From: Nitrospira sp. KM1
GTDB taxonomy: Bacteria; Nitrospirota; Nitrospiria; Nitrospirales; Nitrospiraceae
NCBI RefSeq assembly: GCF_011405515.1
Contig: NZ_AP022671.1
Span: forward strand, 2,914,001 to 2,978,000
Reading direction: 5' to 3'
Length of the DNA stretch: 64,000 nucleotides
Below are positions 1 through 64,000 of this stretch, one piece after another. Each line of letters starts with the position of its first letter. Within the stretch, counting starts at the first letter, position 1. The position numbers were made by a program, and so were the translations under genes. The notes under the pieces were generated by a model. It ran no database searches, was not told where the DNA came from, and saw only the letters and a list, made by a program, of their open reading frames with translations.

Positions 1-321
1 CGGGATTGGCAGGAGAACGCCAGCCATTCGAAAAAATTTCTGTATATGGTCGTGAAGGACAACGCGATCGGTTCGTCGCAGGAGCGGGAAACCGGATTCT
101 GGACGGTGGGCTATTACTTGAACAATGCGTGTTTGCGTTTGGATATGGCCTATCGGATGCTGGACTATTCTCCACCGCTGCGCACCTCCATTGCCGATTT
201 CCTCAAACTGCACACAGCCGCGACCGAATCACCTGCAGATCCGCGCGAACCTTGGGAACTTGCGCATCGTGCCGCCTATGATCTCTTGAACGAAACCAGA
301 CGGCGGTTGACACAGTCGTAA
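1..321 (+). CDS. C-terminal part of an unrecognised protein (cut by the left edge)
   Basis: The reading frame is open from base 1 (first codons R-D-W-Q-E) to a TAA at 319-321, so the true start lies left of the window. About 106 residues are visible, with an aromatic-rich centre (GFWTVGYYL, then LRLDMAYRMLDY) and a helical, charged C-terminus. The internal ATG at 46 has no convincing ribosome binding site, so the longer open frame is preferred. I do not recognise the family, and no motif assigns a function. Confidence 0.6.
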   Translation, partial: RDWQENASHSKKFLYMVVKDNAIGSSQERETGFWTVGYYLNNACLRLDMAYRMLDYSPPLRTSIADFLKLHTAATESPADPREPWELAHRAAYDLLNETRRRLTQS

Positions 322-339
322 ATACTGTCCAGCCGTTGA

Positions 340-869
340 AGTCACGTCACGCTCGACAGGGCAGTTGAACTTCTCGTTGTGTGGGCCGATATCACGACGC
401 TTGCTGTCGACGCGATCGTCAATGCCGCGAATGAATCGTTGCTCGTGGGAGGTGGCGTCGACGGTGCGATTCATCGCGCTGCAGGGCCGACCTGTTGAAG
501 GAATGCCGAATGCTCGGAGGCTGCCTCACCGGAGAGCCAAGGATGACTCAGGCATACCGTCTTCCCGCCCGCCATAATCATCCACACGGTTGGACCAGTC
601 TGGTATGGAGGGACGCGAGGTGAGCCTGACCTTCTGGCGTCCTGTTATCGTTCTGCCATTGAAATTGCGGCTGCAGCCAGCTCAGTACGATCGCATTTCC
701 AAGCGTCAGTACAGGCGTATATGGATATCCGGTCGAGCTGGCCGTCCCTGTTGCGGTGGCATCTGTGAGAAAGACAGTGGCAAGATACTCAATCATTCGG
801 CAAGTCGTCTTCTGCTGTTTTTCACATCATGATCGCGCCGTCTATGAAAAGCCCCTCCTCGGAAATTAG
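340..869 (+). pseudogene. Frameshifted macro-domain (MacroD-type ADP-ribose-binding) protein
   Basis: Three reading frames must be joined to recover a nearly full macro domain. The first (from about 340) reads [17 protein letters not shown] then [13 protein letters not shown], the signature of ADP-ribose/O-acetyl-ADP-ribose-binding macro domains. The second (from about 485) continues [16 protein letters not shown]. The third (from about 578) gives [12 protein letters not shown] and [14 protein letters not shown] further shift near 685 restores [14 protein letters not shown] and the C-terminal FCCFSHHDRAVY. All conserved blocks are in the right order, so this is a recently decayed gene or a stretch with several sequencing errors. 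It runs about 40 bases into the next gene's reading frame. Intact relatives remove ADP-ribose or deacetylate O-acetyl-ADP-ribose. Confidence 0.85.
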
Positions 870-1539
870 TCCTTCGAACCGTAAGGCTGACCGTCCCGCG
901 CTTCCTGACCGCATCTATCATCTCGCTGAAGCTTCAAACTGGCCAAAAATTCGACGAACGGGACTGCATAGCACCAGCGTGCTCCTCGACCGGGCGACAT
1001 ACTCCGGTGAACGGCGAGACGCACTGGAACGGCACCAACGGAAAACCTCTATTGTGTTGTCTGATGGTGCTCTCATCCGCGACCAGCGGCCCATGCCGTC
1101 TGATGCCTTGGCGTCATGCCTCGTGGGTCTGTCCCCGCCAGAATGGTACGCCATGATCAATGCCCGCGTTTTCTTCTGGATTGATCCTGACAGACTGAAC
1201 CGTCAGCGTGCGGCATGTGGTGCGCGGCCACAGATCGTCCTCACCGTTGACACGCAGCAATTAGTCACGGCGTATCATGACCGCATATCGGTGACGGCAA
1301 TCAATACCGGCAACGCCAGACGGCGGCCGGCGCAACGCGGCGCTGCCACGTTCGTGCCGTATCAAGAATGGCTGGCGGCGCGGTGGAGCTCTGAGAGCCG
1401 TGGGCTCGGCATGCATGAACGGAGCCGTTCACATCGACCGGTCGAGCTTACGGTGTTGGAGTCAGTTCCGGATATTATGCGGTTTATCGTCGGAACCAGG
1501 CGACTCGAGCCCGGCGAATTGCTCGCTCCCGGCGACTGA
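829..1539 (+). CDS. DUF7002-like protein, possible ADP-ribosyltransferase-fold relative
   Basis: A 236-residue soluble protein. The start could also be ATG 844, which reduces overlap with the preceding macro-domain remnant. Near residue 27 it carries IYHLAEASNWPKIRRTGL, which resembles the opening strand-helix of DarT, KptA and DUF4433-type ADP-ribosyltransferase folds (Y-H-x-T-x-x-x-N-x-x-x-I-x-x-x-G-L). It continues with a VFFWIDPDRL segment and a strand/helix pattern QIVLTVDTQQLV. I match it to the DUF7002 family from memory. Catalytic activity is not shown; the similarity to ADP-ribosyltransferases is an inference. Lying beside a decayed macro-domain gene, it may once have formed a two-gene ADP-ribosylation module. 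Confidence 0.6.
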   Translation: MIAPSMKSPSSEISPSNRKADRPALPDRIYHLAEASNWPKIRRTGLHSTSVLLDRATYSGERRDALERHQRKTSIVLSDGALIRDQRPMPSDALASCLVGLSPPEWYAMINARVFFWIDPDRLNRQRAACGARPQIVLTVDTQQLVTAYHDRISVTAINTGNARRRPAQRGAATFVPYQEWLAARWSSESRGLGMHERSRSHRPVELTVLESVPDIMRFIVGTRRLEPGELLAPGD

Positions 1540-1564
1540 GCGGGTGTGGTGAACGGGCTCTCGA

Positions 1565-2581
1565 TCAAGGCTGTTCGAAAAAATATTTGAAGCTGATGTT
1601 CGGATAGATCGCGCGCATGTCGTTGTCGCCGGCGATGGTGAACATCACGCCGATAGCACCTACCAGTTTGGCGCCGGACTCGTAGCGGGAAAATGTATAT
1701 TCAAGGCCCGGTTGGACGCCCAAGAGCCAGAACGTCTTGGTGGATGAATTAACCGGATGGCCGTCCAGCCGCGTGCCGAGCTGTTGGAGCGTCGTCAGTT
1801 CGACGAGATAACCTAGGCCGTTCTGTTCGTTCACGACGTGCTCGAGCGCAAGGTGCGTCGTGATCAGGTCCCCTCCGTAGACCGTTTCACCGGGAACTGA
1901 GCCGGATCCCGGGGCATTGTAGGTATAGAACACATTGCCGCTTACGCGAAACGGCTGAAGATTCTTACGGAACAGCAAACCCTCCGAAATCGCGGTGGAC
2001 CCAAATCGGCTTGACGGAACCCTGGAGAGCGGGGTGAATCCGCCGGGAATCTCTGGTGTGCCGGCCCAACGATTTACTGGGAGCGATACCTTGCTATAGA
2101 GCGAGATAGACGGTCTCCAGGAATCCGGATTCTGAACGATCGGGCGATATTTCATGATGAGGCTGGCTGTGCCAATTCCAAGTGCCGATGTTCGGCCATC
2201 GGGGTCCGTATTGTCAGAATGCCAATAAATGCCCGACACGCTCAGGCCGGTAAGGACGTGCTGGCTGAGACCATAGTAAAGGATGGCTACCGGCATGACA
2301 GCGTCAGGACTAAATGGGGTTGCCGTCGCTTTTGAGGTGGTATTATGCTCGAAATTCCCGGTCCCGATTTGCCCTTGGACGTAGAGGCGGACGAACCACT
2401 GTCCCTTCCGCGATACGTCGGCGCTTGAGGTGAAGGATGTGCCGTGCGTTGGAGGGTTCCAACTCTGACGGTACCTCATTAATTCTTCTTGAGTCGGAAC
2501 CCAGTCGAGGCCAAAAGTGGAAGACAGGTTTCCGCAACCCAGCAGAATGGTTAGGGTGAACAGTGCGGTGCGGCTGTTCAC
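1565..2581 (-). CDS. Predicted outer-membrane beta-barrel protein (transporter-like)
   Basis: A 338-residue protein starting at a GTG. It opens with a hydrophobic signal segment (about residues 5-24). This contains L-L-G-C at residue 16, so a lipoprotein signal is possible but not certain. The rest is rich in alternating aromatic/polar strands such as GQWFVRLYVQGQIGTG and PAILYYGLS-type segments, and it ends in FKYFFEQP, consistent with a barrel closing on an aromatic. The pattern recalls 'MetA-pathway/transporter' type barrels, but I cannot name a substrate. It is transcribed alone, divergent from the monooxygenase-like gene at 2816. Confidence 0.6.
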   Translation of the reverse strand: MNSRTALFTLTILLGCGNLSSTFGLDWVPTQEELMRYRQSWNPPTHGTSFTSSADVSRKGQWFVRLYVQGQIGTGNFEHNTTSKATATPFSPDAVMPVAILYYGLSQHVLTGLSVSGIYWHSDNTDPDGRTSALGIGTASLIMKYRPIVQNPDSWRPSISLYSKVSLPVNRWAGTPEIPGGFTPLSRVPSSRFGSTAISEGLLFRKNLQPFRVSGNVFYTYNAPGSGSVPGETVYGGDLITTHLALEHVVNEQNGLGYLVELTTLQQLGTRLDGHPVNSSTKTFWLLGVQPGLEYTFSRYESGAKLVGAIGVMFTIAGDNDMRAIYPNISFKYFFEQP

Positions 2582-2815
2582 GATATCGAGCCGCCCTCAT
2601 ATTGAAGGTCGATCATACAATGGGGGCGGCCATTGCATTCGAGCACGAACTGGGCAATCGATGTCGTGTTAGAACGCATGGGTTCCATCTTCGTCGGCTC
2701 GAGCATATTGAAAACCGGCTTTCTCCACCAGCGATGGGAGAGGTATCGTATTTCAGGGTCATTGTTCAAGTTGTGAAATCCACAATAACGTTTCGAGAGA
2801 AGGAGGAGCGTGGAT

Positions 2816-3121
2816 ATGGTGACCATGGCACTGTTCGTCCGTTTGGAAGCCAAACCGGGAAAAGAAAAAGAGGTCGAGAACTTTCTGCTGAGTGGACTGC
2901 CGCTGGTGCAAGCCGAGCCTGCCACCACGGCCTGGTTCGGGATTCGTCTCGGTCCCTCCACGTTCGGAATCTTTGATGCATTTCCAAACGAGGCAGGCCG
3001 CCAAGCGCATCTGACTGGTAAGGTTGCCGCCGCGTTGATGGCCAAAGCCGGGGATTTATTTGCCAAACCCCCTTTCATTGAAAAGGTGGACGTCTTGGCG
3101 GCCAAACTTCCAGGCTCCTAA
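2816..3121 (+). CDS. Antibiotic biosynthesis monooxygenase (ABM)-domain protein
   Basis: A 101-residue single-domain protein. The start is set at ATG 2816 because AGGAGG at 2801-2806 lies nine bases upstream; the GTG at 2810 would be only three bases from it. The sequence follows the ABM ferredoxin-like fold: ALFVRLEAKPGKEKEVENFL, a central AWFGIRLGPSTFGIFDAF strand pair, then a helix and IEKVDVLAAKLP at the end. Family members are dimeric cofactor-free monooxygenases or heme-degrading enzymes, but many have no known substrate. No partner genes suggest one here. Confidence 0.8.
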   Translation: MVTMALFVRLEAKPGKEKEVENFLLSGLPLVQAEPATTAWFGIRLGPSTFGIFDAFPNEAGRQAHLTGKVAAALMAKAGDLFAKPPFIEKVDVLAAKLPGS

Positions 3122-3305
3122 TGCAAAGGATTTGTACTCAGGATGTTCGTGAGACTATCGGCAGAAACGCTGCCATCACGTCGTCCGGCATACTCGCTCG
3201 CGACACAGTACGATTCGACTTCGAACGGCTTCGGCAGAAGCGAGACCCTGGTGTCTTCCGTTTCTCAACTGGTCCTTACGGGCCGGGTGCGATACAATCG
3301 TACAC

Positions 3306-4139
3306 ATGAACACGCCGATCAAGGATCTCGAAGACGTCCGATGGCTCTTGGGCCATACCGGAGGATTTCGCGGCGGGTATGTCACCGACGTCCACATGTC
3401 CAAACGCCGTCTGTATGACGAAGGATCTGCGCGTGAGGTCCTGACCGATACGACGGTCAGCATCATTGTCCGTTACCGTATTCGCGAAATGGCGCGGGTC
3501 GCAAAACTGACGATGATCGGCGTCTCTGATTTTTCTATTTTTGAACAAGAAGGGGCGGATTGTTCGAGGCTCGAAGTCGTTCAGGCTGAGTGGACTGCGG
3601 GAAAATTGCGGTTCTGGTTTGATCCGCAAGGCGAGTTATATGTGGTGTGTGACGAAGCATCGCTTGAGGAAGTGGCGATGCCGTTTTTCGAAGACCGCGC
3701 CAGGGAACACCCGATCCGCTGGACGTTTCAAAGCCCGATGGCCGACTGGCCGACCGTCGAATGGCTGCTGGATGCCCTTCACGGAGCCGGCGTGCCGTGC
3801 ACGTGGAAAAAAACTGCGAGAACAGCCCGCCGCCAGTCATCGATTCAATGGGAAGGGGAGTTGCTGCCGACGTCAGACGCGGAGGAAATGGAGTGTGGCG
3901 GTGTGCGCGCCATGCTGTACGGTCCACTAGACGGGCCGGGATTCGGGGTCGTTCTCCAAGTCGAGGGCGCACATAACCGAGCGGCGAATCGCATTCTCTC
4001 AACCGCCGCCGACCTGCTCGTGCGTCGTTTCTCCGGCCGGTGCCTGGTTGGAAACACGATCATTCCAGGAGGCGAATGGCTGAGTTGGAAAACGTTGGAA
4101 TATCAGCGCGCGATTGATTCTGAACCAGCCGATAAATGA
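3306..4139 (+). CDS. Protein of unknown function
   Basis: A 277-residue soluble protein that I do not recognise. The N-terminal 125 residues form a compact alpha/beta region with a conserved-looking GHTGGFRGGYVTDVHMSKRR segment. The second half repeats an aspartate/tryptophan-rich pattern. There is no signal peptide, membrane segment or metal-binding motif. The start is an ATG without an obvious ribosome binding site, 184 bases after the ABM gene, so it may have its own promoter. Coding is supported by length and by codon use like the neighbouring genes. Confidence 0.65.
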   Translation: MNTPIKDLEDVRWLLGHTGGFRGGYVTDVHMSKRRLYDEGSAREVLTDTTVSIIVRYRIREMARVAKLTMIGVSDFSIFEQEGADCSRLEVVQAEWTAGKLRFWFDPQGELYVVCDEASLEEVAMPFFEDRAREHPIRWTFQSPMADWPTVEWLLDALHGAGVPCTWKKTARTARRQSSIQWEGELLPTSDAEEMECGGVRAMLYGPLDGPGFGVVLQVEGAHNRAANRILSTAADLLVRRFSGRCLVGNTIIPGGEWLSWKTLEYQRAIDSEPADK

Positions 4140-4171
4140 AGCACATCGCTGTGCAGGTGCGTCAGCTGTCG

Positions 4172-4882
4172 TTACGCCAAGGCTTCTTCGCTGGAATGTC
4201 CCGTCGCATGCGTGGTGGGATGCGAATAGACCGTCGTACCGTTCGAGTGGGCCATGCCGCTTCCGTTTTTGCCATTCACGCATTCGACTAACGCCCAAAA
4301 CCTCAGCGGATTCACGTTCTGCTTGCGCGCGACGTGAAGGCTCGTACCCTCCAGTACGGTGTTGAGCGACAGGTCGGTTCTCCACCCGAGATGCCTGGTG
4401 AGAGGAGAAATGACTTTTTCTACGGCGGCGATCATCTTATTGCCATTGCTGAAGTGATTGAGCATGATGATACGCCCGCCAGGACGGCAGACTCGGATCA
4501 TTTCATTGACCACTTTGCGGTAATCGGGGACGGCCGTCACGACGTAGGCGGCCACGACGGTATCAAAGCTGTTGTCCTGGAAATCCATCGATCCGGCATC
4601 CATCCGGTGCAGGGTCACGTGATCCATGCGATGTTCCATGGTGCGCTTTTTGGCTATGTCGAGCATGCCTTCCGAAAAATCGATGGCGACGATTTGACAA
4701 TGACGGGGATACATGGGGAGAGCGAGACCGGTACCGACTCCAACTTCGAGAATGCGTTCATCGGGCTGGACATTGAGGTTTCGTATAGCTGATTCGCGCC
4801 CTTCGTGAAACACTTTCCCAAAAATTTTATCGTATACACCGGCGTAAGACGTATACACTCGCTCGACTTTGTGTAAATCCAT
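4172..4882 (-). CDS. Class I SAM-dependent methyltransferase (phospholipid N-methyltransferase-like)
   Basis: A 236-residue enzyme. The start is set at ATG 4882, preceded by GGAGGTGAC (complement of 4883-4891); the upstream in-frame ATG lacks such a site. Motif I is ILEVGVGTGLALPMYP at residues 44-59. It is followed by the acidic end of strand 2 (IVAIDFSEGML), motif II around MDAGSMDF, and RPGGRIIMLNHF. The opening VERVYTSYAGVYDKIFGKVF resembles PmtA-type phosphatidylethanolamine N-methyltransferases and also UbiE-like enzymes. The last 25 residues are a His/Ser/Thr-rich tail not expected in the family. Lipid methylation is an inference. Confidence 0.75.
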   Translation of the reverse strand: MDLHKVERVYTSYAGVYDKIFGKVFHEGRESAIRNLNVQPDERILEVGVGTGLALPMYPRHCQIVAIDFSEGMLDIAKKRTMEHRMDHVTLHRMDAGSMDFQDNSFDTVVAAYVVTAVPDYRKVVNEMIRVCRPGGRIIMLNHFSNGNKMIAAVEKVISPLTRHLGWRTDLSLNTVLEGTSLHVARKQNVNPLRFWALVECVNGKNGSGMAHSNGTTVYSHPTTHATGHSSEEALA

Positions 4883-5147
4883 GTCACCTCCAACCCACAC
4901 ATCGCGCATCCTGCCCACCCCGAGGAGCAGGGATGAACCGATAACGAATTCGGTGGGGTCTAACTATAAAATATGGCGGAGCGCCTGAAATGGAGCGAGG
5001 GGACCCGCCGGAATAAAAACAGCTCTACAATAGCCAACTTCTGGCGGTGAGTCAACAGAATCTTCCCGCATCTTGCTCAAAAATCGATAAAAATGGTTTA
5101 CATGCCGGACTTGATTCGTCTCTAAACGCTGTGGGATAGCTACGCCC

Positions 5148-5768
5148 ATGATTCTCGCGGGGATGTTTGCCGCACTGTTGTTCCTAGGATTGATTCTCGG
5201 CGACTGGCTGTACTTCGTCCGCCTGACGCCCGACGCCAGCCGGTACGGCTGCGGGATCGCGAAAAGTCAGAGTACGATTCGCGCGGTCAGCCTGCCGAGC
5301 TTCCGCAAACGGTTGGACGATAACGGCGGCGCATTGATCCTTCCGCACGGGATCGCGCGCATGTACCCCGATCTGGATCAAATAGCCATCCGTCCGCAGT
5401 ACCATCTGTTCTCCATGAGTTTTCGCACGGCATGGCCGGTCAAAGGATTGATCCATCTCTCGACCGGTGAGGAGAGCACGAATATGCTGTGCGTGAAACG
5501 CATTCCGTGGTCTTCCGCACTCATCACCATGCTCTGGTTTCTCCTGGTCGGAGCAGGGACGGCGTCATTTCTGGTGATGTATGCGTTGCAAGGGGGCCTC
5601 GACTCATTCACCGGCGTGCTCATGGGAGCTGGAATCCTCGGCATTGGACTGCTTGTCTTCGCCTTCGGCCTCGTGACCGTTGTCATTTCTTATCGACTGG
5701 AGAACAGCCGGCTCGAAAGAGTGTACGGAGAATTGCGGGCAGAGATGGAGAAGACGGCGGCTACCTGA
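5148..5768 (+). CDS. Membrane protein of unknown function
   Basis: A 206-residue protein with an N-terminal hydrophobic segment (residues 1-20), a soluble stretch of about 100 residues, and two further membrane helices (about 125-150 and 158-185), followed by a charged C-terminal helix rich in Glu/Arg. The topology suggests an inner-membrane protein with one exposed domain. I do not recognise the family. Its stop overlaps the 3' end of the convergent gene at 5761-6102 by eight bases. Confidence 0.65.
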   Translation: MILAGMFAALLFLGLILGDWLYFVRLTPDASRYGCGIAKSQSTIRAVSLPSFRKRLDDNGGALILPHGIARMYPDLDQIAIRPQYHLFSMSFRTAWPVKGLIHLSTGEESTNMLCVKRIPWSSALITMLWFLLVGAGTASFLVMYALQGGLDSFTGVLMGAGILGIGLLVFAFGLVTVVISYRLENSRLERVYGELRAEMEKTAAT

Positions 5769-6102
5769 AAAGGTTGAGAAACCGGTCATACTCGGCTGGA
5801 AGATCGAGTGCCGGACGGTCCCGTGCCAATCCTGCAATGATGCCGCGGTGTTTTTTGCTGAGCCCAGAATCTTCGAATGCCCGCCTGAAGTGCTCCCATC
5901 GTAAGTCGGACTCCTGTGCCAGCCGGGCCTGATCGGCCTTGGGCAGCGCATGAACTGTGCTGGTCAGGGCACGGATGGCCTTCTCGACGCTCTCATAGGG
6001 AGGCGCGAGCTTCAACCGTGCATAAAAGGTTTCCAGATGCGTGCGAAATTCTTCTTTAAGGTCATGGATCGGATCGGATGATGGCGGGTTTGCTTGTGAC
6101 AT
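5761..6102 (-). CDS. Small helical protein of unknown function
   Basis: A 113-residue, mainly helical soluble protein with charged amphipathic segments such as EEFRTHLETFYARLK and DLRWEHFRRAFEDSG. No motif is recognised. The codon pattern is like its neighbours. It is convergent with the membrane protein before it and divergent from the lipoprotein gene at 6189, so it is probably a single-gene unit. Confidence 0.55.
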   Translation of the reverse strand: MSQANPPSSDPIHDLKEEFRTHLETFYARLKLAPPYESVEKAIRALTSTVHALPKADQARLAQESDLRWEHFRRAFEDSGLSKKHRGIIAGLARDRPALDLPAEYDRFLNLFR

Positions 6103-6188
6103 CTGCGGTCGACGGATGATACGGTATGATGGTTCAGAGTGACAACCAGTCGGCGGTAATTATTTTGCAACGGGGAGAGGGTTGGAAG

Positions 6189-6668
6189 ATGGCACACATC
6201 AGATGGGCGGCATGGGCGCTGACGGGTCTGCTGGTTCTGACAGGCTGTTCACACCATCATCATAATAAGATGGCAGGTGGAACACACGATGCCTATTGGG
6301 ACAAAGGCCGGCAGGATGTCGAGAAGCTGATTGATCGGACCGTGAAGGACCCGGCAAAAGCATCACAGGTGAAGGCAGCCGCCGATGAGATTGTGGCCCA
6401 ACTCAAAACCGGGCGGGAGCAGGAACGGGCGTTTCATCGTCGGTTGTATCAACTCAACTCGAGTTATCAGGCGGTGCCGGAGGAGTTTATGAAGATCCTT
6501 GACGAGGCCAACAATCAGCGAATGCGCTCGGCCTCCAAAGTACTTGGTTTGCGTTTTAAAATGAGAGACCTGATGACACCTGAAGAGTGGAAGTCACTTT
6601 CAGACCAGATGGCAGAGTATAGCGGACGGTATGCGCATGGAGGTGCTGCGCCCACTGGCCACTACTGA
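6189..6668 (+). CDS. Spy/CpxP-like periplasmic lipoprotein
   Basis: A 159-residue protein started at ATG 6189, just after a GGGGAGAGGG stretch; the longer frame from 6126 lacks a signal sequence. It has a signal peptide with the lipobox LVLTGC (Cys20) followed directly by four histidines, which could bind metal. The mature part is almost entirely helical, with VKAAADEIVAQLKTGREQER and LMTPEEWKSL. These resemble the LTPEQ-type helices of Spy/CpxP and periplasmic heavy-metal sensor proteins that act as chaperones or metal-stress sensors. Function is by resemblance only. Confidence 0.65.
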   Translation: MAHIRWAAWALTGLLVLTGCSHHHHNKMAGGTHDAYWDKGRQDVEKLIDRTVKDPAKASQVKAAADEIVAQLKTGREQERAFHRRLYQLNSSYQAVPEEFMKILDEANNQRMRSASKVLGLRFKMRDLMTPEEWKSLSDQMAEYSGRYAHGGAAPTGHY

Positions 6669-7720
6669 TTCGTGGCGGCAGCCGCTTTCAGAGGCATGGC
6701 CGTCCAGGACGCGCCGGCATTGGTCGAGTGATATAATCCGCTGCCATTGGTGCCTGCGAACAAAACTTGGGGGTTATTGGGTGCCATCGCCAGCGCGCGG
6801 ATATTCAATGTTGCGAATCCCTGATTGATCGCAGTCCAGGTGGCGCCGCCGTCGGAACTCGTCCAGACGCCCGCCGGCCCTCCGATGTACAGATGTGAGG
6901 GGTCAGTCGGATGGATGACGATGCTGCTGACGAATGCCTCGGGAAGCGTATGCCCGATCCGCTCCCAGACCGAGCCTTTCGTCGTCGTCTTAAATAGTCC
7001 CTTCGTCGTGGCGGCATATACCACCTCAGGCGTCAGGGGATCGATGGCCAGCGCATTGACGCCGAGTGCCATGGCGGCCATGAGCTCCCGTTCGGGAATG
7101 AGTCCGTCATTGATCTTCTTCCAGGACATCGTCCCATCGTCCGACCGGTAGACACCGCCTGTCGTGCCGGCATACAGCACGCTCGGATGGCTGTGATCGA
7201 TCGCGATCGAGACGACGATGTGGACCTCCTTCATGCCGTTCATTCGTTCCTCCCACTCACGGCCCGCATCCTTGCTGAAGAATGCGCCGACAGTGGTCGC
7301 GGCATAAATCTTTTCAGTTGCGGTGGGGTGAAACACGAACTGATTGATGAATGAGACGTGCTCTTTGAGACCGACATTGTGCGGCAGCCAGTGTTGTCCG
7401 CCGTCGGGACTCTTGTACACCGCATCCCCCATGGTCCCTGCATAGACCGTGGCGGGAAGCTGAGGATCGATCGCCACCGTGGTGACGCGTCTGGCGCTGA
7501 AACTCGGAAACCGCTCCCACAGAGCGCCCCCGTCGCGTGACTTATAGACGGCATCGTTCGTCGCCACATACAGAATATTCGAATTGGTCGGATGCAGTGC
7601 GATGGAAACGATCGCGGCGCTCTCTTTCGTGCAGCCACCTGACGCTAGGGCAATGAGCAAGGTGAACGCCGCGCAGAGTGCGTGTCGGACAGGGGGGAGC
7701 CCAGATTCGGAGATGATCAT
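6662..7720 (-). CDS. BNR/Ycf48-like beta-propeller lipoprotein
   Basis: A 352-residue protein with a signal peptide ending in a lipobox-like ASGGC (about Cys29). I count seven repeats of the BNR type S-x-D-x-G-x-x-W, for example VYKSRDGGALWERF, VYKSPDGGQHWLPH, VYRSDDGTMSWKKI, VWTSSDGGATWTAI and LYHSTNAGASWTAM. Each is followed by a strand like IAIDP...VLYAGT. Seven repeats fit one seven-bladed propeller. Such proteins are sialidase-like in fold but rarely enzymes; related Ycf48 proteins are assembly factors. It is likely anchored in the envelope. The gene is convergent with the upstream lipoprotein gene, overlapping by a few bases. Confidence 0.8.
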   Translation of the reverse strand: MIISESGLPPVRHALCAAFTLLIALASGGCTKESAAIVSIALHPTNSNILYVATNDAVYKSRDGGALWERFPSFSARRVTTVAIDPQLPATVYAGTMGDAVYKSPDGGQHWLPHNVGLKEHVSFINQFVFHPTATEKIYAATTVGAFFSKDAGREWEERMNGMKEVHIVVSIAIDHSHPSVLYAGTTGGVYRSDDGTMSWKKINDGLIPERELMAAMALGVNALAIDPLTPEVVYAATTKGLFKTTTKGSVWERIGHTLPEAFVSSIVIHPTDPSHLYIGGPAGVWTSSDGGATWTAINQGFATLNIRALAMAPNNPQVLFAGTNGSGLYHSTNAGASWTAMPLKAAAATNQ

Positions 7721-7806
7721 AGGAAGAAGGTTACGGATGGTGGGACCTAACCACAGACTGTCCGGTGAGTCAAGGCAACGGGAGCAGATTGAGGCGGATG
7801 CGGATG

Positions 7807-8718
7807 TTACGCCCGTTGTCGACGTGTTGATGAGGTGCGCTTCTTGCCGGATCCGTTCCCACCGCGTTGTCCGACGCTTTTCTTGAGGGCGGCCATGAGA
7901 TCAAGGACCTTCGCCCCCTCCGCGGGTTCTTCCTCGTCGACCTCCACGGCAGGCCGTTTTTTTGCTTTGGCATCAATCAAGGCGCGCAGCGCATCGGTAT
8001 AACGGTCTTTGAATGCCGAGGCATCGAAGGGTGCTGTCTTGCGCCGAATCAGCTCGCGGGCCAAATCGATGAGGTCGGCGTCCGACCGGTTCTCTTTGAT
8101 CGAGGCAAAGAGTGGAGCGGCGGACCGCACTTCGTCGGCAAAGCGCAAGGTTTCCATCAGCAGCCCGTCTCCACAAGGTTTGAGTGCGGCAATGTATTCC
8201 CGAGTCCTCATGACGATTTGACCCAGTCCCATCTTGTTGGATTGACGCAGTGCGTCGCGCAGGACCCTGTACGCATCTTCAGCCAGCTCGCCGTCGGGAG
8301 CAACATAGTAGGGTTGATCGAAGTAGATGGGGTCGATTTCGCAATGATCGACAAATTGAGCCAGATCGAACGTCCGTTTGGCCTCCAGCTTCACGCTATC
8401 GATGTCGCGCTGGTTGAGTAGCACATAGTGCCCCTTGGTGATTTCAAAGCCCTTGAAGATTTCATCTGTGTCCACGGGACCCAGCCCCGGTGCGACCTTT
8501 TCATATCGTATGCGTTTGCCGCTCGGGCCGTGGACCTGATGAAATGCCAGCCTGGCGCCGGATTTGACGGCTGGATACACCCGGATAGGAACCGACACGA
8601 GCGACAAGCGGATGTGTCCGGTCCAGATCGGCCGGCCGCCTATCTCCGATGTCGATCGCGAAGCTCTTCTGGGCTTTGAACCAGATCGTCGTTCCGCTTG
8701 TCGTTTGGACGCGCTCAT
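7807..8718 (-). CDS. ku: Ku protein of bacterial non-homologous end joining
   Basis: A 303-residue protein. The core (about residues 28-255) has the bacterial Ku signatures: IWTGHIRLSLVSVPIRVYPA at the start of the beta-barrel, KRIRYEKVAPGLGPVD, GHYVLLNQRDID, and later IVMRTREYIAALKP. Both ends are basic: an N-terminal KRQAERRSGSKPRR segment and a Lys/Arg/Ser-rich tail, as in Ku proteins that use the tail for threading on DNA and recruiting LigD. Ku homodimers bind double-strand ends. No ligD-type ligase is in this window, so the partner must lie elsewhere. It is probably a single-gene unit. Confidence 0.95.
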   Translation of the reverse strand: MSASKRQAERRSGSKPRRASRSTSEIGGRPIWTGHIRLSLVSVPIRVYPAVKSGARLAFHQVHGPSGKRIRYEKVAPGLGPVDTDEIFKGFEITKGHYVLLNQRDIDSVKLEAKRTFDLAQFVDHCEIDPIYFDQPYYVAPDGELAEDAYRVLRDALRQSNKMGLGQIVMRTREYIAALKPCGDGLLMETLRFADEVRSAAPLFASIKENRSDADLIDLARELIRRKTAPFDASAFKDRYTDALRALIDAKAKKRPAVEVDEEEPAEGAKVLDLMAALKKSVGQRGGNGSGKKRTSSTRRQRA

Positions 8719-8901
8719 GTTTCTGGCTCCTTGATCAATTGCAGGATCTCTCTGTCCGAAGCGTGCGGGAGCGTCCGAGGAACACGCCCCATCCGGGAGC
8801 GAGCAAGGACGATCACACTGTACGATACGGGATTGTCCCCCGTTGCGCCAGCTGCGCTGCTGTACCCGCGATGACGCGCCTATGGCATGGGGTGTGACTA
8901 T

Positions 8902-9306
8902 TCACGGCGCGGCGACAATCATCCATGACACTCCGAACTTGTCCGCGACCATGCCGAACCGGCGTGAAAAAAAAGTTCTGGCTAGCGGCGCTTCGACTCG
9001 GCCACCCACGGCCAACGCACCGAAATAATGGTCGGCTTCCTCTTCAGTCTGCACCATCAATGACAATGCGAAGCCTTCAAAAGCCGGATGCCCGCCGCAT
9101 CGTCCGTCGGAAGCCATCACGACGGTCTCGCCGATCCGGACGCTCAGGTGCATGATTTTCTGTCCATCGCCGGATGGGCATGACGCGGGACCCGGACTGT
9201 CTTGGAAACGCATCATGGCCCCGACCTTGGCTCCCAGCGCGTTCACATAAAATTGCGCCGCCTCTTCGCAGCGACCGTCGAAAAACACATAAGGTTGGAT
9301 CAGCAT
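8902..9306 (-). CDS. VOC-family (PhnB-like) protein
   Basis: A 134-residue protein matching the PhnB/'3-demethylubiquinone methyltransferase-like' branch of the vicinal oxygen chelate fold. It opens with IQPYVFFDGRCEEAAQFYVNALG, has IMHLSVRIGETVVMASDG in the middle, and ends with RFGMVADKFGVSWMIV. The usual metal ligands of catalytic VOC enzymes are only partly recognisable, so enzymatic activity is uncertain. It begins a minus-strand island of YciI and VOC genes that extends to 10623, a grouping seen often in soil bacteria under ECF sigma control, although no sigma gene is in view. Confidence 0.85.
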   Translation of the reverse strand: MLIQPYVFFDGRCEEAAQFYVNALGAKVGAMMRFQDSPGPASCPSGDGQKIMHLSVRIGETVVMASDGRCGGHPAFEGFALSLMVQTEEEADHYFGALAVGGRVEAPLARTFFSRRFGMVADKFGVSWMIVAAP

Positions 9307-9388
9307 GACAACCCCCTTTCATGCTCTGCATATCATATTCAACTGGACCGACCGCCACACGAGGCGCGGGAATCAAGGGAACGGGATT

Positions 9389-9766
9389 TCAACCGGGCTC
9401 TTGGCACATCCCGGTTTTTGGCAGACCGGGAAGCTCGATCACGGGTCGCAATTCAACGGTGCCTTTCTTGGCCATGGGAATGCGGGCGGCAACATGGATG
9501 GCTTCATCAAGGTCGGCGGCCTCGATGAGAAAATACCCGCCCAGCTGTTCGCGCGTTTCTGCAAAGGGCCCATCGGTGACCAATTGCCTGCCTTGGCGCA
9601 CTCTGACGCTGGTTGCCATAGAAGTCGGCATCAGCGGATTGGCGGAAATGTATTTTCCGGCTTCCTCGAGCTGCCGGGCCAACTGTGTCGATTCGGCATA
9701 GCAATCTCGTCTCTCGGTTTCGGTAAGGGCCTGCTCGTCACCATAAATTAGCAGCATATATTTCAT
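9389..9766 (-). CDS. YciI-family (DGPF-domain) protein
   Basis: A 125-residue protein with the defining motif TDGPFAETREQLGGYFLIE and the opening KYMLLIYGDEQALTE. YciI proteins have a ferredoxin-like dimer fold; the family (also called YCII/DGPF) includes a His-Asp pair suggested to be catalytic, but functions are largely unknown. It is paired with another YciI gene at 10261-10623 about 35-40% like it by eye, and separated from it by a decayed VOC gene. Confidence 0.9.
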   Translation of the reverse strand: MKYMLLIYGDEQALTETERRDCYAESTQLARQLEEAGKYISANPLMPTSMATSVRVRQGRQLVTDGPFAETREQLGGYFLIEAADLDEAIHVAARIPMAKKGTVELRPVIELPGLPKTGMCQEPG

Positions 9767-9809
9767 GCTTATCTCCTGTATCCGGGGAGCGGTTATCTGG
9801 CGCGCCCGT

Positions 9810-10205
9810 TCATTTCCGTATTGCGAATTCGTTGCCCTCGGTTTCGCGACAAATGGTGAAATACCTTACGTGGGAAGTGGCTGTCTTGCTTTTGCAGATC
9901 GTGCCTCCGAGGCTGCGGATTGTTGTCGTGTCGCGATCGACGGAGAGAACTGCGAGATAGTTTGTAATCGGTGGTCAGGATGTTTGCGTACGATCATGCC
10001 ACCGTCCACATTCCCCACGCCATGGTGGGATGTGATGCCCCAGTAATCGGATGCGCCGGGAAAGGGCTGGATCGTCCAGCCGAACAGCTTGCCGTAGAAC
10101 TTCTTGGCCGATCCGGATCGTCGGCAGAAATCTCAAACCAGACGATCCGAGGTCCCGTTTTTCCCGCACGGGAGATTTCAATTGCCTCTTGGATCGGGTG
10201 CTCAT
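9810..10205 (-). pseudogene. Frameshifted VOC/glyoxalase-family gene
   Basis: On the minus strand from an ATG at 10205 with AGGAGG five bases upstream, the frame first reads a short basic sequence. A shift then gives IVWFEISADDPDR, and another (near 10110) KKFYGKLFGWTIQPFPGASDYWGI and GVGNVDGGMIVRK. A third recovers ITNYLAVLSVD and, near the end, TEGNEFAIRK before the TGA at 9812-9810. These are the ordered blocks of a small VOC protein. Several shifts and an apparent internal loss show it is no longer translated as one product. Confidence 0.8.
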
Positions 10206-10260
10206 CATATCCTCCTTTGATCGATGAGCTATCGCACGGGCCGGTGTCGGCATGCTCCGT

Positions 10261-10623
10261 CTACAACGGGAGTCCTGTCACCTGCCTGACCGGGCGGATC
10301 TCGACGCTGCCGATACGAGCGCCTGGGACGCGTTCCGCGATGAGAAGTGCTTCCTCCATATCGGCCGCATTGATCAAAAAATATCCGGCCAGCTGTTCGC
10401 GCGTTTCCGTGAAGGGACCATCTGTCATAATACGTTGTCCGTCCCGCACCTGGACGATGGCGGCGGAGGATGACGGATGCAGGGGAGAGGCACTGATGTA
10501 TTGCCCTGCGGCGTGAAGCTGATGCGTCAGCGCGATGGACTGGTCGAGCAAATCCCGTTTCGTGTCGGCCGTGAGTCCGTCAAACAGCGCTTCATTATGG
10601 TGGACGAGCAGCATGAATTGCAT
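10261..10623 (-). CDS. YciI-family (DGPF-domain) protein, second copy
   Basis: A 120-residue protein with QFMLLVHHNEALFDGL at the start and MTDGPFTETREQLAGYFLI as the family motif. It has the same length and layout as the copy at 9389-9766, so the two are likely an old tandem duplication with the decayed VOC gene between them. No substrate is known for the family. It faces away from the serine hydrolase gene at 10812, with 188 bases between them for divergent promoters. Confidence 0.9.
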   Translation of the reverse strand: MQFMLLVHHNEALFDGLTADTKRDLLDQSIALTHQLHAAGQYISASPLHPSSSAAIVQVRDGQRIMTDGPFTETREQLAGYFLINAADMEEALLIAERVPGARIGSVEIRPVRQVTGLPL

Positions 10624-10811
10624 GCGCAGATCTCCTTCAAGCGTGCGGATGAAGACTGCTATAAGATAGTCGTCCCGACATGCATAAATCGACAGGCAAT
10701 TGAGATTTGATATTCAACTATACGATGGACTGTATGCGATATACCTTGCCATTCGCTGTTCTCGTCTGGCCTGCCATGAAAAGCCCTGAATGACCGGACG
10801 ATTGGGATAGA

Positions 10812-11873
10812 ATGCGGCACATTCAGCAGACCCTGGACGAGTGGCGGTTGCAATACGATATCCCGCTCGTCGCCGCTTGCATCCGTTTGGACGGGCGGTT
10901 GCTGTGGAGCGGGGTCTCTGTGGCAGCTCGCCAAAAAGCGGCCATGGGGTTGTCGTGCCCGATCCGATTTCCAATCTACAGCATTACGAAGATCTTCACC
11001 GGCATCTGCGTCTTTCGCGCAGAAGCGGCCGGGCTCCTGCATGTCGACGATCCCCTGTACTCGTGGTTTCCTGAGCTTCCCGTCTCTCGTAAGATACGAC
11101 TGTCGCATCTTCTGCAACACACGAGCGGATTGCGGGACTACGGATGCATGCGAGCCTATCACGAGGCGGTCACATCCGCTCCCTCGAGCCCCTGGTCGGA
11201 TCACCAATTCCTGACAGTCACACTAAGCGAGAAACCGCTGTTTGAACCCGGCACAGGCTGGTCTTATTCCAATATCGGATATCTTCTTTTGCGGCTGATC
11301 CTCGAGAAGGCCACCGGCAGCAGTTTTCGCCGCGTGGTCGACAAACATATCGTCTCGACGCTCGGCCTCGTCAATACATTCGTTGCTGAAACGATCGACG
11401 ACTGGCACTCTTGTATGCCAGGTTATGGGCGAGAACTGACAATCAACAACGAAGAGACGGATGTTCGTTCGTCGTACCATCCGGGCTGGTGCGCCCCGGG
11501 CGTGGCGGTCTCGACCCCTGAAGATGTGACGAGGGTGTTGGACAGCTTATTTGCGGGAGACCTGATGGATTCCCGATCGCTGCACCGGATGCTGCACCTC
11601 GTGCACGTTCCGCGCACCGTTCCCCCTGTCGTGACACCCAGCTGCGGTCTGGGTATCCTCGCCGATCCGGACGGCGTATACGGGGCAGCTTATGGCTATG
11701 GTGGTGAAGGACCCGGGTATCGTCTCTGCGCATCCATCGTGCCTCACACAGCCGTCGGCCGGCTGAGCGTGGCTGCGTTCGGCAATAGCAGCGGTGGCGC
11801 AAATATGAAGTGGGCCGAACACGCGTTGATCCGAACGGTGCTCGCCGGCGAAACGGGACGTGGGTCACTCTAA
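10812..11873 (+). CDS. Serine hydrolase of the beta-lactamase/class C family
   Basis: A 353-residue protein with the class C/DD-peptidase motifs: the nucleophile tetrad SITK (about residue 57) within IYSITKIFTGICVF, the YSN triad in GWSYSNIGYLL, and the DRxL-like LSHLLQHTSGLRDYG block. There is no signal peptide, so it is predicted cytoplasmic. That is unusual for penicillin-binding relatives and points to an esterase or peptidase role. The C-terminal GYGGEGPGY may be the KTG-equivalent region. The next gene follows within about 20 bases. Confidence 0.85.
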   Translation: MRHIQQTLDEWRLQYDIPLVAACIRLDGRLLWSGVSVAARQKAAMGLSCPIRFPIYSITKIFTGICVFRAEAAGLLHVDDPLYSWFPELPVSRKIRLSHLLQHTSGLRDYGCMRAYHEAVTSAPSSPWSDHQFLTVTLSEKPLFEPGTGWSYSNIGYLLLRLILEKATGSSFRRVVDKHIVSTLGLVNTFVAETIDDWHSCMPGYGRELTINNEETDVRSSYHPGWCAPGVAVSTPEDVTRVLDSLFAGDLMDSRSLHRMLHLVHVPRTVPPVVTPSCGLGILADPDGVYGAAYGYGGEGPGYRLCASIVPHTAVGRLSVAAFGNSSGGANMKWAEHALIRTVLAGETGRGSL

Positions 11874-11889
11874 GAACAACGCGGACCTT

Positions 11890-12456
11890 ATGGCACATAG
11901 AGCCGTTTTACATGTGATGTCCGGCAAGCTTGCGTCCGGTAAGACGACGTTTGCAGAGCGTCTCGCAGAAACACTTGAGGCGGTCTTTATCAGCGAAGAT
12001 GTCTGGCTCTCGGTACTGTTTCCAGGGCAGATCGGCAGCTTTCAAGATTATCTCGTCCTTTCCGGTCGGTTCAGGCGAACGATCGAAATACATATCCGGA
12101 GCCTTCTAAGAAAAGGCCTATCCGTCGTCTTTGATTTCGGCGGCAACGCACCGAAGGAGCGAGCATGGGTCAAGGCGATTGCCAGGGCGGAAAAGGCCGG
12201 TTTCATGGTGCACTATTTGCGCGCGTCGAATGAAACGTGCAAGAGCCGGTTGCGCCGACGTAATCGCAAAAAACCGATGGGATCGAAACCGACGACGATG
12301 AAGGAATTTGATTCGATCACAAGATTCTTTGTCCCGCCAAGCCGGTCGGAAGGATTCGACATGCGGGAGTATGCCGCGGGGAAATTGATCCTTGGGACAT
12401 CGCCGGGCGCGATGGTGAGGCGGCCGCGCAGGAGTCCAAGGAACTCGGTCTCATGA
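11890..12456 (+). CDS. P-loop kinase-like ATPase (zeta-toxin/AAA_33 type)
   Basis: A 188-residue protein; an alternative GTG start at 11860 would overlap the hydrolase gene. The Walker A motif is GKLASGKTT near the N-terminus. ISEDVWLSVLF follows, like the acceptor-binding region of small-molecule kinases, then a strand VVFDFGGNAPKER where a Walker B acid is expected, and an Arg-rich lid RLRRRNRKKP. The fold matches AAA_33/zeta-toxin-like nucleotide kinases. The substrate is unknown; there is no antitoxin-like partner. Confidence 0.8.
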   Translation: MAHRAVLHVMSGKLASGKTTFAERLAETLEAVFISEDVWLSVLFPGQIGSFQDYLVLSGRFRRTIEIHIRSLLRKGLSVVFDFGGNAPKERAWVKAIARAEKAGFMVHYLRASNETCKSRLRRRNRKKPMGSKPTTMKEFDSITRFFVPPSRSEGFDMREYAAGKLILGTSPGAMVRRPRRSPRNSVS

Positions 12457-12461
12457 GACCG
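12446..12461. terminator. Perfect 16-base palindrome between convergent genes
   Basis: CGGTCTCATGAGACCG is fully self-complementary and spans the stop codon (TGA 12454-12456) of the kinase-like gene. The convergent hydrolase gene ends only 18 bases downstream. It could form a short hairpin that helps end transcription from either side, but there is no U-rich tract, so terminator activity is a guess. Confidence 0.35.
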
Positions 12462-12474
12462 GCCGTTCAGGGAG

Positions 12475-13506
12475 TTACCGAAGGAGATCCACCAGCGTCT
12501 GGACGAAGAGGTCCGGCTCTTCAAAAGGCGGATTGTGAGCAGATTGCTCGAACCACACGAGATGCTTACGCGGTGACCGCAACTGATGAAAATACCGCTC
12601 GGCCAGTACCGACGGCACCACATGGTCGTAGCGGCCCAATATGAAAACGATGGGGACGGAAAATGATTCGTACCGTTCGCTCAGCCGAAGCGCGGCCAAC
12701 TCCTGCCATAGATGTTCGAGAGAAAATCGATTGCCTCGTCCGAAATCGACGAGGTCGATCAGATTGGCTTCGTCGGTCATCAAGGCCGACCAGATCAGGG
12801 CACCTGTGGAAAGATTGCCGTGAAATGTTCCGCCCAAACGTTCGACCCACTTTCGAGAGACAAGCATAGCGTTTACGCTATGGGGCGGCGCCCCGATCTC
12901 CTCAAGTTCGCGAATCGCCTTCTGGTCCTTTCGCTGCCGGGCCTGCGATTGCGCAAACTCGTAGGATAGCCGTTCTCCCGCAGGCATGTCGGCGATCTGC
13001 CCGACTCCCACATAGGCAGCCACCTTTTCCGGATGCGTAGCGGCGTAAATGGTGCCGGGTACGGTTCCCCAGGAGTGTCCGAGAAGAATCACTCGTCTCG
13101 CGTGAAATCGTGAGCGCACCAGCTCGACGACTTCGTCCAGATCCTTCACGATCCGGTCGATCGTCATCGTGTCGGCAGCGAGATCGCCATGGTAGGACCG
13201 ACCCGTTCCTCGCTGTTCCCAATAGACGACCAAGAAATGATGTTCAAGCGCGCTATCGTATGAGCGGAAGAGCGCCGATTCGCTCGTGCCCGGACCGCCA
13301 TGCAGGAGAATCAAGGCCGGGTTGCCAACATCCACCCCGCGAAACCATAGGCTTTGCGGTACCCCGCCGATGGAGATCATTTCCATCGTCGCAATACTGT
13401 TTGGAATGACAACTCCGTCGGTATCCCTGAACGGCTCCGTCCGCACGCAAGCGGTGGAGGAGATCAGTACGGCACACCAGCATAGGCCGTGAAGCATCGC
13501 ATTCAT
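12475..13506 (-). CDS. Secreted alpha/beta hydrolase (prolyl aminopeptidase-like)
   Basis: A 343-residue protein taken from ATG 13506, where a signal segment begins; it ends at a possible lipobox SSTAC. The alpha/beta hydrolase landmarks are clear: oxyanion HGGPGTSES, WEQRGTGRS, the nucleophile elbow GHSWGT, an Asp in LGRYDHVVP, and the catalytic His in EQSAHNPPFEEP. The HGGPG and GQRGxGxS-type motifs are typical of prolyl iminopeptidases (S33). It lies on the same strand as, and just downstream of, the lipocalin-like gene at 13549-14703, so the two may be co-transcribed. Confidence 0.85.
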   Translation of the reverse strand: MNAMLHGLCWCAVLISSTACVRTEPFRDTDGVVIPNSIATMEMISIGGVPQSLWFRGVDVGNPALILLHGGPGTSESALFRSYDSALEHHFLVVYWEQRGTGRSYHGDLAADTMTIDRIVKDLDEVVELVRSRFHARRVILLGHSWGTVPGTIYAATHPEKVAAYVGVGQIADMPAGERLSYEFAQSQARQRKDQKAIRELEEIGAPPHSVNAMLVSRKWVERLGGTFHGNLSTGALIWSALMTDEANLIDLVDFGRGNRFSLEHLWQELAALRLSERYESFSVPIVFILGRYDHVVPSVLAERYFHQLRSPRKHLVWFEQSAHNPPFEEPDLFVQTLVDLLR

Positions 13507-13548
13507 CGTCGGAGCGCGTCCGGGCAAGCAGAGCCGGCCCATCATCCC

Positions 13549-14703
13549 TTACAACTTTCGCTGTATGCGTTCGGCATAGCCTGTCAGTTCCATATAGCCG
13601 TGCCCCTGAGCATGCGCCCGTCCTGCGCTGCCTTCAACGGTAATGGCTCCTTCCCAGTACGTCACCTGGGTGCTGCGCTCGGTCTTCAACTCCTGCTGGT
13701 CCGACCTCGGAGTGATCACCAACGAGAGGTCGAGGGAGGGCACCGTGAGTTTCCATGTGAGCGGGTACCGCGCTTGGCTGATCGGACTCGTCCAGAGCCG
13801 GGAAGACTCCAGAGAAAAATCCTGAATTGACAAGTGGCGGGTCTGACCATTGCGGTCGATGAAGGTGCCGCTGGAGACAGGATCGGCCGAGCCGTCGGTC
13901 CGCCTCAACCGATAGAGCATCAATTCGGTCCGGTCGGCCAATTGCACGCTGAACCAGTCCCACCCGACCAGCTTGTTTCCCAAGTCGGCTGAGCCGAATT
14001 CATGATCCATCCAACTCTCGCCGGTTACGTGGAATGTGTCATGACCAATCGTCACCCTGCCGGACGTGGTGAGTCTGGTCAACGAATAGTAATGGGACGA
14101 CTGCCCGGATTCCGTGCCTTTTCGGCTCATGCCACCCGTCCCGTGGACGACAGGCGCTTTTTGAGACTGCAGGTCAAGGTCGATCGCAACGCGATGATCG
14201 GAAGCGGAGAGCCGGTGATGGTCGGACTGCGGCTCTGATGCGTCCACGCTCCATCGGTCGATCCAGACGTGAAGACGGTCGGAGGCGGCCCCCGCCTTGC
14301 CCAACCCCTCCCGGCTGACTTTTTCGGCATAATAAAATTGGCCAGTCTTCAAATCGCTCACGGCGAAGTGCGCCAGGTACAGCTGCGACACGGTCCAGCG
14401 CGAAGGCAAGGTCCTGATCTGACCGGGGGGAAGAGCCCGACGGAAAAATGTGAGCTGAAACCCAAATGCCCGGCCGTCCTCCGTCACGAGATTTCCCGTG
14501 TAATACCACCACTCGGTACGAAAGCGATCATGCGATCCGTGGTCACGGGGAAAATCGTAACGATACCCCGGTTCGGCCTTCTGGAAATCCTGGGCGGGAT
14601 CTGCCGCCCGAACGGACCCCGCGAGAGCGGCAAGGAGAACCGGCAACGCCATTATCCATAAGATGCTGTGCGGGCGGAAGAATCGCGTGCTCACGAATTT
14701 CAT
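13549..14703 (-). CDS. Lipocalin-like CrtC/AttH-domain protein
   Basis: A 384-residue exported protein with a signal peptide ending near SVRA-A. The AttH/CrtC signature is visible: DFPRDHGSHDRFRTEWWYYTGNL, FGFQLTFFRR, and ESWMDHEFGS with GWDWFSVQL. Proteins of this family include carotenoid 1,2-hydratase (CrtC) and lipocalin-like proteins coded beside ABC transporters. The paired lipocalin domains bind hydrophobic ligands. There are no carotenoid genes next to it, so hydratase activity is not implied; it may handle a lipid or isoprenoid in the periplasm. Confidence 0.85.
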   Translation of the reverse strand: MKFVSTRFFRPHSILWIMALPVLLAALAGSVRAADPAQDFQKAEPGYRYDFPRDHGSHDRFRTEWWYYTGNLVTEDGRAFGFQLTFFRRALPPGQIRTLPSRWTVSQLYLAHFAVSDLKTGQFYYAEKVSREGLGKAGAASDRLHVWIDRWSVDASEPQSDHHRLSASDHRVAIDLDLQSQKAPVVHGTGGMSRKGTESGQSSHYYSLTRLTTSGRVTIGHDTFHVTGESWMDHEFGSADLGNKLVGWDWFSVQLADRTELMLYRLRRTDGSADPVSSGTFIDRNGQTRHLSIQDFSLESSRLWTSPISQARYPLTWKLTVPSLDLSLVITPRSDQQELKTERSTQVTYWEGAITVEGSAGRAHAQGHGYMELTGYAERIQRKL

Positions 14704-14861
14704 TGTATCAGGGTCGAACGGGCTGCGCGGTTACGTGGAGCGCGAGAACACATGCTGGTCAAAAATCGCCTGTATTCATCGAGTGATTCTTTGCTTTGCA
14801 CGAGGCTGCATGCACGCAGCGCGCCGTTGACAATTTTGGCGACCATCGGCTATCGTGAGCC

Positions 14862-15551
14862 ATGCAAGTCGATCGTGAACGTGAACATCAGGGGCCTGAA
14901 GATCACGACAAAAGCGCCCCGTTTCCCATTCCTTCGCGCATTCCGATCTTTGCTCTTCCCAACGTCGTGTTGTTTCCGAAGACCTACCTTCCCCTCCATA
15001 TTTTCGAGCCGCGATATCGTCAAATGGTCGATGACGCTGCGAGGACCGGACAATGCATCGGCATGGCGCTGCTCAAAGAGGGATGGGAACCGGGATACTA
15101 CGGGAACCCGCCTATTTATGGAATGGGGTGTGTGGGGCGCCTCGTCAGCGTACAGCCACTGGCGGACGGGCGTTCGAATATTCTCCTTCAAGGGTTGCAG
15201 CGGTTTGAGGTCGCCGAGGAGTCGTACGACAAAGCGTATCGGCAGGCGACGATCACCATCAAAGCGCGCATGGTGGATACGACATTGGATGGCTCCGTCC
15301 GCCGGCAGCTCATCGGATTTCTGGAGCGGTGTCTCAGGTCTCGGGACGAAGCGCGGAGCTGGCAGAGCTGGTTCCGCGAAGACGTGACCGACGAGGTCCT
15401 GGTGAATACCCTTTCGAGTTATCTCGAATGCACGCCGCTTGAAAAACAATTTCTGCTCGAAGCCGACAGTCTTCATCAGCAGGCTTGCCGCCTCAGCGAT
15501 CTCATCCAGTTCCTCATGCACGATCATCATGGCACGAAGGGCTGGGGATAA
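14862..15551 (+). CDS. Lon N-terminal (substrate-binding) domain protein
   Basis: A 229-residue protein that consists of a Lon-N domain without the ATPase and protease. The diagnostic blocks are RIPIFALPNVVLFPKTYLPL, HIFEPRYRQMVDDA, and GRSNILLQGLQRFEV. The first 20 residues are polar and may not all be translated. Stand-alone Lon-N proteins are widespread; their role (adaptor or substrate recognition) is unclear. The stop TAA overlaps the next gene's ATG (TAATG at 15549-15553), which shows translational coupling to the ABC exporter genes. Confidence 0.9.
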   Translation: MQVDREREHQGPEDHDKSAPFPIPSRIPIFALPNVVLFPKTYLPLHIFEPRYRQMVDDAARTGQCIGMALLKEGWEPGYYGNPPIYGMGCVGRLVSVQPLADGRSNILLQGLQRFEVAEESYDKAYRQATITIKARMVDTTLDGSVRRQLIGFLERCLRSRDEARSWQSWFREDVTDEVLVNTLSSYLECTPLEKQFLLEADSLHQQACRLSDLIQFLMHDHHGTKGWG

Positions 15552-16522
15552 TGGACCGGGCGATCGCGATCGACGTTTCACACTTCTCAAAATCGTACGA
15601 CAAGCACGTCGCCGTATCAGACATTTCGTTTCAGGTCTTTGCGGGAGAGATCTTCGGACTCCTGGGCCCGAACGGCGCGGGAAAGAGCACGACGCTCCGG
15701 ACTCTGATCACCCTTCTGATACCGACGTCCGGCTCGGCCACCGTATTGGGGCATGATACGGTGAAGGATGCCGACCGGGTCAGGCAGCTCATCGGGTACG
15801 TTCCGCAGGAGCGTGCCATCGACCGCTTTTTGACCGGCCGCGAGCATTTGGAATTGCTGGCGGCCCTGTATCACCTTCCCAAGAACGTTGGAACCACGCG
15901 CATCGGCGAATTGCTCAAGCTGGTGGAGCTCGAGGCTCATGCCGATCGTCCGGCCAAGACCTATTCAGGAGGGATGAAACGAAAACTGGATATTGCCTGC
16001 GGTTTGTTGCCTGATCCCAAAATCCTGTTTCTCGACGAACCGACCCTGGGTTTGGACGTCCAGAGCCGGTTGAGAATTTGGGACTACGTGCGCATGCTGA
16101 AGGCCCGAGGCATGACCGTCGTCATGACGACCAACTATCTCGACGAGGCCGACCAGCTGTGTGACCGTCTCGCGATCATCGACGGCGGAACGATTAAGAC
16201 GATGGGATCGCCGGCTGAACTTAAAGTGGGTTTAGGCGGGGATATTGTCTCACTGACGCTGAAAGACTCAGGTCAAATGGGTTCGCTGGAATCGGCGTTG
16301 CGAGGCCAGCCTGCCATCAAATCTGTGAGAGCGACACCGAAGGGGCTGGATATCCGGGTCGAATCCCCGGAAAAGGCTTTGCCCGCCATCCTGGAATCCG
16401 CCAATCGACTCAATTGTCCAGTCGAATTCATTCAGTACAACCGCCCGCGTCTGGATGATGTCTTTATCGCCCATACGGGCCGCGCCATTACCGAATCGAT
16501 TCCCGAGAGCCAGACGGTATAA
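15551..16522 (+). CDS. ABC transporter ATP-binding protein (DrrA/NodI type)
   Basis: A 323-residue ATPase started at ATG 15551, overlapping the previous stop. Walker A GPNGAGKST, Q-loop region YVPQE, signature YSGGMKRKL, Walker B ILFLDEPTLGLD and the switch-like MTTNYLDEAD are all intact. The extra C-terminal domain of about 90 residues after LAIIDGGTIK is typical of DrrA-like exporters. Together with the permease at 16542 it forms a half-size ABC-2 exporter, probably for a drug, lipid or glycoconjugate. Confidence 0.95.
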   Translation: MDRAIAIDVSHFSKSYDKHVAVSDISFQVFAGEIFGLLGPNGAGKSTTLRTLITLLIPTSGSATVLGHDTVKDADRVRQLIGYVPQERAIDRFLTGREHLELLAALYHLPKNVGTTRIGELLKLVELEAHADRPAKTYSGGMKRKLDIACGLLPDPKILFLDEPTLGLDVQSRLRIWDYVRMLKARGMTVVMTTNYLDEADQLCDRLAIIDGGTIKTMGSPAELKVGLGGDIVSLTLKDSGQMGSLESALRGQPAIKSVRATPKGLDIRVESPEKALPAILESANRLNCPVEFIQYNRPRLDDVFIAHTGRAITESIPESQTV

Positions 16523-16541
16523 CGGTATATAAGGAGTCACT

Positions 16542-17321
16542 GTGTCACAGTATTGGCAGGAGATCAGCGCCCTCACGATGCGATGGGTCCGGCGACTGAG
16601 CCGGGAAAAGTTCAGTATGCTGTTCACGCTGGTCCAGCCCATGCTGTTCTGGTTGATCTTCTTTGGCAACCTGTTCCAGCGGGCAGCCGATGCTCAAGTC
16701 ACGCAGGCTCCCAACTACATCAGCTTTCTGGCGGCCGGCGTGGTCGTCATGACGGTGCTCAACAACGGCCTTGCAGGAGGCGTCGATCTGTTGTTCGATA
16801 AAGAAAACGGATTTTTGGAACGCCTCATGTCCACCCCGATTCATCGCACATCGGTCATTTTGAGCCGGTTCATTTTCGTCATGACCATTACCTCGCTGCA
16901 AGTCCTGGTCATTCTTGGGGTGGCGGCGTTATTTGGGGTTCATCCAGCTACTGGTTTACTCGGGATTGCAGTGATACTCTTGATCGGCATGCTATTCGGC
17001 GTGGGGCTCACAGCAATTTCGATGGCTATGGCATTTTCCGTGAAGAGCCACGGCGATTTCTTTTCTGTGCTCGGCTTTCTGTCGCTTCCGATGATATTCT
17101 TGAGTTCGGCGCTGGTTCCGCTCTCGGCGATGCCGGGATGGATGGGGTTTCTGGCGCAATTCAATCCCATGACTTGGGCGATTGATGCCGTGAGGCCGCT
17201 GATCCTCTCGAACTGGTCCGAGGCTCTGCCTCATGTGGGAATGGTGCTGGTCGTCATGGCCATCTTCGACGCAATCTGTCTCTATGGCGGAGCGAAGGCC
17301 TTTCGCAGAGCGATGGGGTGA
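16542..17321 (+). CDS. ABC-2 type transporter permease
   Basis: A 259-residue membrane protein starting at GTG 16542, ten bases after AAGGAG. It has about six membrane segments, with PMLFWLIFFGNLF as the first, and the ABC-2 signature around FLSLPMIFLSSALVPLSAMPGW followed by NPMTWAIDAVRP, which is highly typical of DrrB/NodJ-like permeases. It is directly downstream of its ATPase (19-base gap) and in the same operon as the Lon-N gene. Confidence 0.95.
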   Translation: MSQYWQEISALTMRWVRRLSREKFSMLFTLVQPMLFWLIFFGNLFQRAADAQVTQAPNYISFLAAGVVVMTVLNNGLAGGVDLLFDKENGFLERLMSTPIHRTSVILSRFIFVMTITSLQVLVILGVAALFGVHPATGLLGIAVILLIGMLFGVGLTAISMAMAFSVKSHGDFFSVLGFLSLPMIFLSSALVPLSAMPGWMGFLAQFNPMTWAIDAVRPLILSNWSEALPHVGMVLVVMAIFDAICLYGGAKAFRRAMG

Positions 17322-17345
17322 GACCCAGTTCTTCGGGAGTTCGCC

Positions 17346-18206
17346 ATGGTCGTCACAGAAAGTCAGATCAGAGCCCTCATCCGACTCCTCGCCGATGAGG
17401 ATAGGAGGATCGTCCAGACGATCAGCGACAAACTGATCGACATCGGCCCTCTCGCCGTTCCTCTCCTTCAAGAAGCGGAAATCGAACAGCCGGAAATGGC
17501 GGAACGGATTGCGTCCGTGTTGGAGGAGATTCGAGGAGGGAAACTCGAACAGGAATTGGTCGATCTTGCCTCGGCTCCGGACGAGGACATGGACCTCGAG
17601 AAGGGTGCCTTTCTGATCGCCCGCTATGCCTATCCATCGCTCGACGTGCCGCAATATATTCGTCAGCTCGATGAAATGGCTCAGGAAATTCGAGACCGCA
17701 TCGGTCCCCGAGCTTCCGGCGAAGAAACGGTCAAGACGTTCAATCGGTACCTCTTTACGGAACAGGGATTCAAGGGGAACACCAAGAACTACTATGAAGT
17801 GGAGAACAGCTACCTCAACCGTGTCATCGACCGGCGCACTGGTATTCCCATCAGCTTATCAGTCGTGTATTTGCTGATTGGCCGGCGGTTGCACCTTCCC
17901 ATCCACGGCATCGGTATGCCCGGGCATTTCCTGGTGAAGTACGAGTCGGACCGGTACAAGATCTTCGTTGATTGCTTTAACGGCGGGGCATTACTGACCG
18001 AGAAAAATTGCCAGCGCTTTCTGACGGAGGCTGGCTATGGTTTCGATGAAAAATATCTGCAGCACAGTCCTGTCCGCGCCATTCTTTCTCGAATGACGAA
18101 GAATCTTCTGGCCATCTACTCCAAACTGGATGATTCACTGAAGAAAGCCCGCCTGGGTAAGTTCATCGAGATTCTTGGATGTGACAGCCGGGAAGGCGGT
18201 CTCTAA
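17346..18206 (+). CDS. SirB1-type transglutaminase-like protein
   Basis: A 286-residue cytoplasmic protein. Residues 5-65 look like a short HEAT-like helical region (ALIRLLADEDRRIVQTIS, PLAVPLLQEAE). The SirB1/transglutaminase-like domain follows, with FNRYLFTEQGFKGN, RTGIPISLSVVYLLIGRRL and GIGMPGHFLVKY. The catalytic Cys of true transglutaminases is replaced in this subfamily. The end resembles a TPR-like helix pair (ILSRMTKNLLAIY). The function in bacteria is not established. It lies 24 bases after the exporter permease and is likely in that operon. Confidence 0.85.
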   Translation: MVVTESQIRALIRLLADEDRRIVQTISDKLIDIGPLAVPLLQEAEIEQPEMAERIASVLEEIRGGKLEQELVDLASAPDEDMDLEKGAFLIARYAYPSLDVPQYIRQLDEMAQEIRDRIGPRASGEETVKTFNRYLFTEQGFKGNTKNYYEVENSYLNRVIDRRTGIPISLSVVYLLIGRRLHLPIHGIGMPGHFLVKYESDRYKIFVDCFNGGALLTEKNCQRFLTEAGYGFDEKYLQHSPVRAILSRMTKNLLAIYSKLDDSLKKARLGKFIEILGCDSREGGL

Positions 18207-18336
18207 CCGGGTATGAGAAAATTGCCCTAGGCGCTCTGCTCCTCTGCTTGAAAGGCAATGCGTCTCACACCCTCCCTACGCATTGCGGTTTCCTTCGCTG
18301 CAGCCTCGCGTAAGACGATCGTGAACATCCCCCGGT

Positions 18337-19092
18337 CTATATCTTGATGGTCAGGCGGTCTCTGGCCTTCGTAATCATCCCATCGAACTCTTCCCCGGCT
18401 TGTCCACGCACGTCGTAGTCCTCCGCGACCGGATAAAAGTGTGACAAAATAAGCCGGCCGGGTCCCGCCTGTCTGGCCACCTGGCCGCATTGTCCGGCAT
18501 GCAGATGCGCTTGGCCCGGCTTGTTGGCCGGGAAGGAACAATCCAGCACGGCGACATCCACGTTCTGGCAGAGCCGCACGAGGTTGTCACAGTACATCGT
18601 ATCCCCGGAGTAGGCGATGGCCTTTCCTCGGAATTCAATCCGGTATCCGACGCAGTGAAGATCGGGAACATGTGTCATGGTCCGTGGAGAGACCTTGGTA
18701 TCCCCGATCATGAAACTGCCGTCGCGTACCTCCTGAAACGTCACACCGAAGGGCACGCGTGAAAAACCGGGAAACGTGTTCATGATTCCTTGCAAAATGC
18801 GTTTTGAGCCTTTGGGGCCGATCACGGTGAGTGGGGGCCGGCTTCCCCCCCCGTACTTCGTATAAATAAGAGCATCAAAAAAGAATGTGATGAAATCGGA
18901 AAAATGATCGGCGTGAAAATGAGAAAACAGAATGTGGGTGATCCGATGGCGGTCGATATCCATCTTCAAGAGATTGGTCAGCGTCCGCGGGCCGAAATCC
19001 AGCAAGAGATGGTGGTCGGTTCGGACGAAATAACCGGCGGCGGCTCGAGTGGGATGAAGATTCGTCCCTGATCCTAGAATGGTCAATTGCAT
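18337..19092 (-). CDS. Metallo-beta-lactamase-fold hydrolase (RNase Z-like)
   Basis: A 251-residue protein with the first metal motif SHFHADHFSDF (HxHxDH), GSGTNLHPTRAAAGYFV at the N-terminus, the SGDT motif with AIAYSGDTMYCDNLV, and a final His in LILSHFYP. The order is that of RNase Z/ElaC-like and aryl-sulfatase-like members, but the flexible arm of true tRNase Z is not seen. The substrate is unknown. It lies five bases downstream of a MarR-type regulator on the same strand, so the pair is probably co-transcribed. Confidence 0.85.
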   Translation of the reverse strand: MQLTILGSGTNLHPTRAAAGYFVRTDHHLLLDFGPRTLTNLLKMDIDRHRITHILFSHFHADHFSDFITFFFDALIYTKYGGGSRPPLTVIGPKGSKRILQGIMNTFPGFSRVPFGVTFQEVRDGSFMIGDTKVSPRTMTHVPDLHCVGYRIEFRGKAIAYSGDTMYCDNLVRLCQNVDVAVLDCSFPANKPGQAHLHAGQCGQVARQAGPGRLILSHFYPVAEDYDVRGQAGEEFDGMITKARDRLTIKI

Positions 19093-19097
19093 GTGAA

Positions 19098-19556
19098 CTA
19101 ATGGTCGTTGCGGCTCGTGAAACTGTCACGTATGCGGAGGAGCAATGCACGCGCCATGTCTGCTTCCTTGGGCGTCAGGGCCTGCGCGAAGAAGGGACGC
19201 AAGAAGTGGATGTGTAAGGAAAAGGTTTTCCTGAACAGGGCATCACCTTTGTCGGTCAGGCGGACCTTGATGCTTCGACGATCGACTTGGACGGTTTCTC
19301 TTCTGACCAGCCCTTTCCGGACGAGCCGGTCCAGTACGCCGGTTAACGTTCCCTTCGTGACCAATGTGCGCAGAGAAAGCTCCGAGCACGTCAACCCTTC
19401 GGTATCTCCGAGCGTGGCAATGACATCGAACTGCGAGGGCGTCAGCCGCATGGAGCGGATATGCCGGCTGTCTGCCCGCCAGAAGGCGAGGTACGCTTCC
19501 ACCAATGGGCGAACCACCTTCAGATGGGGATCGTCTTGCAGATCCGGAAGCTCCAT
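19098..19556 (-). CDS. MarR-family transcriptional regulator
   Basis: A 152-residue protein begun at ATG 19556 (MELPDLQ), since the longer frame overlaps the next gene's upstream region. The winged helix-turn-helix is clear: LTPSQFDVIATLGDTEGLTC, ELSLRTLVTKGTLTGVLDRL as the recognition helix, and the wing GLVRRETVQVDRRSIKVRLT. MarR proteins form dimers that usually repress adjacent genes and respond to phenolic or oxidative signals. Its likely target is its own operon with the hydrolase at 18337, or the divergent HEAT-repeat gene. Confidence 0.92.
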   Translation of the reverse strand: MELPDLQDDPHLKVVRPLVEAYLAFWRADSRHIRSMRLTPSQFDVIATLGDTEGLTCSELSLRTLVTKGTLTGVLDRLVRKGLVRRETVQVDRRSIKVRLTDKGDALFRKTFSLHIHFLRPFFAQALTPKEADMARALLLRIRDSFTSRNDH

Positions 19557-19647
19557 GGCGCGAGAATAATCCGCATGAAAATCAACTTGCAAGTGCCGTC
19601 GCCGTCCGTTGACGACGCAAACCACCCATCCCTATGATGCGACCCTA

Positions 19648-20280
19648 ATGCGTCGGTCTCAATCGGGACAGGTGAATTTCAGCGCGATCATCCTGCTGCT
19701 CGGGATTGTGATTACGTCCGTCTGGATCTGGAAACGCTTGTCGCTGGATACGCAGGAATATCTGATCGATCAGGCGATTCCAATTGCATTATTGGGGGCG
19801 GCGCTCGTCGCCGTTCTGGTTCTCTCTATTCGGGCCGTTCGCCGGACTCGAAGCAGGTTGCGGAACCGGAACGACCTTTTGGCACTGTTTCAGGCTGAGC
19901 AGGCACGCGAAAAGAAGTTGGAAATTGCATTTCTCCTGATCGAGACCAATCGATACGCATTGAAAGGCATCGAATCTGTGGCTCCCGCCATGAAGGAACT
20001 CTTTACGACTACGCTCACACGCGCGTTGGGCGAAAAACAGCATCGCATCAGGGGAATGGCGGCCAGCCATCTGGGCGTCTTGCAGGACCGTAGTGTGGTG
20101 CCGCTGCTGGTGAAGGCTCTTGAGGACGATCATGCCTACGTCCGGTCTTGCGCGGCTCTGGGTCTTGGCCGGCTGCGAGCGCTTGAAACCAGAGAACGCC
20201 TTATGGCGGTGATGAAAGATGATTGGGACCAGACTGTCAGGAGCAGAGCGAAAGAAGCATTGGACAGGATGGGATCGTAA
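19648..20280 (+). CDS. Membrane-anchored HEAT-repeat protein
   Basis: A 210-residue protein; ATG 19648 is preferred over a TTG at 19609. Two membrane helices (about residues 10-30 and 48-68) precede a basic hinge RAVRRTRSRLRNR. The rest is helical HEAT-type repeats, best seen in MAASHLGVLQDRSVVPLLVKALEDDHAYVR and ALGLGRLRALETRERLM pieces. HEAT repeats bind proteins, and the anchor places them on the cytoplasmic face. No partner is evident. Confidence 0.7.
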   Translation: MRRSQSGQVNFSAIILLLGIVITSVWIWKRLSLDTQEYLIDQAIPIALLGAALVAVLVLSIRAVRRTRSRLRNRNDLLALFQAEQAREKKLEIAFLLIETNRYALKGIESVAPAMKELFTTTLTRALGEKQHRIRGMAASHLGVLQDRSVVPLLVKALEDDHAYVRSCAALGLGRLRALETRERLMAVMKDDWDQTVRSRAKEALDRMGS

Positions 20281-20283
20281 TGC

Positions 20284-21141
20284 CTATGCGGCCTTGGCCT
20301 GCACTTGTTCGGATGCCCAGTCGATGACGACGATTTCAGGCGTGCAATTCCATCGAAACGGGAGGAACGACCATCCGAGCCCGCGATTGACATACAGGCG
20401 ATGAAATGATGTTTCATGTGGACCCGCAATCCGCCCGCCGCAACCCGGGGGGAGCCAAAACGTCGGAATGCCGGGAATGCTCCATTGGCCGCCGTGACTA
20501 TGTCCGCACAAAATCAGATCGGCAGCGTGGCTATCGTCCATTTGGTCCAGGATGTTCGGCGCATGGGCCAGCAGGAGCGTATAGCGCCGGTCGCTCTTTG
20601 TCGGAAGGCAACTGAGGTCGGCCCGATGCAAGGAGGGGTCATCCACACCGACGATCGCGAGTTCGCCCGCACCGGTCTCGACATAGGTGGTCTGATTGAT
20701 GAGAAGCGTAATGTCGCGACGGTTCGCCCAATCGGCGAATGTCTCGATCGCGACCCCACTGTAATGGTCATGATTGCCCAGCGTCACGAAGACGGGCGCG
20801 ATCTTGCGCAGCCCTGACAGAAACCGAAAGAGATGCGGAAGGCCTTCCGGTACATTCAGCAGGTCTCCGGTAATGACGATCCAATCCGGGCGGAGGCCGG
20901 ACACCGCTTGCACGATCCGTTTATGTCTGGCTTGATACCGATCGATGTGAAGATCGCTCAGATGGATGGCGCGCCGCCCGGCCAATGCGGGGTGAGTTTG
21001 TTTCAACTCCGTGACTTCATAGGCCGACAGACCGACTTCCCAGTGGGGAAAGAGGCTGAAGAACCGGTAGAAGGGTTCACTGAGCCAATGACCGATGAAT
21101 GCCCGGACTCGATCGGGCCACGACGCGAGGCGTCTGCTCAT
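20284..21141 (-). CDS. Metallophosphoesterase (YkuE/CpdA-like)
   Basis: A 285-residue enzyme with all five calcineurin-like motifs: HLSDLHID, ITGDLLN, TLGNHDHY, LLLAHAP, and LCGHSHGGQW. The layout matches YkuE-type phosphoesterases, which can dephosphorylate UDP-sugars or lipid intermediates, but the motifs do not tell the substrate. It has an N-terminal helical stretch but no clear signal peptide. Four bases of overlap (ATGA) join it to the upstream gene at 21138-21761. Confidence 0.88.
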   Translation of the reverse strand: MSRRLASWPDRVRAFIGHWLSEPFYRFFSLFPHWEVGLSAYEVTELKQTHPALAGRRAIHLSDLHIDRYQARHKRIVQAVSGLRPDWIVITGDLLNVPEGLPHLFRFLSGLRKIAPVFVTLGNHDHYSGVAIETFADWANRRDITLLINQTTYVETGAGELAIVGVDDPSLHRADLSCLPTKSDRRYTLLLAHAPNILDQMDDSHAADLILCGHSHGGQWSIPGIPTFWLPPGCGGRIAGPHETSFHRLYVNRGLGWSFLPFRWNCTPEIVVIDWASEQVQAKAA

Positions 21142-21761
21142 TTCATGACCCGGTCCAACTCCGCTCGGTCGCTCACGGTCACCCGGTACCCGCGATCATA
21201 CAGCGCGCCCATGCCGGTCATCACTTCTTCGAGATTTCGTGTGCGGTGCCAGCGTTCCATCCGTTCGGTCAGCGTCGAAAGCGAGGAGCCAGGAGAGGCC
21301 TCTTCATCGACTGTCAGCGAGAGCGAGCGGAACAAATCCATCAACTCGGCCGGACTGTAGATCCGATCGTCGTTGGAATCGGCCACCAGCGCAAACTCGT
21401 AGATCGTGAGACTGACAGAAAGAATGGCCTGTGTCTTGGAAAAATCATCACGTGCCGCATTCATCCCGCCGGGATAGCGGCGTGAGCAATCGGTGCCAGG
21501 CTCGCCAGTAGATGCCGCCGGAGTCCAGGCGATCCCCTGTACTGCGGGGGGAGATTTCTTCAAGCCCTGGTAGAACCAGGACAAACAGGTGCTGGCCTCC
21601 GTAAACGCGATTTTGTCGCGATTGACATGACGTATGATGTGAGCGGCGAACTGGGAGAATACCGCGTTGTCTGCCGCCTGAACGCTCCGAGGATCGGACA
21701 TGAGCAGGGTTATCAGCAAGAGGGCGGCCACATTCGGACCTGAAAGGGGGAGCCTGTGCAT
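21138..21761 (-). CDS. Exported protein of unknown function with one EF-hand-like loop
   Basis: A 207-residue protein from ATG 21761 (or 21776), with a signal peptide ending near SVQA-A. One segment, DSNDDRIYSPAELMDLF, matches the calcium-binding EF-hand loop pattern D-x-N-D-D-x-x-x-x-x-x-E. There are two cysteines that could pair. I do not recognise the family. The gene is translationally coupled to the metallophosphoesterase, so the two may work together at the envelope. Confidence 0.6.
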   Translation of the reverse strand: MHRLPLSGPNVAALLLITLLMSDPRSVQAADNAVFSQFAAHIIRHVNRDKIAFTEASTCLSWFYQGLKKSPPAVQGIAWTPAASTGEPGTDCSRRYPGGMNAARDDFSKTQAILSVSLTIYEFALVADSNDDRIYSPAELMDLFRSLSLTVDEEASPGSSLSTLTERMERWHRTRNLEEVMTGMGALYDRGYRVTVSDRAELDRVMK

Positions 21762-21851
21762 GGGAAAGTATAACATGACCCGGTTGATGACCGGACCAAA
21801 AGATCACAATGGGACGCGGCAACGAGACGGCCGATCCGGAGCGGTCGAGCG

Positions 21852-22895
21852 ATGACTCCAGAGCCACTACCGTACCTGACAGATGGATGGGAAGGTATCG
21901 GCGGGCGCGCGCGGGTATTGCCGGAGGACTTTCGAGTTGACGAGCGGCCGTTGTATTTCCCCTGCGGAGAGGGCGAGCATCTGTATGTCAGGATCACCAA
22001 GCGGCTGCTGTCGACCCCCGACTTGATCCGGAAGATCTCTTCCTCGATCGGCATGAAAGTGCAGGCGATCGGCACGGCGGGTCTGAAGGATGCGAGGGCG
22101 GTGACAAGCCAGATGGTCTCTCTTCAGGGAACGACTCCCGACCGGCTTTCACGGCTTAAACTCGATGAGCAGGTCCTTTCGGTAGAAGTCCTGGGACGGC
22201 ATCGGAACCGTTTGCGGCCGGGGCATCATGCCGGTAATCGATTCCGCCTCGTTCTTCGCGATGTCGCGGCTCATGCGCCGGAGGCCGTTCCGGCCGTGTT
22301 GGAACAGTTGGCTCGCAGAGGGGTCCCGAATTATTTCGGCCCCCAACGCCAAGGGAAAGAGGGAAACAATTTCCGTCTAGGAGCAGCGTTGTTGAACGAC
22401 CCCGTCAGGCGGAACAGTATGAGCAAAGCGAAAAGACTCTGGTATCTGAACTCTTTTCAATCTCATTTGTTCAATCAGATCCTGGCTCGCCGGATCAGCC
22501 GTCTCGATCAAGTTCTTCAAGGCGATTGGGCCATGAAGCACGAGAATGGAGCCTGTTTTCCGGTAGAGGATGCTCTCAAGGAACAACCGAGAGCGGACCG
22601 CTTCGAGATCAGTCCGACGGGCATCCTGTTCGGCTCCCGAGTTTCTTGGGCGACCGGAGAACCAGGGGACTGCGAAACGGCGGTCGCTGAATTGAATGGT
22701 ACGGCGCCGGAGCATCTGATTACCGCGTCCAAAAGCTGCGGTCTTCGAGGCGAACGACGAGCCCTCAGGGTGGCAATGACCGATCTGGACTGGACTTTGC
22801 TGGATTCACAGCTCACGTTGACCTTTACCCTGCCTCCCGGTGCGTATGCCACCAACGTGTTACGCGAACTGATGAAAAGCTCTGCACCGGTCTAA
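21852..22895 (+). CDS. truD: tRNA pseudouridine(13) synthase TruD
   Basis: A 347-residue enzyme of standard length. It has the family's catalytic block GTAGLKDARAVTSQMVSLQG, with the nucleophilic Asp in GLKD (about residue 80), plus LPEDFRVDERPLY at the N-terminus, the insertion-domain GVPNYFGPQRQGKEGNN, and the C-terminal GAYATNVLRELMK. TruD makes pseudouridine 13 in tRNA(Glu). The gene is followed by an arginine-catabolic operon after 61 bases. Confidence 0.97.
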   Translation: MTPEPLPYLTDGWEGIGGRARVLPEDFRVDERPLYFPCGEGEHLYVRITKRLLSTPDLIRKISSSIGMKVQAIGTAGLKDARAVTSQMVSLQGTTPDRLSRLKLDEQVLSVEVLGRHRNRLRPGHHAGNRFRLVLRDVAAHAPEAVPAVLEQLARRGVPNYFGPQRQGKEGNNFRLGAALLNDPVRRNSMSKAKRLWYLNSFQSHLFNQILARRISRLDQVLQGDWAMKHENGACFPVEDALKEQPRADRFEISPTGILFGSRVSWATGEPGDCETAVAELNGTAPEHLITASKSCGLRGERRALRVAMTDLDWTLLDSQLTLTFTLPPGAYATNVLRELMKSSAPV

Positions 22896-22956
22896 TGTAT
22901 CGGCCGCGGCCATGCCGCCGTATTCCACATGGTAAACTGAATACGGGAGGTCCGTC

Positions 22957-24202
22957 ATGGTCTCCACACAAGAGGCGGTCGTTCTCCGCGGTCATATCAT
23001 CGACTCACTCATTCTCGCCAAAGTACTGGATATTATCCTCACCATGGGGGGGGACCTTCGACCTCGAAGACATGTCGATTGGGAAAACACGTGATGAGCC
23101 GTCGCGCGCCAGAATCCTCATCCAAGCTCCGTCGCCGAAGATCCTTGCCGACATCCTGCGCGCGATTCAGCCGCACGGTGCGGCAATCGAACGGGACTGT
23201 GACTGTCGTTGCGAGCAGGCTCCGGCCGACGGCGTCTTTCCCGAGGAGTTTTACGCGACGACCCATTTACCCACCCAGATCAGGTTGCAGGGCGGGTGGG
23301 TTGATGTCGAACCGGTGGAAATGGATCTGGGGGTCGTCGTTTCTGCCGACTTGAGCCGTGCTCGTACGGTACCGATGGGAGAAGTTCGGCGAGGTGAATT
23401 GGTCGTCACCGGAAGGGCGGGGATACGGGTGAGCCCCTTACAGCGGCCTCGGGAGCGGGATGCGTTCAGTTTCATGGAATCGCAGGTCTCGGCCGAGCGT
23501 CCCCACGGTCATATCATCGCCGATGTCGCCAGGCGCATGAAGTCGTTGAAGGATGAGCACGGGAAGTCCGGTCAGAACAGAAAAGTGTTGTTCGCCGGCG
23601 GACCAGCCATCATCCATGCGGGAGGTAGAGAGGCGCTCATGTGGCTCATCGACGCAGGCTTCATCCATGTGCTGTTCTGCGGCAATGCGCTTGCCGCTCA
23701 CGATATGGAAGCCGACCTGTATGGAACATCACTTGGATACGGCTTGTCCGCCGGACGCACCGTTCCGCACGGGCACGAGCATCATTTGCGCACCATCAAT
23801 CGCATCCGCGCAGTCGGAAGTATCAGGACGGCGGTCGAACGCGGTGTCATCAAGCAGGGCATCATGGCTTCCTGTGTGAAACAGGGCGTCGAGGTGGTCA
23901 TGGCCGGTACAATCCGAGACGACGGCCCTCTTCCCGGCGTGGTCACCGATTCCATCCGGGCCCAGGCTGCCATGAGAGCTGCAATTCCCGGCGTCGACTT
24001 GGCCTTGCTCGTAGCGTCTACATTGCACGCCGTGGCTACGGGCAATCTCCTCCCCGCGTCGGTCCCAACCGTGTGCGTCGATGTGAATCCGGCCGTTCCC
24101 ACCAAGTTGGCTGATCGAGGAAGTTTTCAAGCCGTCGGCCTCGTTATGGACGCCGCCTCATTTCTGCGTGATGTTGCCCGCGAACTGGGATGGTCTTCAT
24201 GA
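22957..24202 (+). CDS. LOR/SDH-domain (TIGR00300) ornithine cyclodeaminase-like protein, with a poly-G frameshift
   Basis: The gene must be read as two frames. From ATG 22957 (GGGAGG six bases upstream) the frame gives VLRGHIIDSLILAKVLDIIL, the expected LOR/SDH N-terminus. After eight Gs at 23046-23053 it runs into a wrong frame and stops. Dropping one G restores FDLEDMSIGKTRDEPSRARI and the whole C-terminal part. The protein would be 414 residues. The family includes the C-terminal half of cyanobacterial AgrE/ArgZ and an archaeal ornithine cyclodeaminase (ornithine to proline plus ammonia). A nucleotide-binding glycine-rich segment FAGGPAIIHAGG is intact, as are MASCVKQG and AGTIRDDGPLPGV. 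Its stop overlaps the start of the next gene (ATGA), so both are meant to be translated together. Confidence 0.85.
23046..23053 (+). repeat. Eight-G tract at the frameshift of the ornithine cyclodeaminase-like gene
   Basis: The run of eight G residues comes after CACCAT and before ACCTTC. Seven Gs would leave the gene open. Runs like this vary by slipped-strand replication, cause transcriptional or ribosomal slippage, and are a common source of sequencing error. The tract itself cannot tell which applies. Confidence 0.9.
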
Positions 24203-24999
24203 GCCGTCTGCTCGTTTGTCCCCCTGACTTTTTCGGCATCGAATACGAGATCAATCCCTGGATGCGCCGGTCGAACACGGTCAATCGGGACCAGGCTGTC
24301 GAGCAATGGCACGAATTGATGACGGTACTCGAATACAAGGCAGGAGCCGCGCTCGAACGAATGACCCCTGTTTCCGGGTTGCCGGATCTCGTGTTTACCG
24401 CCAATGCCGGTATCGTCTGCGCGCGTACGGCGGTCGTCAGTCACTTTCGATATGCAGAACGTCAAAAGGAAGAGGCCTATTTCGAGGACTGGTTCCGTCT
24501 GCACGGCTACCGAATCCTGACGTTGGAACGGGAGCACTATTTCGAGGGAGCGGGAGATCTATTGGAGCTTGCGGGCTCATGGTTTGGTGGGTATCGGCAA
24601 CGTACGGACATCCGTTCGTTCCCTGTATTGAGTGAATGGTTTCACCGCGAGATCATCTCACTGGAGCTGGTGGACAGCCGGTTTTACCATCTCGATACCT
24701 GTTTTTGCCCGCTCACCGGAGGAGAAGTGTTGTATTACCCTGCCGCATTCGACCGTTATGGCCAGGCGGCCATCCACGATCGGGTCCCTTTGGACAAACG
24801 TATTGCAGTCCCCGAGGCGGAAGCCCTCAAGTTTGCCTGCAACGCCGTGTGTGTGGGCAAGCATGTCGTATTGCCTTCCGGTTGTCCGGAAACCATGAAG
24901 CGCTTGGAATCATGCGGGTACGATGTGCATCCCGTGACTCTGGACGAATTCATGAAGTCCGGAGGCTCGGCCAAGTGCCTCACCCTGGCGCTGAACTGA
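24199..24999 (+). CDS. Arginine dihydrolase (ArgZ)-like guanidino-modifying enzyme
   Basis: A 266-residue enzyme begun at ATG 24199, overlapping the stop of the previous gene. The amidinotransferase/dihydrolase fold residues are present: SGLPDLVFTANAGIV, the carboxylate pair in FEGAGDLLEL, HLDTCFCPL with the catalytic His, and the Cys nucleophile in GGSAKCLTLAL at the C-terminus. Its size and its pairing with an ornithine cyclodeaminase-type protein match the N-terminal half of cyanobacterial AgrE/ArgZ, which turns arginine into ornithine, CO2 and two ammonia. Dimethylargininase and arginine deiminase are alternatives. With the previous gene it would convert arginine to proline and release three ammonia. 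Confidence 0.85.
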   Translation: MSRLLVCPPDFFGIEYEINPWMRRSNTVNRDQAVEQWHELMTVLEYKAGAALERMTPVSGLPDLVFTANAGIVCARTAVVSHFRYAERQKEEAYFEDWFRLHGYRILTLEREHYFEGAGDLLELAGSWFGGYRQRTDIRSFPVLSEWFHREIISLELVDSRFYHLDTCFCPLTGGEVLYYPAAFDRYGQAAIHDRVPLDKRIAVPEAEALKFACNAVCVGKHVVLPSGCPETMKRLESCGYDVHPVTLDEFMKSGGSAKCLTLALN

Positions 25000-25105
25000 T
25001 TTCTCCTGCCATTGAGTGAAGATTATTCTTCAGGCCGCAGGAGTTTCGTCCTACATCATTCACGAAATGGGTGTCGATCGGATGAATGCCGTTTGCCTGG
25101 TGCTC

Positions 25106-25480
25106 TCAGGGAGGCCGGCGGAACAGGAATGCTCCATACAACCCGGCGATGGCGATAGTGACGACCTCAATCGTTATCAGGAGCCGACTGACGATGGCGT
25201 CAGGGGTCGGAGGATCGAGGATAAACCTCAGGCCGAGAAATTCCGGCGTCTGTGAAGAAGGCGCTTCCCATGGCGGAAACAGCACGGCAAGCCCCAATGC
25301 CGCCACCATCAGATACAGAGCCTGAAGATTGAGAGGTTCAGGTGTTTTTTTGGCTTCGGGGGACACGGGAGAAACGGTTGCGGAAGGTTCGTCGACATAG
25401 GACTCCAGCCTCTGCCCGCATCGGGTGCAGTAGCGGTAGAGTTCAGGCAGGTCCGCGCGACAGGATGGACAGATCTTCAT
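25106..25480 (-). CDS. Zinc-ribbon membrane protein
   Basis: A 124-residue protein started at ATG 25480, because the zinc ribbon begins directly there: KICPSCRADLPELYRYCTRCGQRL (CxxC-x10-CxxC). A low-complexity Pro/Ser linker and two hydrophobic helices follow (about residues 51-70 and 97-120), with a short extracytoplasmic loop between them. This arrangement occurs in many small bacterial proteins of unknown role. It is convergent with the arginine operon. Confidence 0.75.
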   Translation of the reverse strand: MKICPSCRADLPELYRYCTRCGQRLESYVDEPSATVSPVSPEAKKTPEPLNLQALYLMVAALGLAVLFPPWEAPSSQTPEFLGLRFILDPPTPDAIVSRLLITIEVVTIAIAGLYGAFLFRRPP

Positions 25481-25649
25481 AAGCGTTATGTCAGAGGCTA
25501 CACGGAAATGCGTTCGTTTTTCCAGATGCGATCGTGAGGACGGCTCCGAGTGTGGTTGTGTGGAAAGACGTTGGCCGTCGGCCTCGATGGGAACGACGAA
25601 TTTGTTGACGACCCGTACTTGGCAGCCGGGCAGCCGCACGACGGCGCTG

Positions 25650-26339
25650 TCAGAAGTGGAAACTCAGGCCAAAACTGACTGTCAGCGCGCTATAGGTGGC
25701 GCTAAAACCGAAGGGATCTGCCGCGGGGTTGTCATCGTTCGATGTATAGGCCATCCTGGCCCGGTGATATTGCATTTCTCCGAATAATGCCCAACGGCGG
25801 GTTATGTAGTAGCGTGCGCCCCCCTCCACGTTCAAACCTATCGCCGTGGCAGACTGGCCCGGAGGAGCTTCTGGTCCGCTCAACTTTCCGAAAAATAAGC
25901 CAGGACCGATTCCGGCATAGGGCTGGAAACGATAGCCCGGATACCGGACCATCAGCGTCGCGACATCCCAGATGATCATTCGCTGGTGTACGCCGGGGAA
26001 GATGCCCGTAGCGGATCCCCTACTATTGGAGAGCGTCACGGCCCCTTCCTTGATGTGCGGATTGGCAAAGGACAAGCCCGATTCGACCCCGATCCATTTT
26101 GCTCTGGAGAAGTAGTGCCCGACCTTGGCCCCGAACATGATGGAGTTTTTCAGCGGTTGATCGGCGATCGTAAAATCGCCCAGTCCATGCTGGGTCACAT
26201 TGCCGTCGCTTAGCGGTTGCGGGAAGGTCGTACCCACTTGTCCTCCGACGTACGTCTCAGCACGAACGACGGTATCGTTCAGGAGAACCATCGCCAACAT
26301 GAAACCGAAAATGAATGTGCCGAACCGTAGGCGAGGCAT
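25650..26339 (-). CDS. Outer-membrane beta-barrel protein (OmpW/OmpA-barrel-like)
   Basis: A 229-residue protein with a signal peptide ending near VVRA-E and a barrel of about eight strands: TYVGGQVGTTFPQ, IMFGAKVGHYF, WIGVESGLSF, FQPYAGIGPGLFFG, LNVEGGARYYI and RWALFGEMQY, closing with VSFGLSFHF. The final Phe is the BAM signal. It is divergent from gpsA across about 275 bases. It is a structural or small-molecule porin type; nothing in the sequence shows a ligand. Confidence 0.8.
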   Translation of the reverse strand: MPRLRFGTFIFGFMLAMVLLNDTVVRAETYVGGQVGTTFPQPLSDGNVTQHGLGDFTIADQPLKNSIMFGAKVGHYFSRAKWIGVESGLSFANPHIKEGAVTLSNSRGSATGIFPGVHQRMIIWDVATLMVRYPGYRFQPYAGIGPGLFFGKLSGPEAPPGQSATAIGLNVEGGARYYITRRWALFGEMQYHRARMAYTSNDDNPAADPFGFSATYSALTVSFGLSFHF

Positions 26340-26614
26340 TGTCGGTCCTCCGCAAGCTGAATGTTTTCGTTCTGGTCATCCTAGCGGGAACCACTGGTGA
26401 GACGAAGACAATTTCGAAATTGTGAGTCACGTGCGCAAACCGTTCTACGAGGGGCGAAGTGTCTATTGCGGCGGCGTCTATTCGGCGGGATGAGTCCCGG
26501 CCGGGACGGCGCTTCATTGACAGGTCTGCGAGCGGATTTCTATAATTCGCCCGCCGGATGACACGCCGTGCTTCGATGCACCCGTAAACTGGTCCCGCAC
26601 CATCACTCCGAACC

Positions 26615-27634
26615 ATGTCTGATATCAATCGCATTGCAATCGTCGGAGCCGGGGCGTGGGGAACGGCGCTCGCCAAGCATCTTTCTGAAAAAGGGCTCCT
26701 GGTCCATTTGTGGGCGTATGAGCGGGAAGTGGTTGACTCCATCAGGTCCACGCGTGAGAACCGGTTGTACCTTCCGGCAGTTCCGTTGCCGAGGTCCTTG
26801 GCCGTCACGAATTCATTAGGGGAAGCGATCCAAGATTGTCAGGGCATTCTCTTTGTGGTGCCCTCTCATGTCGCTCGCCAGGTTTTGCAGCGGATGGCGC
26901 CGCTCATCGAGGCCGAGATCCCCGTCATCAGCGCGACCAAAGGAGTCGAAGAGGATACGTATCTGCTCATGTCTCGCGTGATGGAGGACGTTCTGCCGGT
27001 ACCGGCCCATCGGAAGTTGATGGTGTTATCCGGACCGAGCTTCGCGTCGGAAGTCGGACGCGGACAGCCGACGGCGCTCTGTCTGGCCGGAGGCGACGCC
27101 CAGCTCGTCAGCCGGTTTCAGGCAGCATTCATGACATCATCATTGCGTGTCTATGCCGACAGCGACATGATCGGTGTGCAGCTGGGAGGAGCGTTGAAGA
27201 ATGTCATGGCTCTGGCCGCCGGCGTTGTCGACGGCCTTGAGCTCGGATTCAACACACGAGCCGCCTTGATTACGAGAGGTCTCGCCGAAATGGTTCGTCT
27301 GGGAACGGCCATGGGCGCCGATGCCAGAACGTTTTACGGACTATCCGGGGTCGGCGACCTCGTCCTGACGTGCACCGGGACATTAAGCCGCAATCATTCG
27401 GTCGGCGCGAGGTTAGGCAAGGGAGAGAAACTCGACACCATCCTCGGTAACATGCATGCGGTGGCCGAAGGCGTGCGAACAGCCAGAGCGGCCTTGGGCA
27501 TGGCCAGACGGGCGCGAGTCGAGATGCCGATCGTTCAAGAGATCAATGCAGTACTCTTTGAAGGCAAGTCCTGCCGACGGGCCGTCAGTGATTTGATGGA
27601 ACGCGTCGCCAAGCCTGAGAAGGGTCTGCCATGA
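26615..27634 (+). CDS. gpsA: NAD(P)-dependent glycerol-3-phosphate dehydrogenase
   Basis: A 339-residue enzyme of standard length. The N-terminal Rossmann motif GAGAWGTALAKHL, the central SGPSFASEVGRGQPTAL, the catalytic Lys in LGGALKNVMALAAGVVDGL, and NTRAALITRGLAEM are all there. It makes sn-glycerol-3-phosphate from dihydroxyacetone phosphate for phospholipid synthesis. The last codons overlap the start of larB (27631-27634), so the two genes are translated together. Confidence 0.97.
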   Translation: MSDINRIAIVGAGAWGTALAKHLSEKGLLVHLWAYEREVVDSIRSTRENRLYLPAVPLPRSLAVTNSLGEAIQDCQGILFVVPSHVARQVLQRMAPLIEAEIPVISATKGVEEDTYLLMSRVMEDVLPVPAHRKLMVLSGPSFASEVGRGQPTALCLAGGDAQLVSRFQAAFMTSSLRVYADSDMIGVQLGGALKNVMALAAGVVDGLELGFNTRAALITRGLAEMVRLGTAMGADARTFYGLSGVGDLVLTCTGTLSRNHSVGARLGKGEKLDTILGNMHAVAEGVRTARAALGMARRARVEMPIVQEINAVLFEGKSCRRAVSDLMERVAKPEKGLP

Positions 27635-28398
27635 ATCAGGAAAGATTGGAACGGCTGTTGTCCCGGGTGCGGGTTGGTGCTCTGACCGTTGCAGAGGCGG
27701 TGGACCAACTTCGATCGTTACCCTATGAAGATTTGGGGTTCGCCTCGCTCGACCATCATCGATCCATCCGTCAAGGATTCCCCGAGGTCATCTTCTGCGA
27801 AGGCAAGACCCCGACGCAGATCCATGCGATTGCCAAAGCGCTGCGGAAACAGCACCGCCCGCTATTAGCGACAAGGGCCACGCCTCAGATTGCCAGATTG
27901 ATCAAACGCCTCGACCGGCGAGCCGTCTTCCACCGGGATGCGCGCATCGTGGCGATCAGAGATGTCCGCCAGAGGCTGATTGGGCGAGTGTTGGTCATTA
28001 CCGCCGGGACGTCGGATATTCCCGTAGCGGAAGAGGTGAAAGTCACGGCTGAGGTCATGGGGAGCCGGGTTGAACACCTCTACGATGTGGGTGTCGCCGG
28101 CATCCACCGCCTCTTAGGACGGCGTGACCGTCTGGCTCACGCGAACGTCATTGTCGTTGTCGCCGGGATGGACGGAGTTCTGCCCAGCGTCGTGGGAGGG
28201 CTGGTCAGTTGTCCGGTCATTGCGGTACCGACCAGCCGAGGCTATGGCGCCAGCTTCGGGGGGTTGGCCGCCCTGCTGACGATGCTGAATTCATGCGCCG
28301 CCGGCGTCGGTGTCATGAACATCGACAACGGATTCGGGGGCGGGTGCCTGGCCCATCGCATTAATCAGATGAAAGCCGGTAGCGGCACGGTACGATGA
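27631..28398 (+). CDS. larB: LarB, nickel-pincer cofactor biosynthesis protein
   Basis: A 255-residue protein with the LarB pattern: DHHRSIRQGFPEVIFCEGKT near residue 43, ITAGTSDIPVAEEV, and the PurE-like domain GMDGVLPSVVGGLVSCPVIAVPTSRGYG ending in GVMNIDNGFG. LarB carboxylates and hydrolyses nicotinic acid adenine dinucleotide, the first step toward the nickel-pincer cofactor. larC lies about 770 bases further on, but larE and larA are not in this window. It overlaps the gpsA stop codon. Confidence 0.95.
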   Translation: MNQERLERLLSRVRVGALTVAEAVDQLRSLPYEDLGFASLDHHRSIRQGFPEVIFCEGKTPTQIHAIAKALRKQHRPLLATRATPQIARLIKRLDRRAVFHRDARIVAIRDVRQRLIGRVLVITAGTSDIPVAEEVKVTAEVMGSRVEHLYDVGVAGIHRLLGRRDRLAHANVIVVVAGMDGVLPSVVGGLVSCPVIAVPTSRGYGASFGGLAALLTMLNSCAAGVGVMNIDNGFGGGCLAHRINQMKAGSGTVR

Positions 28399-28446
28399 CT
28401 CCCGCAACGGAAGACTGGGTTCCAAAGATCCGGGCGCCCATGAAGC

Positions 28447-28998
28447 CTACTTCAACTCCACCGTTCCGCGCTTAGGCCACGAGACCATCAAGGTCCTCGG
28501 GCCCTTCTCGCCGTTGGCGAGAAGTTTCGCCCTCAATTCATACTGGTACAAACCTGGCGCCGCGGGCGTTTTCTTGTGGTCCATGCCGTCCCATGAAAGG
28601 ATGACAGGAAGATGAGGATGCTCTCGGGTTCCGTTCGGCGCCGGTTCGACAAGCACAGGCTGACGAGTTGAGAGGAAACGGATCGACGTGCGGGACGGCG
28701 ACGTCAGAAATGAAGAGACTTCCAGGAGGGTCGCTTCGGTCAGGTCTTTCGGTAGTTGGATGACCGCGGAAAATTCCAACGGACCTTGAGAGACGTGAAA
28801 CGGCGTCGGAGTGACCTTGAGTTCCAGGATCTTGAGATCCGGCTCCGGACGCGGGGCCTTCTGTTGCTTGGCCCCTGCCAACTGTTCATCTGGCGCCACA
28901 CCCAGAGCCAGCAGAGTCAGCATGACCGCCGCAATACGTGGAGAGCGTAACCTGTGAGCGAGAGACCGGCTTGAGTTCGACGATCCTGGAAACAACAT
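28447..28998 (-). CDS. Exported protein of unknown function (Ig-like fold probable)
   Basis: A 183-residue protein with a basic N-terminus and a hydrophobic segment (about residues 22-35), so it is likely exported; the exact start is uncertain. The rest is strand-rich, with PAAPGLYQYELRAKLLANG resembling the FlgD-type Ig-like 'G-x-Y' pattern. It lies between larB and larC on the opposite strand, so it is an inserted gene within that locus. I do not recognise the family. Confidence 0.55.
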   Translation of the reverse strand: MLFPGSSNSSRSLAHRLRSPRIAAVMLTLLALGVAPDEQLAGAKQQKAPRPEPDLKILELKVTPTPFHVSQGPLEFSAVIQLPKDLTEATLLEVSSFLTSPSRTSIRFLSTRQPVLVEPAPNGTREHPHLPVILSWDGMDHKKTPAAPGLYQYELRAKLLANGEKGPRTLMVSWPKRGTVELK

Positions 28999-29168
28999 CC
29001 GCAGCCGTGAATGTGAACGTTCGATGAAGCAGCGCGCTCAATGTCACTCGTTGATAGGGGGATAGCACAGCGCTGGATGCCTGTCAACGTAAGAGGACAC
29101 TCGTTGCCGTTAGATCGGACCTTCTGTAAGATGGCGCGGTTTATCTCAAACAGAGTGAAGGAGTGTCG

Positions 29169-30371
29169 GTGGGAACGCATCTCCATTTCGACTGCTTTTC
29201 CGGCATCAGCGGCGACATGACGCTAGGGGCGCTGGTTGACGTGGGCATGCCGTTTCGCGACTTGGTCGGCGGCTTGAAGCGTTTGGGGGTGTCGGGATTT
29301 CGCCTTACCAAGCGAAGAGTGCATCGGGAGGCCCTGCACGCCACGAAGGTCAATGTGCAGATCACTTCTGCGATGCGGTCGCCGCTGTCGCTACGGAGCA
29401 TCCACAAAATTCTTTCCCGCAGCCGGTTGTCCGAACGCGTGAAGCAACAGAGCCGAGTGGTATTCGATCGCCTGGCAGAATCCGAAGGTCATGCTCACCG
29501 TGTCCCGAAGGCCCATGTGCATTTTCATGAGGTGTCGGTGTTGGACTCCTTCGTCGATATTGTCGGGGCCCTCATTGGCTGCGAGGCGCTGGATGTGACT
29601 CGTGTGACGTCCTCCGCTGTCAACGTAGGTAGCGGGACGCTTCAATCCGCTCACGGTACCCTGCCGGTGCCGGGACCGGCGGTTGCCGACCTCTCCAGGG
29701 GCATCCCGATCTACAGCGCCGGCCCTGCCAGGGAACTGGCGACGCCTACGGGCATCGCGCTGTTGCGTACACTGACGACCGAATTTGGCGCGATGCCGCC
29801 CATCATTCCTTCCGCCGTGGGATACGGTGCCGGCGATGCGGAGCCCGAGGGATGGCCGAATGTGCTGCGTGTGCTCTTGGCCCGGGAGTCGCTCCAACGA
29901 GGTCGGCTGCACGACATGGTCGTGTCGATCGAGACGAATCTCGATGACCTCAATCCGCAAATCTACGAGCACATCGTCGAACGGCTGTTCGACCGGGGAG
30001 CGTTGGACGTCACGCTCACACCCGTCATCATGAAGCGCGGGCGACCGGGTATCGTGTTGACCTGTCTTGCCGGACAGGAGCATGTCGAACGGATGCTGGA
30101 CATTGTCTTTTCCGATACTACGGCATTGGGAGTGCGGGTTCAGCCGGTCGCCAGACAGATTCTGCCTCGCCGATTTGTATCGGTGCCGATTCGCGGTGGC
30201 ACCGTCCGGGTCAAGATTGGAACAGTCGATCGTGGAACGGCCAAGGGTGTGCCCGAATATGCCGACTGCAAACGGATCGCCGTACGCACCGGCCGTCCGG
30301 TGAAAGTCGTGATGGAAGAAGCGGCGGCTTCCTATGCGAGTTTTCGCCGGAGCGGAAAGGTTCACGCGTGA
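29169..30371 (+). CDS. larC: LarC, nickel insertion protein for the nickel-pincer cofactor
   Basis: A 400-residue protein. The start is set at GTG 29169 because AAGGAG (29157-29162) is six bases upstream; an earlier GTG at 29163 touches it. The family opening HFDCFSGISGDMTLGALVDVG, the HFHEVSVLDSFVDIVGA block, SAHGTLPVPGPAV and ETNLDDLNPQIYEHI are all present. LarC is a CTP-dependent cyclometallase that inserts nickel. In some bacteria it is split into two frames read through by a programmed frameshift; here it is a single continuous frame. Its stop overlaps the next gene's GTG. Confidence 0.95.
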   Translation: MGTHLHFDCFSGISGDMTLGALVDVGMPFRDLVGGLKRLGVSGFRLTKRRVHREALHATKVNVQITSAMRSPLSLRSIHKILSRSRLSERVKQQSRVVFDRLAESEGHAHRVPKAHVHFHEVSVLDSFVDIVGALIGCEALDVTRVTSSAVNVGSGTLQSAHGTLPVPGPAVADLSRGIPIYSAGPARELATPTGIALLRTLTTEFGAMPPIIPSAVGYGAGDAEPEGWPNVLRVLLARESLQRGRLHDMVVSIETNLDDLNPQIYEHIVERLFDRGALDVTLTPVIMKRGRPGIVLTCLAGQEHVERMLDIVFSDTTALGVRVQPVARQILPRRFVSVPIRGGTVRVKIGTVDRGTAKGVPEYADCKRIAVRTGRPVKVVMEEAAASYASFRRSGKVHA

Positions 30372-31378
30372 CCCTTCTGCTCTATGGGGTGATGTTCGTG
30401 GCCTCGGTTGTCGTCACACTCGGGGCCTGTGCCTTGTTTACCAACGGCATCGAATGGTTGGGCAAACGACTCAAGTTATCGGATGGGGCCGTCGGGAGTG
30501 TACTTGCCGCAATCGGAACCACGTTGCCGGAAACGTCGATTCCGATCGTCGCCATTTTTATTGGCGGGAGCCGTGAGGAGACGGAAGTCGGTCTCGGCGC
30601 CATTCTCGGGGCGCCCTTCATGCTCAGTACGCTGGTCATTCCGATACTGGCCATTCTTCTCATGATCTATGCCGGGTTGGGAAAGCGGACGGCTTCGTTT
30701 CGTCTGAACTATAAGGACGTCGCCGTCGATCTTTCGATCTTCGCGGTCGCGTATTTGGTCGCACTCGCCTGCGCATATCTGTCCTCACAACCGCTGCATC
30801 TGGCGGCGGCTGTGGGATTGGTCGGGCTGTATCTGTACTATGTGAAATTGAAATTTGCCAGTTCGGATGACGATGAAGGAGGGGAACCGACGGACCTGGG
30901 GCCTTTGTTTTTCGGGCGCCGGTGGTCGGTCCCACCTTATGGGCTGATTGCGCTCCAAGTTGCGGCGGGGTTAGGCGGGCTGGCTGTCGGAGCTCATTTG
31001 TTCGTCCATGCCGCCGAATCGATGGCCGCATTTCTCATGATTTCTCCTCTGATCCTCGCGTTGCTGATCGCGCCGCTTGCCACGGAATTGCCCGAGATGT
31101 CCAATAGTTTTCTCTGGCTGTATCATAAGAAGGATCGCCTCGCGGTCGGAAATGTGACCGGCGCGATGGTGTTTCAAGGGACGATCCCCGTGTCCGTCGG
31201 CCTGATCGGCACGGAATGGTCATTAGCTCCATCCGCCTTGATCACCATAGTGCTGGCGGTCATCGCGTCCAGCAGTCTTCTCCTCCAGGCGATCCTCGGC
31301 GGAAAGTGGACCCCTTGGTTAATGACCACGGGCGCAATTCTGTATATCGGGTACGCGCTGTACTTATATGGCAATTAA
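30368..31378 (+). CDS. Sodium/calcium exchanger-family membrane transporter
   Basis: A 336-residue membrane protein with about ten helices. Each half carries a Na/Ca exchanger alpha-repeat: GTTLPETSIPIV with GAILGAPFMLSTL, and LATELPEMSNSF with NVTGAMVFQGTIPV. The paired Glu-containing repeats bind the exchanged cation. The central loop is short and acidic (SSDDDEGGEPTD). It starts with a GTG that overlaps the larC stop and ends ten bases inside the pdxA start region, so larC, this gene and pdxA form one transcript. Confidence 0.9.
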   Translation: MTLLLYGVMFVASVVVTLGACALFTNGIEWLGKRLKLSDGAVGSVLAAIGTTLPETSIPIVAIFIGGSREETEVGLGAILGAPFMLSTLVIPILAILLMIYAGLGKRTASFRLNYKDVAVDLSIFAVAYLVALACAYLSSQPLHLAAAVGLVGLYLYYVKLKFASSDDDEGGEPTDLGPLFFGRRWSVPPYGLIALQVAAGLGGLAVGAHLFVHAAESMAAFLMISPLILALLIAPLATELPEMSNSFLWLYHKKDRLAVGNVTGAMVFQGTIPVSVGLIGTEWSLAPSALITIVLAVIASSSLLLQAILGGKWTPWLMTTGAILYIGYALYLYGN

Positions 31379-32411
31379 AAAAAAGCACATGCATGGGCGT
31401 CCACGTCCACGGCTGGGCATTACGATGGGGGATCCGGCAGGGATTGGACCAGAGGTCATTGCCAAAGCGTTGATGACGGACAAGCTCAAGAGCCTTCCCA
31501 TTCCATTAGTTATCGGGTCGGCTTCCGTGATGCAACGGACCGTCCAAAAACTAAAATTAAAGATGCGGGTGATCCATGTCAAAGATCACCAAGAAGACGG
31601 AGGAGGTCGAGACGTCATCGCGGTTCTGGATCCGTTGGATCGTCCGTTGATGCGTTTCAAACCGGGAACTGCCGCCGCGGAAACCGGCGCGGCATCCGTC
31701 GCCTATATCCGGAAGGCGGTAACCTTGGCTCAATCCGGTTATATCGACGGGATGGTTACCGCCCCGATCAACAAAGAAGCCATCAACATGGCCGGCTGTC
31801 ATTTCCCTGGTCATACCGAGCTGTTGGCCGATCTTACCCGGGCACGGGAATCCGGGATGATGATCCTGGGAGGGCCGTTAAAAATCATGTTCGCCACGAC
31901 GCATGTCGCGATCAGAGACCTTCCCCGGTTGCTGACGAGAGAGAACATTGGAAAAGCGATCAGGCTCGCTCACCTTGCGCTGACGCGGTTGTTTGGAATC
32001 AAGAAACCACGCATCGGCGTCGCCGCGCTCAATCCCCATGCGGGGGAACATGGCTTGTTTGGCGACGAGGAGTCGCGGCTGGTGCTCCCGGCTTCGAAGG
32101 CGGCCCAACGTCGGGGGATTCTGGCCAGTGATCCGTTGCCCGCGGACACACTGTTTGGAAAGGCCGCGCGAGGAGAGTACGACGGGGTGGTCGCGCTGTA
32201 TCACGATCAAGGGTTGATCCCGCTGAAGCTCGTGGCGTTCGGTTCGTGCGTCAACCTCACCGTCGGGCTTCCGATCATTCGCACGTCGGTTGATCATGGC
32301 ACGGCCTTCGACATTGTGGGAAAAGGCGTGGCGGATCCCGGCAGCCTGATCGAGGCGGTCACGCTTGCAGCCGCATTGGCATCAAAACGCCGACACGTCA
32401 CGAGAGGATAG
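31368..32411 (+). CDS. pdxA: 4-hydroxythreonine-4-phosphate dehydrogenase PdxA
   Basis: A 347-residue enzyme with LGITMGDPAGIGPEVIAKAL at the N-terminus, GMVTAPINKEAINMAG, the metal-binding His in HFPGHTELLA, VALYHDQGLIPLKL and TSVDHGTAFDIVGKG. PdxA oxidises 4-phosphohydroxy-threonine in the DXP-dependent route to pyridoxal phosphate. It begins ten bases inside the preceding transporter gene and is followed closely by rsmA, an arrangement found in many Gram-negative bacteria (pdxA-ksgA). Confidence 0.97.
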   Translation: MAIKKKHMHGRPRPRLGITMGDPAGIGPEVIAKALMTDKLKSLPIPLVIGSASVMQRTVQKLKLKMRVIHVKDHQEDGGGRDVIAVLDPLDRPLMRFKPGTAAAETGAASVAYIRKAVTLAQSGYIDGMVTAPINKEAINMAGCHFPGHTELLADLTRARESGMMILGGPLKIMFATTHVAIRDLPRLLTRENIGKAIRLAHLALTRLFGIKKPRIGVAALNPHAGEHGLFGDEESRLVLPASKAAQRRGILASDPLPADTLFGKAARGEYDGVVALYHDQGLIPLKLVAFGSCVNLTVGLPIIRTSVDHGTAFDIVGKGVADPGSLIEAVTLAAALASKRRHVTRG

Positions 32412-32426
32412 AAAGGATGCGCGCAT

Positions 32427-32750
32427 ATGGCACAAGAATCTGGCGAGGCAATCACCGTCATTCAACAACAACTCAAGGAATTGGAGGGTATCGTTGAGGA
32501 GACCATGGGCACGCTCAATATCGTCTCCGGCACTGAACGCGTCACAAAGTGGAAGACCAAAACGGCGGCCTTGCTGACCCAATCTGCAGGGGCTCAAATA
32601 GGGCAGGACTTCGCGCGTATCCAACCCGGCCCATCCTTTACCAACGACATGGTGGAAGAATTTACGGATCTGGTCGAATGCTTTCGCACCCCGCTCCTGA
32701 AGTTGTCAAAAACACTGTCCCAGACCGGCGGCTCGCCAGGCGGAGGCTGA
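32427..32750 (+). CDS. Small helical protein of unknown function
   Basis: A 107-residue protein, entirely helical in appearance (VIQQQLKELEGIVEETMGTL, then EFTDLVECFRTPLLKLSKTL), with a Gly-rich tail. It sits between pdxA and rsmA in the same direction with gaps of 15 and 3 bases, so it belongs to their operon. No family is recognised. Confidence 0.65.
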   Translation: MAQESGEAITVIQQQLKELEGIVEETMGTLNIVSGTERVTKWKTKTAALLTQSAGAQIGQDFARIQPGPSFTNDMVEEFTDLVECFRTPLLKLSKTLSQTGGSPGGG

Positions 32751-32753
32751 TGG

Positions 32754-33557
32754 GTGCTCCCGTCGGATTTTCCTCCCGCCAACAAACGGCTCGGTCAAAA
32801 CTTTCTCATCGACCACAATATTGTTCGAAAGATCGTCGCCGCGGCTGACATCGGTCAAGACAGTACGGTATTGGAAGTCGGGCCGGGGCGCGGGATTCTG
32901 ACAGAGGCTCTGTCGGCGGCGGCAGGGCGAGTGGTGGCCGTTGAGATCGATCCGCTGCTCTGTCAGATGCTTGAAAATCGACAGGCGAAATGGCCGAACG
33001 TCGAATTCATCTGCGCCGACGCATTATCCTACCCGCTGGATCAGCTTCCGGTCGGTACGATTGTCGTCGCGAATCTTCCATATTATGTTTCCACACCTCT
33101 TCTGTTTCGCTTGCTTGACGCCCGCAGGCGCTTCCCGAGACTTGTTCTGATGCTGCAGGAAGAAGTCGTGGACCGCCTTGTGGCAAAACCCGGCGGGTCT
33201 GAGTACGGCGTCCTGTCGGTCATGGCGCAGTATGCGGCCGACATCCATAAATCGTTTCGGGTATCCGCCCAATGTTTTCGGCCGAGACCGGAAGTCGGCT
33301 CAGCAGTCGTCCGATTACTGGTCAGAGAACGGAGCGGCTTGACAGCCGAAGCGGAGCGCGAGTTTCGTCTTCTCGTGAAGGCCGCCTTTGCTCACCGAAG
33401 AAAAACGTTGATCAATTCGCTCCGCGATGAAGGCTACCTCGTCTCAAGGGCGACGGATGTATTGAACCGTCTGGGATTTCCGCTCAATGCGCGTGCGGAA
33501 ACGCTGTCTGTGTCGGACTTCATAGCTTTGACGGGGCAGTTCCGAGAAACCAATTGA
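32754..33557 (+). CDS. rsmA: 16S rRNA dimethyladenosine transferase RsmA (KsgA)
   Basis: A 267-residue enzyme beginning at a GTG three bases after the previous stop. It has NKRLGQNFLIDHNIVRKIV, motif I VLEVGPGRGILTEAL, and motif IV NLPYYVSTPLLF, which mark KsgA/Dim1 enzymes. It methylates two adjacent adenosines near the 3' end of 16S rRNA during small-subunit maturation. Its C-terminal helical domain (AFAHRRKTLINSLRDEG) is complete. Confidence 0.97.
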   Translation: MLPSDFPPANKRLGQNFLIDHNIVRKIVAAADIGQDSTVLEVGPGRGILTEALSAAAGRVVAVEIDPLLCQMLENRQAKWPNVEFICADALSYPLDQLPVGTIVVANLPYYVSTPLLFRLLDARRRFPRLVLMLQEEVVDRLVAKPGGSEYGVLSVMAQYAADIHKSFRVSAQCFRPRPEVGSAVVRLLVRERSGLTAEAEREFRLLVKAAFAHRRKTLINSLRDEGYLVSRATDVLNRLGFPLNARAETLSVSDFIALTGQFRETN

Positions 33558-33585
33558 CGACGAGTGGTATGCGGCCACAGATGGT

Positions 33586-33951
33586 TCAGGCGGCGTCCGA
33601 GCGGAGGTATTCCAGGAATTCACAGAGGTGGCGTTCCTGCTCCTGATGCATCGCGATGAACATCACGCCGAATGATTGATTGGAGATCCAACGGGCAATC
33701 GCCGACTCCACCTGGACCGGAGCAGGATAATAGGGGAGCTGGATGATCAGACTGTACGGGTGGCCGATCATGACGGCCTGGTCGCTGCTGACGCGGCAGC
33801 CTCCCGGCGAGAGATCGAGGATGACGCCTTCTCCTTCGAGGTTTTGAGTCGATCCCTGAGGCATCGTCACGGGCGAAAAGGACAAGAGCGAACCGGGCGG
33901 TAATGCGCTTCTCGAATGTTTCCGTCGCTCGCTCATATCGTCTGCGCTCAT
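33586..33951 (-). CDS. PilZ-domain protein
   Basis: A 121-residue protein taken from ATG 33951; the upstream extension is basic and lacks conserved character. It contains the PilZ c-di-GMP-binding pattern: ERRKHSRSALPPGSLLSF (R-x-x-x-R) and later ILDLSPGGCRVSSD (D/N-x-S-x-x-G). PilZ proteins bind cyclic di-GMP and control motility or envelope synthesis. It is a single-gene unit convergent with the pdxA-rsmA operon. Confidence 0.85.
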   Translation of the reverse strand: MSADDMSERRKHSRSALPPGSLLSFSPVTMPQGSTQNLEGEGVILDLSPGGCRVSSDQAVMIGHPYSLIIQLPYYPAPVQVESAIARWISNQSFGVMFIAMHQEQERHLCEFLEYLRSDAA

Positions 33952-34207
33952 GAGACGGAGACTCGCCACGTGCCTGTACGGTGGTAGCCATACCGGGCTC
34001 AAGCTCCAAACACGTGAGAGGCTTGAGCACCAGCATCATCATATTCGCGTGGATCTCTCTCGCAAGAAAAAATTCGTTTCTCAATCTATCTGGGCGAGCG
34101 GGAGATCTGTCGTCGCGTCGACGACTGCGTGATCCTGTCCGGTCCGGCGCATGTGAAGACAGGACAGTCGTTTGTAATGGCCTCATTCCTGTGTTAGCAT
34201 CCGCTCC

Positions 34208-36658
34208 ATGGGCGTTACCAGTTCGAGTAAGCGGGGCGACGCCCGCCGCGCCCCTGCTCCCCCCTCCCATATCCAGCGTGAAGTCATCGGCGTCATCCTC
34301 ATCGCACTGAGTCTGCTTACCCTGTTGAGTCTGTTATCGTTTGTCCCCGGTGAACCCAAGGTTATTGCCACGGCCGGCACGACGATTTCTCCTCCGACCC
34401 ATAACCTCATCGGTTCGGTGGGTGCCGTGTTCTCGTCGGTGCTGTTCTCGTTGATCGGAGGTGCCGCATATCTGTTTCCGCTCCTTCTCGGCCTGATGGG
34501 GGCGCGGTGTTTCACTCAAAGCGACTTGTCGATCCGGCTGAGAAATGCGGCGGCTTCGCTGGTCGCATTGCTGTTTCTGAGCGGATTGCTTCACCTGGAG
34601 GTCACCGCCGTCCCTACCATCTCGAGCGGAATGGTCTACCGTGGGCAGGCGGGAGGACTCTTCGGTCAAGCGCTGGCCAACGGTCTGCGCGAGTATTTCG
34701 CCAGCACGGGGGCGCATATTCTAATTCTTGCCGGGTTGCTCGTGGCATTGCTGTTTACCACGCCGTGGTCGCTGGCACAGCTGATGCTGAGAGTGTCGGC
34801 ATGGGGGAGAAGAATCCTGGAGGCGGGGTATGCTCTTATCCCTGAACGTGGCAGGACCGAATCGTCCAAGGACGCTGCCAAGGTCAAAAAACTCAAGACG
34901 ACGAAAACGATACGTTCGGTGATCGAGGAGGTGCTTCCGGAATCGGACGAACCATTGATGCCCGAACCGCCCCTCATCCAGCCCCCACTGCAGCCATTGC
35001 CGGCCCTGGATGTGAAAGCGGTCAAGGAGTCTGCACGAGAAATTGCGGAGGTCGAAAGCGAACCCGTTCATGTGCCTGAACAACCTATTGCCGGGCATTA
35101 TCGTCTGCCAGATCCCAGGGAGCTCTTGAGCGAGTCCTCGGGTACCGTTTCGCGCATCAGCGATGCCGAATTGACCCTGCAGTCCGAGATCCTTTCCAGG
35201 GCATTGATGAGTTTCGGCATCGAGGGAAAAGTCACCGAAGTCCGGCCCGGCCCTGTCGTGACGATGTATGAATTCGAGCCTGCCCCCGGCACGAAAGTCG
35301 CGCGCATCGTCAACCTCGCCGATGACCTGGCTCTGGCGATGAAAGCCATCAGCCTCAGAATCGTGGCGCCGATTCCCGGGAAGTCCGTGGTCGGCATTGA
35401 AGTGCCCAATGCGCAGCGCGAAATGGTCTCGATGAAGGAAGTCGTCATGAGCGAAGCGTTCACGCGCGCCCGTTCCAAATTGACGCTGGCGCTGGGGAAG
35501 GACATTTTCGGTGCGCCTGTCACCGCCGATTTGAAGACAATGCCGCATCTACTCGTGGCCGGGGCCACCGGAGCAGGGAAGAGCGTCGGGCTCAATACCA
35601 TGCTCATCAGCATCCTGCTGTCGGCCAGGCCGAATGAAGTCAAGCTGCTGCTGATCGATCCAAAGATGCTGGAATTTCAAACCTACGATGGGATTCCGCA
35701 CCTGTTGCGCCCGGTCATTACCGATCCGAAGTCCGCGGCGCGAGGGTTGAGTTGGGTCGTCCAAGAGATGGAACGGCGCTATAAGCTTCTGGCTGAAGCC
35801 GGCGTCCGCAACATCGATTCGTACAACCGGAAGGTGGCGGGTGCCCAGGGGGTTGCCGGTGATCAAGGTGCAGAAGCCAAGCTGGACCAACCAGAGCTAC
35901 CCATACAGTTCTTGTCGGAAGAGGCCAGATTATCGGCCGGTGAGAGCAGCATCCCTGAAGGAAATCCGGGATCGTTTGCTCCGCCGCCTACACCGCCGGA
36001 GCCGCTTCCATACATCGTGGTCATGATCGACGAATTAGCCGATTTGATGATGGTAGCGCCCAAGGACGTCGAAGATAAGATTGCACGGCTGGCCCAGATG
36101 GCTCGCGCGTCGGGAATTCATTTGGTTCTGGCCACACAGCGTCCGTCGGTCGACGTCTTGACCGGGCTGATCAAGGCAAACTTCCCCGCACGGATCGCCT
36201 TTCAGGTTTCCTCGAAGACCGATTCGCGCACGATCCTGGATGCCAACGGGGCGGAAGCCTTGTTGGGACGGGGAGATATGCTGTACCTGGCATCCGGCAC
36301 AGGCCGGTTGATGCGCCTGCATGGTTCCTTTGTCTCTGACGACGACGTCCGCCACGTCGTTGAATTCGTCAAAGAGCAGGCCCTTCCAAGTTACAATCCC
36401 GAACTCCAGTCGTTGAAACAGGAAGAAGCCAAAGAGGAAGAGGCCCAGGACGAAGTGTATGAACAGGCCAAGGACCTGGTCCTGTCCACCGGACAGGCTT
36501 CCGCATCATTGATCCAACGCCGGCTGCGTGTCGGGTATCCGAGAGCTGCCAGGATGATTGAGCAGATGGAGGCGGATGGACTTGTTGGCGCCGCCGGGCG
36601 CGACGGACGCCGGGAAGTTATCGGAAGGCGGGGGCCGGTAGGAGAGGCACAGGGATGA
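34208..36658 (+). CDS. ftsK: DNA translocase FtsK
   Basis: An 816-residue protein. Residues 25-190 hold about four membrane helices that anchor it at the division septum. A charged, Pro-rich linker follows. The motor has Walker A GATGAGKSVGL (about residue 452), LLIDPKMLEFQTYDGIPHLL, Walker B VVMIDELADLMM (about 602), and TQRPSVDVLTGLIKANFPARIAF. The C-terminal gamma domain (LIQRRLRVGYPRAARMIEQM) reads polar DNA motifs. Between SYNRK and the Walker B strand is a low-complexity insertion of about 50 residues rich in Gln, Gly and Pro. It overlaps lolA by four bases. Confidence 0.97.
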   Translation: MGVTSSSKRGDARRAPAPPSHIQREVIGVILIALSLLTLLSLLSFVPGEPKVIATAGTTISPPTHNLIGSVGAVFSSVLFSLIGGAAYLFPLLLGLMGARCFTQSDLSIRLRNAAASLVALLFLSGLLHLEVTAVPTISSGMVYRGQAGGLFGQALANGLREYFASTGAHILILAGLLVALLFTTPWSLAQLMLRVSAWGRRILEAGYALIPERGRTESSKDAAKVKKLKTTKTIRSVIEEVLPESDEPLMPEPPLIQPPLQPLPALDVKAVKESAREIAEVESEPVHVPEQPIAGHYRLPDPRELLSESSGTVSRISDAELTLQSEILSRALMSFGIEGKVTEVRPGPVVTMYEFEPAPGTKVARIVNLADDLALAMKAISLRIVAPIPGKSVVGIEVPNAQREMVSMKEVVMSEAFTRARSKLTLALGKDIFGAPVTADLKTMPHLLVAGATGAGKSVGLNTMLISILLSARPNEVKLLLIDPKMLEFQTYDGIPHLLRPVITDPKSAARGLSWVVQEMERRYKLLAEAGVRNIDSYNRKVAGAQGVAGDQGAEAKLDQPELPIQFLSEEARLSAGESSIPEGNPGSFAPPPTPPEPLPYIVVMIDELADLMMVAPKDVEDKIARLAQMARASGIHLVLATQRPSVDVLTGLIKANFPARIAFQVSSKTDSRTILDANGAEALLGRGDMLYLASGTGRLMRLHGSFVSDDDVRHVVEFVKEQALPSYNPELQSLKQEEAKEEEAQDEVYEQAKDLVLSTGQASASLIQRRLRVGYPRAARMIEQMEADGLVGAAGRDGRREVIGRRGPVGEAQG

Positions 36659-37377
36659 TCGATACGCTGAAGGTGCTATGGTGCGCATGGTTGGTCGCAG
36701 GGCTTATCACAGGAATCGGCTTGGCGGCGACTGAAGAATCAGTCGACGAGCAGGCCCGGAAGGAAGTCCGGGAAGTGGTAAAACGGCTACAGGCCCGGTA
36801 TGAGAAGACCAAGGATTTGCAAGCCGACTTTACGCAAAAAACCTTGATCGAAGGGTTTGAGCGTCCCATTACTTCATCCGGCAAAGTGTACGTGAAGAAG
36901 CCGGGCCGCTTGCGATGGAACTATCTGGACCCTGCGACGGAGGATATCTATGTCAACAAGGAAGATGTGAAGGTCTACGTCCCGGAACACAAGCAGGTCT
37001 TGGTCGGAAAATTGACGCAAATGGCCGCGTCGAAAGCGCCGCTCGAACTCTTACAGGGAGCTGCCAAGCTCGACGAGTCGTTTACCGTGGAGCCCACGCC
37101 GGGGAAGGGACGCGGCATCGGAGGCATCCCTCTCCTGACCTTGGTGCCCAAGATTCATGAAGGCGAGGCACAGCGGAATCTGCAAAAAATCGTCGTCGAA
37201 GTGTTCCCGAAAACCTACTACATACGGACCGTTTCGCTTCACGAAGTCAGCGGCAACGTGTCGAATTTCGAATTCTCCTCTCTGCAAGCCAACATTGGGA
37301 TCGGCGATGATCTGTTCGAGCCGAATTTTCCTGCCGATGTGGAAATCGTCAAGGCGCCTGTGTTAAGTCAGCCATAG
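36655..37377 (+). CDS. lolA: Outer-membrane lipoprotein carrier LolA
   Basis: A 240-residue periplasmic protein with a signal peptide ending near GLAA. The LolA pattern is clear: VVKRLQARYEKTKDLQADF near the start of the mature part, GKVYVKKPGRLRWNYLDP, and the ending NFEFSSLQANIGIGDDLFEP. LolA ferries lipoproteins from the LolCDE complex to the outer membrane. The ftsK-lolA pair with overlapping codons is a common order. A second, LolA-like protein is encoded at 59112 in the polyene cluster. Confidence 0.93.
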   Translation: MIDTLKVLWCAWLVAGLITGIGLAATEESVDEQARKEVREVVKRLQARYEKTKDLQADFTQKTLIEGFERPITSSGKVYVKKPGRLRWNYLDPATEDIYVNKEDVKVYVPEHKQVLVGKLTQMAASKAPLELLQGAAKLDESFTVEPTPGKGRGIGGIPLLTLVPKIHEGEAQRNLQKIVVEVFPKTYYIRTVSLHEVSGNVSNFEFSSLQANIGIGDDLFEPNFPADVEIVKAPVLSQP

Positions 37378-37423
37378 AGGCCCTGCCGAAGGTAGAGAAA
37401 GGGTCGAAGAGTTTGGAGTGCGC

Positions 37424-38188
37424 ATGATCGATATGGCCGCGCAACATTCTGTCAGGGACGCAGTAGAGCAGGCGGTGGCCGGCTTGGACTTTGATCGTCT
37501 CAATCGGGAATATTGGGATCAAAACGAGTTTCTCTTCATCCCGCAATTCCTCGATCACTCGATCGTTGAAACCCTCTTGGTTCCTGAGGCGCAGGGTGTG
37601 AAAGGGAGCCTGAACCGTAATTATATCCCCGGCCATAAGAAAGGCGGAAGCGTCAGCTACTACACGGTCATGGAAAAGGCCCCGGTGTTTCTCGATCTCT
37701 ATCGGTCCGAGGCGTTCAGGGATTTCCTGAGCCGTCTGACGGGGGTCAAGTTGATGCTATGTCCGGACCATGACCCGCACTCATGCGCGCTCTACTACTA
37801 TACTGAACCCGGAGATCATATCGGATTCCACTACGATACGTCCTATTACAAAGGGGCTCGGTACACTATTCTGATGGGTCTCGTGGATCGATCGACGCAT
37901 TGCAAACTGGTCTGCGAGCTGTTCAAAGATCATCCGACCACGCCGTCGAAAAAACTCGAATTGACTACCAAGCCTGGCGATATGGTCGTTTTCAACGGCG
38001 ACAAGCTGTGGCATGCCGTAACTCCACTCGGCGAAGGAGAGGAACGCATTGCCCTGACAATGGAATACGTCACCAATCCCGAAATGGGGCCGATCAAGCG
38101 CTTCTACTCCAACCTCAAAGACTCGTTTGCCTACTTCGGTCTTCGCGGTGTATTCAAGCGCGCCGCTTCTCCTCGCCGGACGCACTGA
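37424..38188 (+). CDS. Fe(II)/2-oxoglutarate oxygenase, HalD/BesD-like
   Basis: A 254-residue enzyme begun at ATG 37424, six bases after TTGGAG. The facial-triad region is HIGFHYDTSYYKGARYTIL, with H-x-D intact, and the distal His lies in GDKLWHAVTPLGEGEERIAL followed by the Arg that binds 2-oxoglutarate. The overall sequence recalls HalD/BesD-family proteins that halogenate free amino acids, but those have Gly in place of the Asp. Here the Asp is present, so hydroxylation is more likely than halogenation. The substrate cannot be read from sequence. Confidence 0.75.
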   Translation: MIDMAAQHSVRDAVEQAVAGLDFDRLNREYWDQNEFLFIPQFLDHSIVETLLVPEAQGVKGSLNRNYIPGHKKGGSVSYYTVMEKAPVFLDLYRSEAFRDFLSRLTGVKLMLCPDHDPHSCALYYYTEPGDHIGFHYDTSYYKGARYTILMGLVDRSTHCKLVCELFKDHPTTPSKKLELTTKPGDMVVFNGDKLWHAVTPLGEGEERIALTMEYVTNPEMGPIKRFYSNLKDSFAYFGLRGVFKRAASPRRTH

Positions 38189-38209
38189 CCGGTTTCGCGC
38201 ATCATCGAT

Positions 38210-38632
38210 TCACGTGCGATTTCCGCTCGAATGGTTATTCGGAATTCTCATGGCATGGATCTGCGGCAATGGCTCTGCCCCTTGTTGGGAGTCGGGAGCG
38301 GACGCGCGCTGGTGGACTTGCATTGATTGACCGGTGAGGCGAGGCCGCCCGGCACGCAAGGGCTTTGCTCGTCTTGGAAATGGACCGCGGTTGGTGGCAT
38401 GCAGGTCGGCGAGAGATTCCCGCATGGCACGAGCGATCACCCAGGCGAGGGTTAAACCCGGCGTCCAATACACGGCGTCGCGCATCTGTTCCACCAAGTC
38501 GGTGGGCAGGTTCACGGTCAGCCGGACCTTTCTGCAGAGCGGCTGCCTGGAGTTTCCCGTTGTAGCAGGAGCCCCTCCGTTAATGGGAATGAGACGTGGT
38601 TCAGAATTCTGTATTACCTCTTGAATGGCCAT
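38210..38632 (-). CDS. Ribbon-helix-helix-like DNA-binding protein
   Basis: A 140-residue protein. The central region KVRLTVNLPTDLVEQMRDAVYWT followed by LAWVIARAMRESLADL has the short strand plus two helices of ribbon-helix-helix proteins (MetJ/Arc or CopG types). It starts at ATG 38632 with AAAGGA five bases upstream, inside the end of the ORF at 38614-38925. Both flanks are polar and probably disordered. Such proteins act as repressors in plasmid, phage and toxin-antitoxin modules; no toxin gene is visible next to it. Confidence 0.65.
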   Translation of the reverse strand: MAIQEVIQNSEPRLIPINGGAPATTGNSRQPLCRKVRLTVNLPTDLVEQMRDAVYWTPGLTLAWVIARAMRESLADLHATNRGPFPRRAKPLRAGRPRLTGQSMQVHQRASAPDSQQGAEPLPQIHAMRIPNNHSSGNRT

Positions 38633-38925
38633 GGCATTCCTTTCGAGCTATGCCGGGCGATCGTTCCGACAACCCGGCTTGTGGATGGGATCAACTGACA
38701 TGCCGACCAAAAGAAAGGCCGCGTGCCCAGAGGACGGGCAAACGCGGCCATGTGGCGCAGGTCCGTGGCGGTGGGATCGCTCCAGATGGGCACTATCCAG
38801 AGGTCGCCACACCAGCGGCACAGTTGTGGGGCCGCTTCAGTGAGGGTCCATCGACGCCGGGCCGCGCCAAACGTACAATACCTGCAAGTGGAAACCGGAT
38901 GAGGTTGGAGGGACGATATGGTCAC
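38614..38925 (-). CDS. Possible small zinc-finger protein
   Basis: An open frame of about 103 residues from GTG 38925, containing CRYC-x20-CRWCG, a possible four-Cys zinc site, then an aromatic-rich stretch. Its end overlaps the ribbon-helix-helix gene by 19 bases in the style of a translationally coupled pair. No ribosome binding site is obvious at its start and I do not recognise a family, so it may not be real. Confidence 0.35.
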   Translation of the reverse strand: MTISSLQPHPVSTCRYCTFGAARRRWTLTEAAPQLCRWCGDLWIVPIWSDPTATDLRHMAAFARPLGTRPFFWSACQLIPSTSRVVGTIARHSSKGMPWPFKR

Positions 38926-39152
38926 GTTGAGTCGCCTCAGCAACCCTCGTACCACGACCTAGAAACCGTGTTTTTCTAAACAACAGGGCGACAACGGTCT
39001 GATCTGTATATGATTTTTCATCTCCAATGGCTCAAATGAATTTGTGATCAAAAATGGAATGGCGAAAGACGTATCCGAATGAATACGAAGAAAAAGCTAG
39101 ACGGATACAGGGTTTAGCAGGTGTAGACTGGGTGGCCGGGTTACTGCGGGGG

Positions 39153-39662
39153 TTACTGATGTAGATGTTTCATGGCTGCGGCGCACAGGATGATGAAGAA
39201 CCCCATCCAAAGTGCCGCACGTTGGAACGGAACGGCCTCGTAGGCTTCCGTTTCGTCGTCCTCATCATCCGACTTGAAGATGACGGTGTAGAGAAACAGG
39301 GTGAGAAGGCACAGGACGAGGAAGAGCTTGATGAAAAACACAGTGAGGTATTTCGCATGGTGTTGGATGCTCGTTCCCGTCTGAGAGGTCAGCACCTGGT
39401 TGACATAATGCAGATTGATCCCACCGGTAAACAGGAGCACAACCAGGAGGATGCCGGCGACCTTCTTGTAGTGCTGATAGAACACATCGGTAATGGGTTT
39501 GATGTGTTCCTTCGCGACGCTCTTTTGAAGGCCCGGAGTGACCGCCATCACCAGAAACGCCAATCCTCCGATCCAAATGACCGCCGACAACAGGTGGAAC
39601 CAATGATTGACAATAGGGATGAGCGTATTGAGGTCGGTCGCGATTGATTGTGCAGCGTCCAC
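39153..39662 (-). CDS. CopD-like integral membrane protein
   Basis: A 169-residue protein with four membrane helices: HWFHLLSAVIWIGGLAFLVM, VAGILLVVLLFTGG, TVFFIKLFLVLCLLTLFLYTV and a last one near LWMGFFIILCAA. The first helix has H-x-x-x-A-x-x-x-x-x-G-G and there are further His residues (HHAKYL, KHLHQ at the end), as in CopD/YeeA-type proteins that may bind copper or heme. An acidic loop (KSDDEDDETEAYE) precedes the last helix. It sits downstream of the PCP_red genes on the same strand and may be co-transcribed with them. Confidence 0.75.
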   Translation of the reverse strand: MDAAQSIATDLNTLIPIVNHWFHLLSAVIWIGGLAFLVMAVTPGLQKSVAKEHIKPITDVFYQHYKKVAGILLVVLLFTGGINLHYVNQVLTSQTGTSIQHHAKYLTVFFIKLFLVLCLLTLFLYTVIFKSDDEDDETEAYEAVPFQRAALWMGFFIILCAAAMKHLHQ

Positions 39663-39742
39663 CTGAGTCAGCCTTCTTGGTCGAAAGTAAACTGTTGTGT
39701 GCCGGGCTGGTACATGGAAACACCAATGGGTCGAGTCAGCGT

Positions 39743-41140
39743 TCAGGCGTGGGACGAAGGTTTGAAGACCGGAGCGTCATTCCCGAACCGCTTTTTGCGG
39801 AGTTCTTCCATCAACTCGACGGTAATGAGCCCGATGTGGTGTTCGCGCGCATGTTTTTCGACGCCCTTCTTGACCATGGCCCGTAGGAAATAGGGAATCC
39901 GGCTCAAGCGTAAGGCCGATGCTTCGTCCCAGTTGACCTCGGTCTCTTCCTGGACATTGAACGCGACCTTGATCTTTTCCCCGCCCTTGGGGGTATACAG
40001 GCACCACTGGTCTTCGTCCAGCCAGTCCCCATGGTCGACATACGGCCTGGCGCGGCACCCGCCGCAGATATCCGTGTATTCGCAGTCTCCGCATTTGCCT
40101 TTCAGCTGAGGATATCGGAAGGAATTGAATATGTCCGATTGCTCCCAGAGATCCGCGAAACTCTTCTCCCGGACGTTGCCGGCTGACAGCGGCATGTAGG
40201 GGCAGGGTGTCAATTCGCCGTTCGGGGTCACACGGGCATAGTTCGTTCCGGCCAGGCATCCGCCGCCCATGTAACCGGTCGCTTTGGTGATCGGAGAATT
40301 CGGATCTTTTTCGTAGGCCAGGCGTTTGAAATGAGGTGCGCAACGGGCACGGACCAGCATGCCTTGGTAGTTGTCCTGGCAGTTCACCAGGTACCCGAGC
40401 ACTTCTTCGTATTGCGCCGGGGTGATATCGGTCAACTCTTCCCCCCGTCCCGTACAGACCATGAAGAAGACGTTGAGCACGCGGGCACCGAGTGTATGGG
40501 CCCATTCGACGACAGCCGGCAATTCTTGATAATTCATCGGCTGGGCGCTGAAATGGATTTGGAACTGCAATCCATTGCGCTTACTCGCCTCGATGCCGGC
40601 CACGGCTGCTTCCCACGCGCCGGGCACCCCGCGAAACGAATTGTGCTTGGCGGCGTCCAGGGAATCGATGCTGATTCCTACGCCCATGACACCGATGTCT
40701 ACAAGCGTGCGGGCCATGTGGTCGTCGATGAGCATGCCATTGGTCCCGAACACCACCATGAAGCCGAGAGAGACGGCATGGCGGGCGATATCCAGGATGT
40801 CCGGGCGCACCAGAGGTTCTCCACCGGTGATCACGATCAGACATCCCTTATTCACGGCTGCAATTTGATCGATCAGGCGGAAGCACTCGTCGGTCGAAAG
40901 CTCATCGTCCCCTCCGGCCGCCTTGGTCGTCGCGTCGAGATAGCAATGATCGCACTTGAGATTGCAGCGCTTGGTGAGATTCAGTGCGACGAGATAGGGT
41001 TTGAAGTCATCGACGGTGCGTCCATCATACGGACCGACGCCGGCAGGCGTAGGGGTGAAGAACTGTGTAACCTGCTGCTGAAACGAGCCCAGCCCTGCCG
41101 TCAGAGATGGAATATTGAGAATCGGGAGCGACTTTCCCAT
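39743..41140 (-). CDS. Radical SAM/SPASM protein with a C-terminal PCP_red domain
   Basis: A 465-residue protein begun at ATG 41140; the longer frame adds an unlikely N-terminus. The radical SAM cluster motif is C59-x3-C63-x2-C66 in TKRCNLKCDHCYLD. GGEPLVRPDILDIA follows, and GTNGMLIDDHMARTLVDIG marks the barrel. The SPASM part has CPYMPLSAGNVREKSFADLW and CGDCEYTDICGGCRARPY, holding auxiliary clusters. This core resembles AhbD/NirJ-type heme-pathway enzymes and RiPP-modifying enzymes. From about residue 400 a PCP_red domain follows (RIPYFLRAMVKKGVEKHARE), known from protochlorophyllide reductase subunits and found in proteins of unknown role. It lies between the CopD-like gene and the UspA/PCP_red gene. 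Confidence 0.88.
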   Translation of the reverse strand: MGKSLPILNIPSLTAGLGSFQQQVTQFFTPTPAGVGPYDGRTVDDFKPYLVALNLTKRCNLKCDHCYLDATTKAAGGDDELSTDECFRLIDQIAAVNKGCLIVITGGEPLVRPDILDIARHAVSLGFMVVFGTNGMLIDDHMARTLVDIGVMGVGISIDSLDAAKHNSFRGVPGAWEAAVAGIEASKRNGLQFQIHFSAQPMNYQELPAVVEWAHTLGARVLNVFFMVCTGRGEELTDITPAQYEEVLGYLVNCQDNYQGMLVRARCAPHFKRLAYEKDPNSPITKATGYMGGGCLAGTNYARVTPNGELTPCPYMPLSAGNVREKSFADLWEQSDIFNSFRYPQLKGKCGDCEYTDICGGCRARPYVDHGDWLDEDQWCLYTPKGGEKIKVAFNVQEETEVNWDEASALRLSRIPYFLRAMVKKGVEKHAREHHIGLITVELMEELRKKRFGNDAPVFKPSSHA

Positions 41141-41212
41141 AGTCAGTCCTGAGTGCTGAGAGTGGCGTATGAAGAAATCGGAGGTGGCTCCGATCCGACG
41201 CCGCACTCAGAA

Positions 41213-43279
41213 CTATGCTTTGGCCTTTCCGGTCAGGTTGGCAATCATGTCCTTGAGGTTGCCGGTTTTCATGGCCTCCTCCATGTACCCTTTCGCCTGC
41301 TCGATGCCTTCGTTCGCAACTTCCAGCGTGATGTGCGTCGTTCCGATCTTATCCGCATGCTTGACGATCAACGCTTTGGTGCAATCACGCATAAATCCAT
41401 CCGGCGCGCGCTCAAGTCGCGCTTGGGCATCGGCGGTCCAGGTATAGGGGACTGAATCGGCAGGGGGATGTCCATTCGACGCCGTTCCGTTCACCGCGTC
41501 CAATTTGGCTGCCGCGTCAGCCGAGATGCCGGCACCTTTGTTCGCAAAAATCGGTTGGTAATCCTCCGAAGCCGCCTCTTGGATCATCGGCGCGGCGTAT
41601 TCGAGAGTAATCGTCGTCATGCCTAATTTGCGGGCGCTTTTCTCGATCTTGGCTTTGGCGCGCCGTCGTTGGAACCCGGCTGGAACCGCACGGATGGCTT
41701 CCTTCGCGTCTTTGGTCCATTGCATCGGCACATCGTCGTAGGCCACGTCGGTTTCGACGGCGCCTTCCGATTTGGCCGCGGCTTCAAAGATGCTCTTGTC
41801 GACCTGCTTGAACCTGGCTCCTTCGGCTCCGCAAACCGGACATTTGACCGGTGTATCGCCCTTGCCAATGTATCCGCATCCGTCGCATACGAAATAGTTC
41901 TGATTCATCCGGTCAAGATAGGCCTGCGTGACCTCGGAATTTTTCGGTTTGTCTTCGACGACCTGGGTCATCATGCCGCTCAACGTGGAGCCCATGAGGT
42001 CTTTCGCCACCGAATCATCCGCCTGCATCTTGTCCCGATCGATTCCGGCAGCATCCAGATTTCCACCGAGTGCGCGCATGGCATCCATCGCACCCTTGGG
42101 AAGGATATGGCCGACCGCGGAATCCACGACCGTGTTGCTGATGATCGTGTGACCCTTTTCGATTGCATACCGGTGAATGGCGGTCTTGGCGACTCCTCGT
42201 GCGAAGACAGGAATTTTTTCCATCCGATGGAGGGCCTCTTCGGTCCAGGCGATCGTGTATTCCGCCTGGGTATCGATCGGAGGCACGTACTTTCGGTTGG
42301 AGACCAGGACGTTACAGGGTGCGCTCCGTAGGAGATTTTCAGTGTTGCTGCCGATATCCATGTCCTCGTCGCTATGGACGCCGATGCGGCCAACGATGAG
42401 GAGCGCAGGAATATCTTTCCGAACGTATTGAATAATCTTTTCAAAGGCCTTGCCGTCGAGCAAGGTCGTCTTGATGTCGGTTTGTTCCGCCTGTGCGATT
42501 TCGCGGGAGATGTCCAGGTGCGATTGATAAATTTTCGCCAAGCCGCTGTCGATGATCTCTTCGTGCAGCTTTTCTTGTTCCTTGAACCGGAATACTTTAC
42601 CGGCCTCTTCATTCAAGACACCTGAGATGCTATGGAAAGCGGCATAGTGAAAATAGGGGTCGAATGCGGAAATCGCCTCAACGGGCATATTCAACGCTTT
42701 GCCCAAGGCCAAACCGGTCATCAGGCCGCCGAATGAATAGGGGCTGCCATCCACCGCCACGACGATCTTACCGGACGTCATGGGCTGGATATTCTTAATG
42801 ATCAACATGTCCGAATTGCGGATGCGGCGGATCACACGCTCGGTATTGCTGCCAATCACACTGTCTTTGACGGCTCCCACCCCCAATGCGCCCATGATGA
42901 CCAGGTCGTAGCCATTCGTATTGATATCTTCCGCCAGGACCTTCCAATTACGGCCCTCGAGCGACCGGCGCTCAATCGGTAGGTTGGCCTCGTTGCATTT
43001 CTTATCGACGTAGTCCAGATAGGAATCGGTGATGATCTGAAGTCCTCTGGTAATCAAGGAATCATGGATCTGGCGCTGGCGGTCGAGCTCTTTCTCGTCG
43101 TGATACTCTTCCGGAAGTCCGGCCTCCATCTGCTTGAATCGCTTGTCGTGCATCTTGGCCGCGTAGACATGGCTGCCGACGATCTTGGCTCCGAACATCT
43201 TGGCCATGTGAACGCCGACGTCCACCGCCGTGTTGGAATGGTCGGAGTTATCGACCGGAATATAGATAGTCTTGTACAT
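41213..43279 (-). CDS. Fusion protein: UspA-UspA-PCP_red-rubredoxin-PCP_red-PCP_red
   Basis: A 688-residue soluble protein begun at ATG 43279, with GGAGGAGA (complement of 43287-43294) seven bases upstream. Two universal stress protein domains occupy about 1-145 and 165-325; each ends in an ATP-binding-type loop (MGALGVGAVKDSVIGSNTER and GRIGVHSDEDMDIGSNTENL). A PCP_red-like segment lies at 340-400 (AWTEEALHRMEKIPVFARG). Next is a rubredoxin-type zinc/iron site at about 464-485 (CDGCGYIG, CPVCGAEG). Two more PCP_red-like segments follow at 518-570 (QWTKDAKEAIRAVPAGFQRR) and 610-665 (WTADAQARLERAPDGFMRD). It looks like a stress-sensing redox protein, but this is an inference; the function is unknown. 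It is upstream of the radical SAM/PCP_red gene in the same direction. Confidence 0.88.
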   Translation of the reverse strand: MYKTIYIPVDNSDHSNTAVDVGVHMAKMFGAKIVGSHVYAAKMHDKRFKQMEAGLPEEYHDEKELDRQRQIHDSLITRGLQIITDSYLDYVDKKCNEANLPIERRSLEGRNWKVLAEDINTNGYDLVIMGALGVGAVKDSVIGSNTERVIRRIRNSDMLIIKNIQPMTSGKIVVAVDGSPYSFGGLMTGLALGKALNMPVEAISAFDPYFHYAAFHSISGVLNEEAGKVFRFKEQEKLHEEIIDSGLAKIYQSHLDISREIAQAEQTDIKTTLLDGKAFEKIIQYVRKDIPALLIVGRIGVHSDEDMDIGSNTENLLRSAPCNVLVSNRKYVPPIDTQAEYTIAWTEEALHRMEKIPVFARGVAKTAIHRYAIEKGHTIISNTVVDSAVGHILPKGAMDAMRALGGNLDAAGIDRDKMQADDSVAKDLMGSTLSGMMTQVVEDKPKNSEVTQAYLDRMNQNYFVCDGCGYIGKGDTPVKCPVCGAEGARFKQVDKSIFEAAAKSEGAVETDVAYDDVPMQWTKDAKEAIRAVPAGFQRRRAKAKIEKSARKLGMTTITLEYAAPMIQEAASEDYQPIFANKGAGISADAAAKLDAVNGTASNGHPPADSVPYTWTADAQARLERAPDGFMRDCTKALIVKHADKIGTTHITLEVANEGIEQAKGYMEEAMKTGNLKDMIANLTGKAKA

Positions 43280-43435
43280 TGAGATGTCTCCTCCAGGCAC
43301 CCTCACAGACGGCGAGAATCGTCATAATTGCCAAAAAAACCAAATGGTTGACGATGGCCGCCTCTGTAAAAGAAACGGCATGATAGCACCGGCCGTCTCG
43401 GGATTGCAAGGTATTCAGGGGGTAGAAAGGACTTG

Positions 43436-44912
43436 TTAGGGCGAGGAGGTCGTGAGGGATTTTCCCTCTGAATGCGAGGCCGAGAGGCGAGGTTTTTTGG
43501 ACCGCAGGATTCTTCCAGGGAGAGGAGCGTGTCCCGTCCGGAATTCCCTTCGATGCCACGAGCAAGTTGGCGTCGGCGTACGTGCCGCCCTCCTGCGAGG
43601 TCTGGGATAGCGAACCGGTCCATTTCCTGGGATCACGGCTTCCACTTTTTTGTTCCCAGGCCTTGAGGCATGCCTTCGCGATAATTTTGTTCAACGGTGC
43701 AGGATTATAGAGCAGTTTTCTGATGCTGTTGGGCGTCAGCATCAGCGGGTTATAGCCGGCCGACAGGTACCCTTCTTCCAGCAAACGTTGTTCGAGATCG
43801 GTGTTCGGCTGGATTCCGAGGAAGAACATCAGCGGAAACACCCGTTCTTCGCCCAAGATGGATGCAACCATCTTATAAGCCTCGACGCTCTGCAGCAGTG
43901 TCTCTTCCGTCTCTTTGGGACTATTCAGCGAGTCGTTCAGGATGACCTTGCCCTTAAAGCCGGCCTCGGCAAGATAGCGGCATCCGTCATAGAGCCGTTC
44001 GAGTTTGAAGCCCATGTACAGATTGTTCAGGACCTCCTGGGAACCCGATGTGATCGCCACCTCCAGGTCTCCCACTCCCGAGCGGACCATCAACTTGGCC
44101 AGGTCAGGGGTGATCAAGGACGTCTGGATATATCCCGACCATTCAATTTCCAATTTCTCGCTGAGAATCCGCTCTAAGATCTCCGTGCATTGAGGGTATG
44201 CTTCCTTCCCTGTAATAAACTGCGCGTCCGTGAACCAGAACCGCCTGGCGCCCCATTGATGGTAATGTTGCGCAATATCTTTGACTACCATGCCGGGGGG
44301 GCGATACCGGACTCGTTTGCCCTCTATATAAGGATAAAGACAGAAGGCGCAGTCATAGGGACAGCCGCGCTTGGTCTGCACGCCGATCGCTTCGTCTCGG
44401 TAGGCCCCGTATTGCGGGAAGATTGAGATAGGGAAGGTCGACTGTCAGCGCATCGAGGAGGGCCGGCGAGCCCTGTTGCCCCTTCCGGATCCGCCCGCTT
44501 TCCTTAATGATGTAACGTTCATCTTCGATCGATCGTCCCTCGATCAGCTTCAGGATGGCGTCTTCACCCTCGCCCAAGAGCCCGATGGTGCCTTCCGGCA
44601 ACTTGTCGATCAACTGATCCGCAAAGGCGGTGAAGGCGCCGCCTCCGATCATGATCTGGGATTTGGCAAACTCCTTCCGATATGCCAAGGATACGAGAGG
44701 ATCGTATAGATGTGGCGGTAATACCGGTAAAGTTGTTTGACGCCTTCGATCGATGCGACGATGCGTTTGAGAGGGTTGCTCGCAAAGTAGAAGTTGAATG
44801 CATGCTCAAGAGACGAATCGCCTTCGTGCGGCGAGAAGATTTGAATGTCGCGCCACGAGAAACACAGCAAATTCGTGCCTTCTGCCAGGCAACCAATCCT
44901 CAAATCGCTCAA
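43436..44912 (-). pseudogene. Frameshifted B12-binding-type radical SAM protein
   Basis: Four frames must be joined. The most upstream (from 44912) gives LLCFSWRDIQIFSPHEGDSS. After a shift near 44700 the next reads SLAYRKEFAKSQIMIGGGAF and the TIGLLGEGEDAILKLIEG block. A shift near 44410 gives FPQYGAYRDEAIGVQTKRG and the cluster motif C-x3-C-x2-C (GCPYDCAFCLYP), then a full barrel up to RDPRKWTGSLSQ. Two more shifts (near 43600 and 43515) recover GRDTLLSLEE and the end LRSKKPRLSASHSEGKS. The first 90-100 residues of a normal B12-binding domain are absent. The gene is dead or was damaged by errors. It lies between menG and the UspA/PCP_red gene on the same strand and may once have belonged to that operon. 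Confidence 0.85.
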
Positions 44913-44962
44913 TTTTCTTCATTTAATGCTCGCTTAGGATTCAGCATTCAGGACCCAGCACT

Positions 44963-45745
44963 TTATTTGATTGCCACGTGAATGGCAACAATGCCGCCTG
45001 TTAAATTTCTATATGATACCTGCCGGAAGCCCGCGTCGCGCAAGACCTGGCAGAGCCGTTCCTGATCGGGGAATGTGCGGATGGACGCCGGAAGGTATTC
45101 ATAGACGCCGGTTCTGTCGCGGGCAACCTTGGTGCCGATCCAGGGAAGCAATGTAAACGAATACCAATCATAGAGAGTTCGTAGCCAACCAAACACCGGC
45201 TTGGAGAATTCCAGGCACACGAACGTGCCGCCCGGCTTCATGACACGCCGGATTTCGCCCACGGCCTGGGCGAGATTCCCGACGTTGCGCATGCAGAATC
45301 CGGTTGTGACGGCATCGAATGTCCCGTCGGCAAAGCCCAGATGCTCGGCGTTCGCCTGCATGCAGGTGATTTTGTCATCCAGTTGTTTGCTTTGAATCTT
45401 CCTGAGCCCTTCCACGAGCATCGCGTGGTTCAAATCTGAGGCGATAACTCGCCCGGCGTTTCCCATGAGAGGTTCGACAAGTAGAGCAAGATCGGCAGTG
45501 CCGGCTCCGACATCGAGAGCCGTTCCCTGTTCGGCTCGCGGGACCAACGAGGCGGTGATTTTTTTCCAGCGATAGTGTAACCCAAAGCTCAGCAGCGTAT
45601 TGTTCAGATCATAAACCCCGGCGATCGCCGTGAACATCCGCTGTACCGCCTGCTCACGGGCCTCTCCCGACCAGGTCGAAATGGTGCGGGCTTCCGCGTC
45701 GCCCTGGCGCTGGGTCTGCGTCACGGACTCCTCCACAGATAACAT
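44963..45745 (-). CDS. ubiE: Demethylmenaquinone/ubiquinone methyltransferase MenG (UbiE)
   Basis: A 260-residue enzyme. MFTAIAGVYDLNNTLLSFGLHYRWKK, split here as the typical opening, is present; the motif I region is ALDVGAGTADLALLVEP, and the family signature GFCMRNV-GNLAQAVGEIRRVMKPGG follows, with LEFSKP and the C-terminal RNLTGGIVAIHVAI. It adds the final methyl group in menaquinone synthesis. A Nitrospira-like organism would use menaquinone. The start ATG at 45745 is preceded by GAGGAG-type bases on the minus strand. Confidence 0.92.
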   Translation of the reverse strand: MLSVEESVTQTQRQGDAEARTISTWSGEAREQAVQRMFTAIAGVYDLNNTLLSFGLHYRWKKITASLVPRAEQGTALDVGAGTADLALLVEPLMGNAGRVIASDLNHAMLVEGLRKIQSKQLDDKITCMQANAEHLGFADGTFDAVTTGFCMRNVGNLAQAVGEIRRVMKPGGTFVCLEFSKPVFGWLRTLYDWYSFTLLPWIGTKVARDRTGVYEYLPASIRTFPDQERLCQVLRDAGFRQVSYRNLTGGIVAIHVAIK

Positions 45746-46678
45746 GCTCAGCGTGGTAGCACCTGCTTCGAGGCGGTGTCAAGCCGACAACAGACCTGTT
45801 GCCGGTTGGGCGGCATTCCCATTGCCTCACTCGGGGTTAGTGGCTGGACTTCGCCGCACATGACGAAACTTACTCTCAACCAGCTTCCAGCTTCCTGCTC
45901 CGCGCTTGCGGCGATTTGTACGGGAATTATGGATGCGTCCGAGTACAAAGCATGTCTGGACGATGACCTTGATAATAATCGTTTTTCGCCCGACCTGGGG
46001 GTGTTGGCAACTCAATCATGCACGGTGGTTTGTTCGCTATATCTCAAGAGGCTGTGATGGAAGCCATCCAGTCCTCGACACTCCGTAATCTTCAGCTCCC
46101 TGTTCCCAGGATTGAGGAACAGAGACTGATACTGGATCGATACCGCAGGTGCACCTGCCGTATTGATTTAGAACGGCGGGCATTTGGACAACCCCGCCAA
46201 CAAATGCAGGGGTCTCATGCACGACCTTCCGACCGGTCGCGTGCACGTGAAGGTGGGAGCGCCTGTCAAGGACTGATTTTCTGGCCGGCTTACGCCTAGC
46301 GGAATTTGCATACTGACAGCTGTAAAACACTTGTTTCCTGAACCTAGTTTCCAGGCAATATTTTCAATTCCATGGATTTGCAAATTGTGCCAATAGCATT
46401 GAACCCGATTCTCCCGCATGAGGCGGGCCATGCATATCGCATATCAGAGGTCCTGCAAAGCGATTCGGCTATCATGATCAAGGAACGCTACAAGGATGAT
46501 TCACACCGAGTCATTCTGGAACGAGGTGGATAAAGTCATGCCCAGCTATCGAGAGCGAAGGGAGTGGCTGAGGAAAAACGGCGCGTCGATGGATGTGTGA
46601 GCGCGTGCTGCGCCTGGCCAGACTCCTGATACCGAACCTCTCAATCCTATTTTTCTACATGATATAATCCCCCACCCC
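45746..46678. other. Gene-poor, lower-GC gap with gene remnants
   Basis: About 930 bases lie between ubiE and uvrA. The sequence is visibly richer in A and T than its neighbours from about 46280 to 46560. It holds a possible hsdS remnant (see 45979-46299) and a 34-codon frame at 46496-46600 ([19 protein letters not shown]) with no identified family. The rest shows nothing I can name. It is typical of a site where foreign DNA came in and mostly decayed. Confidence 0.6.
45979..46299 (+). pseudogene. Possible remnant of a type I restriction specificity subunit (HsdS)
   Basis: In this frame AISQEAVMEAIQSSTLRNLQ is followed by LPVPRIEEQRLILDRYRR, which matches the end of a target-recognition domain and the 'L-P-x-P-x-x-E-Q-R-x-I' start of the spacer helix in HsdS proteins. 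The downstream 50 residues are unlike HsdS, and the upstream frame is closed at 45976-45978. No hsdM or hsdR is present. The call rests on one block of about 30 residues. Confidence 0.5.
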
Positions 46679-49189
46679 ATGAGCCATTCCATCATCATCA
46701 AGGGCGCCCGAGAGCACAACCTCAAGAACATCGACGTGGAAATCCCGCGCGACAAGCTGGTGGTCATCACCGGGCTGAGCGGTTCAGGGAAGTCGTCGCT
46801 GGCCTTCGACACGATCTATGCCGAGGGGCAACGCCGGTACGTCGAGTCGTTGTCAGCTTATGCCCGCCAGTTTCTCGAGCAAATGGGAAAGCCTGATGTT
46901 GATTCCATCGAGGGGCTTTCGCCCGCCATTTCGATCGAACAGAAGAGTACGAGCCACAATCCCCGGTCGACCGTTGGAACGGTGACGGAGATTTATGACT
47001 ATCTGCGCCTGTTGTTTGCCCGGGTCGGAAAGCCGACATGTTTCCAGTGCGGAGAAGAGATCACGGCGCAGACCGTCCAGCAAATGGTTGACGCCATCGC
47101 GGCATTGCCGGACGGGATGAAATTTCAGATTCTCGCGCCGATCGTGAGGGGCCGCAAAGGGGAATACCGCAAAGAACTGCTCGAAATGCGTAAAGCCGGT
47201 TATGTTCGGGCCCGCATCGACAACGTCATCGTCGATCTCGGCGACGACATCACGCTCGATAAACAGAAGAAACATACCATCGAGATCGTCGTGGACCGGT
47301 TGGTGATGAAATCCGGCGATGCCATGCTGCGCCGTCTGGCGGATTCGGTCGAAACCTCGCTGAAGCTGTCCGGCGGATTGGTCGGCGTGCTGACCGATGA
47401 CCAGGCGATGGCACTCTACAGCGAACGACTGGCCTGTATCCGCTGCGGCGTCAGTTATCCCGAAGTCACGCCTCGAATCTTCTCGTTCAACAGCCCTCAC
47501 GGAGCCTGCCCGGCTTGCGATGGGATCGGCTATGCCGTCACGCCCGGTTGCCCGGAAGACGAAGACCTGACGCTCCTGGAGCCCTGCGAGGTGTGCCACG
47601 GTGCGCGGCTCAGGCCGGAGAGTCTGTCGGTCAAGGTTGCCCGGAAGTCCATCGCGGAAGTCACCCGGCTTTCGGTCCGTGTGGCATCGGAGTTCTTTTC
47701 GGCTCTCAAGTTTACCGAGCGGGAAATGATCATCGCGCATCGTATTCTGAAGGAGATTCGCGAGCGTCTCGCGTTTCTCGTCAATGTCGGATTGGACTAC
47801 CTGACGCTGGACCGGGCAGCGGCCACGCTCTCGGGGGGAGAAGGACAACGCATTCGGCTCGCGACACAGATTGGATCCGGCCTCGTCGGCGTGCTCTACA
47901 TTCTCGATGAACCTTCCATCGGGCTGCACCAGCGCGACAATCGGCGCCTACTTCAGACCCTCCTGCGGCTGCGTGACCTGGGCAACACCGTGGTCGTCGT
48001 CGAACATGATGCCGAAACCATGATGGCGGCGGATCATATTATGGATATGGGACCCGGCGCTGGCGCCCATGGCGGCCGGCTGATTGCGCAGGGCACGCCG
48101 AAAGAAATCATGAAGGATCCACAGTCCCTGACCGGCCGGTATCTGCGCGGCGTAGAAATGGTGGCTGTCCCGAAGCGGGAGAGACTTCCCAAAGCGTGGC
48201 TCTCCGTCGTAGGGGCATCCAAACATAATTTAAAGGGAGTGACCGCGAAAATTCCGCTGGGATTGCTGACCTGTGTGACCGGTGTGTCCGGTTCGGGAAA
48301 GAGCACCTTGGTGCTGGAAGTTCTATTTCATTCGCTATCCCAACTTCTCTACAGCAGGAAACCAAAGATTGACGGATGCAAAGAGTTGAAGGGAGCCGAT
48401 GCCCTCGACAAAGTCATCGACATCGATCAATCTCCGATCGGACGCACACCCCGTTCGAATCCGGCCACCTATACCGGGCTGTTCGGCTATATCCGGGACT
48501 TGTATTCCAACTTGCCGGAGTCGCGAGTGCGCGGATATAAGCCCGGCCGCTATAGTTTCAATGTCAAGGGCGGACGATGCGAGGCTTGCCAGGGCGACGG
48601 CCTGATCAAGATCGAGATGCATTTCCTTCCGGACGTCTATGTCACCTGCGAGGTTTGCAAAGGACAGCGATACAACCGGGAGACGCTGGAAATTCTGCAC
48701 AAAGGGAAAAGCATCGCCGATGTCCTCAACATGACGGTGGACGAAGGGCTGGAATTTTTCGAACACATCCCGTTGATCAAATCGAAACTTCAGACACTCC
48801 ATGACGTCGGTCTTCACTATGTGAAACTTGGACAATCGGCCACGACCCTGTCCGGCGGAGAAGCGCAGCGGGTGAAATTATCGCGCGAGCTGTCGAAGCG
48901 GGCCACGGGGAGGACAATGTATATCCTGGACGAGCCGACGACGGGTCTGCACTTTGCCGATGTCCAGCGGCTCCTCGACGTATTGGACAGGCTCGTCGAG
49001 TCCGGCAATACGGTGCTGGTCATAGAGCACAATCTCGACGTGATCAAGAATGCGGATTGGATTATCGATCTGGGTCCGGAAGGGGGCGATCGAGGCGGCC
49101 ATATCGTGGCCGAAGGATCTCCCGAAGAAGTTTCAAAAATGAAACGCTCATACACTGGACAGGTCCTGAAAGAAGTCTTGGCAGGCTGA
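46679..49189 (+). CDS. uvrA: Excinuclease ABC subunit A (UvrA), short form
   Basis: An 836-residue protein, about 100 shorter than the family's usual 940. Both ABC modules are intact: Walker [15 protein letters not shown] and [13 protein letters not shown], signatures [12 protein letters not shown] and [12 protein letters not shown], and Walker [12 protein letters not shown] and [11 protein letters not shown]. The UvrB-binding region ([20 protein letters not shown] and on to residue 245) and the later zinc module [20 protein letters not shown] are present. The insertion domain that normally lies between CPACDGIG and CEVCHGARL (around 47510-47600) is missing, with only about 20 residues in between. 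The reading frame is undamaged. UvrA finds bulky DNA lesions and loads UvrB. Confidence 0.96.
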
Positions 49190-49643
49190 CTCACATACAC
49201 GATGTCTCCAGCGTTTGGCTCCTTCCCCCGCTTCCCCAGCCTGGACCTAAGAAACACTACTAGGACACACTGTCTTTTTCGGAAATAATGTCTGCAGGTT
49301 CGCCATCTGCGTGGATACGCTGCGATAGCATCGTGAAATCGTATGCACTCTAATGAACTGCATTTCTCTTCTTATAGGACAACCTATTCCTCGAGCGCTG
49401 AAATTCCAGAAGCCTTCTAATTGGTTTCGACGCCTCGTGCCGTTCGGCTATATCGAAGTTCTGCTGTAATTCCGAATCCTTCCGCCGAGCAAACCAGTCT
49501 TTCACAGAGCTGGTCCGCTGCTTGCTAGCTCATGCGTGATGTATGCGTTTCTTCCAAGGATTGCTACGCATCGCGGAGCAAATCATGTTGGATGCAAACA
49601 GACCCGGAGTCTGACCCAATCACCAAAGTCATGAGGAGGAACT
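49190..49643. other. Non-coding gap before the stress-gene cluster
   Basis: About 450 bases without a supported gene. One 36-codon frame (49353-49463) has no ribosome binding site or family likeness. The last 15 bases carry GAGGAGG, the ribosome binding site of the CsbD gene. Promoters for that cluster are probably here, but I see no element I can name with confidence. Confidence 0.5.
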
Positions 49644-49868
49644 ATGAACAGCGATCAATTCAAAGGGCAGTGGAAACAATTCAAGGGTGAGCTGAAGAGG
49701 CAATGGGGGAAGTTTACCGACGATGATTTGATGAAAATCGAAGGAGATTACGACAAGTTCACTGGCGCAATGCAAGAACGATATGGCGACAAAAAGGACG
49801 AGGTCAGCCGTTGGGCCGATCAATGGTACGAAAAGCAGCATGCGGCCGGATCACAAGGAAAGATCTGA
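49644..49868 (+). CDS. CsbD-family stress protein
   Basis: A 74-residue protein with the CsbD signature: NSDQFKGQWKQFKGELKRQW followed by GKFTDDDLMKIEGDYDKF and LQERYG-type helix ending in YEKQHA. CsbD-like proteins are small, hydrophilic, helical and induced under general stress; their biochemical role is unknown. AGGAGG is eight bases before the ATG. It opens a run of small stress and envelope genes in the same direction. Confidence 0.93.
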   Translation: MNSDQFKGQWKQFKGELKRQWGKFTDDDLMKIEGDYDKFTGAMQERYGDKKDEVSRWADQWYEKQHAAGSQGKI

Positions 49869-49922
49869 GCTGATAACAAAGGAATTGCGAGCGCATGGCG
49901 TTACACCGATAGGGGGATACAT

Positions 49923-50201
49923 ATGAAACAGTTTGCCGCAGCCGTTGTCATGACAGCCTTGCTAACGTCTCCGTCCTGGGCGCTCTTCGAGAGTAACAAG
50001 GAGTTGTCAAAAGGCGCTTCCGTGACTCTCGACAAAGCCGTGCAGGCCGCCGTGGCTGCAATGCCTGGAAAGGCCGTGGAAGCTCAGATCGGGAGGGAAG
50101 AGGGACGAACTGTGTATAAAGTCGAGATCATCGACAATGGCGATAAGACCCGGATGGTCTATGTCGATGCGCAAACCATGCAAGTGAAGATCGACAAATA
50201 G
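49923..50201 (+). CDS. PepSY-domain exported protein
   Basis: A 92-residue protein with a signal peptide ending near SWA-L and one PepSY domain: VTLDKAVQAAVAAMPGKAVE, REEGRTVYKVEIID, and TRMVYVDAQTMQVKI. PepSY domains are found in protease inhibitors and in small periplasmic proteins. A ribosome binding site (GGGGGA) lies before its ATG, and a GC-rich hairpin follows its stop codon. Confidence 0.88.
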   Translation: MKQFAAAVVMTALLTSPSWALFESNKELSKGASVTLDKAVQAAVAAMPGKAVEAQIGREEGRTVYKVEIIDNGDKTRMVYVDAQTMQVKIDK

Positions 50202-50209
50202 TTCGGGTG

Positions 50210-50237
50210 ATGCCGGGGCTTTTCGAGGCCCCGGCAT
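50210..50237 (+). terminator. Hairpin after the PepSY gene
   Basis: ATGCCGGGGC and GCCCCGGCAT form a perfect ten-base-pair stem with an eight-base loop. It begins nine bases after the PepSY stop codon. No U tract follows, and the next gene's ATG is only 21 bases away, so it may be a terminator, an attenuator, or a stabilising 3' end. Confidence 0.55.
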
Positions 50238-50258
50238 ACGCTCATGGAGAGAGCCATC

Positions 50259-50906
50259 ATGAAGAGGCAATCCGTTTTATCCAGGTTCGCTCGCCGCGTC
50301 GTCCGATCCAACGTGGTCACCAAGGTAAGGGTCGGTATCGCCACTGTTTTGATCGGAGGTGGCTTGGCGGGAGGGCTGGGAATGCCTTCCGCAACGCAAG
50401 CCGAGAATTATGTTTTTGATGACGTGGAAAAAGGTCTTGTATCGTTAGGTGGTCGCGCGACCTATTTTGATCCTCCGGGGGCGAGCCCGAAATGGTATGG
50501 CGGAGCTCAGGCGCGCCTGCATCTTGGTCAGATATTTGCCATAGAAGGGTCGGTCGATTATCGGGAAAAGAAATACGGAGACACATTTACACGAACCTAT
50601 CCGGTTCAAGTGTCAGCACTGATCTATCTGCTTCCCGGCAAACGCATCAGCCCCTTCTTGCTCGGCGGGGGCGGCTGGTATTACACGAACGTCAACAATC
50701 CAAATGGCGCCAGCGATACGCAGAACCGGTTCGGGGCACACGCGGGAGGTGGCGTTCAGTGGATGCTGAACACACGATTTTCAATCGATTCGACCTATCG
50801 GTATGTCTGGTTGGAGACTATCGATTCGACCAATCAAAACATCAAAGATAAAAGTTTCAACGACAACGGCCACATGGTGACCGTCGGATTGAATTTCCAC
50901 TTCTGA
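50259..50906 (+). CDS. Outer-membrane beta-barrel protein
   Basis: A 215-residue protein begun at ATG 50259 with GGAGAG seven bases upstream. It has a long basic signal region and a hydrophobic segment (VLIGGGLAGGLGMPSATQA). The barrel strands include LVSLGGRATYFDPPG, WYGGAQARLHLG, FAIEGSVDYREKKYG, YPVQVSALIYLLPG, FLLGGGGWYYTN and FGAHAGGGVQWML, ending in MVTVGLNFHF. The final Phe suits insertion by the BAM complex. Eight strands suggest an OmpA/OmpW-like barrel; no ligand is indicated. Confidence 0.82.
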   Translation: MKRQSVLSRFARRVVRSNVVTKVRVGIATVLIGGGLAGGLGMPSATQAENYVFDDVEKGLVSLGGRATYFDPPGASPKWYGGAQARLHLGQIFAIEGSVDYREKKYGDTFTRTYPVQVSALIYLLPGKRISPFLLGGGGWYYTNVNNPNGASDTQNRFGAHAGGGVQWMLNTRFSIDSTYRYVWLETIDSTNQNIKDKSFNDNGHMVTVGLNFHF

Positions 50907-50916
50907 AGGTGAACTG

Positions 50917-51069
50917 ATGAAAAAATGTGCTCATCCATCTTGTTCGTGCGAGGCGCAACCGGGAAAGGAATTTTGTTCGGATAATTGCAGGAACGCCGAC
51001 AACCAAACCGATGGACATTGTGGTTGTGCCCACCCCTCCTGTCGGGCGCCAAGAGTCAGCTCACGATAA
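50917..51069 (+). CDS. Bacterial metallothionein
   Basis: A 50-residue protein with eight cysteines (4, 9, 11, 20, 24, 35, 37, 42) and three histidines, in the pattern CAHPSCSC ... GKEFCSDNCRNAD ... HCGCAHPSC. This matches cyanobacterial/pseudomonad SmtA/BmtA-type metallothioneins, which bind zinc, cadmium or copper in a Cys/His cluster. The ATG follows AAGGTG by five bases and lies eleven bases after the barrel gene's stop, so the two are probably co-transcribed. The gene is too short for a 60-residue cut-off and is easily missed. Confidence 0.88.
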   Translation: MKKCAHPSCSCEAQPGKEFCSDNCRNADNQTDGHCGCAHPSCRAPRVSSR

Positions 51070-51151
51070 AGGAACGGAATACTCGGTCGATGAAACGCCG
51101 AGAAATGGGCCGCCAAAACCGAAAATTTAGACTAATCAAAGGAGAAATGTC

Positions 51152-51937
51152 ATGAAGACGACCATGATCAATGCAGCCTGCGTCCTTACCCTATTGGGTT
51201 TCCTGGGAGGTTGCCAGGGAGGCTCGAGTCATTGGAGTTCAAGCCAGTCGGCTGATGCCAGAATGAATGCCGCCATCAAGAATAAGTTTGCGGAGGAAAA
51301 GATAGATCTGACGAAGGTCGGAGTCGACACCCAGGACGGTCACGTCTATCTCAGTGGTGTTGTTCCAACATCGGACGAAAAGGCCCGGGCGGAACAGATC
51401 GCCAGGAATACGGTGCTAGCCTCACCCGCGGTGAACTGGTTGATCGTCAATCAGCTTCAAGTGCGGCCGGTCATTGACGACGCGGTCATTACATCGTCGA
51501 TCAAAGGCCGTCTGATGAACGACCGTCAAATCAACGCTTCTCAAATCGCCGTTGATACCCAGCAGGGTATCGTCAGTTTGAACGGATCCGTGCCGTCTCC
51601 CGATCATAAATTCCGGGCAGAGACGCTCTCGCGTGAAATCCCTGGCGTACGCCAGGTCGTGAACAACCTCCAAGTGCCCCCCGTGCCTCCCGCGACCGGA
51701 ATTGTGCCTTCTTCCGGTCTGATCCAGAATGACCCATTGATTACGGCCACGGTCAAGGAACGTCTGACGACGGATCGCATTGCCAATCTCGCGCGAGTCC
51801 ATGTCGATACGACGGAGGGCACCGTCTATTTGAACGGCGTCGTGCCTTCTTCCGGTCATAAAGTCCGCGCGGAACAGATTGCACGGGACGTGAGCGGGGT
51901 CACGCAAGTTGTCAATAATCTGCAGGTGCAACCATAG
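51152..51937 (+). CDS. Triple BON-domain lipoprotein
   Basis: A 261-residue lipoprotein with lipobox LGGC (Cys21). Three BON domains follow at about residues 36-105, 108-175 and 195-261, each with a D-T-x-x-G-x-V-x-L-x-G pattern: VDTQDGHVYLSGVV, VDTQQGIVSLNGSV, VDTTEGTVYLNGVV. Each ends in VVNNLQV or a variant. BON proteins such as OsmY and DolP bind phospholipid membranes and help keep the outer membrane intact under stress. AAGGAG precedes its ATG. Confidence 0.93.
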   Translation: MKTTMINAACVLTLLGFLGGCQGGSSHWSSSQSADARMNAAIKNKFAEEKIDLTKVGVDTQDGHVYLSGVVPTSDEKARAEQIARNTVLASPAVNWLIVNQLQVRPVIDDAVITSSIKGRLMNDRQINASQIAVDTQQGIVSLNGSVPSPDHKFRAETLSREIPGVRQVVNNLQVPPVPPATGIVPSSGLIQNDPLITATVKERLTTDRIANLARVHVDTTEGTVYLNGVVPSSGHKVRAEQIARDVSGVTQVVNNLQVQP

Positions 51938-51958
51938 CTCCAGAACGGAGAGAAATCT

Positions 51959-52597
51959 ATGAAACAAACAGGAACCTATACTGCCAGATCATTTGATCTG
52001 CATGGACTGCGGGGGATTTCCGATCGGACGTTGGATACCCATTTCAAACTTTACGAGGGGTACGTCAAGGAAACGAATCGGCTGATGCAGCTCTTGAGGG
52101 ATTTTCTCAAGGACGGAAAGGTGGATCAGGAGGAGATGCCGGCCTATTCCGAGCTCAAACGTAGGATGGGGTTTGAGTCGAATGGTATGGTGCTTCACGA
52201 ATACTACTTCGATAACCTCATGCGGGGGGGGTCCGATCGATCGCCCGACCATTCCCCGTTTCGAGAGGCGGCTGAGGACAGTTTCGGATCGTTCGAATTA
52301 TGGAAAGCGGATTTTGTCGGAGTCGGCAAAATGCGAGGGGTCGGGTGGGCGGTGTGTTATCTCCATCCAACCATGGGACAACTGGCCAATCATTGGATTA
52401 CCCTGCATGAAGTGGGGAACGTCACGGGTTTTGTCCCGCTCCTTGTCATGGATGCCTGGGAGCACGCCTTTATCCTGGATTACAAGCCATCTGAGCGCGG
52501 CGAGTACATTGACGCGTTCTTCAGCAATGTCAACTGGGGAACGGTCAATCAACGGTTGATCAGCTCTCCCGCACACCACGCGGCGCAGCACACGTGA
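51959..52597 (+). CDS. Fe/Mn-type superoxide dismutase
   Basis: A 212-residue enzyme with the four metal ligands in expected places: His in LDTHFKLYEGYV, His in GMVLHEYYFDNL, and Asp and His in MDAWEHAFILDYKP, with the Tyr of the active site in EGYV. There is no clear signal peptide. The HxxxHH found near the first ligand in common enzymes is altered to HFKLYEGY, so this is a divergent subgroup. It would turn superoxide into peroxide and oxygen. It lies 21 bases after the BON gene. Confidence 0.92.
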   Translation: MKQTGTYTARSFDLHGLRGISDRTLDTHFKLYEGYVKETNRLMQLLRDFLKDGKVDQEEMPAYSELKRRMGFESNGMVLHEYYFDNLMRGGSDRSPDHSPFREAAEDSFGSFELWKADFVGVGKMRGVGWAVCYLHPTMGQLANHWITLHEVGNVTGFVPLLVMDAWEHAFILDYKPSERGEYIDAFFSNVNWGTVNQRLISSPAHHAAQHT

Positions 52598-52630
52598 GCC
52601 GTGAGCCAACAGCTGGAAGGAGCCCACTGA

Positions 52631-53479
52631 GTGCAAGTCCTGCTGAGAAGCCTCATCATCTGCGGGCCGTTGCTGGGGGCGGCGTGCCAACATGCGGCGC
52701 CTCCTCCAGCACGCGTGGACAAACCGGCTGTCTCATTTCGGAGCGCGTTACTCGAAGAACATTATCAACGTCTGGGTGAACAGCCTCAATTGCTCTCAGG
52801 AGACAGGCTTGTCGTCGGAACAGTGACGGCCGTCGCGTCCGAGCAAATCAAAGTCGACATCGGTGAATTGCAGCCCCGTTTCGTCCCGGTCAAGCCTTCC
52901 GAGGAAAAGCGATTTACCGTTCAACCAGGAGATGAGCTGATCCTGACACTCAATGAGCAGAATCTCGTCGTCGACTATCATCTCGCGGGTGAACGGAGCG
53001 GAGGGCACAGCGTGCTCCGTGGAAGCATCGCCCAACACCTTCCTGTCGGTCATGACCGCGTCGTCATCAAGACGACGGAGGGACGTGAAGACAGTTTTGA
53101 GATTCGACCCGCATCGAGAAGCAAACTCGCATCGATTCCGGTGGGAGTGCAGGGGGTCTTTCTTCTCGACGAAACCAATAAGATTGTCGATGCCACGTTC
53201 GCGAATCCGCAGGCCGTGGATCAGGCACGCAGACTGCCGGAGCAGAAGTCACCTTTGAAAGGTTCCTATCCGCGGATCGACGGCACCATCATCGAACCGC
53301 TTTCCCAAGATCGCATTACCATCAAGACGCAAGATCGCGGGCAACAGTCCTATCATGTGCGACCATTGGTGCAAGAGAAACTGGCAACCATGAAAAAAGG
53401 AGATGCCGTGACGGTCATGATTGATGAGGACGATGAAGTCATCGATGTAGCGGTGCCGCCTAAGGAGAAAAGTCGATAG
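52631..53479 (+). CDS. Lipoprotein of unknown function with repeated strand modules
   Basis: A 282-residue lipoprotein started at GTG 52631, with lipobox LLGAAC (Cys19). It appears to hold three related strand-rich modules built around V-x-G-T-V-x-x-V, for example LVVGTVTAVASEQIKVDIGE, SIAQHLPVGHDRVVIKTTEG, and GTIIEPLSQDRITIKTQDRG. Each is followed by a 'V-R/P-L/S-x-x-K-L' block. Repeats like these suggest small beta-barrels, but I do not recognise a family. It follows the SOD gene by about 30 bases. Confidence 0.65.
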   Translation: MQVLLRSLIICGPLLGAACQHAAPPPARVDKPAVSFRSALLEEHYQRLGEQPQLLSGDRLVVGTVTAVASEQIKVDIGELQPRFVPVKPSEEKRFTVQPGDELILTLNEQNLVVDYHLAGERSGGHSVLRGSIAQHLPVGHDRVVIKTTEGREDSFEIRPASRSKLASIPVGVQGVFLLDETNKIVDATFANPQAVDQARRLPEQKSPLKGSYPRIDGTIIEPLSQDRITIKTQDRGQQSYHVRPLVQEKLATMKKGDAVTVMIDEDDEVIDVAVPPKEKSR

Positions 53480-53825
53480 CCAGCGGACTTCTCTTCCTCA
53501 GCGCCACAGATCGTAAGGACGGGTCTCCTAGCCACTCCACCGATTTTCTCTTCTCTCGTTCTGAACACTCTTTAATCAGCAGTCACAAGTCTTGCCTTCA
53601 ATAAGCCGGTTGAATCTGCGCACTTTGTCCCCCGTGGACAGGTTATTCCACAGGGAGTCCATATGGAACCGGGAGAGATCTTCAGCGCTAGATCCATAAA
53701 ACATGCGTCAGCACGCTTGATACAGCGCGTACTGATAATCAGGCCTGCTGTTTGCTCTAGACCTCGATTGCTGGCGATGGACATATAACCATCGAGTTCA
53801 TTCCATAGTGAAGGAGAGCATCATC
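53480..53825. other. Gap without a supported gene
   Basis: About 345 bases with no gene that I can support. The last part, with GTGAAGGAG (53808-53816), is the ribosome binding site of the next gene. Long pyrimidine-rich runs (53500-53570) follow the lipoprotein gene and may take part in termination. I see no tRNA, riboswitch or repeat here. Confidence 0.5.
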
Positions 53826-54251
53826 ATGAGTACACGAAGCGGGTACAGAGCATTGGTCGCGTGCGGGGTTGTCTGTCTGGCTCTCAGCATCACGGCATGC
53901 AACACCACCAAGGCCACGGTCGATTCGACCGTGAAATTCTTTTCCAGCACGAGTCCTGAATCCATGTTTACAGCAGACGGCATGGTCGAGCGGGATCAAC
54001 AGATCAAGCTTTTTGCCGGGGTGTCCTATGAGAATTTACGGCAAGAGGCAGCCTCGGGCAGCGGACAGTATCTCACGTCCCTCGCCGTCTTGTATGGCGT
54101 TCCAGAATCCCGGCAGGCACAGTTCGGCAAACTGCTTCAAGAGCATCACGCATGGTTGTTCCCCGCGGATCTGCAAGAGGACGCGACCGCGCATGTGAAG
54201 ATGGTTACGGCGTTGAACAGTGTACTTCCGACCTCGCTCGTCACGCCGTAA
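53826..54251 (+). CDS. DUF3015-family lipoprotein
   Basis: A 141-residue protein begun at ATG 53826, nine bases after AAGGAG; the upstream GTG at 53808 is inside the leader. A lipobox (SITAC) ends its signal peptide. The DUF3015 pattern is visible: an N-terminal STTSPE-like stretch, then SGQYLTSLAVLYGVPESRQA, and LLQEHHAWLFP. Family members are periplasmic proteins of unknown role found mainly in gamma- and delta-proteobacteria and Nitrospirota. Confidence 0.82.
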   Translation: MSTRSGYRALVACGVVCLALSITACNTTKATVDSTVKFFSSTSPESMFTADGMVERDQQIKLFAGVSYENLRQEAASGSGQYLTSLAVLYGVPESRQAQFGKLLQEHHAWLFPADLQEDATAHVKMVTALNSVLPTSLVTP

Positions 54252-54282
54252 ACACCTATTGGATGACAGATTGGAGGATGAC

Positions 54283-54375
54283 ATGGGACCGATGGGCAAA
54301 GGCGTAATCTTGTGGCTGCTCGGTGTTCCGGCAAGTCTGTTAATCATCCTGTGGTTTCTGGGGATTTTGAGATAA
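54283..54375 (+). CDS. 30-residue single-helix membrane peptide
   Basis: Reads MGPMGKGVILWLLGVPASLL and then ends IILWFLGILR: one hydrophobic helix of about 22 residues with a basic end. GGAGG (54273-54277) lies five bases before the ATG, as for its neighbours. Small peptides of this kind (YqaE/DUF1328-like in length) are often induced in stress and bind the membrane. Too short for the length cut-off of gene finders. Confidence 0.75.
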   Translation: MGPMGKGVILWLLGVPASLLIILWFLGILR

Positions 54376-54438
54376 ACCTACTGCTCAGGGAGCTGTGGCT
54401 GGGGTCACAACCCCCTGGGCATCTTCAATGGAGGACGT

Positions 54439-54837
54439 ATGATACAGACGAAGTCCGGAAGGATTGGATTGTTGGTTGCGGCAGTGGCACTGGCTGGTTC
54501 CTATTCCGCCTTTGGAGCGGATCTGGAAATGCAGGTAGTCGATAAGAACTGCTACATCGAGATTTTTGAAGACGACAACTTCGATATGGACGATCCTCAT
54601 GTGAAGCTGCAGGGTCCGAAGGAATATGCGACTTTGAAGAATGTGGCAGGAAAAGATTGGAGCAATGACATCGAAAGCGTCATTGTAGGATCGAATGCGA
54701 ATGTCCGTGCCTATGAAGACAAAGATTTCAAAGGGACGGAATTGGCGTTTGCACCGGGTCAACGGGTTCCCAACTTGGGGAAGCTCGACATGGCCAATGA
54801 CATTGAATCACTCAAGATCGCCTGCGGTCCCAACTGA
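54439..54837 (+). CDS. Beta/gamma-crystallin-like exported protein
   Basis: A 132-residue protein with a signal peptide ending near AFGA. The mature part has two crystallin-type Greek-key motifs: CYIEIFEDDNFDMDD with SNDIESVIVG, and NVRAYEDKDFKGTEL with ANDIESLKIAC. The N-D-x-x-S sequences are the calcium-binding loops of microbial beta/gamma-crystallins. The two remaining cysteines could pair. Bacterial members bind calcium and are found in dormancy or stress. GGAGG lies six bases before the ATG. Confidence 0.87.
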   Translation: MIQTKSGRIGLLVAAVALAGSYSAFGADLEMQVVDKNCYIEIFEDDNFDMDDPHVKLQGPKEYATLKNVAGKDWSNDIESVIVGSNANVRAYEDKDFKGTELAFAPGQRVPNLGKLDMANDIESLKIACGPN

Positions 54838-54855
54838 TCAACCCGACTCTCCCAC

Positions 54856-54878
54856 GGAGGGGTTAGGTTGACCCCTCC
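54856..54878 (+). terminator. Hairpin after the crystallin-like gene
   Basis: GGAGGGGT and ACCCCTCC form a perfect eight-base-pair stem with a seven-base loop (TAGGTTG), nineteen bases after the stop codon. A short run of C rather than U follows. It is a good candidate terminator for the stress-gene cluster. Confidence 0.6.
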
Positions 54879-55064
54879 CCCTCCCATACGGAGCCCTTTC
54901 GGATGAGCACAACCTATCGTCGTCATATGATGATGTTGTTGTGAGAGTCGTTTCATCTGTGACGGGTGGAAGAGGCGATCGCTGGTGCGGGGTGGCGGAC
55001 GGAGTTTAGACGGAACATTCATCTTTAACATGGTCGAAAACGGCAGAATGATAAGGAGGACTTT

Positions 55065-55370
55065 ATGAGAGTGCGGATGTTGATGGCATTGGCACTGACG
55101 GTCGGAGGCTGCGGACCGCATTACACGATCCCGAATTTCGACACCGACGAAATCGAGAAAGTTGTTTCGAGCGGTCGTTCTCCGCAGGGATGCATTGAGG
55201 GTCTGAAGGAAGATGCCAAACAATTGAATGTGAAAGTACGGCTCGTGGACATGCAGCACCAAGAAACATCCGGACCGATCGCCTGGATTTACAGCAATAC
55301 ATATGTCTGCACCGGCAAAGTCGTTCAGACTCGGGCGGAGCACGGATCTGTCGAAAAACAGCCGCTTTAA
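55065..55370 (+). CDS. Small lipoprotein of unknown function
   Basis: A 101-residue protein with a signal peptide whose lipobox is VGGC (Cys16). The mature part has two further cysteines and ends in basic residues (AEHGSVEKQPL). AAGGAGG lies nine bases before the ATG. No family is recognised. It stands about 20 bases before the deacetylase gene, and so may be the first gene of the polyene operon or simply a neighbour. Confidence 0.65.
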   Translation: MRVRMLMALALTVGGCGPHYTIPNFDTDEIEKVVSSGRSPQGCIEGLKEDAKQLNVKVRLVDMQHQETSGPIAWIYSNTYVCTGKVVQTRAEHGSVEKQPL

Positions 55371-55389
55371 CAAATAGGAGAATGCGATC

Positions 55390-56208
55390 GTGTTCACCGA
55401 TGCCTCTACGCCGAAGAGCGCTGACGGAACCGGTGAGAGCTATGAACCGGCTTCGGGCCTCAAAGTCCGCTTCCTCCTTACGTTCGACGATGGCCCTCAT
55501 CATTGTACGTCCAGGGTCCTGCAGACACTCGCGGTCAATTCCGTGCAGGACGAAATTAAAGCCGTCTTCTTCGTCCAGACCAGACACCCGGAAGGTGGAG
55601 GGTCGGCAGCCGGTCGTGTGATCTTGAAACAAGAACATCAGGAAGGTCACGTCCTCGGCCTCCATACTGGAACCGCGACAGGACACATTAGTCATACCAG
55701 TTTGTCCCGGATGGAATTAGAACGATCATTGGAGAACGGCAAGAAGGATCTCGCGGCGATCATGCATCGATCGCCGCTGTTGGTCCGGCCGCCCTATTGG
55801 CGGTACAACGCCCGATCTTTGGAATGTTACGGGCGTCATGACCTGCACATGCTGCTATCGGATGTCAAAGCGTATGACGGAATAAATTGGGGAGCACATG
55901 TCTTCCGGCGTTGGAACTTTCGATCACAATTAAATCGCGTCCGGAATGAATCCCGACACGTGGCCAGGCGAGATCGCGAGGAGACTCGGCCGGTGGTGGT
56001 GACATTCCATGACACGAATGCCTATACCGCTGACAATCTTGCCGAATATCTTTCCTTGCTGATTGATGAAGCCGAACGGCTGGGTCTGCCGCTCCATACC
56101 AAACCGTTTTTTGACCAACCAAGTGACGTGCTGGACGGCGCCCTGCAGTGTGCAGTTCACAATCCCGTACCGACATTCCATTCCGGAATGTGTGTGACCA
56201 CAGGGTGA
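55390..56208 (+). CDS. Polysaccharide deacetylase-family protein (NodB-like)
   Basis: A 272-residue protein with the NodB landmarks LTFDDGPHH (general base and first metal Asp), GLHTGTATGH at the metal His position, RPPYWRYN, and VVVTFHDTN with a C-terminal His. There is no signal peptide, so it may act in the cytoplasm. It is the first gene in a continuous run that leads into the acyl carrier protein gene with a gap of three bases. Its substrate is unknown; it may modify the head group of the polyene product. Confidence 0.82.
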   Translation: MFTDASTPKSADGTGESYEPASGLKVRFLLTFDDGPHHCTSRVLQTLAVNSVQDEIKAVFFVQTRHPEGGGSAAGRVILKQEHQEGHVLGLHTGTATGHISHTSLSRMELERSLENGKKDLAAIMHRSPLLVRPPYWRYNARSLECYGRHDLHMLLSDVKAYDGINWGAHVFRRWNFRSQLNRVRNESRHVARRDREETRPVVVTFHDTNAYTADNLAEYLSLLIDEAERLGLPLHTKPFFDQPSDVLDGALQCAVHNPVPTFHSGMCVTTG

Positions 56209-56211
56209 TCC

Positions 56212-56490
56212 ATGTCAATACCGGTAGATAAATCCGAAGGGGCGCAGGCGGTGGAAATAGAAATGGCCGGTCTGATCGTCGACACACTGAAACTGGAAGT
56301 TGCACCGACGGAGATCGACCCTTCAGCTCCATTGTTTGGAGAAGGACTGGGACTTGACTCCATCGATCTGCTGGAAATCGCTTTGGCGGTATCCAGGAAA
56401 TACGGTGTCGATCTCCGGTCGGGAGACCGCGCCGCCTTCGGCTCGCTGCACGCATTGGCGGCACACATCGACCGGCATAGGGTCCGATGA
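56212..56490 (+). CDS. Acyl carrier protein of the polyene cluster
   Basis: A 92-residue protein. The phosphopantetheine attachment Ser is in GLGLDSIDLLEIAL (about residue 48), followed by the recognition helix SRKYGVDLRSGD. It holds the growing chain as a thioester. It overlaps the AMP-ligase start by four bases (ATGA at 56487-56490), so the two are translated together. In aryl polyene clusters one or two ACP genes hold this position. Confidence 0.95.
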   Translation: MSIPVDKSEGAQAVEIEMAGLIVDTLKLEVAPTEIDPSAPLFGEGLGLDSIDLLEIALAVSRKYGVDLRSGDRAAFGSLHALAAHIDRHRVR

Positions 56491-57908
56491 TGTCCGTGAG
56501 CACGCACAGGTCCGCCGCGACGTTCGAGTCATCGGAAATCGGCGGCTGCGTGACCGCCTCGCCATGGATCAGTCCACTGGTTCGATACGCTGAACTCGAT
56601 GCTCCATTCGCATGGCGCAAAGGCACGACGGTGACGGTCCGCCACTTTTTGAGCGCAGTCTGGCGACTGGCTGCGCGCCTGCCGTCAAAACGGCATGTGA
56701 TCAATCTCTGCAACGATCGCTATTACTTTGCCGTCGGTTTCGGCGCGGCTCTGGTGAGAAGACAGATCAGCCTCCTGCCGACCTGCCGGGCGGCCGAGCC
56801 GTTGCAACAACTCTCGCATGAGTACGAGGACGTTTATGTGCTGGCCGATCATGCGGATGTTCCGTCTGGGCTTTCCACGTTCGCATTCCCTGAAGATGTC
56901 CAGAGGGTCGCTCCGGCGCCTCATAACCCATTGATTTCTATTCATCAGCTGGCCGCCATCGTGTTTACATCCGGGAGCAGCGGATGTCCTCAAGCCCATG
57001 CCAAACGATGGGGCAGTCTCATCCAAGGCGCGCATGCGCTGCGTCGCCAATTCGATCTTGGCCGGAAAAAGGCGAGCATCGCAGTCGGCACCGTACCGGC
57101 CCAGCATATGTATGGGCTGGAGACGACCATCATGCTTCCGCTGCAATGCGGATGGGGCATTCATGCCGGTATGCCGATCCTCCCGGCGGACATCATGGCC
57201 GATATCGAGCAGATCGATCTTCCTGTCTGGCTGATGACGACCCCGGTCCACCTGCGTGCGTACATGGGCCAGGGAGCGGTGCTCACGGGGCTCGAAGGCA
57301 TCATTTCGGCCACCATGCCGCTGACGGCGTCACTAGCGCAGGACGTCGAACGATCGTGGTCGGCTCCTGTCTATGAAATCTATGGCTGCACAGAAGGCGG
57401 CATCATCGCTTCCCGCCGGACAGTCGACGGCAAGTGGTGGCAGCTCTGTGATGGCTTGAACATCCGACAGAACGGCGAAGAGACATGGGTCAGCGGCGGT
57501 CATGTCGGAACTGCGCTCAAACTCACGGATCGAATCGTCGTCGGAGATGATCGGACGTTGGATCTGTTGGGTTCGAGCTACGATCTGGTCAAGGTAGCAG
57601 GCAAGCGGGCCTCGTTGGCAGCCTTGAATAACGCGCTGACCCGTATTTCAGGAGTTGTGGACGGAACATTTTTTTGGCCGGATCAAGGCCGAACGGGAAC
57701 GGGCCGGTTGAGCGCCTTCATCGTGGCTCCGGGGATATCCCGGTCACGCATTCTTGGCGAACTGCGGAAGCGCATCGATCCGGTGTTCCTGCCCCGCCCG
57801 TTATACCTGGTCGATGCGTTGCCACGGAACACTACCGGGAAGCTGCCGCGTGAACGATTGGAAGCATTTGCGAATCGACTCAAATCGTGCCCCTCTGTTC
57901 GAGGCTGA
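56487..57908 (+). CDS. AMP-dependent acyl/aryl-ACP ligase
   Basis: A 473-residue adenylate-forming enzyme. A3 motif IVFTSGSSGCPQAH (with Gln instead of Lys), A5 YEIYGCTEGGII, A7-A8 region TLDLLGSSYDLVKVAGKR, and A10 Lys in NTTGKLPRERL are present. The short length and lack of a signal suit enzymes such as ApeH that activate a starter aryl acid on ACP. It is preceded by the ACP gene and followed after three bases by a dehydratase gene. Confidence 0.9.
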   Translation: MMSVSTHRSAATFESSEIGGCVTASPWISPLVRYAELDAPFAWRKGTTVTVRHFLSAVWRLAARLPSKRHVINLCNDRYYFAVGFGAALVRRQISLLPTCRAAEPLQQLSHEYEDVYVLADHADVPSGLSTFAFPEDVQRVAPAPHNPLISIHQLAAIVFTSGSSGCPQAHAKRWGSLIQGAHALRRQFDLGRKKASIAVGTVPAQHMYGLETTIMLPLQCGWGIHAGMPILPADIMADIEQIDLPVWLMTTPVHLRAYMGQGAVLTGLEGIISATMPLTASLAQDVERSWSAPVYEIYGCTEGGIIASRRTVDGKWWQLCDGLNIRQNGEETWVSGGHVGTALKLTDRIVVGDDRTLDLLGSSYDLVKVAGKRASLAALNNALTRISGVVDGTFFWPDQGRTGTGRLSAFIVAPGISRSRILGELRKRIDPVFLPRPLYLVDALPRNTTGKLPRERLEAFANRLKSCPSVRG

Positions 57909-57911
57909 TCC

Positions 57912-58232
57912 ATGCATATCGAACTGCCGTGCTGCATCGACCCTGCTCACGCATCTCTAACCGGGCATTTCCCTGACCATCCCATCGTGCCGGGCGTGGT
58001 GATTCTGAACGAGGTGTTGCGGGCGGTCGAGCCGTATTGTAGCGGAATGTCGGACGCGTTCAGGATGCCTTCGGCGAAATTTCTGTCCCCGTTACTGCCC
58101 GGTCAACGATTTACCATCACCATTGATCATTCGAACGAGAAGACATGTTTTACCGTGAAGAGTGGGATCACATGCATTGTGACGGGTATCCTCACACCGG
58201 AGTCGCCCTCGTCCGGAGGCGACGTACCGTGA
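57912..58232 (+). CDS. 3-hydroxyacyl-ACP dehydratase (FabZ/ApeI-like)
   Basis: A 106-residue hot-dog-fold protein with the active-site helix GHFPDHPIVPGVVILNE, in which the His and the following acidic position of FabZ/FabA enzymes are visible. The C-terminal strand segment is short. It removes water from 3-hydroxyacyl-ACP to leave the double bonds of the polyene. It ends in GTGA, overlapping the next gene's GTG. Confidence 0.87.
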   Translation: MHIELPCCIDPAHASLTGHFPDHPIVPGVVILNEVLRAVEPYCSGMSDAFRMPSAKFLSPLLPGQRFTITIDHSNEKTCFTVKSGITCIVTGILTPESPSSGGDVP

Positions 58233-59179
58233 ACAGTCTCTGGCTCGATCAACGAGAACGAGGCAGTCGCCGTTTGATCCTGTGCCTGACGTGGATCACG
58301 CTGCGGCTGGGACGCGGCCTGTCACGAGTATTTCTATATCCGATCTGCCTCTATTTTACGGTGTTTTCCGGAGGGACGCGCCGCATCTCCAAAGAGTATC
58401 TCGAAAAGGTGCTGCGACGCCGGGTGGGTTCGATGGATGTGTTCCGACATTTTCACACCTTCGCGTCCACGATACATGACCGAGTGTATCTGCTGTCGGG
58501 AAAGCACCGGCATTTCGAGGTGCGGATCGAAGGGGAGGAGATCCTCGAACCGTATCTCGAACAGAAGCGTGGATGCATTCTACTGGGCTCGCATCTGGGC
58601 AGCTTCGAAATGTTGAGGGCCCACGGTCTGTTCGAACGGCAGCTGCCGATCAGTATGGTCATGCACGAAGGCGCGACTCCGAATTTGAACGCGGTCCTCC
58701 ACAATCTCAATCCTGCCATCCGGCCTCGCATCATTTCACCCGGTACGCCGGATACGATGCTGATGGTCAAGGAGCGGCTGGATCTCGGCGAGCTGGTTGG
58801 AATTTTGGGAGATCGGATCTTTCGCGGCGACCGGGCGATGGTCTGCACCTTTCTGGGGCAGCCGACTCGATTTCCCGAGGGGCCATTATTGCTCGCCGCG
58901 TTGTTGCGGGCTCCCGTTATTTTGTTCTTCGGACTGTACGAAGGCGGGCGTCGCTATACCGGACGCTTCGAGCTATTGAGCGAGGCGATGCCGGCGGTCC
59001 GTCCCAGGTCGTCCGACGACCTTCGTCCTTGGCTCGAACGGTATGTCGGCAGACTCGAACACCATTGTCGGTTGTATCCCTACAACTGGTTTAACTTCCA
59101 TGGATTACCTCATGAAACACAGTCTGCACATCTTCATCCTGAGTCTCCTTTGCTGGTCGCCGACGGACGTATTCGGTGA
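58229..59179 (+). CDS. LpxL-like acyltransferase of the polyene cluster
   Basis: A 316-residue protein starting with GTG 58229, which overlaps the dehydratase stop; an upstream frame continues but lies inside the dehydratase gene. It has an N-terminal hydrophobic stretch (LYPICLYFTVF) and the catalytic H-x4-E motif in LLGSHLGSFEMLRAHG. The homology to lauroyl transferases (LpxL/LpxM, LPLAT family) suggests it attaches the polyene acyl chain to a membrane lipid, as in flexirubin and aryl polyene pathways. It overlaps the next gene by about 70 bases. Confidence 0.85.
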   Translation: MNSLWLDQRERGSRRLILCLTWITLRLGRGLSRVFLYPICLYFTVFSGGTRRISKEYLEKVLRRRVGSMDVFRHFHTFASTIHDRVYLLSGKHRHFEVRIEGEEILEPYLEQKRGCILLGSHLGSFEMLRAHGLFERQLPISMVMHEGATPNLNAVLHNLNPAIRPRIISPGTPDTMLMVKERLDLGELVGILGDRIFRGDRAMVCTFLGQPTRFPEGPLLLAALLRAPVILFFGLYEGGRRYTGRFELLSEAMPAVRPRSSDDLRPWLERYVGRLEHHCRLYPYNWFNFHGLPHETQSAHLHPESPLLVADGRIR

Positions 59180-59699
59180 GACGGACTCGCCGCCGTGGAA
59201 CGTGCCTCAGCTGATGGAGCTTATGGCGCAAGTGACGTCCCGTCAGGAAAGCTTTACGGAGACCAAGATCGTGGGGGTCTTGACTCGTCCTCTCGTCTTG
59301 AAAGGGACATTATCCTATGTCCGGCCGGATCGGGTCGAAAAACATGTTCTGGCTCCTTATGACGAACATGTCGTCGTGCATGGCGATCAACTCACGCTGG
59401 CCAATCGCGAGGGCACCAAACGGGTGAACGTGAGAAGTCATCCGCTGATCTGGTCATTCGTGGAAGCGATCCGTGCAAGTCTCGCCGGCGATCTCACCAC
59501 GCTCGGCCGTTTCTATTACATCGATCTGCAAGGAACCCGGGACAGTTGGATTCTGATCTTGCGGCCGTTGGACCGGCAGGCTGCGGAGTATCTCTCCAGC
59601 GTCAGACTGAGTGGACACGGCAACCGTTTGGTCAGCGTGGAGATTCAGGAAACAGGCGGGGACCGATCGGTCATGCTGATCCAGGGACACGTGTCGTGA
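59112..59699 (+). CDS. LolA-like outer-membrane carrier of the polyene cluster
   Basis: A 195-residue protein begun at ATG 59112 where a signal peptide starts (ending near FGET). It has the LolA-type opening of the mature part, QLMELMAQVTSRQESFTETK, then LKGTLSYVRPDRVEKHVL, and IDLQGTRDSWILILRPLDR. This is the ApeL-type protein of aryl polyene clusters, thought to carry lipid-linked pigment to the outer membrane. It overlaps the acyltransferase end and, by GTGA, the exporter start. Confidence 0.83.
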   Translation: MKHSLHIFILSLLCWSPTDVFGETDSPPWNVPQLMELMAQVTSRQESFTETKIVGVLTRPLVLKGTLSYVRPDRVEKHVLAPYDEHVVVHGDQLTLANREGTKRVNVRSHPLIWSFVEAIRASLAGDLTTLGRFYYIDLQGTRDSWILILRPLDRQAAEYLSSVRLSGHGNRLVSVEIQETGGDRSVMLIQGHVS

Positions 59700-62020
59700 G
59701 TGCCGCCTTTCGGCCCGCCCTCATCCTCTGGGTCGTCTTCCTTCTCGCGTGCGGCGCCGTGGTGACTCGAATGACAGTGACCACCGATTTGGCGGCATTA
59801 TTATCCGGCTCGGCCATTCCTGCCCAGGAACTTCTGATCGCGCAATTGCGGGATGGAGTGGCGGCCCGCCTGTTACTGATTGCCATCGAGGGTGCGGATC
59901 CTGAAACTTTGGCGGAGGCCAGCGGCCGGCTCACGGAAGCGATTCAAACCAGCAACCTGTTTGGCTATGTGCACAACGGTGATCCGGCCAAACTCAAGAT
60001 CGAACGCGACGTCCTCATGCGACATCGGTATGTCCTGAGTTCGGCCGTCGCCGCCGATCATTTTACCGCGCCCGCCTTGCGTGCTTCCCTTGAGCGTCAA
60101 ATGGAATTGCTCGGTTCTCCTGCCGGGGCCGTGACGAAAGCGCTGTTGCCAGCCGATCCAACGGGCGAGCTCGCACACATTCTGTCCGAGTTGTCCATGG
60201 GGGACGGCCCCTCGGTGCTGCACGGAGTCTGGTTCTCACGGGATGGTTCCCGCGCGCAACTTATCGCGGAAACGCGGGCGGCAGGCTTCGATCTCGATCA
60301 GCAGGGATCCGCATTGACGGCGGTTCGGAAGGCATTCGCTTCTCTGGGGCTGCCGGAAAGTGTTCGTCTGCTTATCAGCGGACCCGGCGTCTTTGCCGTG
60401 GACTCGCGAGCCACGATCGAACGGGATTCATGGAGACTCTCGGCCGTGGCCGGCACGCTCGTCGTCGGATTGCTGCTCACGATATATCGTTCCGTTTCGC
60501 CCGTTTTACTGAGTCTGCTCCCGGTGCTCAGCGGTCTTCTTGCCGGCGTCGCGGCGGTTCAGATTGTCTTCGGCTCGGTCCACGGCATTACGCTTGGATT
60601 TGGTGCGACGCTGATCGGCGAAGCCGTCGATTATCCGGCATATCTGTTCACGCAGGTCATGACCGGTGAACGGTTTCAAGAAACGCTCTCTCGTGTGTGG
60701 CCGACCTTGAGGCTGGCCGTGCTGACGACCGTCTTCGGCGCGCTGACGATGTTGCTCTCGAGTTTCACGGGCCTGTCACAACTAGGCGTTCTGTCGGCCG
60801 TGGGTGTATCGGTTGCAGGTCTCGTGACCCGGTGGGTACTGCCTGCCCTCTCACCGCAACCCATGAAAAGTTCCGCCCGCGAAATTCTTCCGCTGAACTG
60901 GACCAGACCGTTGGCGGACCTGCGTTCCGCCTCCTGGGTTATCTGGGTGCTGTGTTTTGGCGCCATGGGGTTGCTGACGGTCAAACATCAGAGCATTTGG
61001 GATCATGATCTCGCCAATCTCAGTCCTGTCTCGCAGTCGGCCAAAGACTTGGATGCGCAATTGCGCGCTGAACTCGGGGCACCGGACGTCCGTTATGTCG
61101 TCGTGGTGCGAGGCCCCGATCAGGAACAGGTTCTCACGACGAGTGAACATCTTGCCCTGGTGCTGCACCGAATGACGCAGGACGGATTGTTGACCGGCTA
61201 CGATCTTCCCAGCCGGTATCTCCCGTCTCGAGAAACCCAGAGCCGGCGACTGGCGGCGCTTCCTGACCGAGCACAGCTTGCCGCCGCGCTCACCCGTGCG
61301 CGTGACGGGTTGTCGTTCCGCTCCGGCCTCTTCGAGCCGTTCTTACGGGATGTCGAACAAGCACGCGCTGGGAAGTTGCTCGAGAGCGACGATCTGCGGG
61401 AATCGGCCTTTTCCATAAAACTCAGAGCACTGCTACTTTCCGGCAAGGACGGCTGGATAGGGCTGGCGCCGCTCCGCGGCGTGTCTTCAAGCACGGCGGT
61501 CGCGGACCGGCTTGCTCAATCCGGTCTGTCCGGTGCGAGGTTTCTCGATCTCAAGGGTGAAGCCGAACGATTGGTCGATGGGTATCGCCGGGAATCCCTT
61601 CGGTTTACAGCCGCCGGTTTCCTGGCCATCACCGCCGTTCTATGGTGGGGCCTCCGGAATCCCGGTCGTGTGGGACGTGTGCTGGTGCCGCCCGTCGTGG
61701 CCGTCATCTTTGTCGTGACGATTCTCACGGTGGCCGGTGAACGGCTGTCACTGTTCCATCTCGTGTCGCTCTTGCTGGTGATCGGGATCGGGCTGAACTA
61801 TGCGCTGTTTTTCGACAGACGATTCACGGATGAAGCCGAGCGCCGGCGCAACCTTCTGTCCCTGACCGTCTGCATCCTCTCCACCCTGTCGGCATTCGGT
61901 GCGCTGGCGTTCTCACATACGGCGGTGCTCCATGCCATTGGGCTCACGGTGAGCCTGGGTGCATTCTTCTCCATGATGTTGTCCGCGGCGCTCGTCCAGA
62001 GACGGGAGACCATCCGATGA
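59696..62020 (+). CDS. MMPL/RND-family exporter (ApeM-like)
   Basis: A 774-residue membrane protein started at GTG 59696, overlapping the LolA-like gene's stop. It has one helix at the N-terminus, a periplasmic domain, a block of five helices (VGLLLTIYRSVSPVLLSLLP through ALTMLLSSFTGLSQLGVLSA), a second periplasmic domain, and a final block of helices. The duplicated layout is that of MMPL/RND exporters of lipids. In aryl polyene clusters it moves the finished pigment from the inner membrane. It overlaps the next gene by four bases. Confidence 0.88.
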   Translation: MSAAFRPALILWVVFLLACGAVVTRMTVTTDLAALLSGSAIPAQELLIAQLRDGVAARLLLIAIEGADPETLAEASGRLTEAIQTSNLFGYVHNGDPAKLKIERDVLMRHRYVLSSAVAADHFTAPALRASLERQMELLGSPAGAVTKALLPADPTGELAHILSELSMGDGPSVLHGVWFSRDGSRAQLIAETRAAGFDLDQQGSALTAVRKAFASLGLPESVRLLISGPGVFAVDSRATIERDSWRLSAVAGTLVVGLLLTIYRSVSPVLLSLLPVLSGLLAGVAAVQIVFGSVHGITLGFGATLIGEAVDYPAYLFTQVMTGERFQETLSRVWPTLRLAVLTTVFGALTMLLSSFTGLSQLGVLSAVGVSVAGLVTRWVLPALSPQPMKSSAREILPLNWTRPLADLRSASWVIWVLCFGAMGLLTVKHQSIWDHDLANLSPVSQSAKDLDAQLRAELGAPDVRYVVVVRGPDQEQVLTTSEHLALVLHRMTQDGLLTGYDLPSRYLPSRETQSRRLAALPDRAQLAAALTRARDGLSFRSGLFEPFLRDVEQARAGKLLESDDLRESAFSIKLRALLLSGKDGWIGLAPLRGVSSSTAVADRLAQSGLSGARFLDLKGEAERLVDGYRRESLRFTAAGFLAITAVLWWGLRNPGRVGRVLVPPVVAVIFVVTILTVAGERLSLFHLVSLLLVIGIGLNYALFFDRRFTDEAERRRNLLSLTVCILSTLSAFGALAFSHTAVLHAIGLTVSLGAFFSMMLSAALVQRRETIR

Positions 62021-63204
62021 ATTCCCTCACCGTCACTGCGATGACGACGGTCAATCCTCTCGGTCGCGGTCTCGCCGCGACCTGGGACGGGCTGTATCAA
62101 AACCGGCACGGACTGCGGCCCAACGATTTTGAGGACGCCGCCATCGACACCTGGATCGGGCGAGTCGACGGACTGGAGAAAGAACCGCTCGAAGGAAACC
62201 TGGCTGACTTCGATTGTCGCAACAACCGGCTGGCGGTCATCGCCTTGCGGCAAGACGGATTCGAACAGGCCGTCGCACGAGCGCGTACAAAATACGGCGC
62301 GGATCGCATCGGTGTGCTGGTCGGAACGACCACCTCCGGGATTCTCGAAACAGAGATGGCCTACCGCCAGCGAGGTTCACGGAATGGAAATCTGCCGCCC
62401 ACGTTACGCTACCGGTGCACCCAAAACGTCTTTTCGGTCAGCGACGTCGCCCGGCGCCACTTGTGTCTGAACGGCCCGGCCGCGTCCGTCTCGACGGCCT
62501 GTTCGTCCAGCGCCAAGGTATTTGCCAGTGCGTCCCGCTGGATCGAGGCCGGGTTGTGCGACGCCGTCGTCACGGGCGGGGTCGACAGTCTGTGCCTCAT
62601 GACGCTGTACGGGTTTTCATCGCTCGGACTGCTTTCCGACATGCCGTGCCGACCCTGCGATGTGCATCGCAACGGTTTGTCCATCGGAGAGGCGGCAGGA
62701 TTCGCATTACTGGAACGGACTCATGAGGCCGACGGCGACATTGTGTTCCTGGGATACGGAGAAAGCACCGATGCCTATCATATGTCGACACCTCACCCGG
62801 AAGGAACGGGTGCGGCCGCGGCAATGCAACAGGCTTTGCAGTGCGCCGGCTTGACGCCGAGGGACATCGACTACGTCAATATGCATGGCACCGGCACACA
62901 GGCCAATGATCGCGCTGAAGATCAAGCGATCGAACGGACGTTCGGCAAACGGACGCCGTGCAGTTCGACCAAGGGCGGAACCGGCCATACCCTGGGCGCG
63001 GCAGGCATCGTGGAAGCGATTCTGACGATCTTCTGCCTTCGGTATGGGCTGCTGCCGGGAATCATTCATACGCGGCAACTCGACCCGGATTTTCGCAGTC
63101 GGATTCTCCTCCAAAGCGAACGGCGACCGGTACGGTTTGCCATGAGCAACTCCTTCGGGTTCGGCGGCAACAACTGCAGCCTCATTTTTGGAAGGACGGG
63201 CTGA
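62017..63204 (+). CDS. Beta-ketoacyl-ACP synthase (FabF-like)
   Basis: A 395-residue condensing enzyme. The active-site Cys is in VSTACSSSAKVFASASRW, the two His residues in NMHGTGTQANDRAEDQAI and GGTGHTLGAAGIVEA. The ending NSFGFGGNNCSLIF is typical. It condenses malonyl-ACP with the growing polyene. The following gene begins at its last base (TGATG), so the two are coupled; such paired KS genes form the KS-chain length factor complex of aryl polyene systems. Confidence 0.95.
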   Translation: MNSLTVTAMTTVNPLGRGLAATWDGLYQNRHGLRPNDFEDAAIDTWIGRVDGLEKEPLEGNLADFDCRNNRLAVIALRQDGFEQAVARARTKYGADRIGVLVGTTTSGILETEMAYRQRGSRNGNLPPTLRYRCTQNVFSVSDVARRHLCLNGPAASVSTACSSSAKVFASASRWIEAGLCDAVVTGGVDSLCLMTLYGFSSLGLLSDMPCRPCDVHRNGLSIGEAAGFALLERTHEADGDIVFLGYGESTDAYHMSTPHPEGTGAAAAMQQALQCAGLTPRDIDYVNMHGTGTQANDRAEDQAIERTFGKRTPCSSTKGGTGHTLGAAGIVEAILTIFCLRYGLLPGIIHTRQLDPDFRSRILLQSERRPVRFAMSNSFGFGGNNCSLIFGRTG

Positions 63205-64000
63205 TGCAGCTCTATGTGCAAAGTGTGGGGCTCATGGGGCCTGGATTGAACGGCTGGGTCTCGACGCAACCGATTCTGACCGGCTCCGCTCCCTACCGGT
63301 TCGGCGATACGCCTCGGGTTGTCCCGAGCATCTTGCCGGCGACGGAGCGCCGCCGCAGCAGCGACGCGGTCAGATTGGCCATTGCCGCCGCCGAGGAAGC
63401 CTTGCGGGGCAGCGAGATTACGGGCAACGAGACGGCGACGGTGTTTGCGTCTTCGGACGGCGACGGGTATATCACGCATCAGATCTGTGAGGCATTGACG
63501 ACGCGCGAGAAGGAGATTTCGCCGACTTCGTTTCACAATTCGGTGTACAACGCCCCGGCCGGCTACTGGAGTATCGCCATCGGGTCACGGCTGGGATCGA
63601 CAAGTCTCTGCGCCTTCGACGGCTCGTTTGTCGCCGGCCTCCTGGAAGCCGCCGCTCAAACGTGCGTCGATCATCGGCCGGTCATGCTGATCGCGTCGGA
63701 TCTCCCGTTTCCCTTTCCCCTGTATGCCCTTCGGCCTATCGAGCACGCGTTCTCCGTCGCCATTCTGATGACGCCCGATGCCGGCAGGGGCGCGTTGATG
63801 CAATGGCAGATTCAGATCGGCGCCCGCGAGCCGGCCACGTCTGATCCGGCGGGATTGCCGGCCGGCCTGTACCGTAACCCCGCCGCTCGCTGTTTGCCGT
63901 TGCTGCGGACGCTGGCCTGCCGCTCGACGGAAACCGTGGTTCTCGACTATCTCGACAATAACAGCGTGACCGTGTCTTGCCAGCCGGTGGTGCCGTCATG
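63204..64000 (+). CDS. Ketoacyl-synthase-like chain-length factor (cut by the right edge)
   Basis: At least 265 residues; the frame is open to the edge, and the last bases TCATG suggest the stop and next start overlap just beyond it. It matches the short 'beta-ketoacyl synthase N-terminal-like' family: PATERRRSSDAVRLAIAAAE, FASSDGDGYITHQICEAL and SPTSFHNSVYNAPAGYWSIA. The position of the catalytic Cys reads SLCAFDGSFVAGLLEAA, which differs from the TACSS motif, so it is likely a non-catalytic partner that sets chain length. Confidence 0.88.
   Translation, partial: MQLYVQSVGLMGPGLNGWVSTQPILTGSAPYRFGDTPRVVPSILPATERRRSSDAVRLAIAAAEEALRGSEITGNETATVFASSDGDGYITHQICEALTTREKEISPTSFHNSVYNAPAGYWSIAIGSRLGSTSLCAFDGSFVAGLLEAAAQTCVDHRPVMLIASDLPFPFPLYALRPIEHAFSVAILMTPDAGRGALMQWQIQIGAREPATSDPAGLPAGLYRNPAARCLPLLRTLACRSTETVVLDYLDNNSVTVSCQPVVPS

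Follow-up and report, generated by a model that had tools for sequence, protein, structure and literature searches.

A universal stress protein–PCP_red gene and an AhbD-like radical SAM gene that accompany the OR-N family of cytochrome bd-like oxidases

The gene pair and its products

The region analysed here, the window, is a stretch of 64,000 nucleotides from Nitrospira sp. KM1 (NZ_AP022671.1, 2,914,001–2,978,000, forward strand), and all positions are those of the window unless marked as genomic. It contains two neighbouring genes, encoding a multidomain universal stress protein (hereafter the Usp protein) and a radical SAM protein, and a membrane protein gene downstream of them (Table 1).

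Table 1. Features of the locus on the window
Feature	Position	Strand	Basis
Usp-Usp-PCP_red-rubredoxin-PCP_red-PCP_red protein, 688 aa	41213..43279	(-)	Pfam matches and motifs; full-length homologues in Nitrospirota and Rhodothermia
PCP_red copy 1 of the Usp protein, 52.7 bits	42116..42247 (genome 2956116-2956247)	(-)	Pfam
Rubredoxin-like Cys4 site of the Usp protein, CX2C...CX2C, residues 463-491	41807..41893	(-)	Pfam and motif
PCP_red copy 2 of the Usp protein, 41.7 bits	41600..41719	(-)	Pfam
PCP_red copy 3 of the Usp protein, 32.7 bits	41315..41440	(-)	Pfam
AhbD-like radical SAM/SPASM protein ending in PCP_red; 465 aa when read from the likely ATG	39743..41140	(-)	Domain matches and alignment
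PCP_red domain of the radical SAM protein, about 45.3-49.6 bits	39797..39931	(-)	Pfam
CopD-like membrane protein with four helices, 169 aa; probably the third member	39153..39662	(-)	Follows the pair in Nitrospirales

The first-pass annotation of this DNA had described a protein with two UspA domains, three PCP_red segments and one rubredoxin-type Cys4 site, and this architecture is confirmed by Pfam (Usp family, 110.9 bits over two stretches; PCP_red, 110.6 bits over three, with every single copy exceeding the cut-off) and by motifs. Both Usp domains carry the ATP motif G-2x-G-9x-G-S (residues 130 and 297) that marks universal stress proteins, and an HDxRFKQME segment is highly conserved. The rubredoxin-like part scores 25.9 bits against RUBY_RBDX, marginally below the Pfam gathering cut-off of 26.5; its four cysteines are intact (residues 465, 468, 480 and 483), are retained in several phyla and were also scored in Calditrichia. 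Thermodesulfovibrionia-like genomes encode a Usp protein that has neither PCP_red nor the rubredoxin part, and these parts are thus not essential.

The second protein had been read as a radical SAM/SPASM enzyme ending in PCP_red, and all three domains indeed lie above their Pfam cut-offs (Radical_SAM, 79.7 bits; SPASM, 42.0 bits). The concern that the PCP_red segments might score no better than random is dispelled: the three copies of the Usp protein and that of the radical SAM protein all exceed 32.5 bits and the gathering score of PF08369, far above chance, and the domain is found in radical SAM family members from every phylum examined. Homologues point to the ATG at 41140 as the start, in preference to the GTG at 41206, which would give 487 aa, so that the Usp gene, correctly placed upstream, is separated from its partner by 72 bases rather than the 70 first reported.

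Several lines of evidence relate the radical SAM protein to AhbD. Its best NCBIfam models are NirJ2 (TIGR04055, 323 bits) and AhbD (TIGR04545, 314.5 bits), both below the cut-off of 500, with PqqE (110 bits) and SkfB (71 bits) scoring more weakly. The eight cysteines of its SPASM domain are spaced CX27CX17CX36CX2CX5CX2CX17C, every position being invariant in our alignment, and the published AhbD motif is CX20-33CX17CX36-37CX2CX5CX2CX17-35C (PMC10452713); the protein thus combines the radical SAM CX3CX2C with the full AhbD-type SPASM motif. In a tree whose AhbD-like rows came from Nitrospirota only, a 100/100 branch splits 30 PCP_red-bearing proteins from 11 Nitrospirota proteins taken as AhbD, and the enzyme accordingly belongs to a separate sister group outside the AhbD clade.

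A CopD-like membrane protein had been noted next to the pair; its position holds, while the CopD match is weak (35.6 bits to NF033808, cut-off 195), and there is no Pfam match at E <= 0.001, PF05425 (CopD) included, nor any HemJ family match. Homologues in other phyla reach 20.8 and 26.9 of 32.1 bits. Neither HemJ activity nor copper transport is supported as a function of this protein, which reaches no family cut-off and whose predicted structure gave only a generic four-helix bundle in a fold search.

Gene order and distribution follow the OR-N oxidase

The Usp and radical SAM genes are conserved and adjacent across Nitrospirota and are neighbours in nearly all carriers. The earlier suggestions that they would co-occur in related genomes and that their products belong together are therefore well founded, the two genes forming one conserved unit. 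The same set also takes in other PCP_red-bearing proteins together with an Mrp/NUBPL ATPase. HemY and HemL adjoin the module in some genomes, but heme genes are not its constant neighbours; the CopD-like gene recurs in Nitrospirales, with weak relatives adjoining the module in Calditrichia and Rhodothermia.

The pair travels with one family of cytochrome bd-like oxidases, OR-N (CydAA'), across at least eight phyla, as seen first of all in gene order. Operons of the order OR-N/cytochrome c/Usp/radical SAM occur in three genomes (G111, G174 and G176), a fourth (G049) has HemY in addition, and Calditrichia and Rhodothermia have the order OR-N/cytochrome c/radical SAM/Usp/Mrp/ribbon-PCP_red/CopD-like. 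The pair itself lies apart from the oxidase gene in Nitrospirales; in the genome of the window, a gene for a ribbon-PCP_red protein is found about 1 kb upstream of an OR-N gene. At Chloroflexi loci a Usp-PCP_red protein adjoins more distant CydA-like genes, with no radical SAM gene within the stretch examined.

The phyletic pattern agrees with this. Among 198 Nitrospirota genomes, with OR-N assigned by sequence similarity and not by the published CydA classification and with genomes simply counted irrespective of kinship, 82 have both the pair and OR-N and 112 have neither, leaving mismatches of 2 and 2. Outside Nitrospirales and their class, 19 genomes have both, 2 the Usp gene only, none OR-N only and 112 neither; even within one genus, one genome (G150) has the pair and OR-N and a close relative (G134) has neither. 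In Rhodothermia (n = 245), which served as an independent test, OR-N is present in 28 genomes and the Usp protein in 26, all 26 lying within the 28, and the two genes are 5.0–7.0 kb apart in 23 single-contig cases. A CydA-like protein was also found in 28 of 30 genomes from other phyla that had been chosen via their Usp gene, about 22 of these proteins belonging to the OR-N type with at least 47% identity. As to the heme ligands, an alignment with E. coli CydA that is too distant to rely on shows His19 retained by some OR-N types, Met in its place in the Thermodesulfovibrionia type, and Glu445 lost.

This distribution bears on two other readings of the pair. It could serve nitrite oxidoreductase (NXR), for example by loading heme or molybdenum cofactor, as its place within NXR-like operons in G111, G174 and G176 and a MoaA gene near the pair in G150 might suggest; however, at the threshold applied, an NxrA-like gene is missing from 34 carriers, of which 14 fall outside the class of the Nitrospirales, and four genomes have an NxrA-like gene but neither OR-N nor the pair. 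We reject NXR as the partner, an extremely improbable one, because its phyletic fit over the same 198 genomes (50/34/5/109 for both, pair only, NXR only and neither) is much worse than that of OR-N. The first-pass annotation had favoured a redox or stress system, in which the Usp domains would sense ATP or stress and the PCP_red and rubredoxin parts would answer the redox state. The intact ATP motifs and the Cys4 site are compatible with such signalling, but the module was not seen to have a recurrent neighbour among regulators, kinases or stress genes, and across phyla its distribution coincides with that of a single respiratory oxidase family. We saw no sign of a general stress or nitrite-stress system; that reading, which we hold to be very unlikely, misses the main link, namely that the pair follows OR-N in gene order and phyletic pattern.

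A candidate role in oxidase maturation

That the pair follows one oxidase family across phyla suggests that it helps to build that oxidase, and we regard a role of the module in OR-N maturation as probable. PCP_red is known as the C-terminal domain of BchB/ChlB, a subunit of the chlorin-making dark-operative protochlorophyllide reductase (DPOR); to our knowledge no role has been established for it beyond chlorophyll synthesis. We lean slightly towards the more specific proposal that the pair is the core of the maturation module, with the AhbD-like enzyme modifying the tetrapyrrole of the oxidase and the PCP_red, Usp and Mrp proteins delivering cofactors. For the radical SAM enzyme itself, we give a tetrapyrrole substrate about even odds or a little better. 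The enzyme, with two auxiliary iron-sulfur clusters, would probably carry out an oxidative radical change on a side chain of heme b or a precursor, and the product would become a cofactor of OR-N. With low confidence in the roles of single parts, we picture PCP_red as probably binding the tetrapyrrole or docking the partners that carry it, the Usp protein as a putative ATP-binding scaffold bearing several PCP_red modules, and its Cys4 site as possibly accepting the electron of the reaction or binding a metal; the Mrp/NUBPL ATPase may insert iron-sulfur clusters, with contact to the membrane perhaps provided by the CopD-like protein. The earlier suggestion that PCP_red binds a tetrapyrrole or iron-sulfur cluster handled by the radical SAM enzyme is thus favoured as to the tetrapyrrole, given the AhbD-like enzyme and the presence of HemY and HemL beside the module in some genomes.

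Alternatively, the enzyme could modify a peptide or protein residue, by a crosslink or thioether, in OR-N or its cytochrome c partner, with PCP_red and Usp serving docking and recognition. Its nearest solved folds are the RiPP- or protein-modifying SPASM enzymes SuiB, SkfB, PqqE and anSME, and the tie to one oxidase family is also compatible with a protein substrate. SuiB is, however, also the nearest fold of AhbD (PMC10452713), and by sequence the enzyme is far closer to NirJ2 and AhbD than to PqqE or SkfB. The HemY and HemL neighbours and the occurrence of PCP_red in a tetrapyrrole reductase also argue against a protein substrate, as does an unsystematic look at the loci in which no precursor peptide was recognised, and we consider it unlikely.

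A further possibility is that the enzyme is an alternative heme b synthase for low oxygen, converting coproheme to heme b as AhbD does. Besides the kinship with AhbD and the shared cysteine motif, HemF was absent from all nine Nitrospirales examined, HemN_C matches in Nitrospirales appear HemW-sized where inspected, and the genome of the window has no HemN_C match. Yet the same nine Nitrospirales have a ChdC-type protein, two carriers (G119 and G131) have HemF, and Thermodesulfovibrionia-like carriers have a separate AhbD of their own. The radical SAM gene is present whichever heme b route the host has, be it ChdC (Nitrospirales), HemF (families f3 and f4) or AhbD (deep families), and it follows OR-N and no single route. 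Replacement of HemN or HemF, or core heme b synthesis, is disfavoured because carriers rely on these several other routes, and the separation from the AhbD clade further lowers the standing of this quite improbable alternative.

Should the maturation proposal hold, one would predict a modified heme or residue in OR-N. More tentatively, and rather against the odds, the enzyme might make an undescribed heme for OR-N, or install an already known modified heme through a new pathway, in which case oxygen respiration in Nitrospira-type nitrifiers, Rokubacteria, Rhodothermia and others would use a purpose-built tetrapyrrole, and PCP_red would be a general tetrapyrrole-handling module in its assembly. 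Nitrospirales are key nitrogen-cycle bacteria, and OR-N, likely the terminal oxidase of most of them, belongs to a family described as experimentally unstudied (PMC10839748, PMC12342949). A gene set that tracks OR-N across phyla offers a concrete list of assembly factors, gives PCP_red a testable role outside chlorophyll synthesis and may help to explain failed production of Nitrospira membrane complexes in other hosts. Our literature search found no earlier description of the module, no paper joining cytochrome bd, radical SAM, universal stress protein and Nitrospira, and none treating PCP_red as this domain; nor did it find OR-N accessory genes described, the founding OR-N paper, which may mention some neighbours, lying outside that search.

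Relation to known systems

The PCP_red domains score above the Pfam cut-off for the domain of BchB/ChlB, and weak PDB matches are to BchB/ChlB (3aek, 8vqh, 2kru) and the stand-alone Asr4154 (2l09); in contrast to BchB/ChlB, the proteins described here have no nitrogenase-like BchB body, and PCP_red recurs among them as a module of Usp, radical SAM and zinc-ribbon proteins. Tandem UspE-type universal stress proteins (PF00582) share the two Usp domains and their ATP motifs, whereas the Usp protein is fused to PCP_red and rubredoxin-like parts and carries the conserved HDxRFKQME. With AhbD and NirJ2 the radical SAM protein has in common the CX3CX2C motif, the eight-cysteine SPASM domain with the same spacing and a CAPH motif; it differs in forming a clade of its own that scores below the NCBIfam cut-offs, in its extra C-terminal PCP_red and partner Usp protein, and in not being bound to the siroheme-dependent heme route. 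The OR-N CydAA' oxidases (PMC12342949, PMC10839748), finally, are represented here by Cyt_bd_oxida_I genes physically linked to the module.

The gene pair and its neighbourhood

The domains and motifs found confirm the first-pass annotation, which had placed a Usp-PCP_red-rubredoxin gene beside a radical SAM-PCP_red gene and a CopD-like gene. The genome is closed (4.51 Mb) and its relatives are Nitrospira; N. moscoviensis shares 94% identity with it in the radical SAM core. The Usp protein has two Usp domains, each carrying a G-2x-G-9x-G-S ATP motif; after them come one PCP_red segment, a rubredoxin-like site (CX2C...CX2C) and a further pair of PCP_red segments. In the DNA, 72 bases separate its gene from the radical SAM/SPASM gene. 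For the latter we rejected a longer reading-frame start, as homologues begin at the tabulated ATG.

Several neighbours are recorded here in their own right. A gene for a B12-binding radical SAM protein akin to slr0320 (NF045585) is broken into three overlapping reading frames; its N. moscoviensis counterpart is a single 550-aa frame, and the split copy represents a pseudogene or a sequencing error. The gene for MpqE, the methyl-plastoquinone methyltransferase (408 bits against a cut-off of 335), is the next one upstream of the split gene and the pair, and several Nitrospira have it in this position too. The 2OG-Fe(II) oxygenase-like protein, encoded between lolA and the CopD-like gene, matches the halogenase HalD (35.6 bits, cut-off 26) and is kept in nearby Nitrospira.

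Features of the window and of compared loci
Feature	Location	Strand	Remarks
Usp protein	41213-43279	-	688 residues
Radical SAM/SPASM protein	start ATG 41140	-	465 aa, start per homologues; C-terminal PCP_red
CopD-like membrane protein	next after radical SAM gene	-	169 residues
B12-binding radical SAM gene	43248-44912	-	split
Its N. moscoviensis counterpart	L177 8195-9847		
MpqE	44963-45745	-	
2OG-Fe(II) oxygenase-like protein	37418-38188	+	
bd-like oxidase subunit gene, NxrA-like gene directly downstream	L237 1421-7122		window's genome
Manganitrophus and f8 radical SAM genes	L175 12831-14225, L090 5935-7332		
Unnamed family (~230-250 aa)	L083 7051-7785, L084 9888-10649, L085 10560-11291, L163 9167-9865		

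The genome encodes five PCP_red proteins altogether, one of which consists of PCP_red repeats and nothing else. A zinc-ribbon PCP_red gene stands after an Mrp-type ATPase gene, whose Calditrichia relative is NUBPL/ParA in Pfam; another, a ribbon-PCP_red gene, is separated from the cytochrome bd-like oxidase gene downstream of it by ~1 kb and a single membrane ORF.

Linkage to the OR-N oxidase

Among the Nitrospirota (198 genomes), almost every member of the Nitrospirales and sister families has the radical SAM gene next to the Usp gene. The pair also occurs sporadically in families f25, f26, f27 and f30, at about 40% (radical SAM) and 32% (Usp) identity, where the radical SAM protein keeps PCP_red and the Usp protein is shorter and lacks the PCP_red and rubredoxin parts. 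In G156 the two genes stand ~23 kb apart on the same contig. The radical SAM proteins of Manganitrophus and family f8 group with those of Rokubacteria (100/100), while their Usp proteins, at 72% and 61% to that of the window, are closer to Nitrospirota; gene replacement across phyla is likely. In deep Nitrospirota the gene that follows the radical SAM gene belongs to an unnamed family, which in KSB1 immediately precedes the Usp gene; one of its members gives a PNPOx-like match below threshold (17.6 of 28.1 bits).

In three genomes (G111, G174, G176) the pair is part of a gene run that also encodes a cytochrome bd-like subunit (Pfam Cyt_bd_oxida_I), an NXR-like molybdoenzyme and cytochromes c; in G176 a NarJ-type chaperone was recognised as well. 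Such a bd-like protein is called OR-N or CydAA' in Nitrospira (PMC12342949), and ours is placed with it on similarity rather than through the classification given there; OR-N is reported to be conserved in Nitrospinota too (PMC10839748). OR-N and the Usp gene agree in 194 of the 198 genomes (both 82, neither 112, discordant 2 and 2). The genomes are related, and the Fisher p of ~1e-50 therefore serves only to rank hypotheses. More telling are contrasts among relatives: in six mixed-status families the two genes change together, except in the Usp-only MAGs G002 (fragmented) and G008, and within genus g74 one genome (G150) has both and another (G134) neither, an NXR-like gene being present in each. 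NXR as the partner was rejected as a far poorer fit (both 50, Usp only 34, NXR only 5).

A scan of 84,980 species returned 527 Usp relatives, the best 80 of which include Rokubacteria/Methylomirabilota, Tectomicrobia, Chloroflexi, Rhodothermia/Bacteroidota, Calditrichia, KSB1, TA06, Planctomycetota and Deltaproteobacteria. Of 30 other-phyla genomes found through the Usp gene, 28 encode a CydA-like protein, of OR-N type at at least 47% identity in ~22; those of Chloroflexi are more distant (28-29%). In four Chloroflexi loci (L109, L110, L111, L113) a Usp-PCP_red gene precedes such distant CydA-like genes, and the stretches examined hold no radical SAM gene; L110 has five PCP_red stretches in the Usp-PCP_red protein and two CydA-like genes with a cytochrome b-like gene between. 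Calditrichia and Rhodothermia carry a single cluster of oxidase, cytochromes c, radical SAM-PCP_red, Usp-PCP_red-rubredoxin, Mrp, ribbon-PCP_red and CopD-like genes. Because the hypothesis arose from Nitrospirota, Rhodothermia provide its strongest check: among 245 genomes, 28 have the oxidase and 26 the Usp protein, all 26 falling within the 28, and 23 Usp-oxidase pairs share a contig, spaced 5.0-7.0 kb, although the class was picked once the operon was known from three members and its carriers are mutually related.

Possible role and relation to AhbD

Core heme synthesis is disfavoured as the enzyme's role, as carriers use differing heme b routes. HemF is absent from all nine Nitrospirales checked, the same nine have a ChdC-type protein, and the HemN_C matches read in Nitrospirales, among those listed, are of HemW-like length; HemF is present in G119 and G131, and Thermodesulfovibrionia-like carriers have an additional, separate AhbD-like gene. 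With ChdC, HemF or AhbD-like genes among carriers, the enzyme does not depend on any single route. HemY (TIGR00562) scores 304 and 291 bits (cut-off 97.85) in G049 and G008, where its gene comes straight after that of the radical SAM protein; HemL precedes the Usp gene in G150.

What is observed of a mechanism is association and motifs; beyond these, we infer that the enzyme would act on a heme side chain or precursor through an oxidative radical reaction of the AhbD kind, the chief rival being that it instead modifies a protein residue. In this reading, PCP_red may be a tetrapyrrole or docking module and the Usp protein an ATP-dependent scaffold, whose Cys4 site might accept the electron set free by AhbD-type reactions; Mrp would load iron-sulfur clusters and the CopD-like protein provide membrane contact.

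The top NCBIfam models of the radical SAM protein are NirJ2 and AhbD, both under cut-off. Every one of the 19 members in the alignment has the radical SAM motif CX3CX2C and one further cysteine spacing, which in the window protein counts as CX27CX17CX36CX2CX5CX2CX17C. This spacing fits the eight-cysteine motif that PMC10452713 describes for AhbDs carrying two auxiliary [4Fe-4S] clusters; a CAPH motif is likewise common to AhbD and this family. The predicted fold is nearest to SuiB (Z 27.8), also AhbD's nearest structure according to its authors (PMC10452713). Compared with PCP_red left out, 30 family members and 11 AhbD-like proteins of Nitrospirota split at 100/100. The enzyme is thus AhbD-like, yet not an AhbD.
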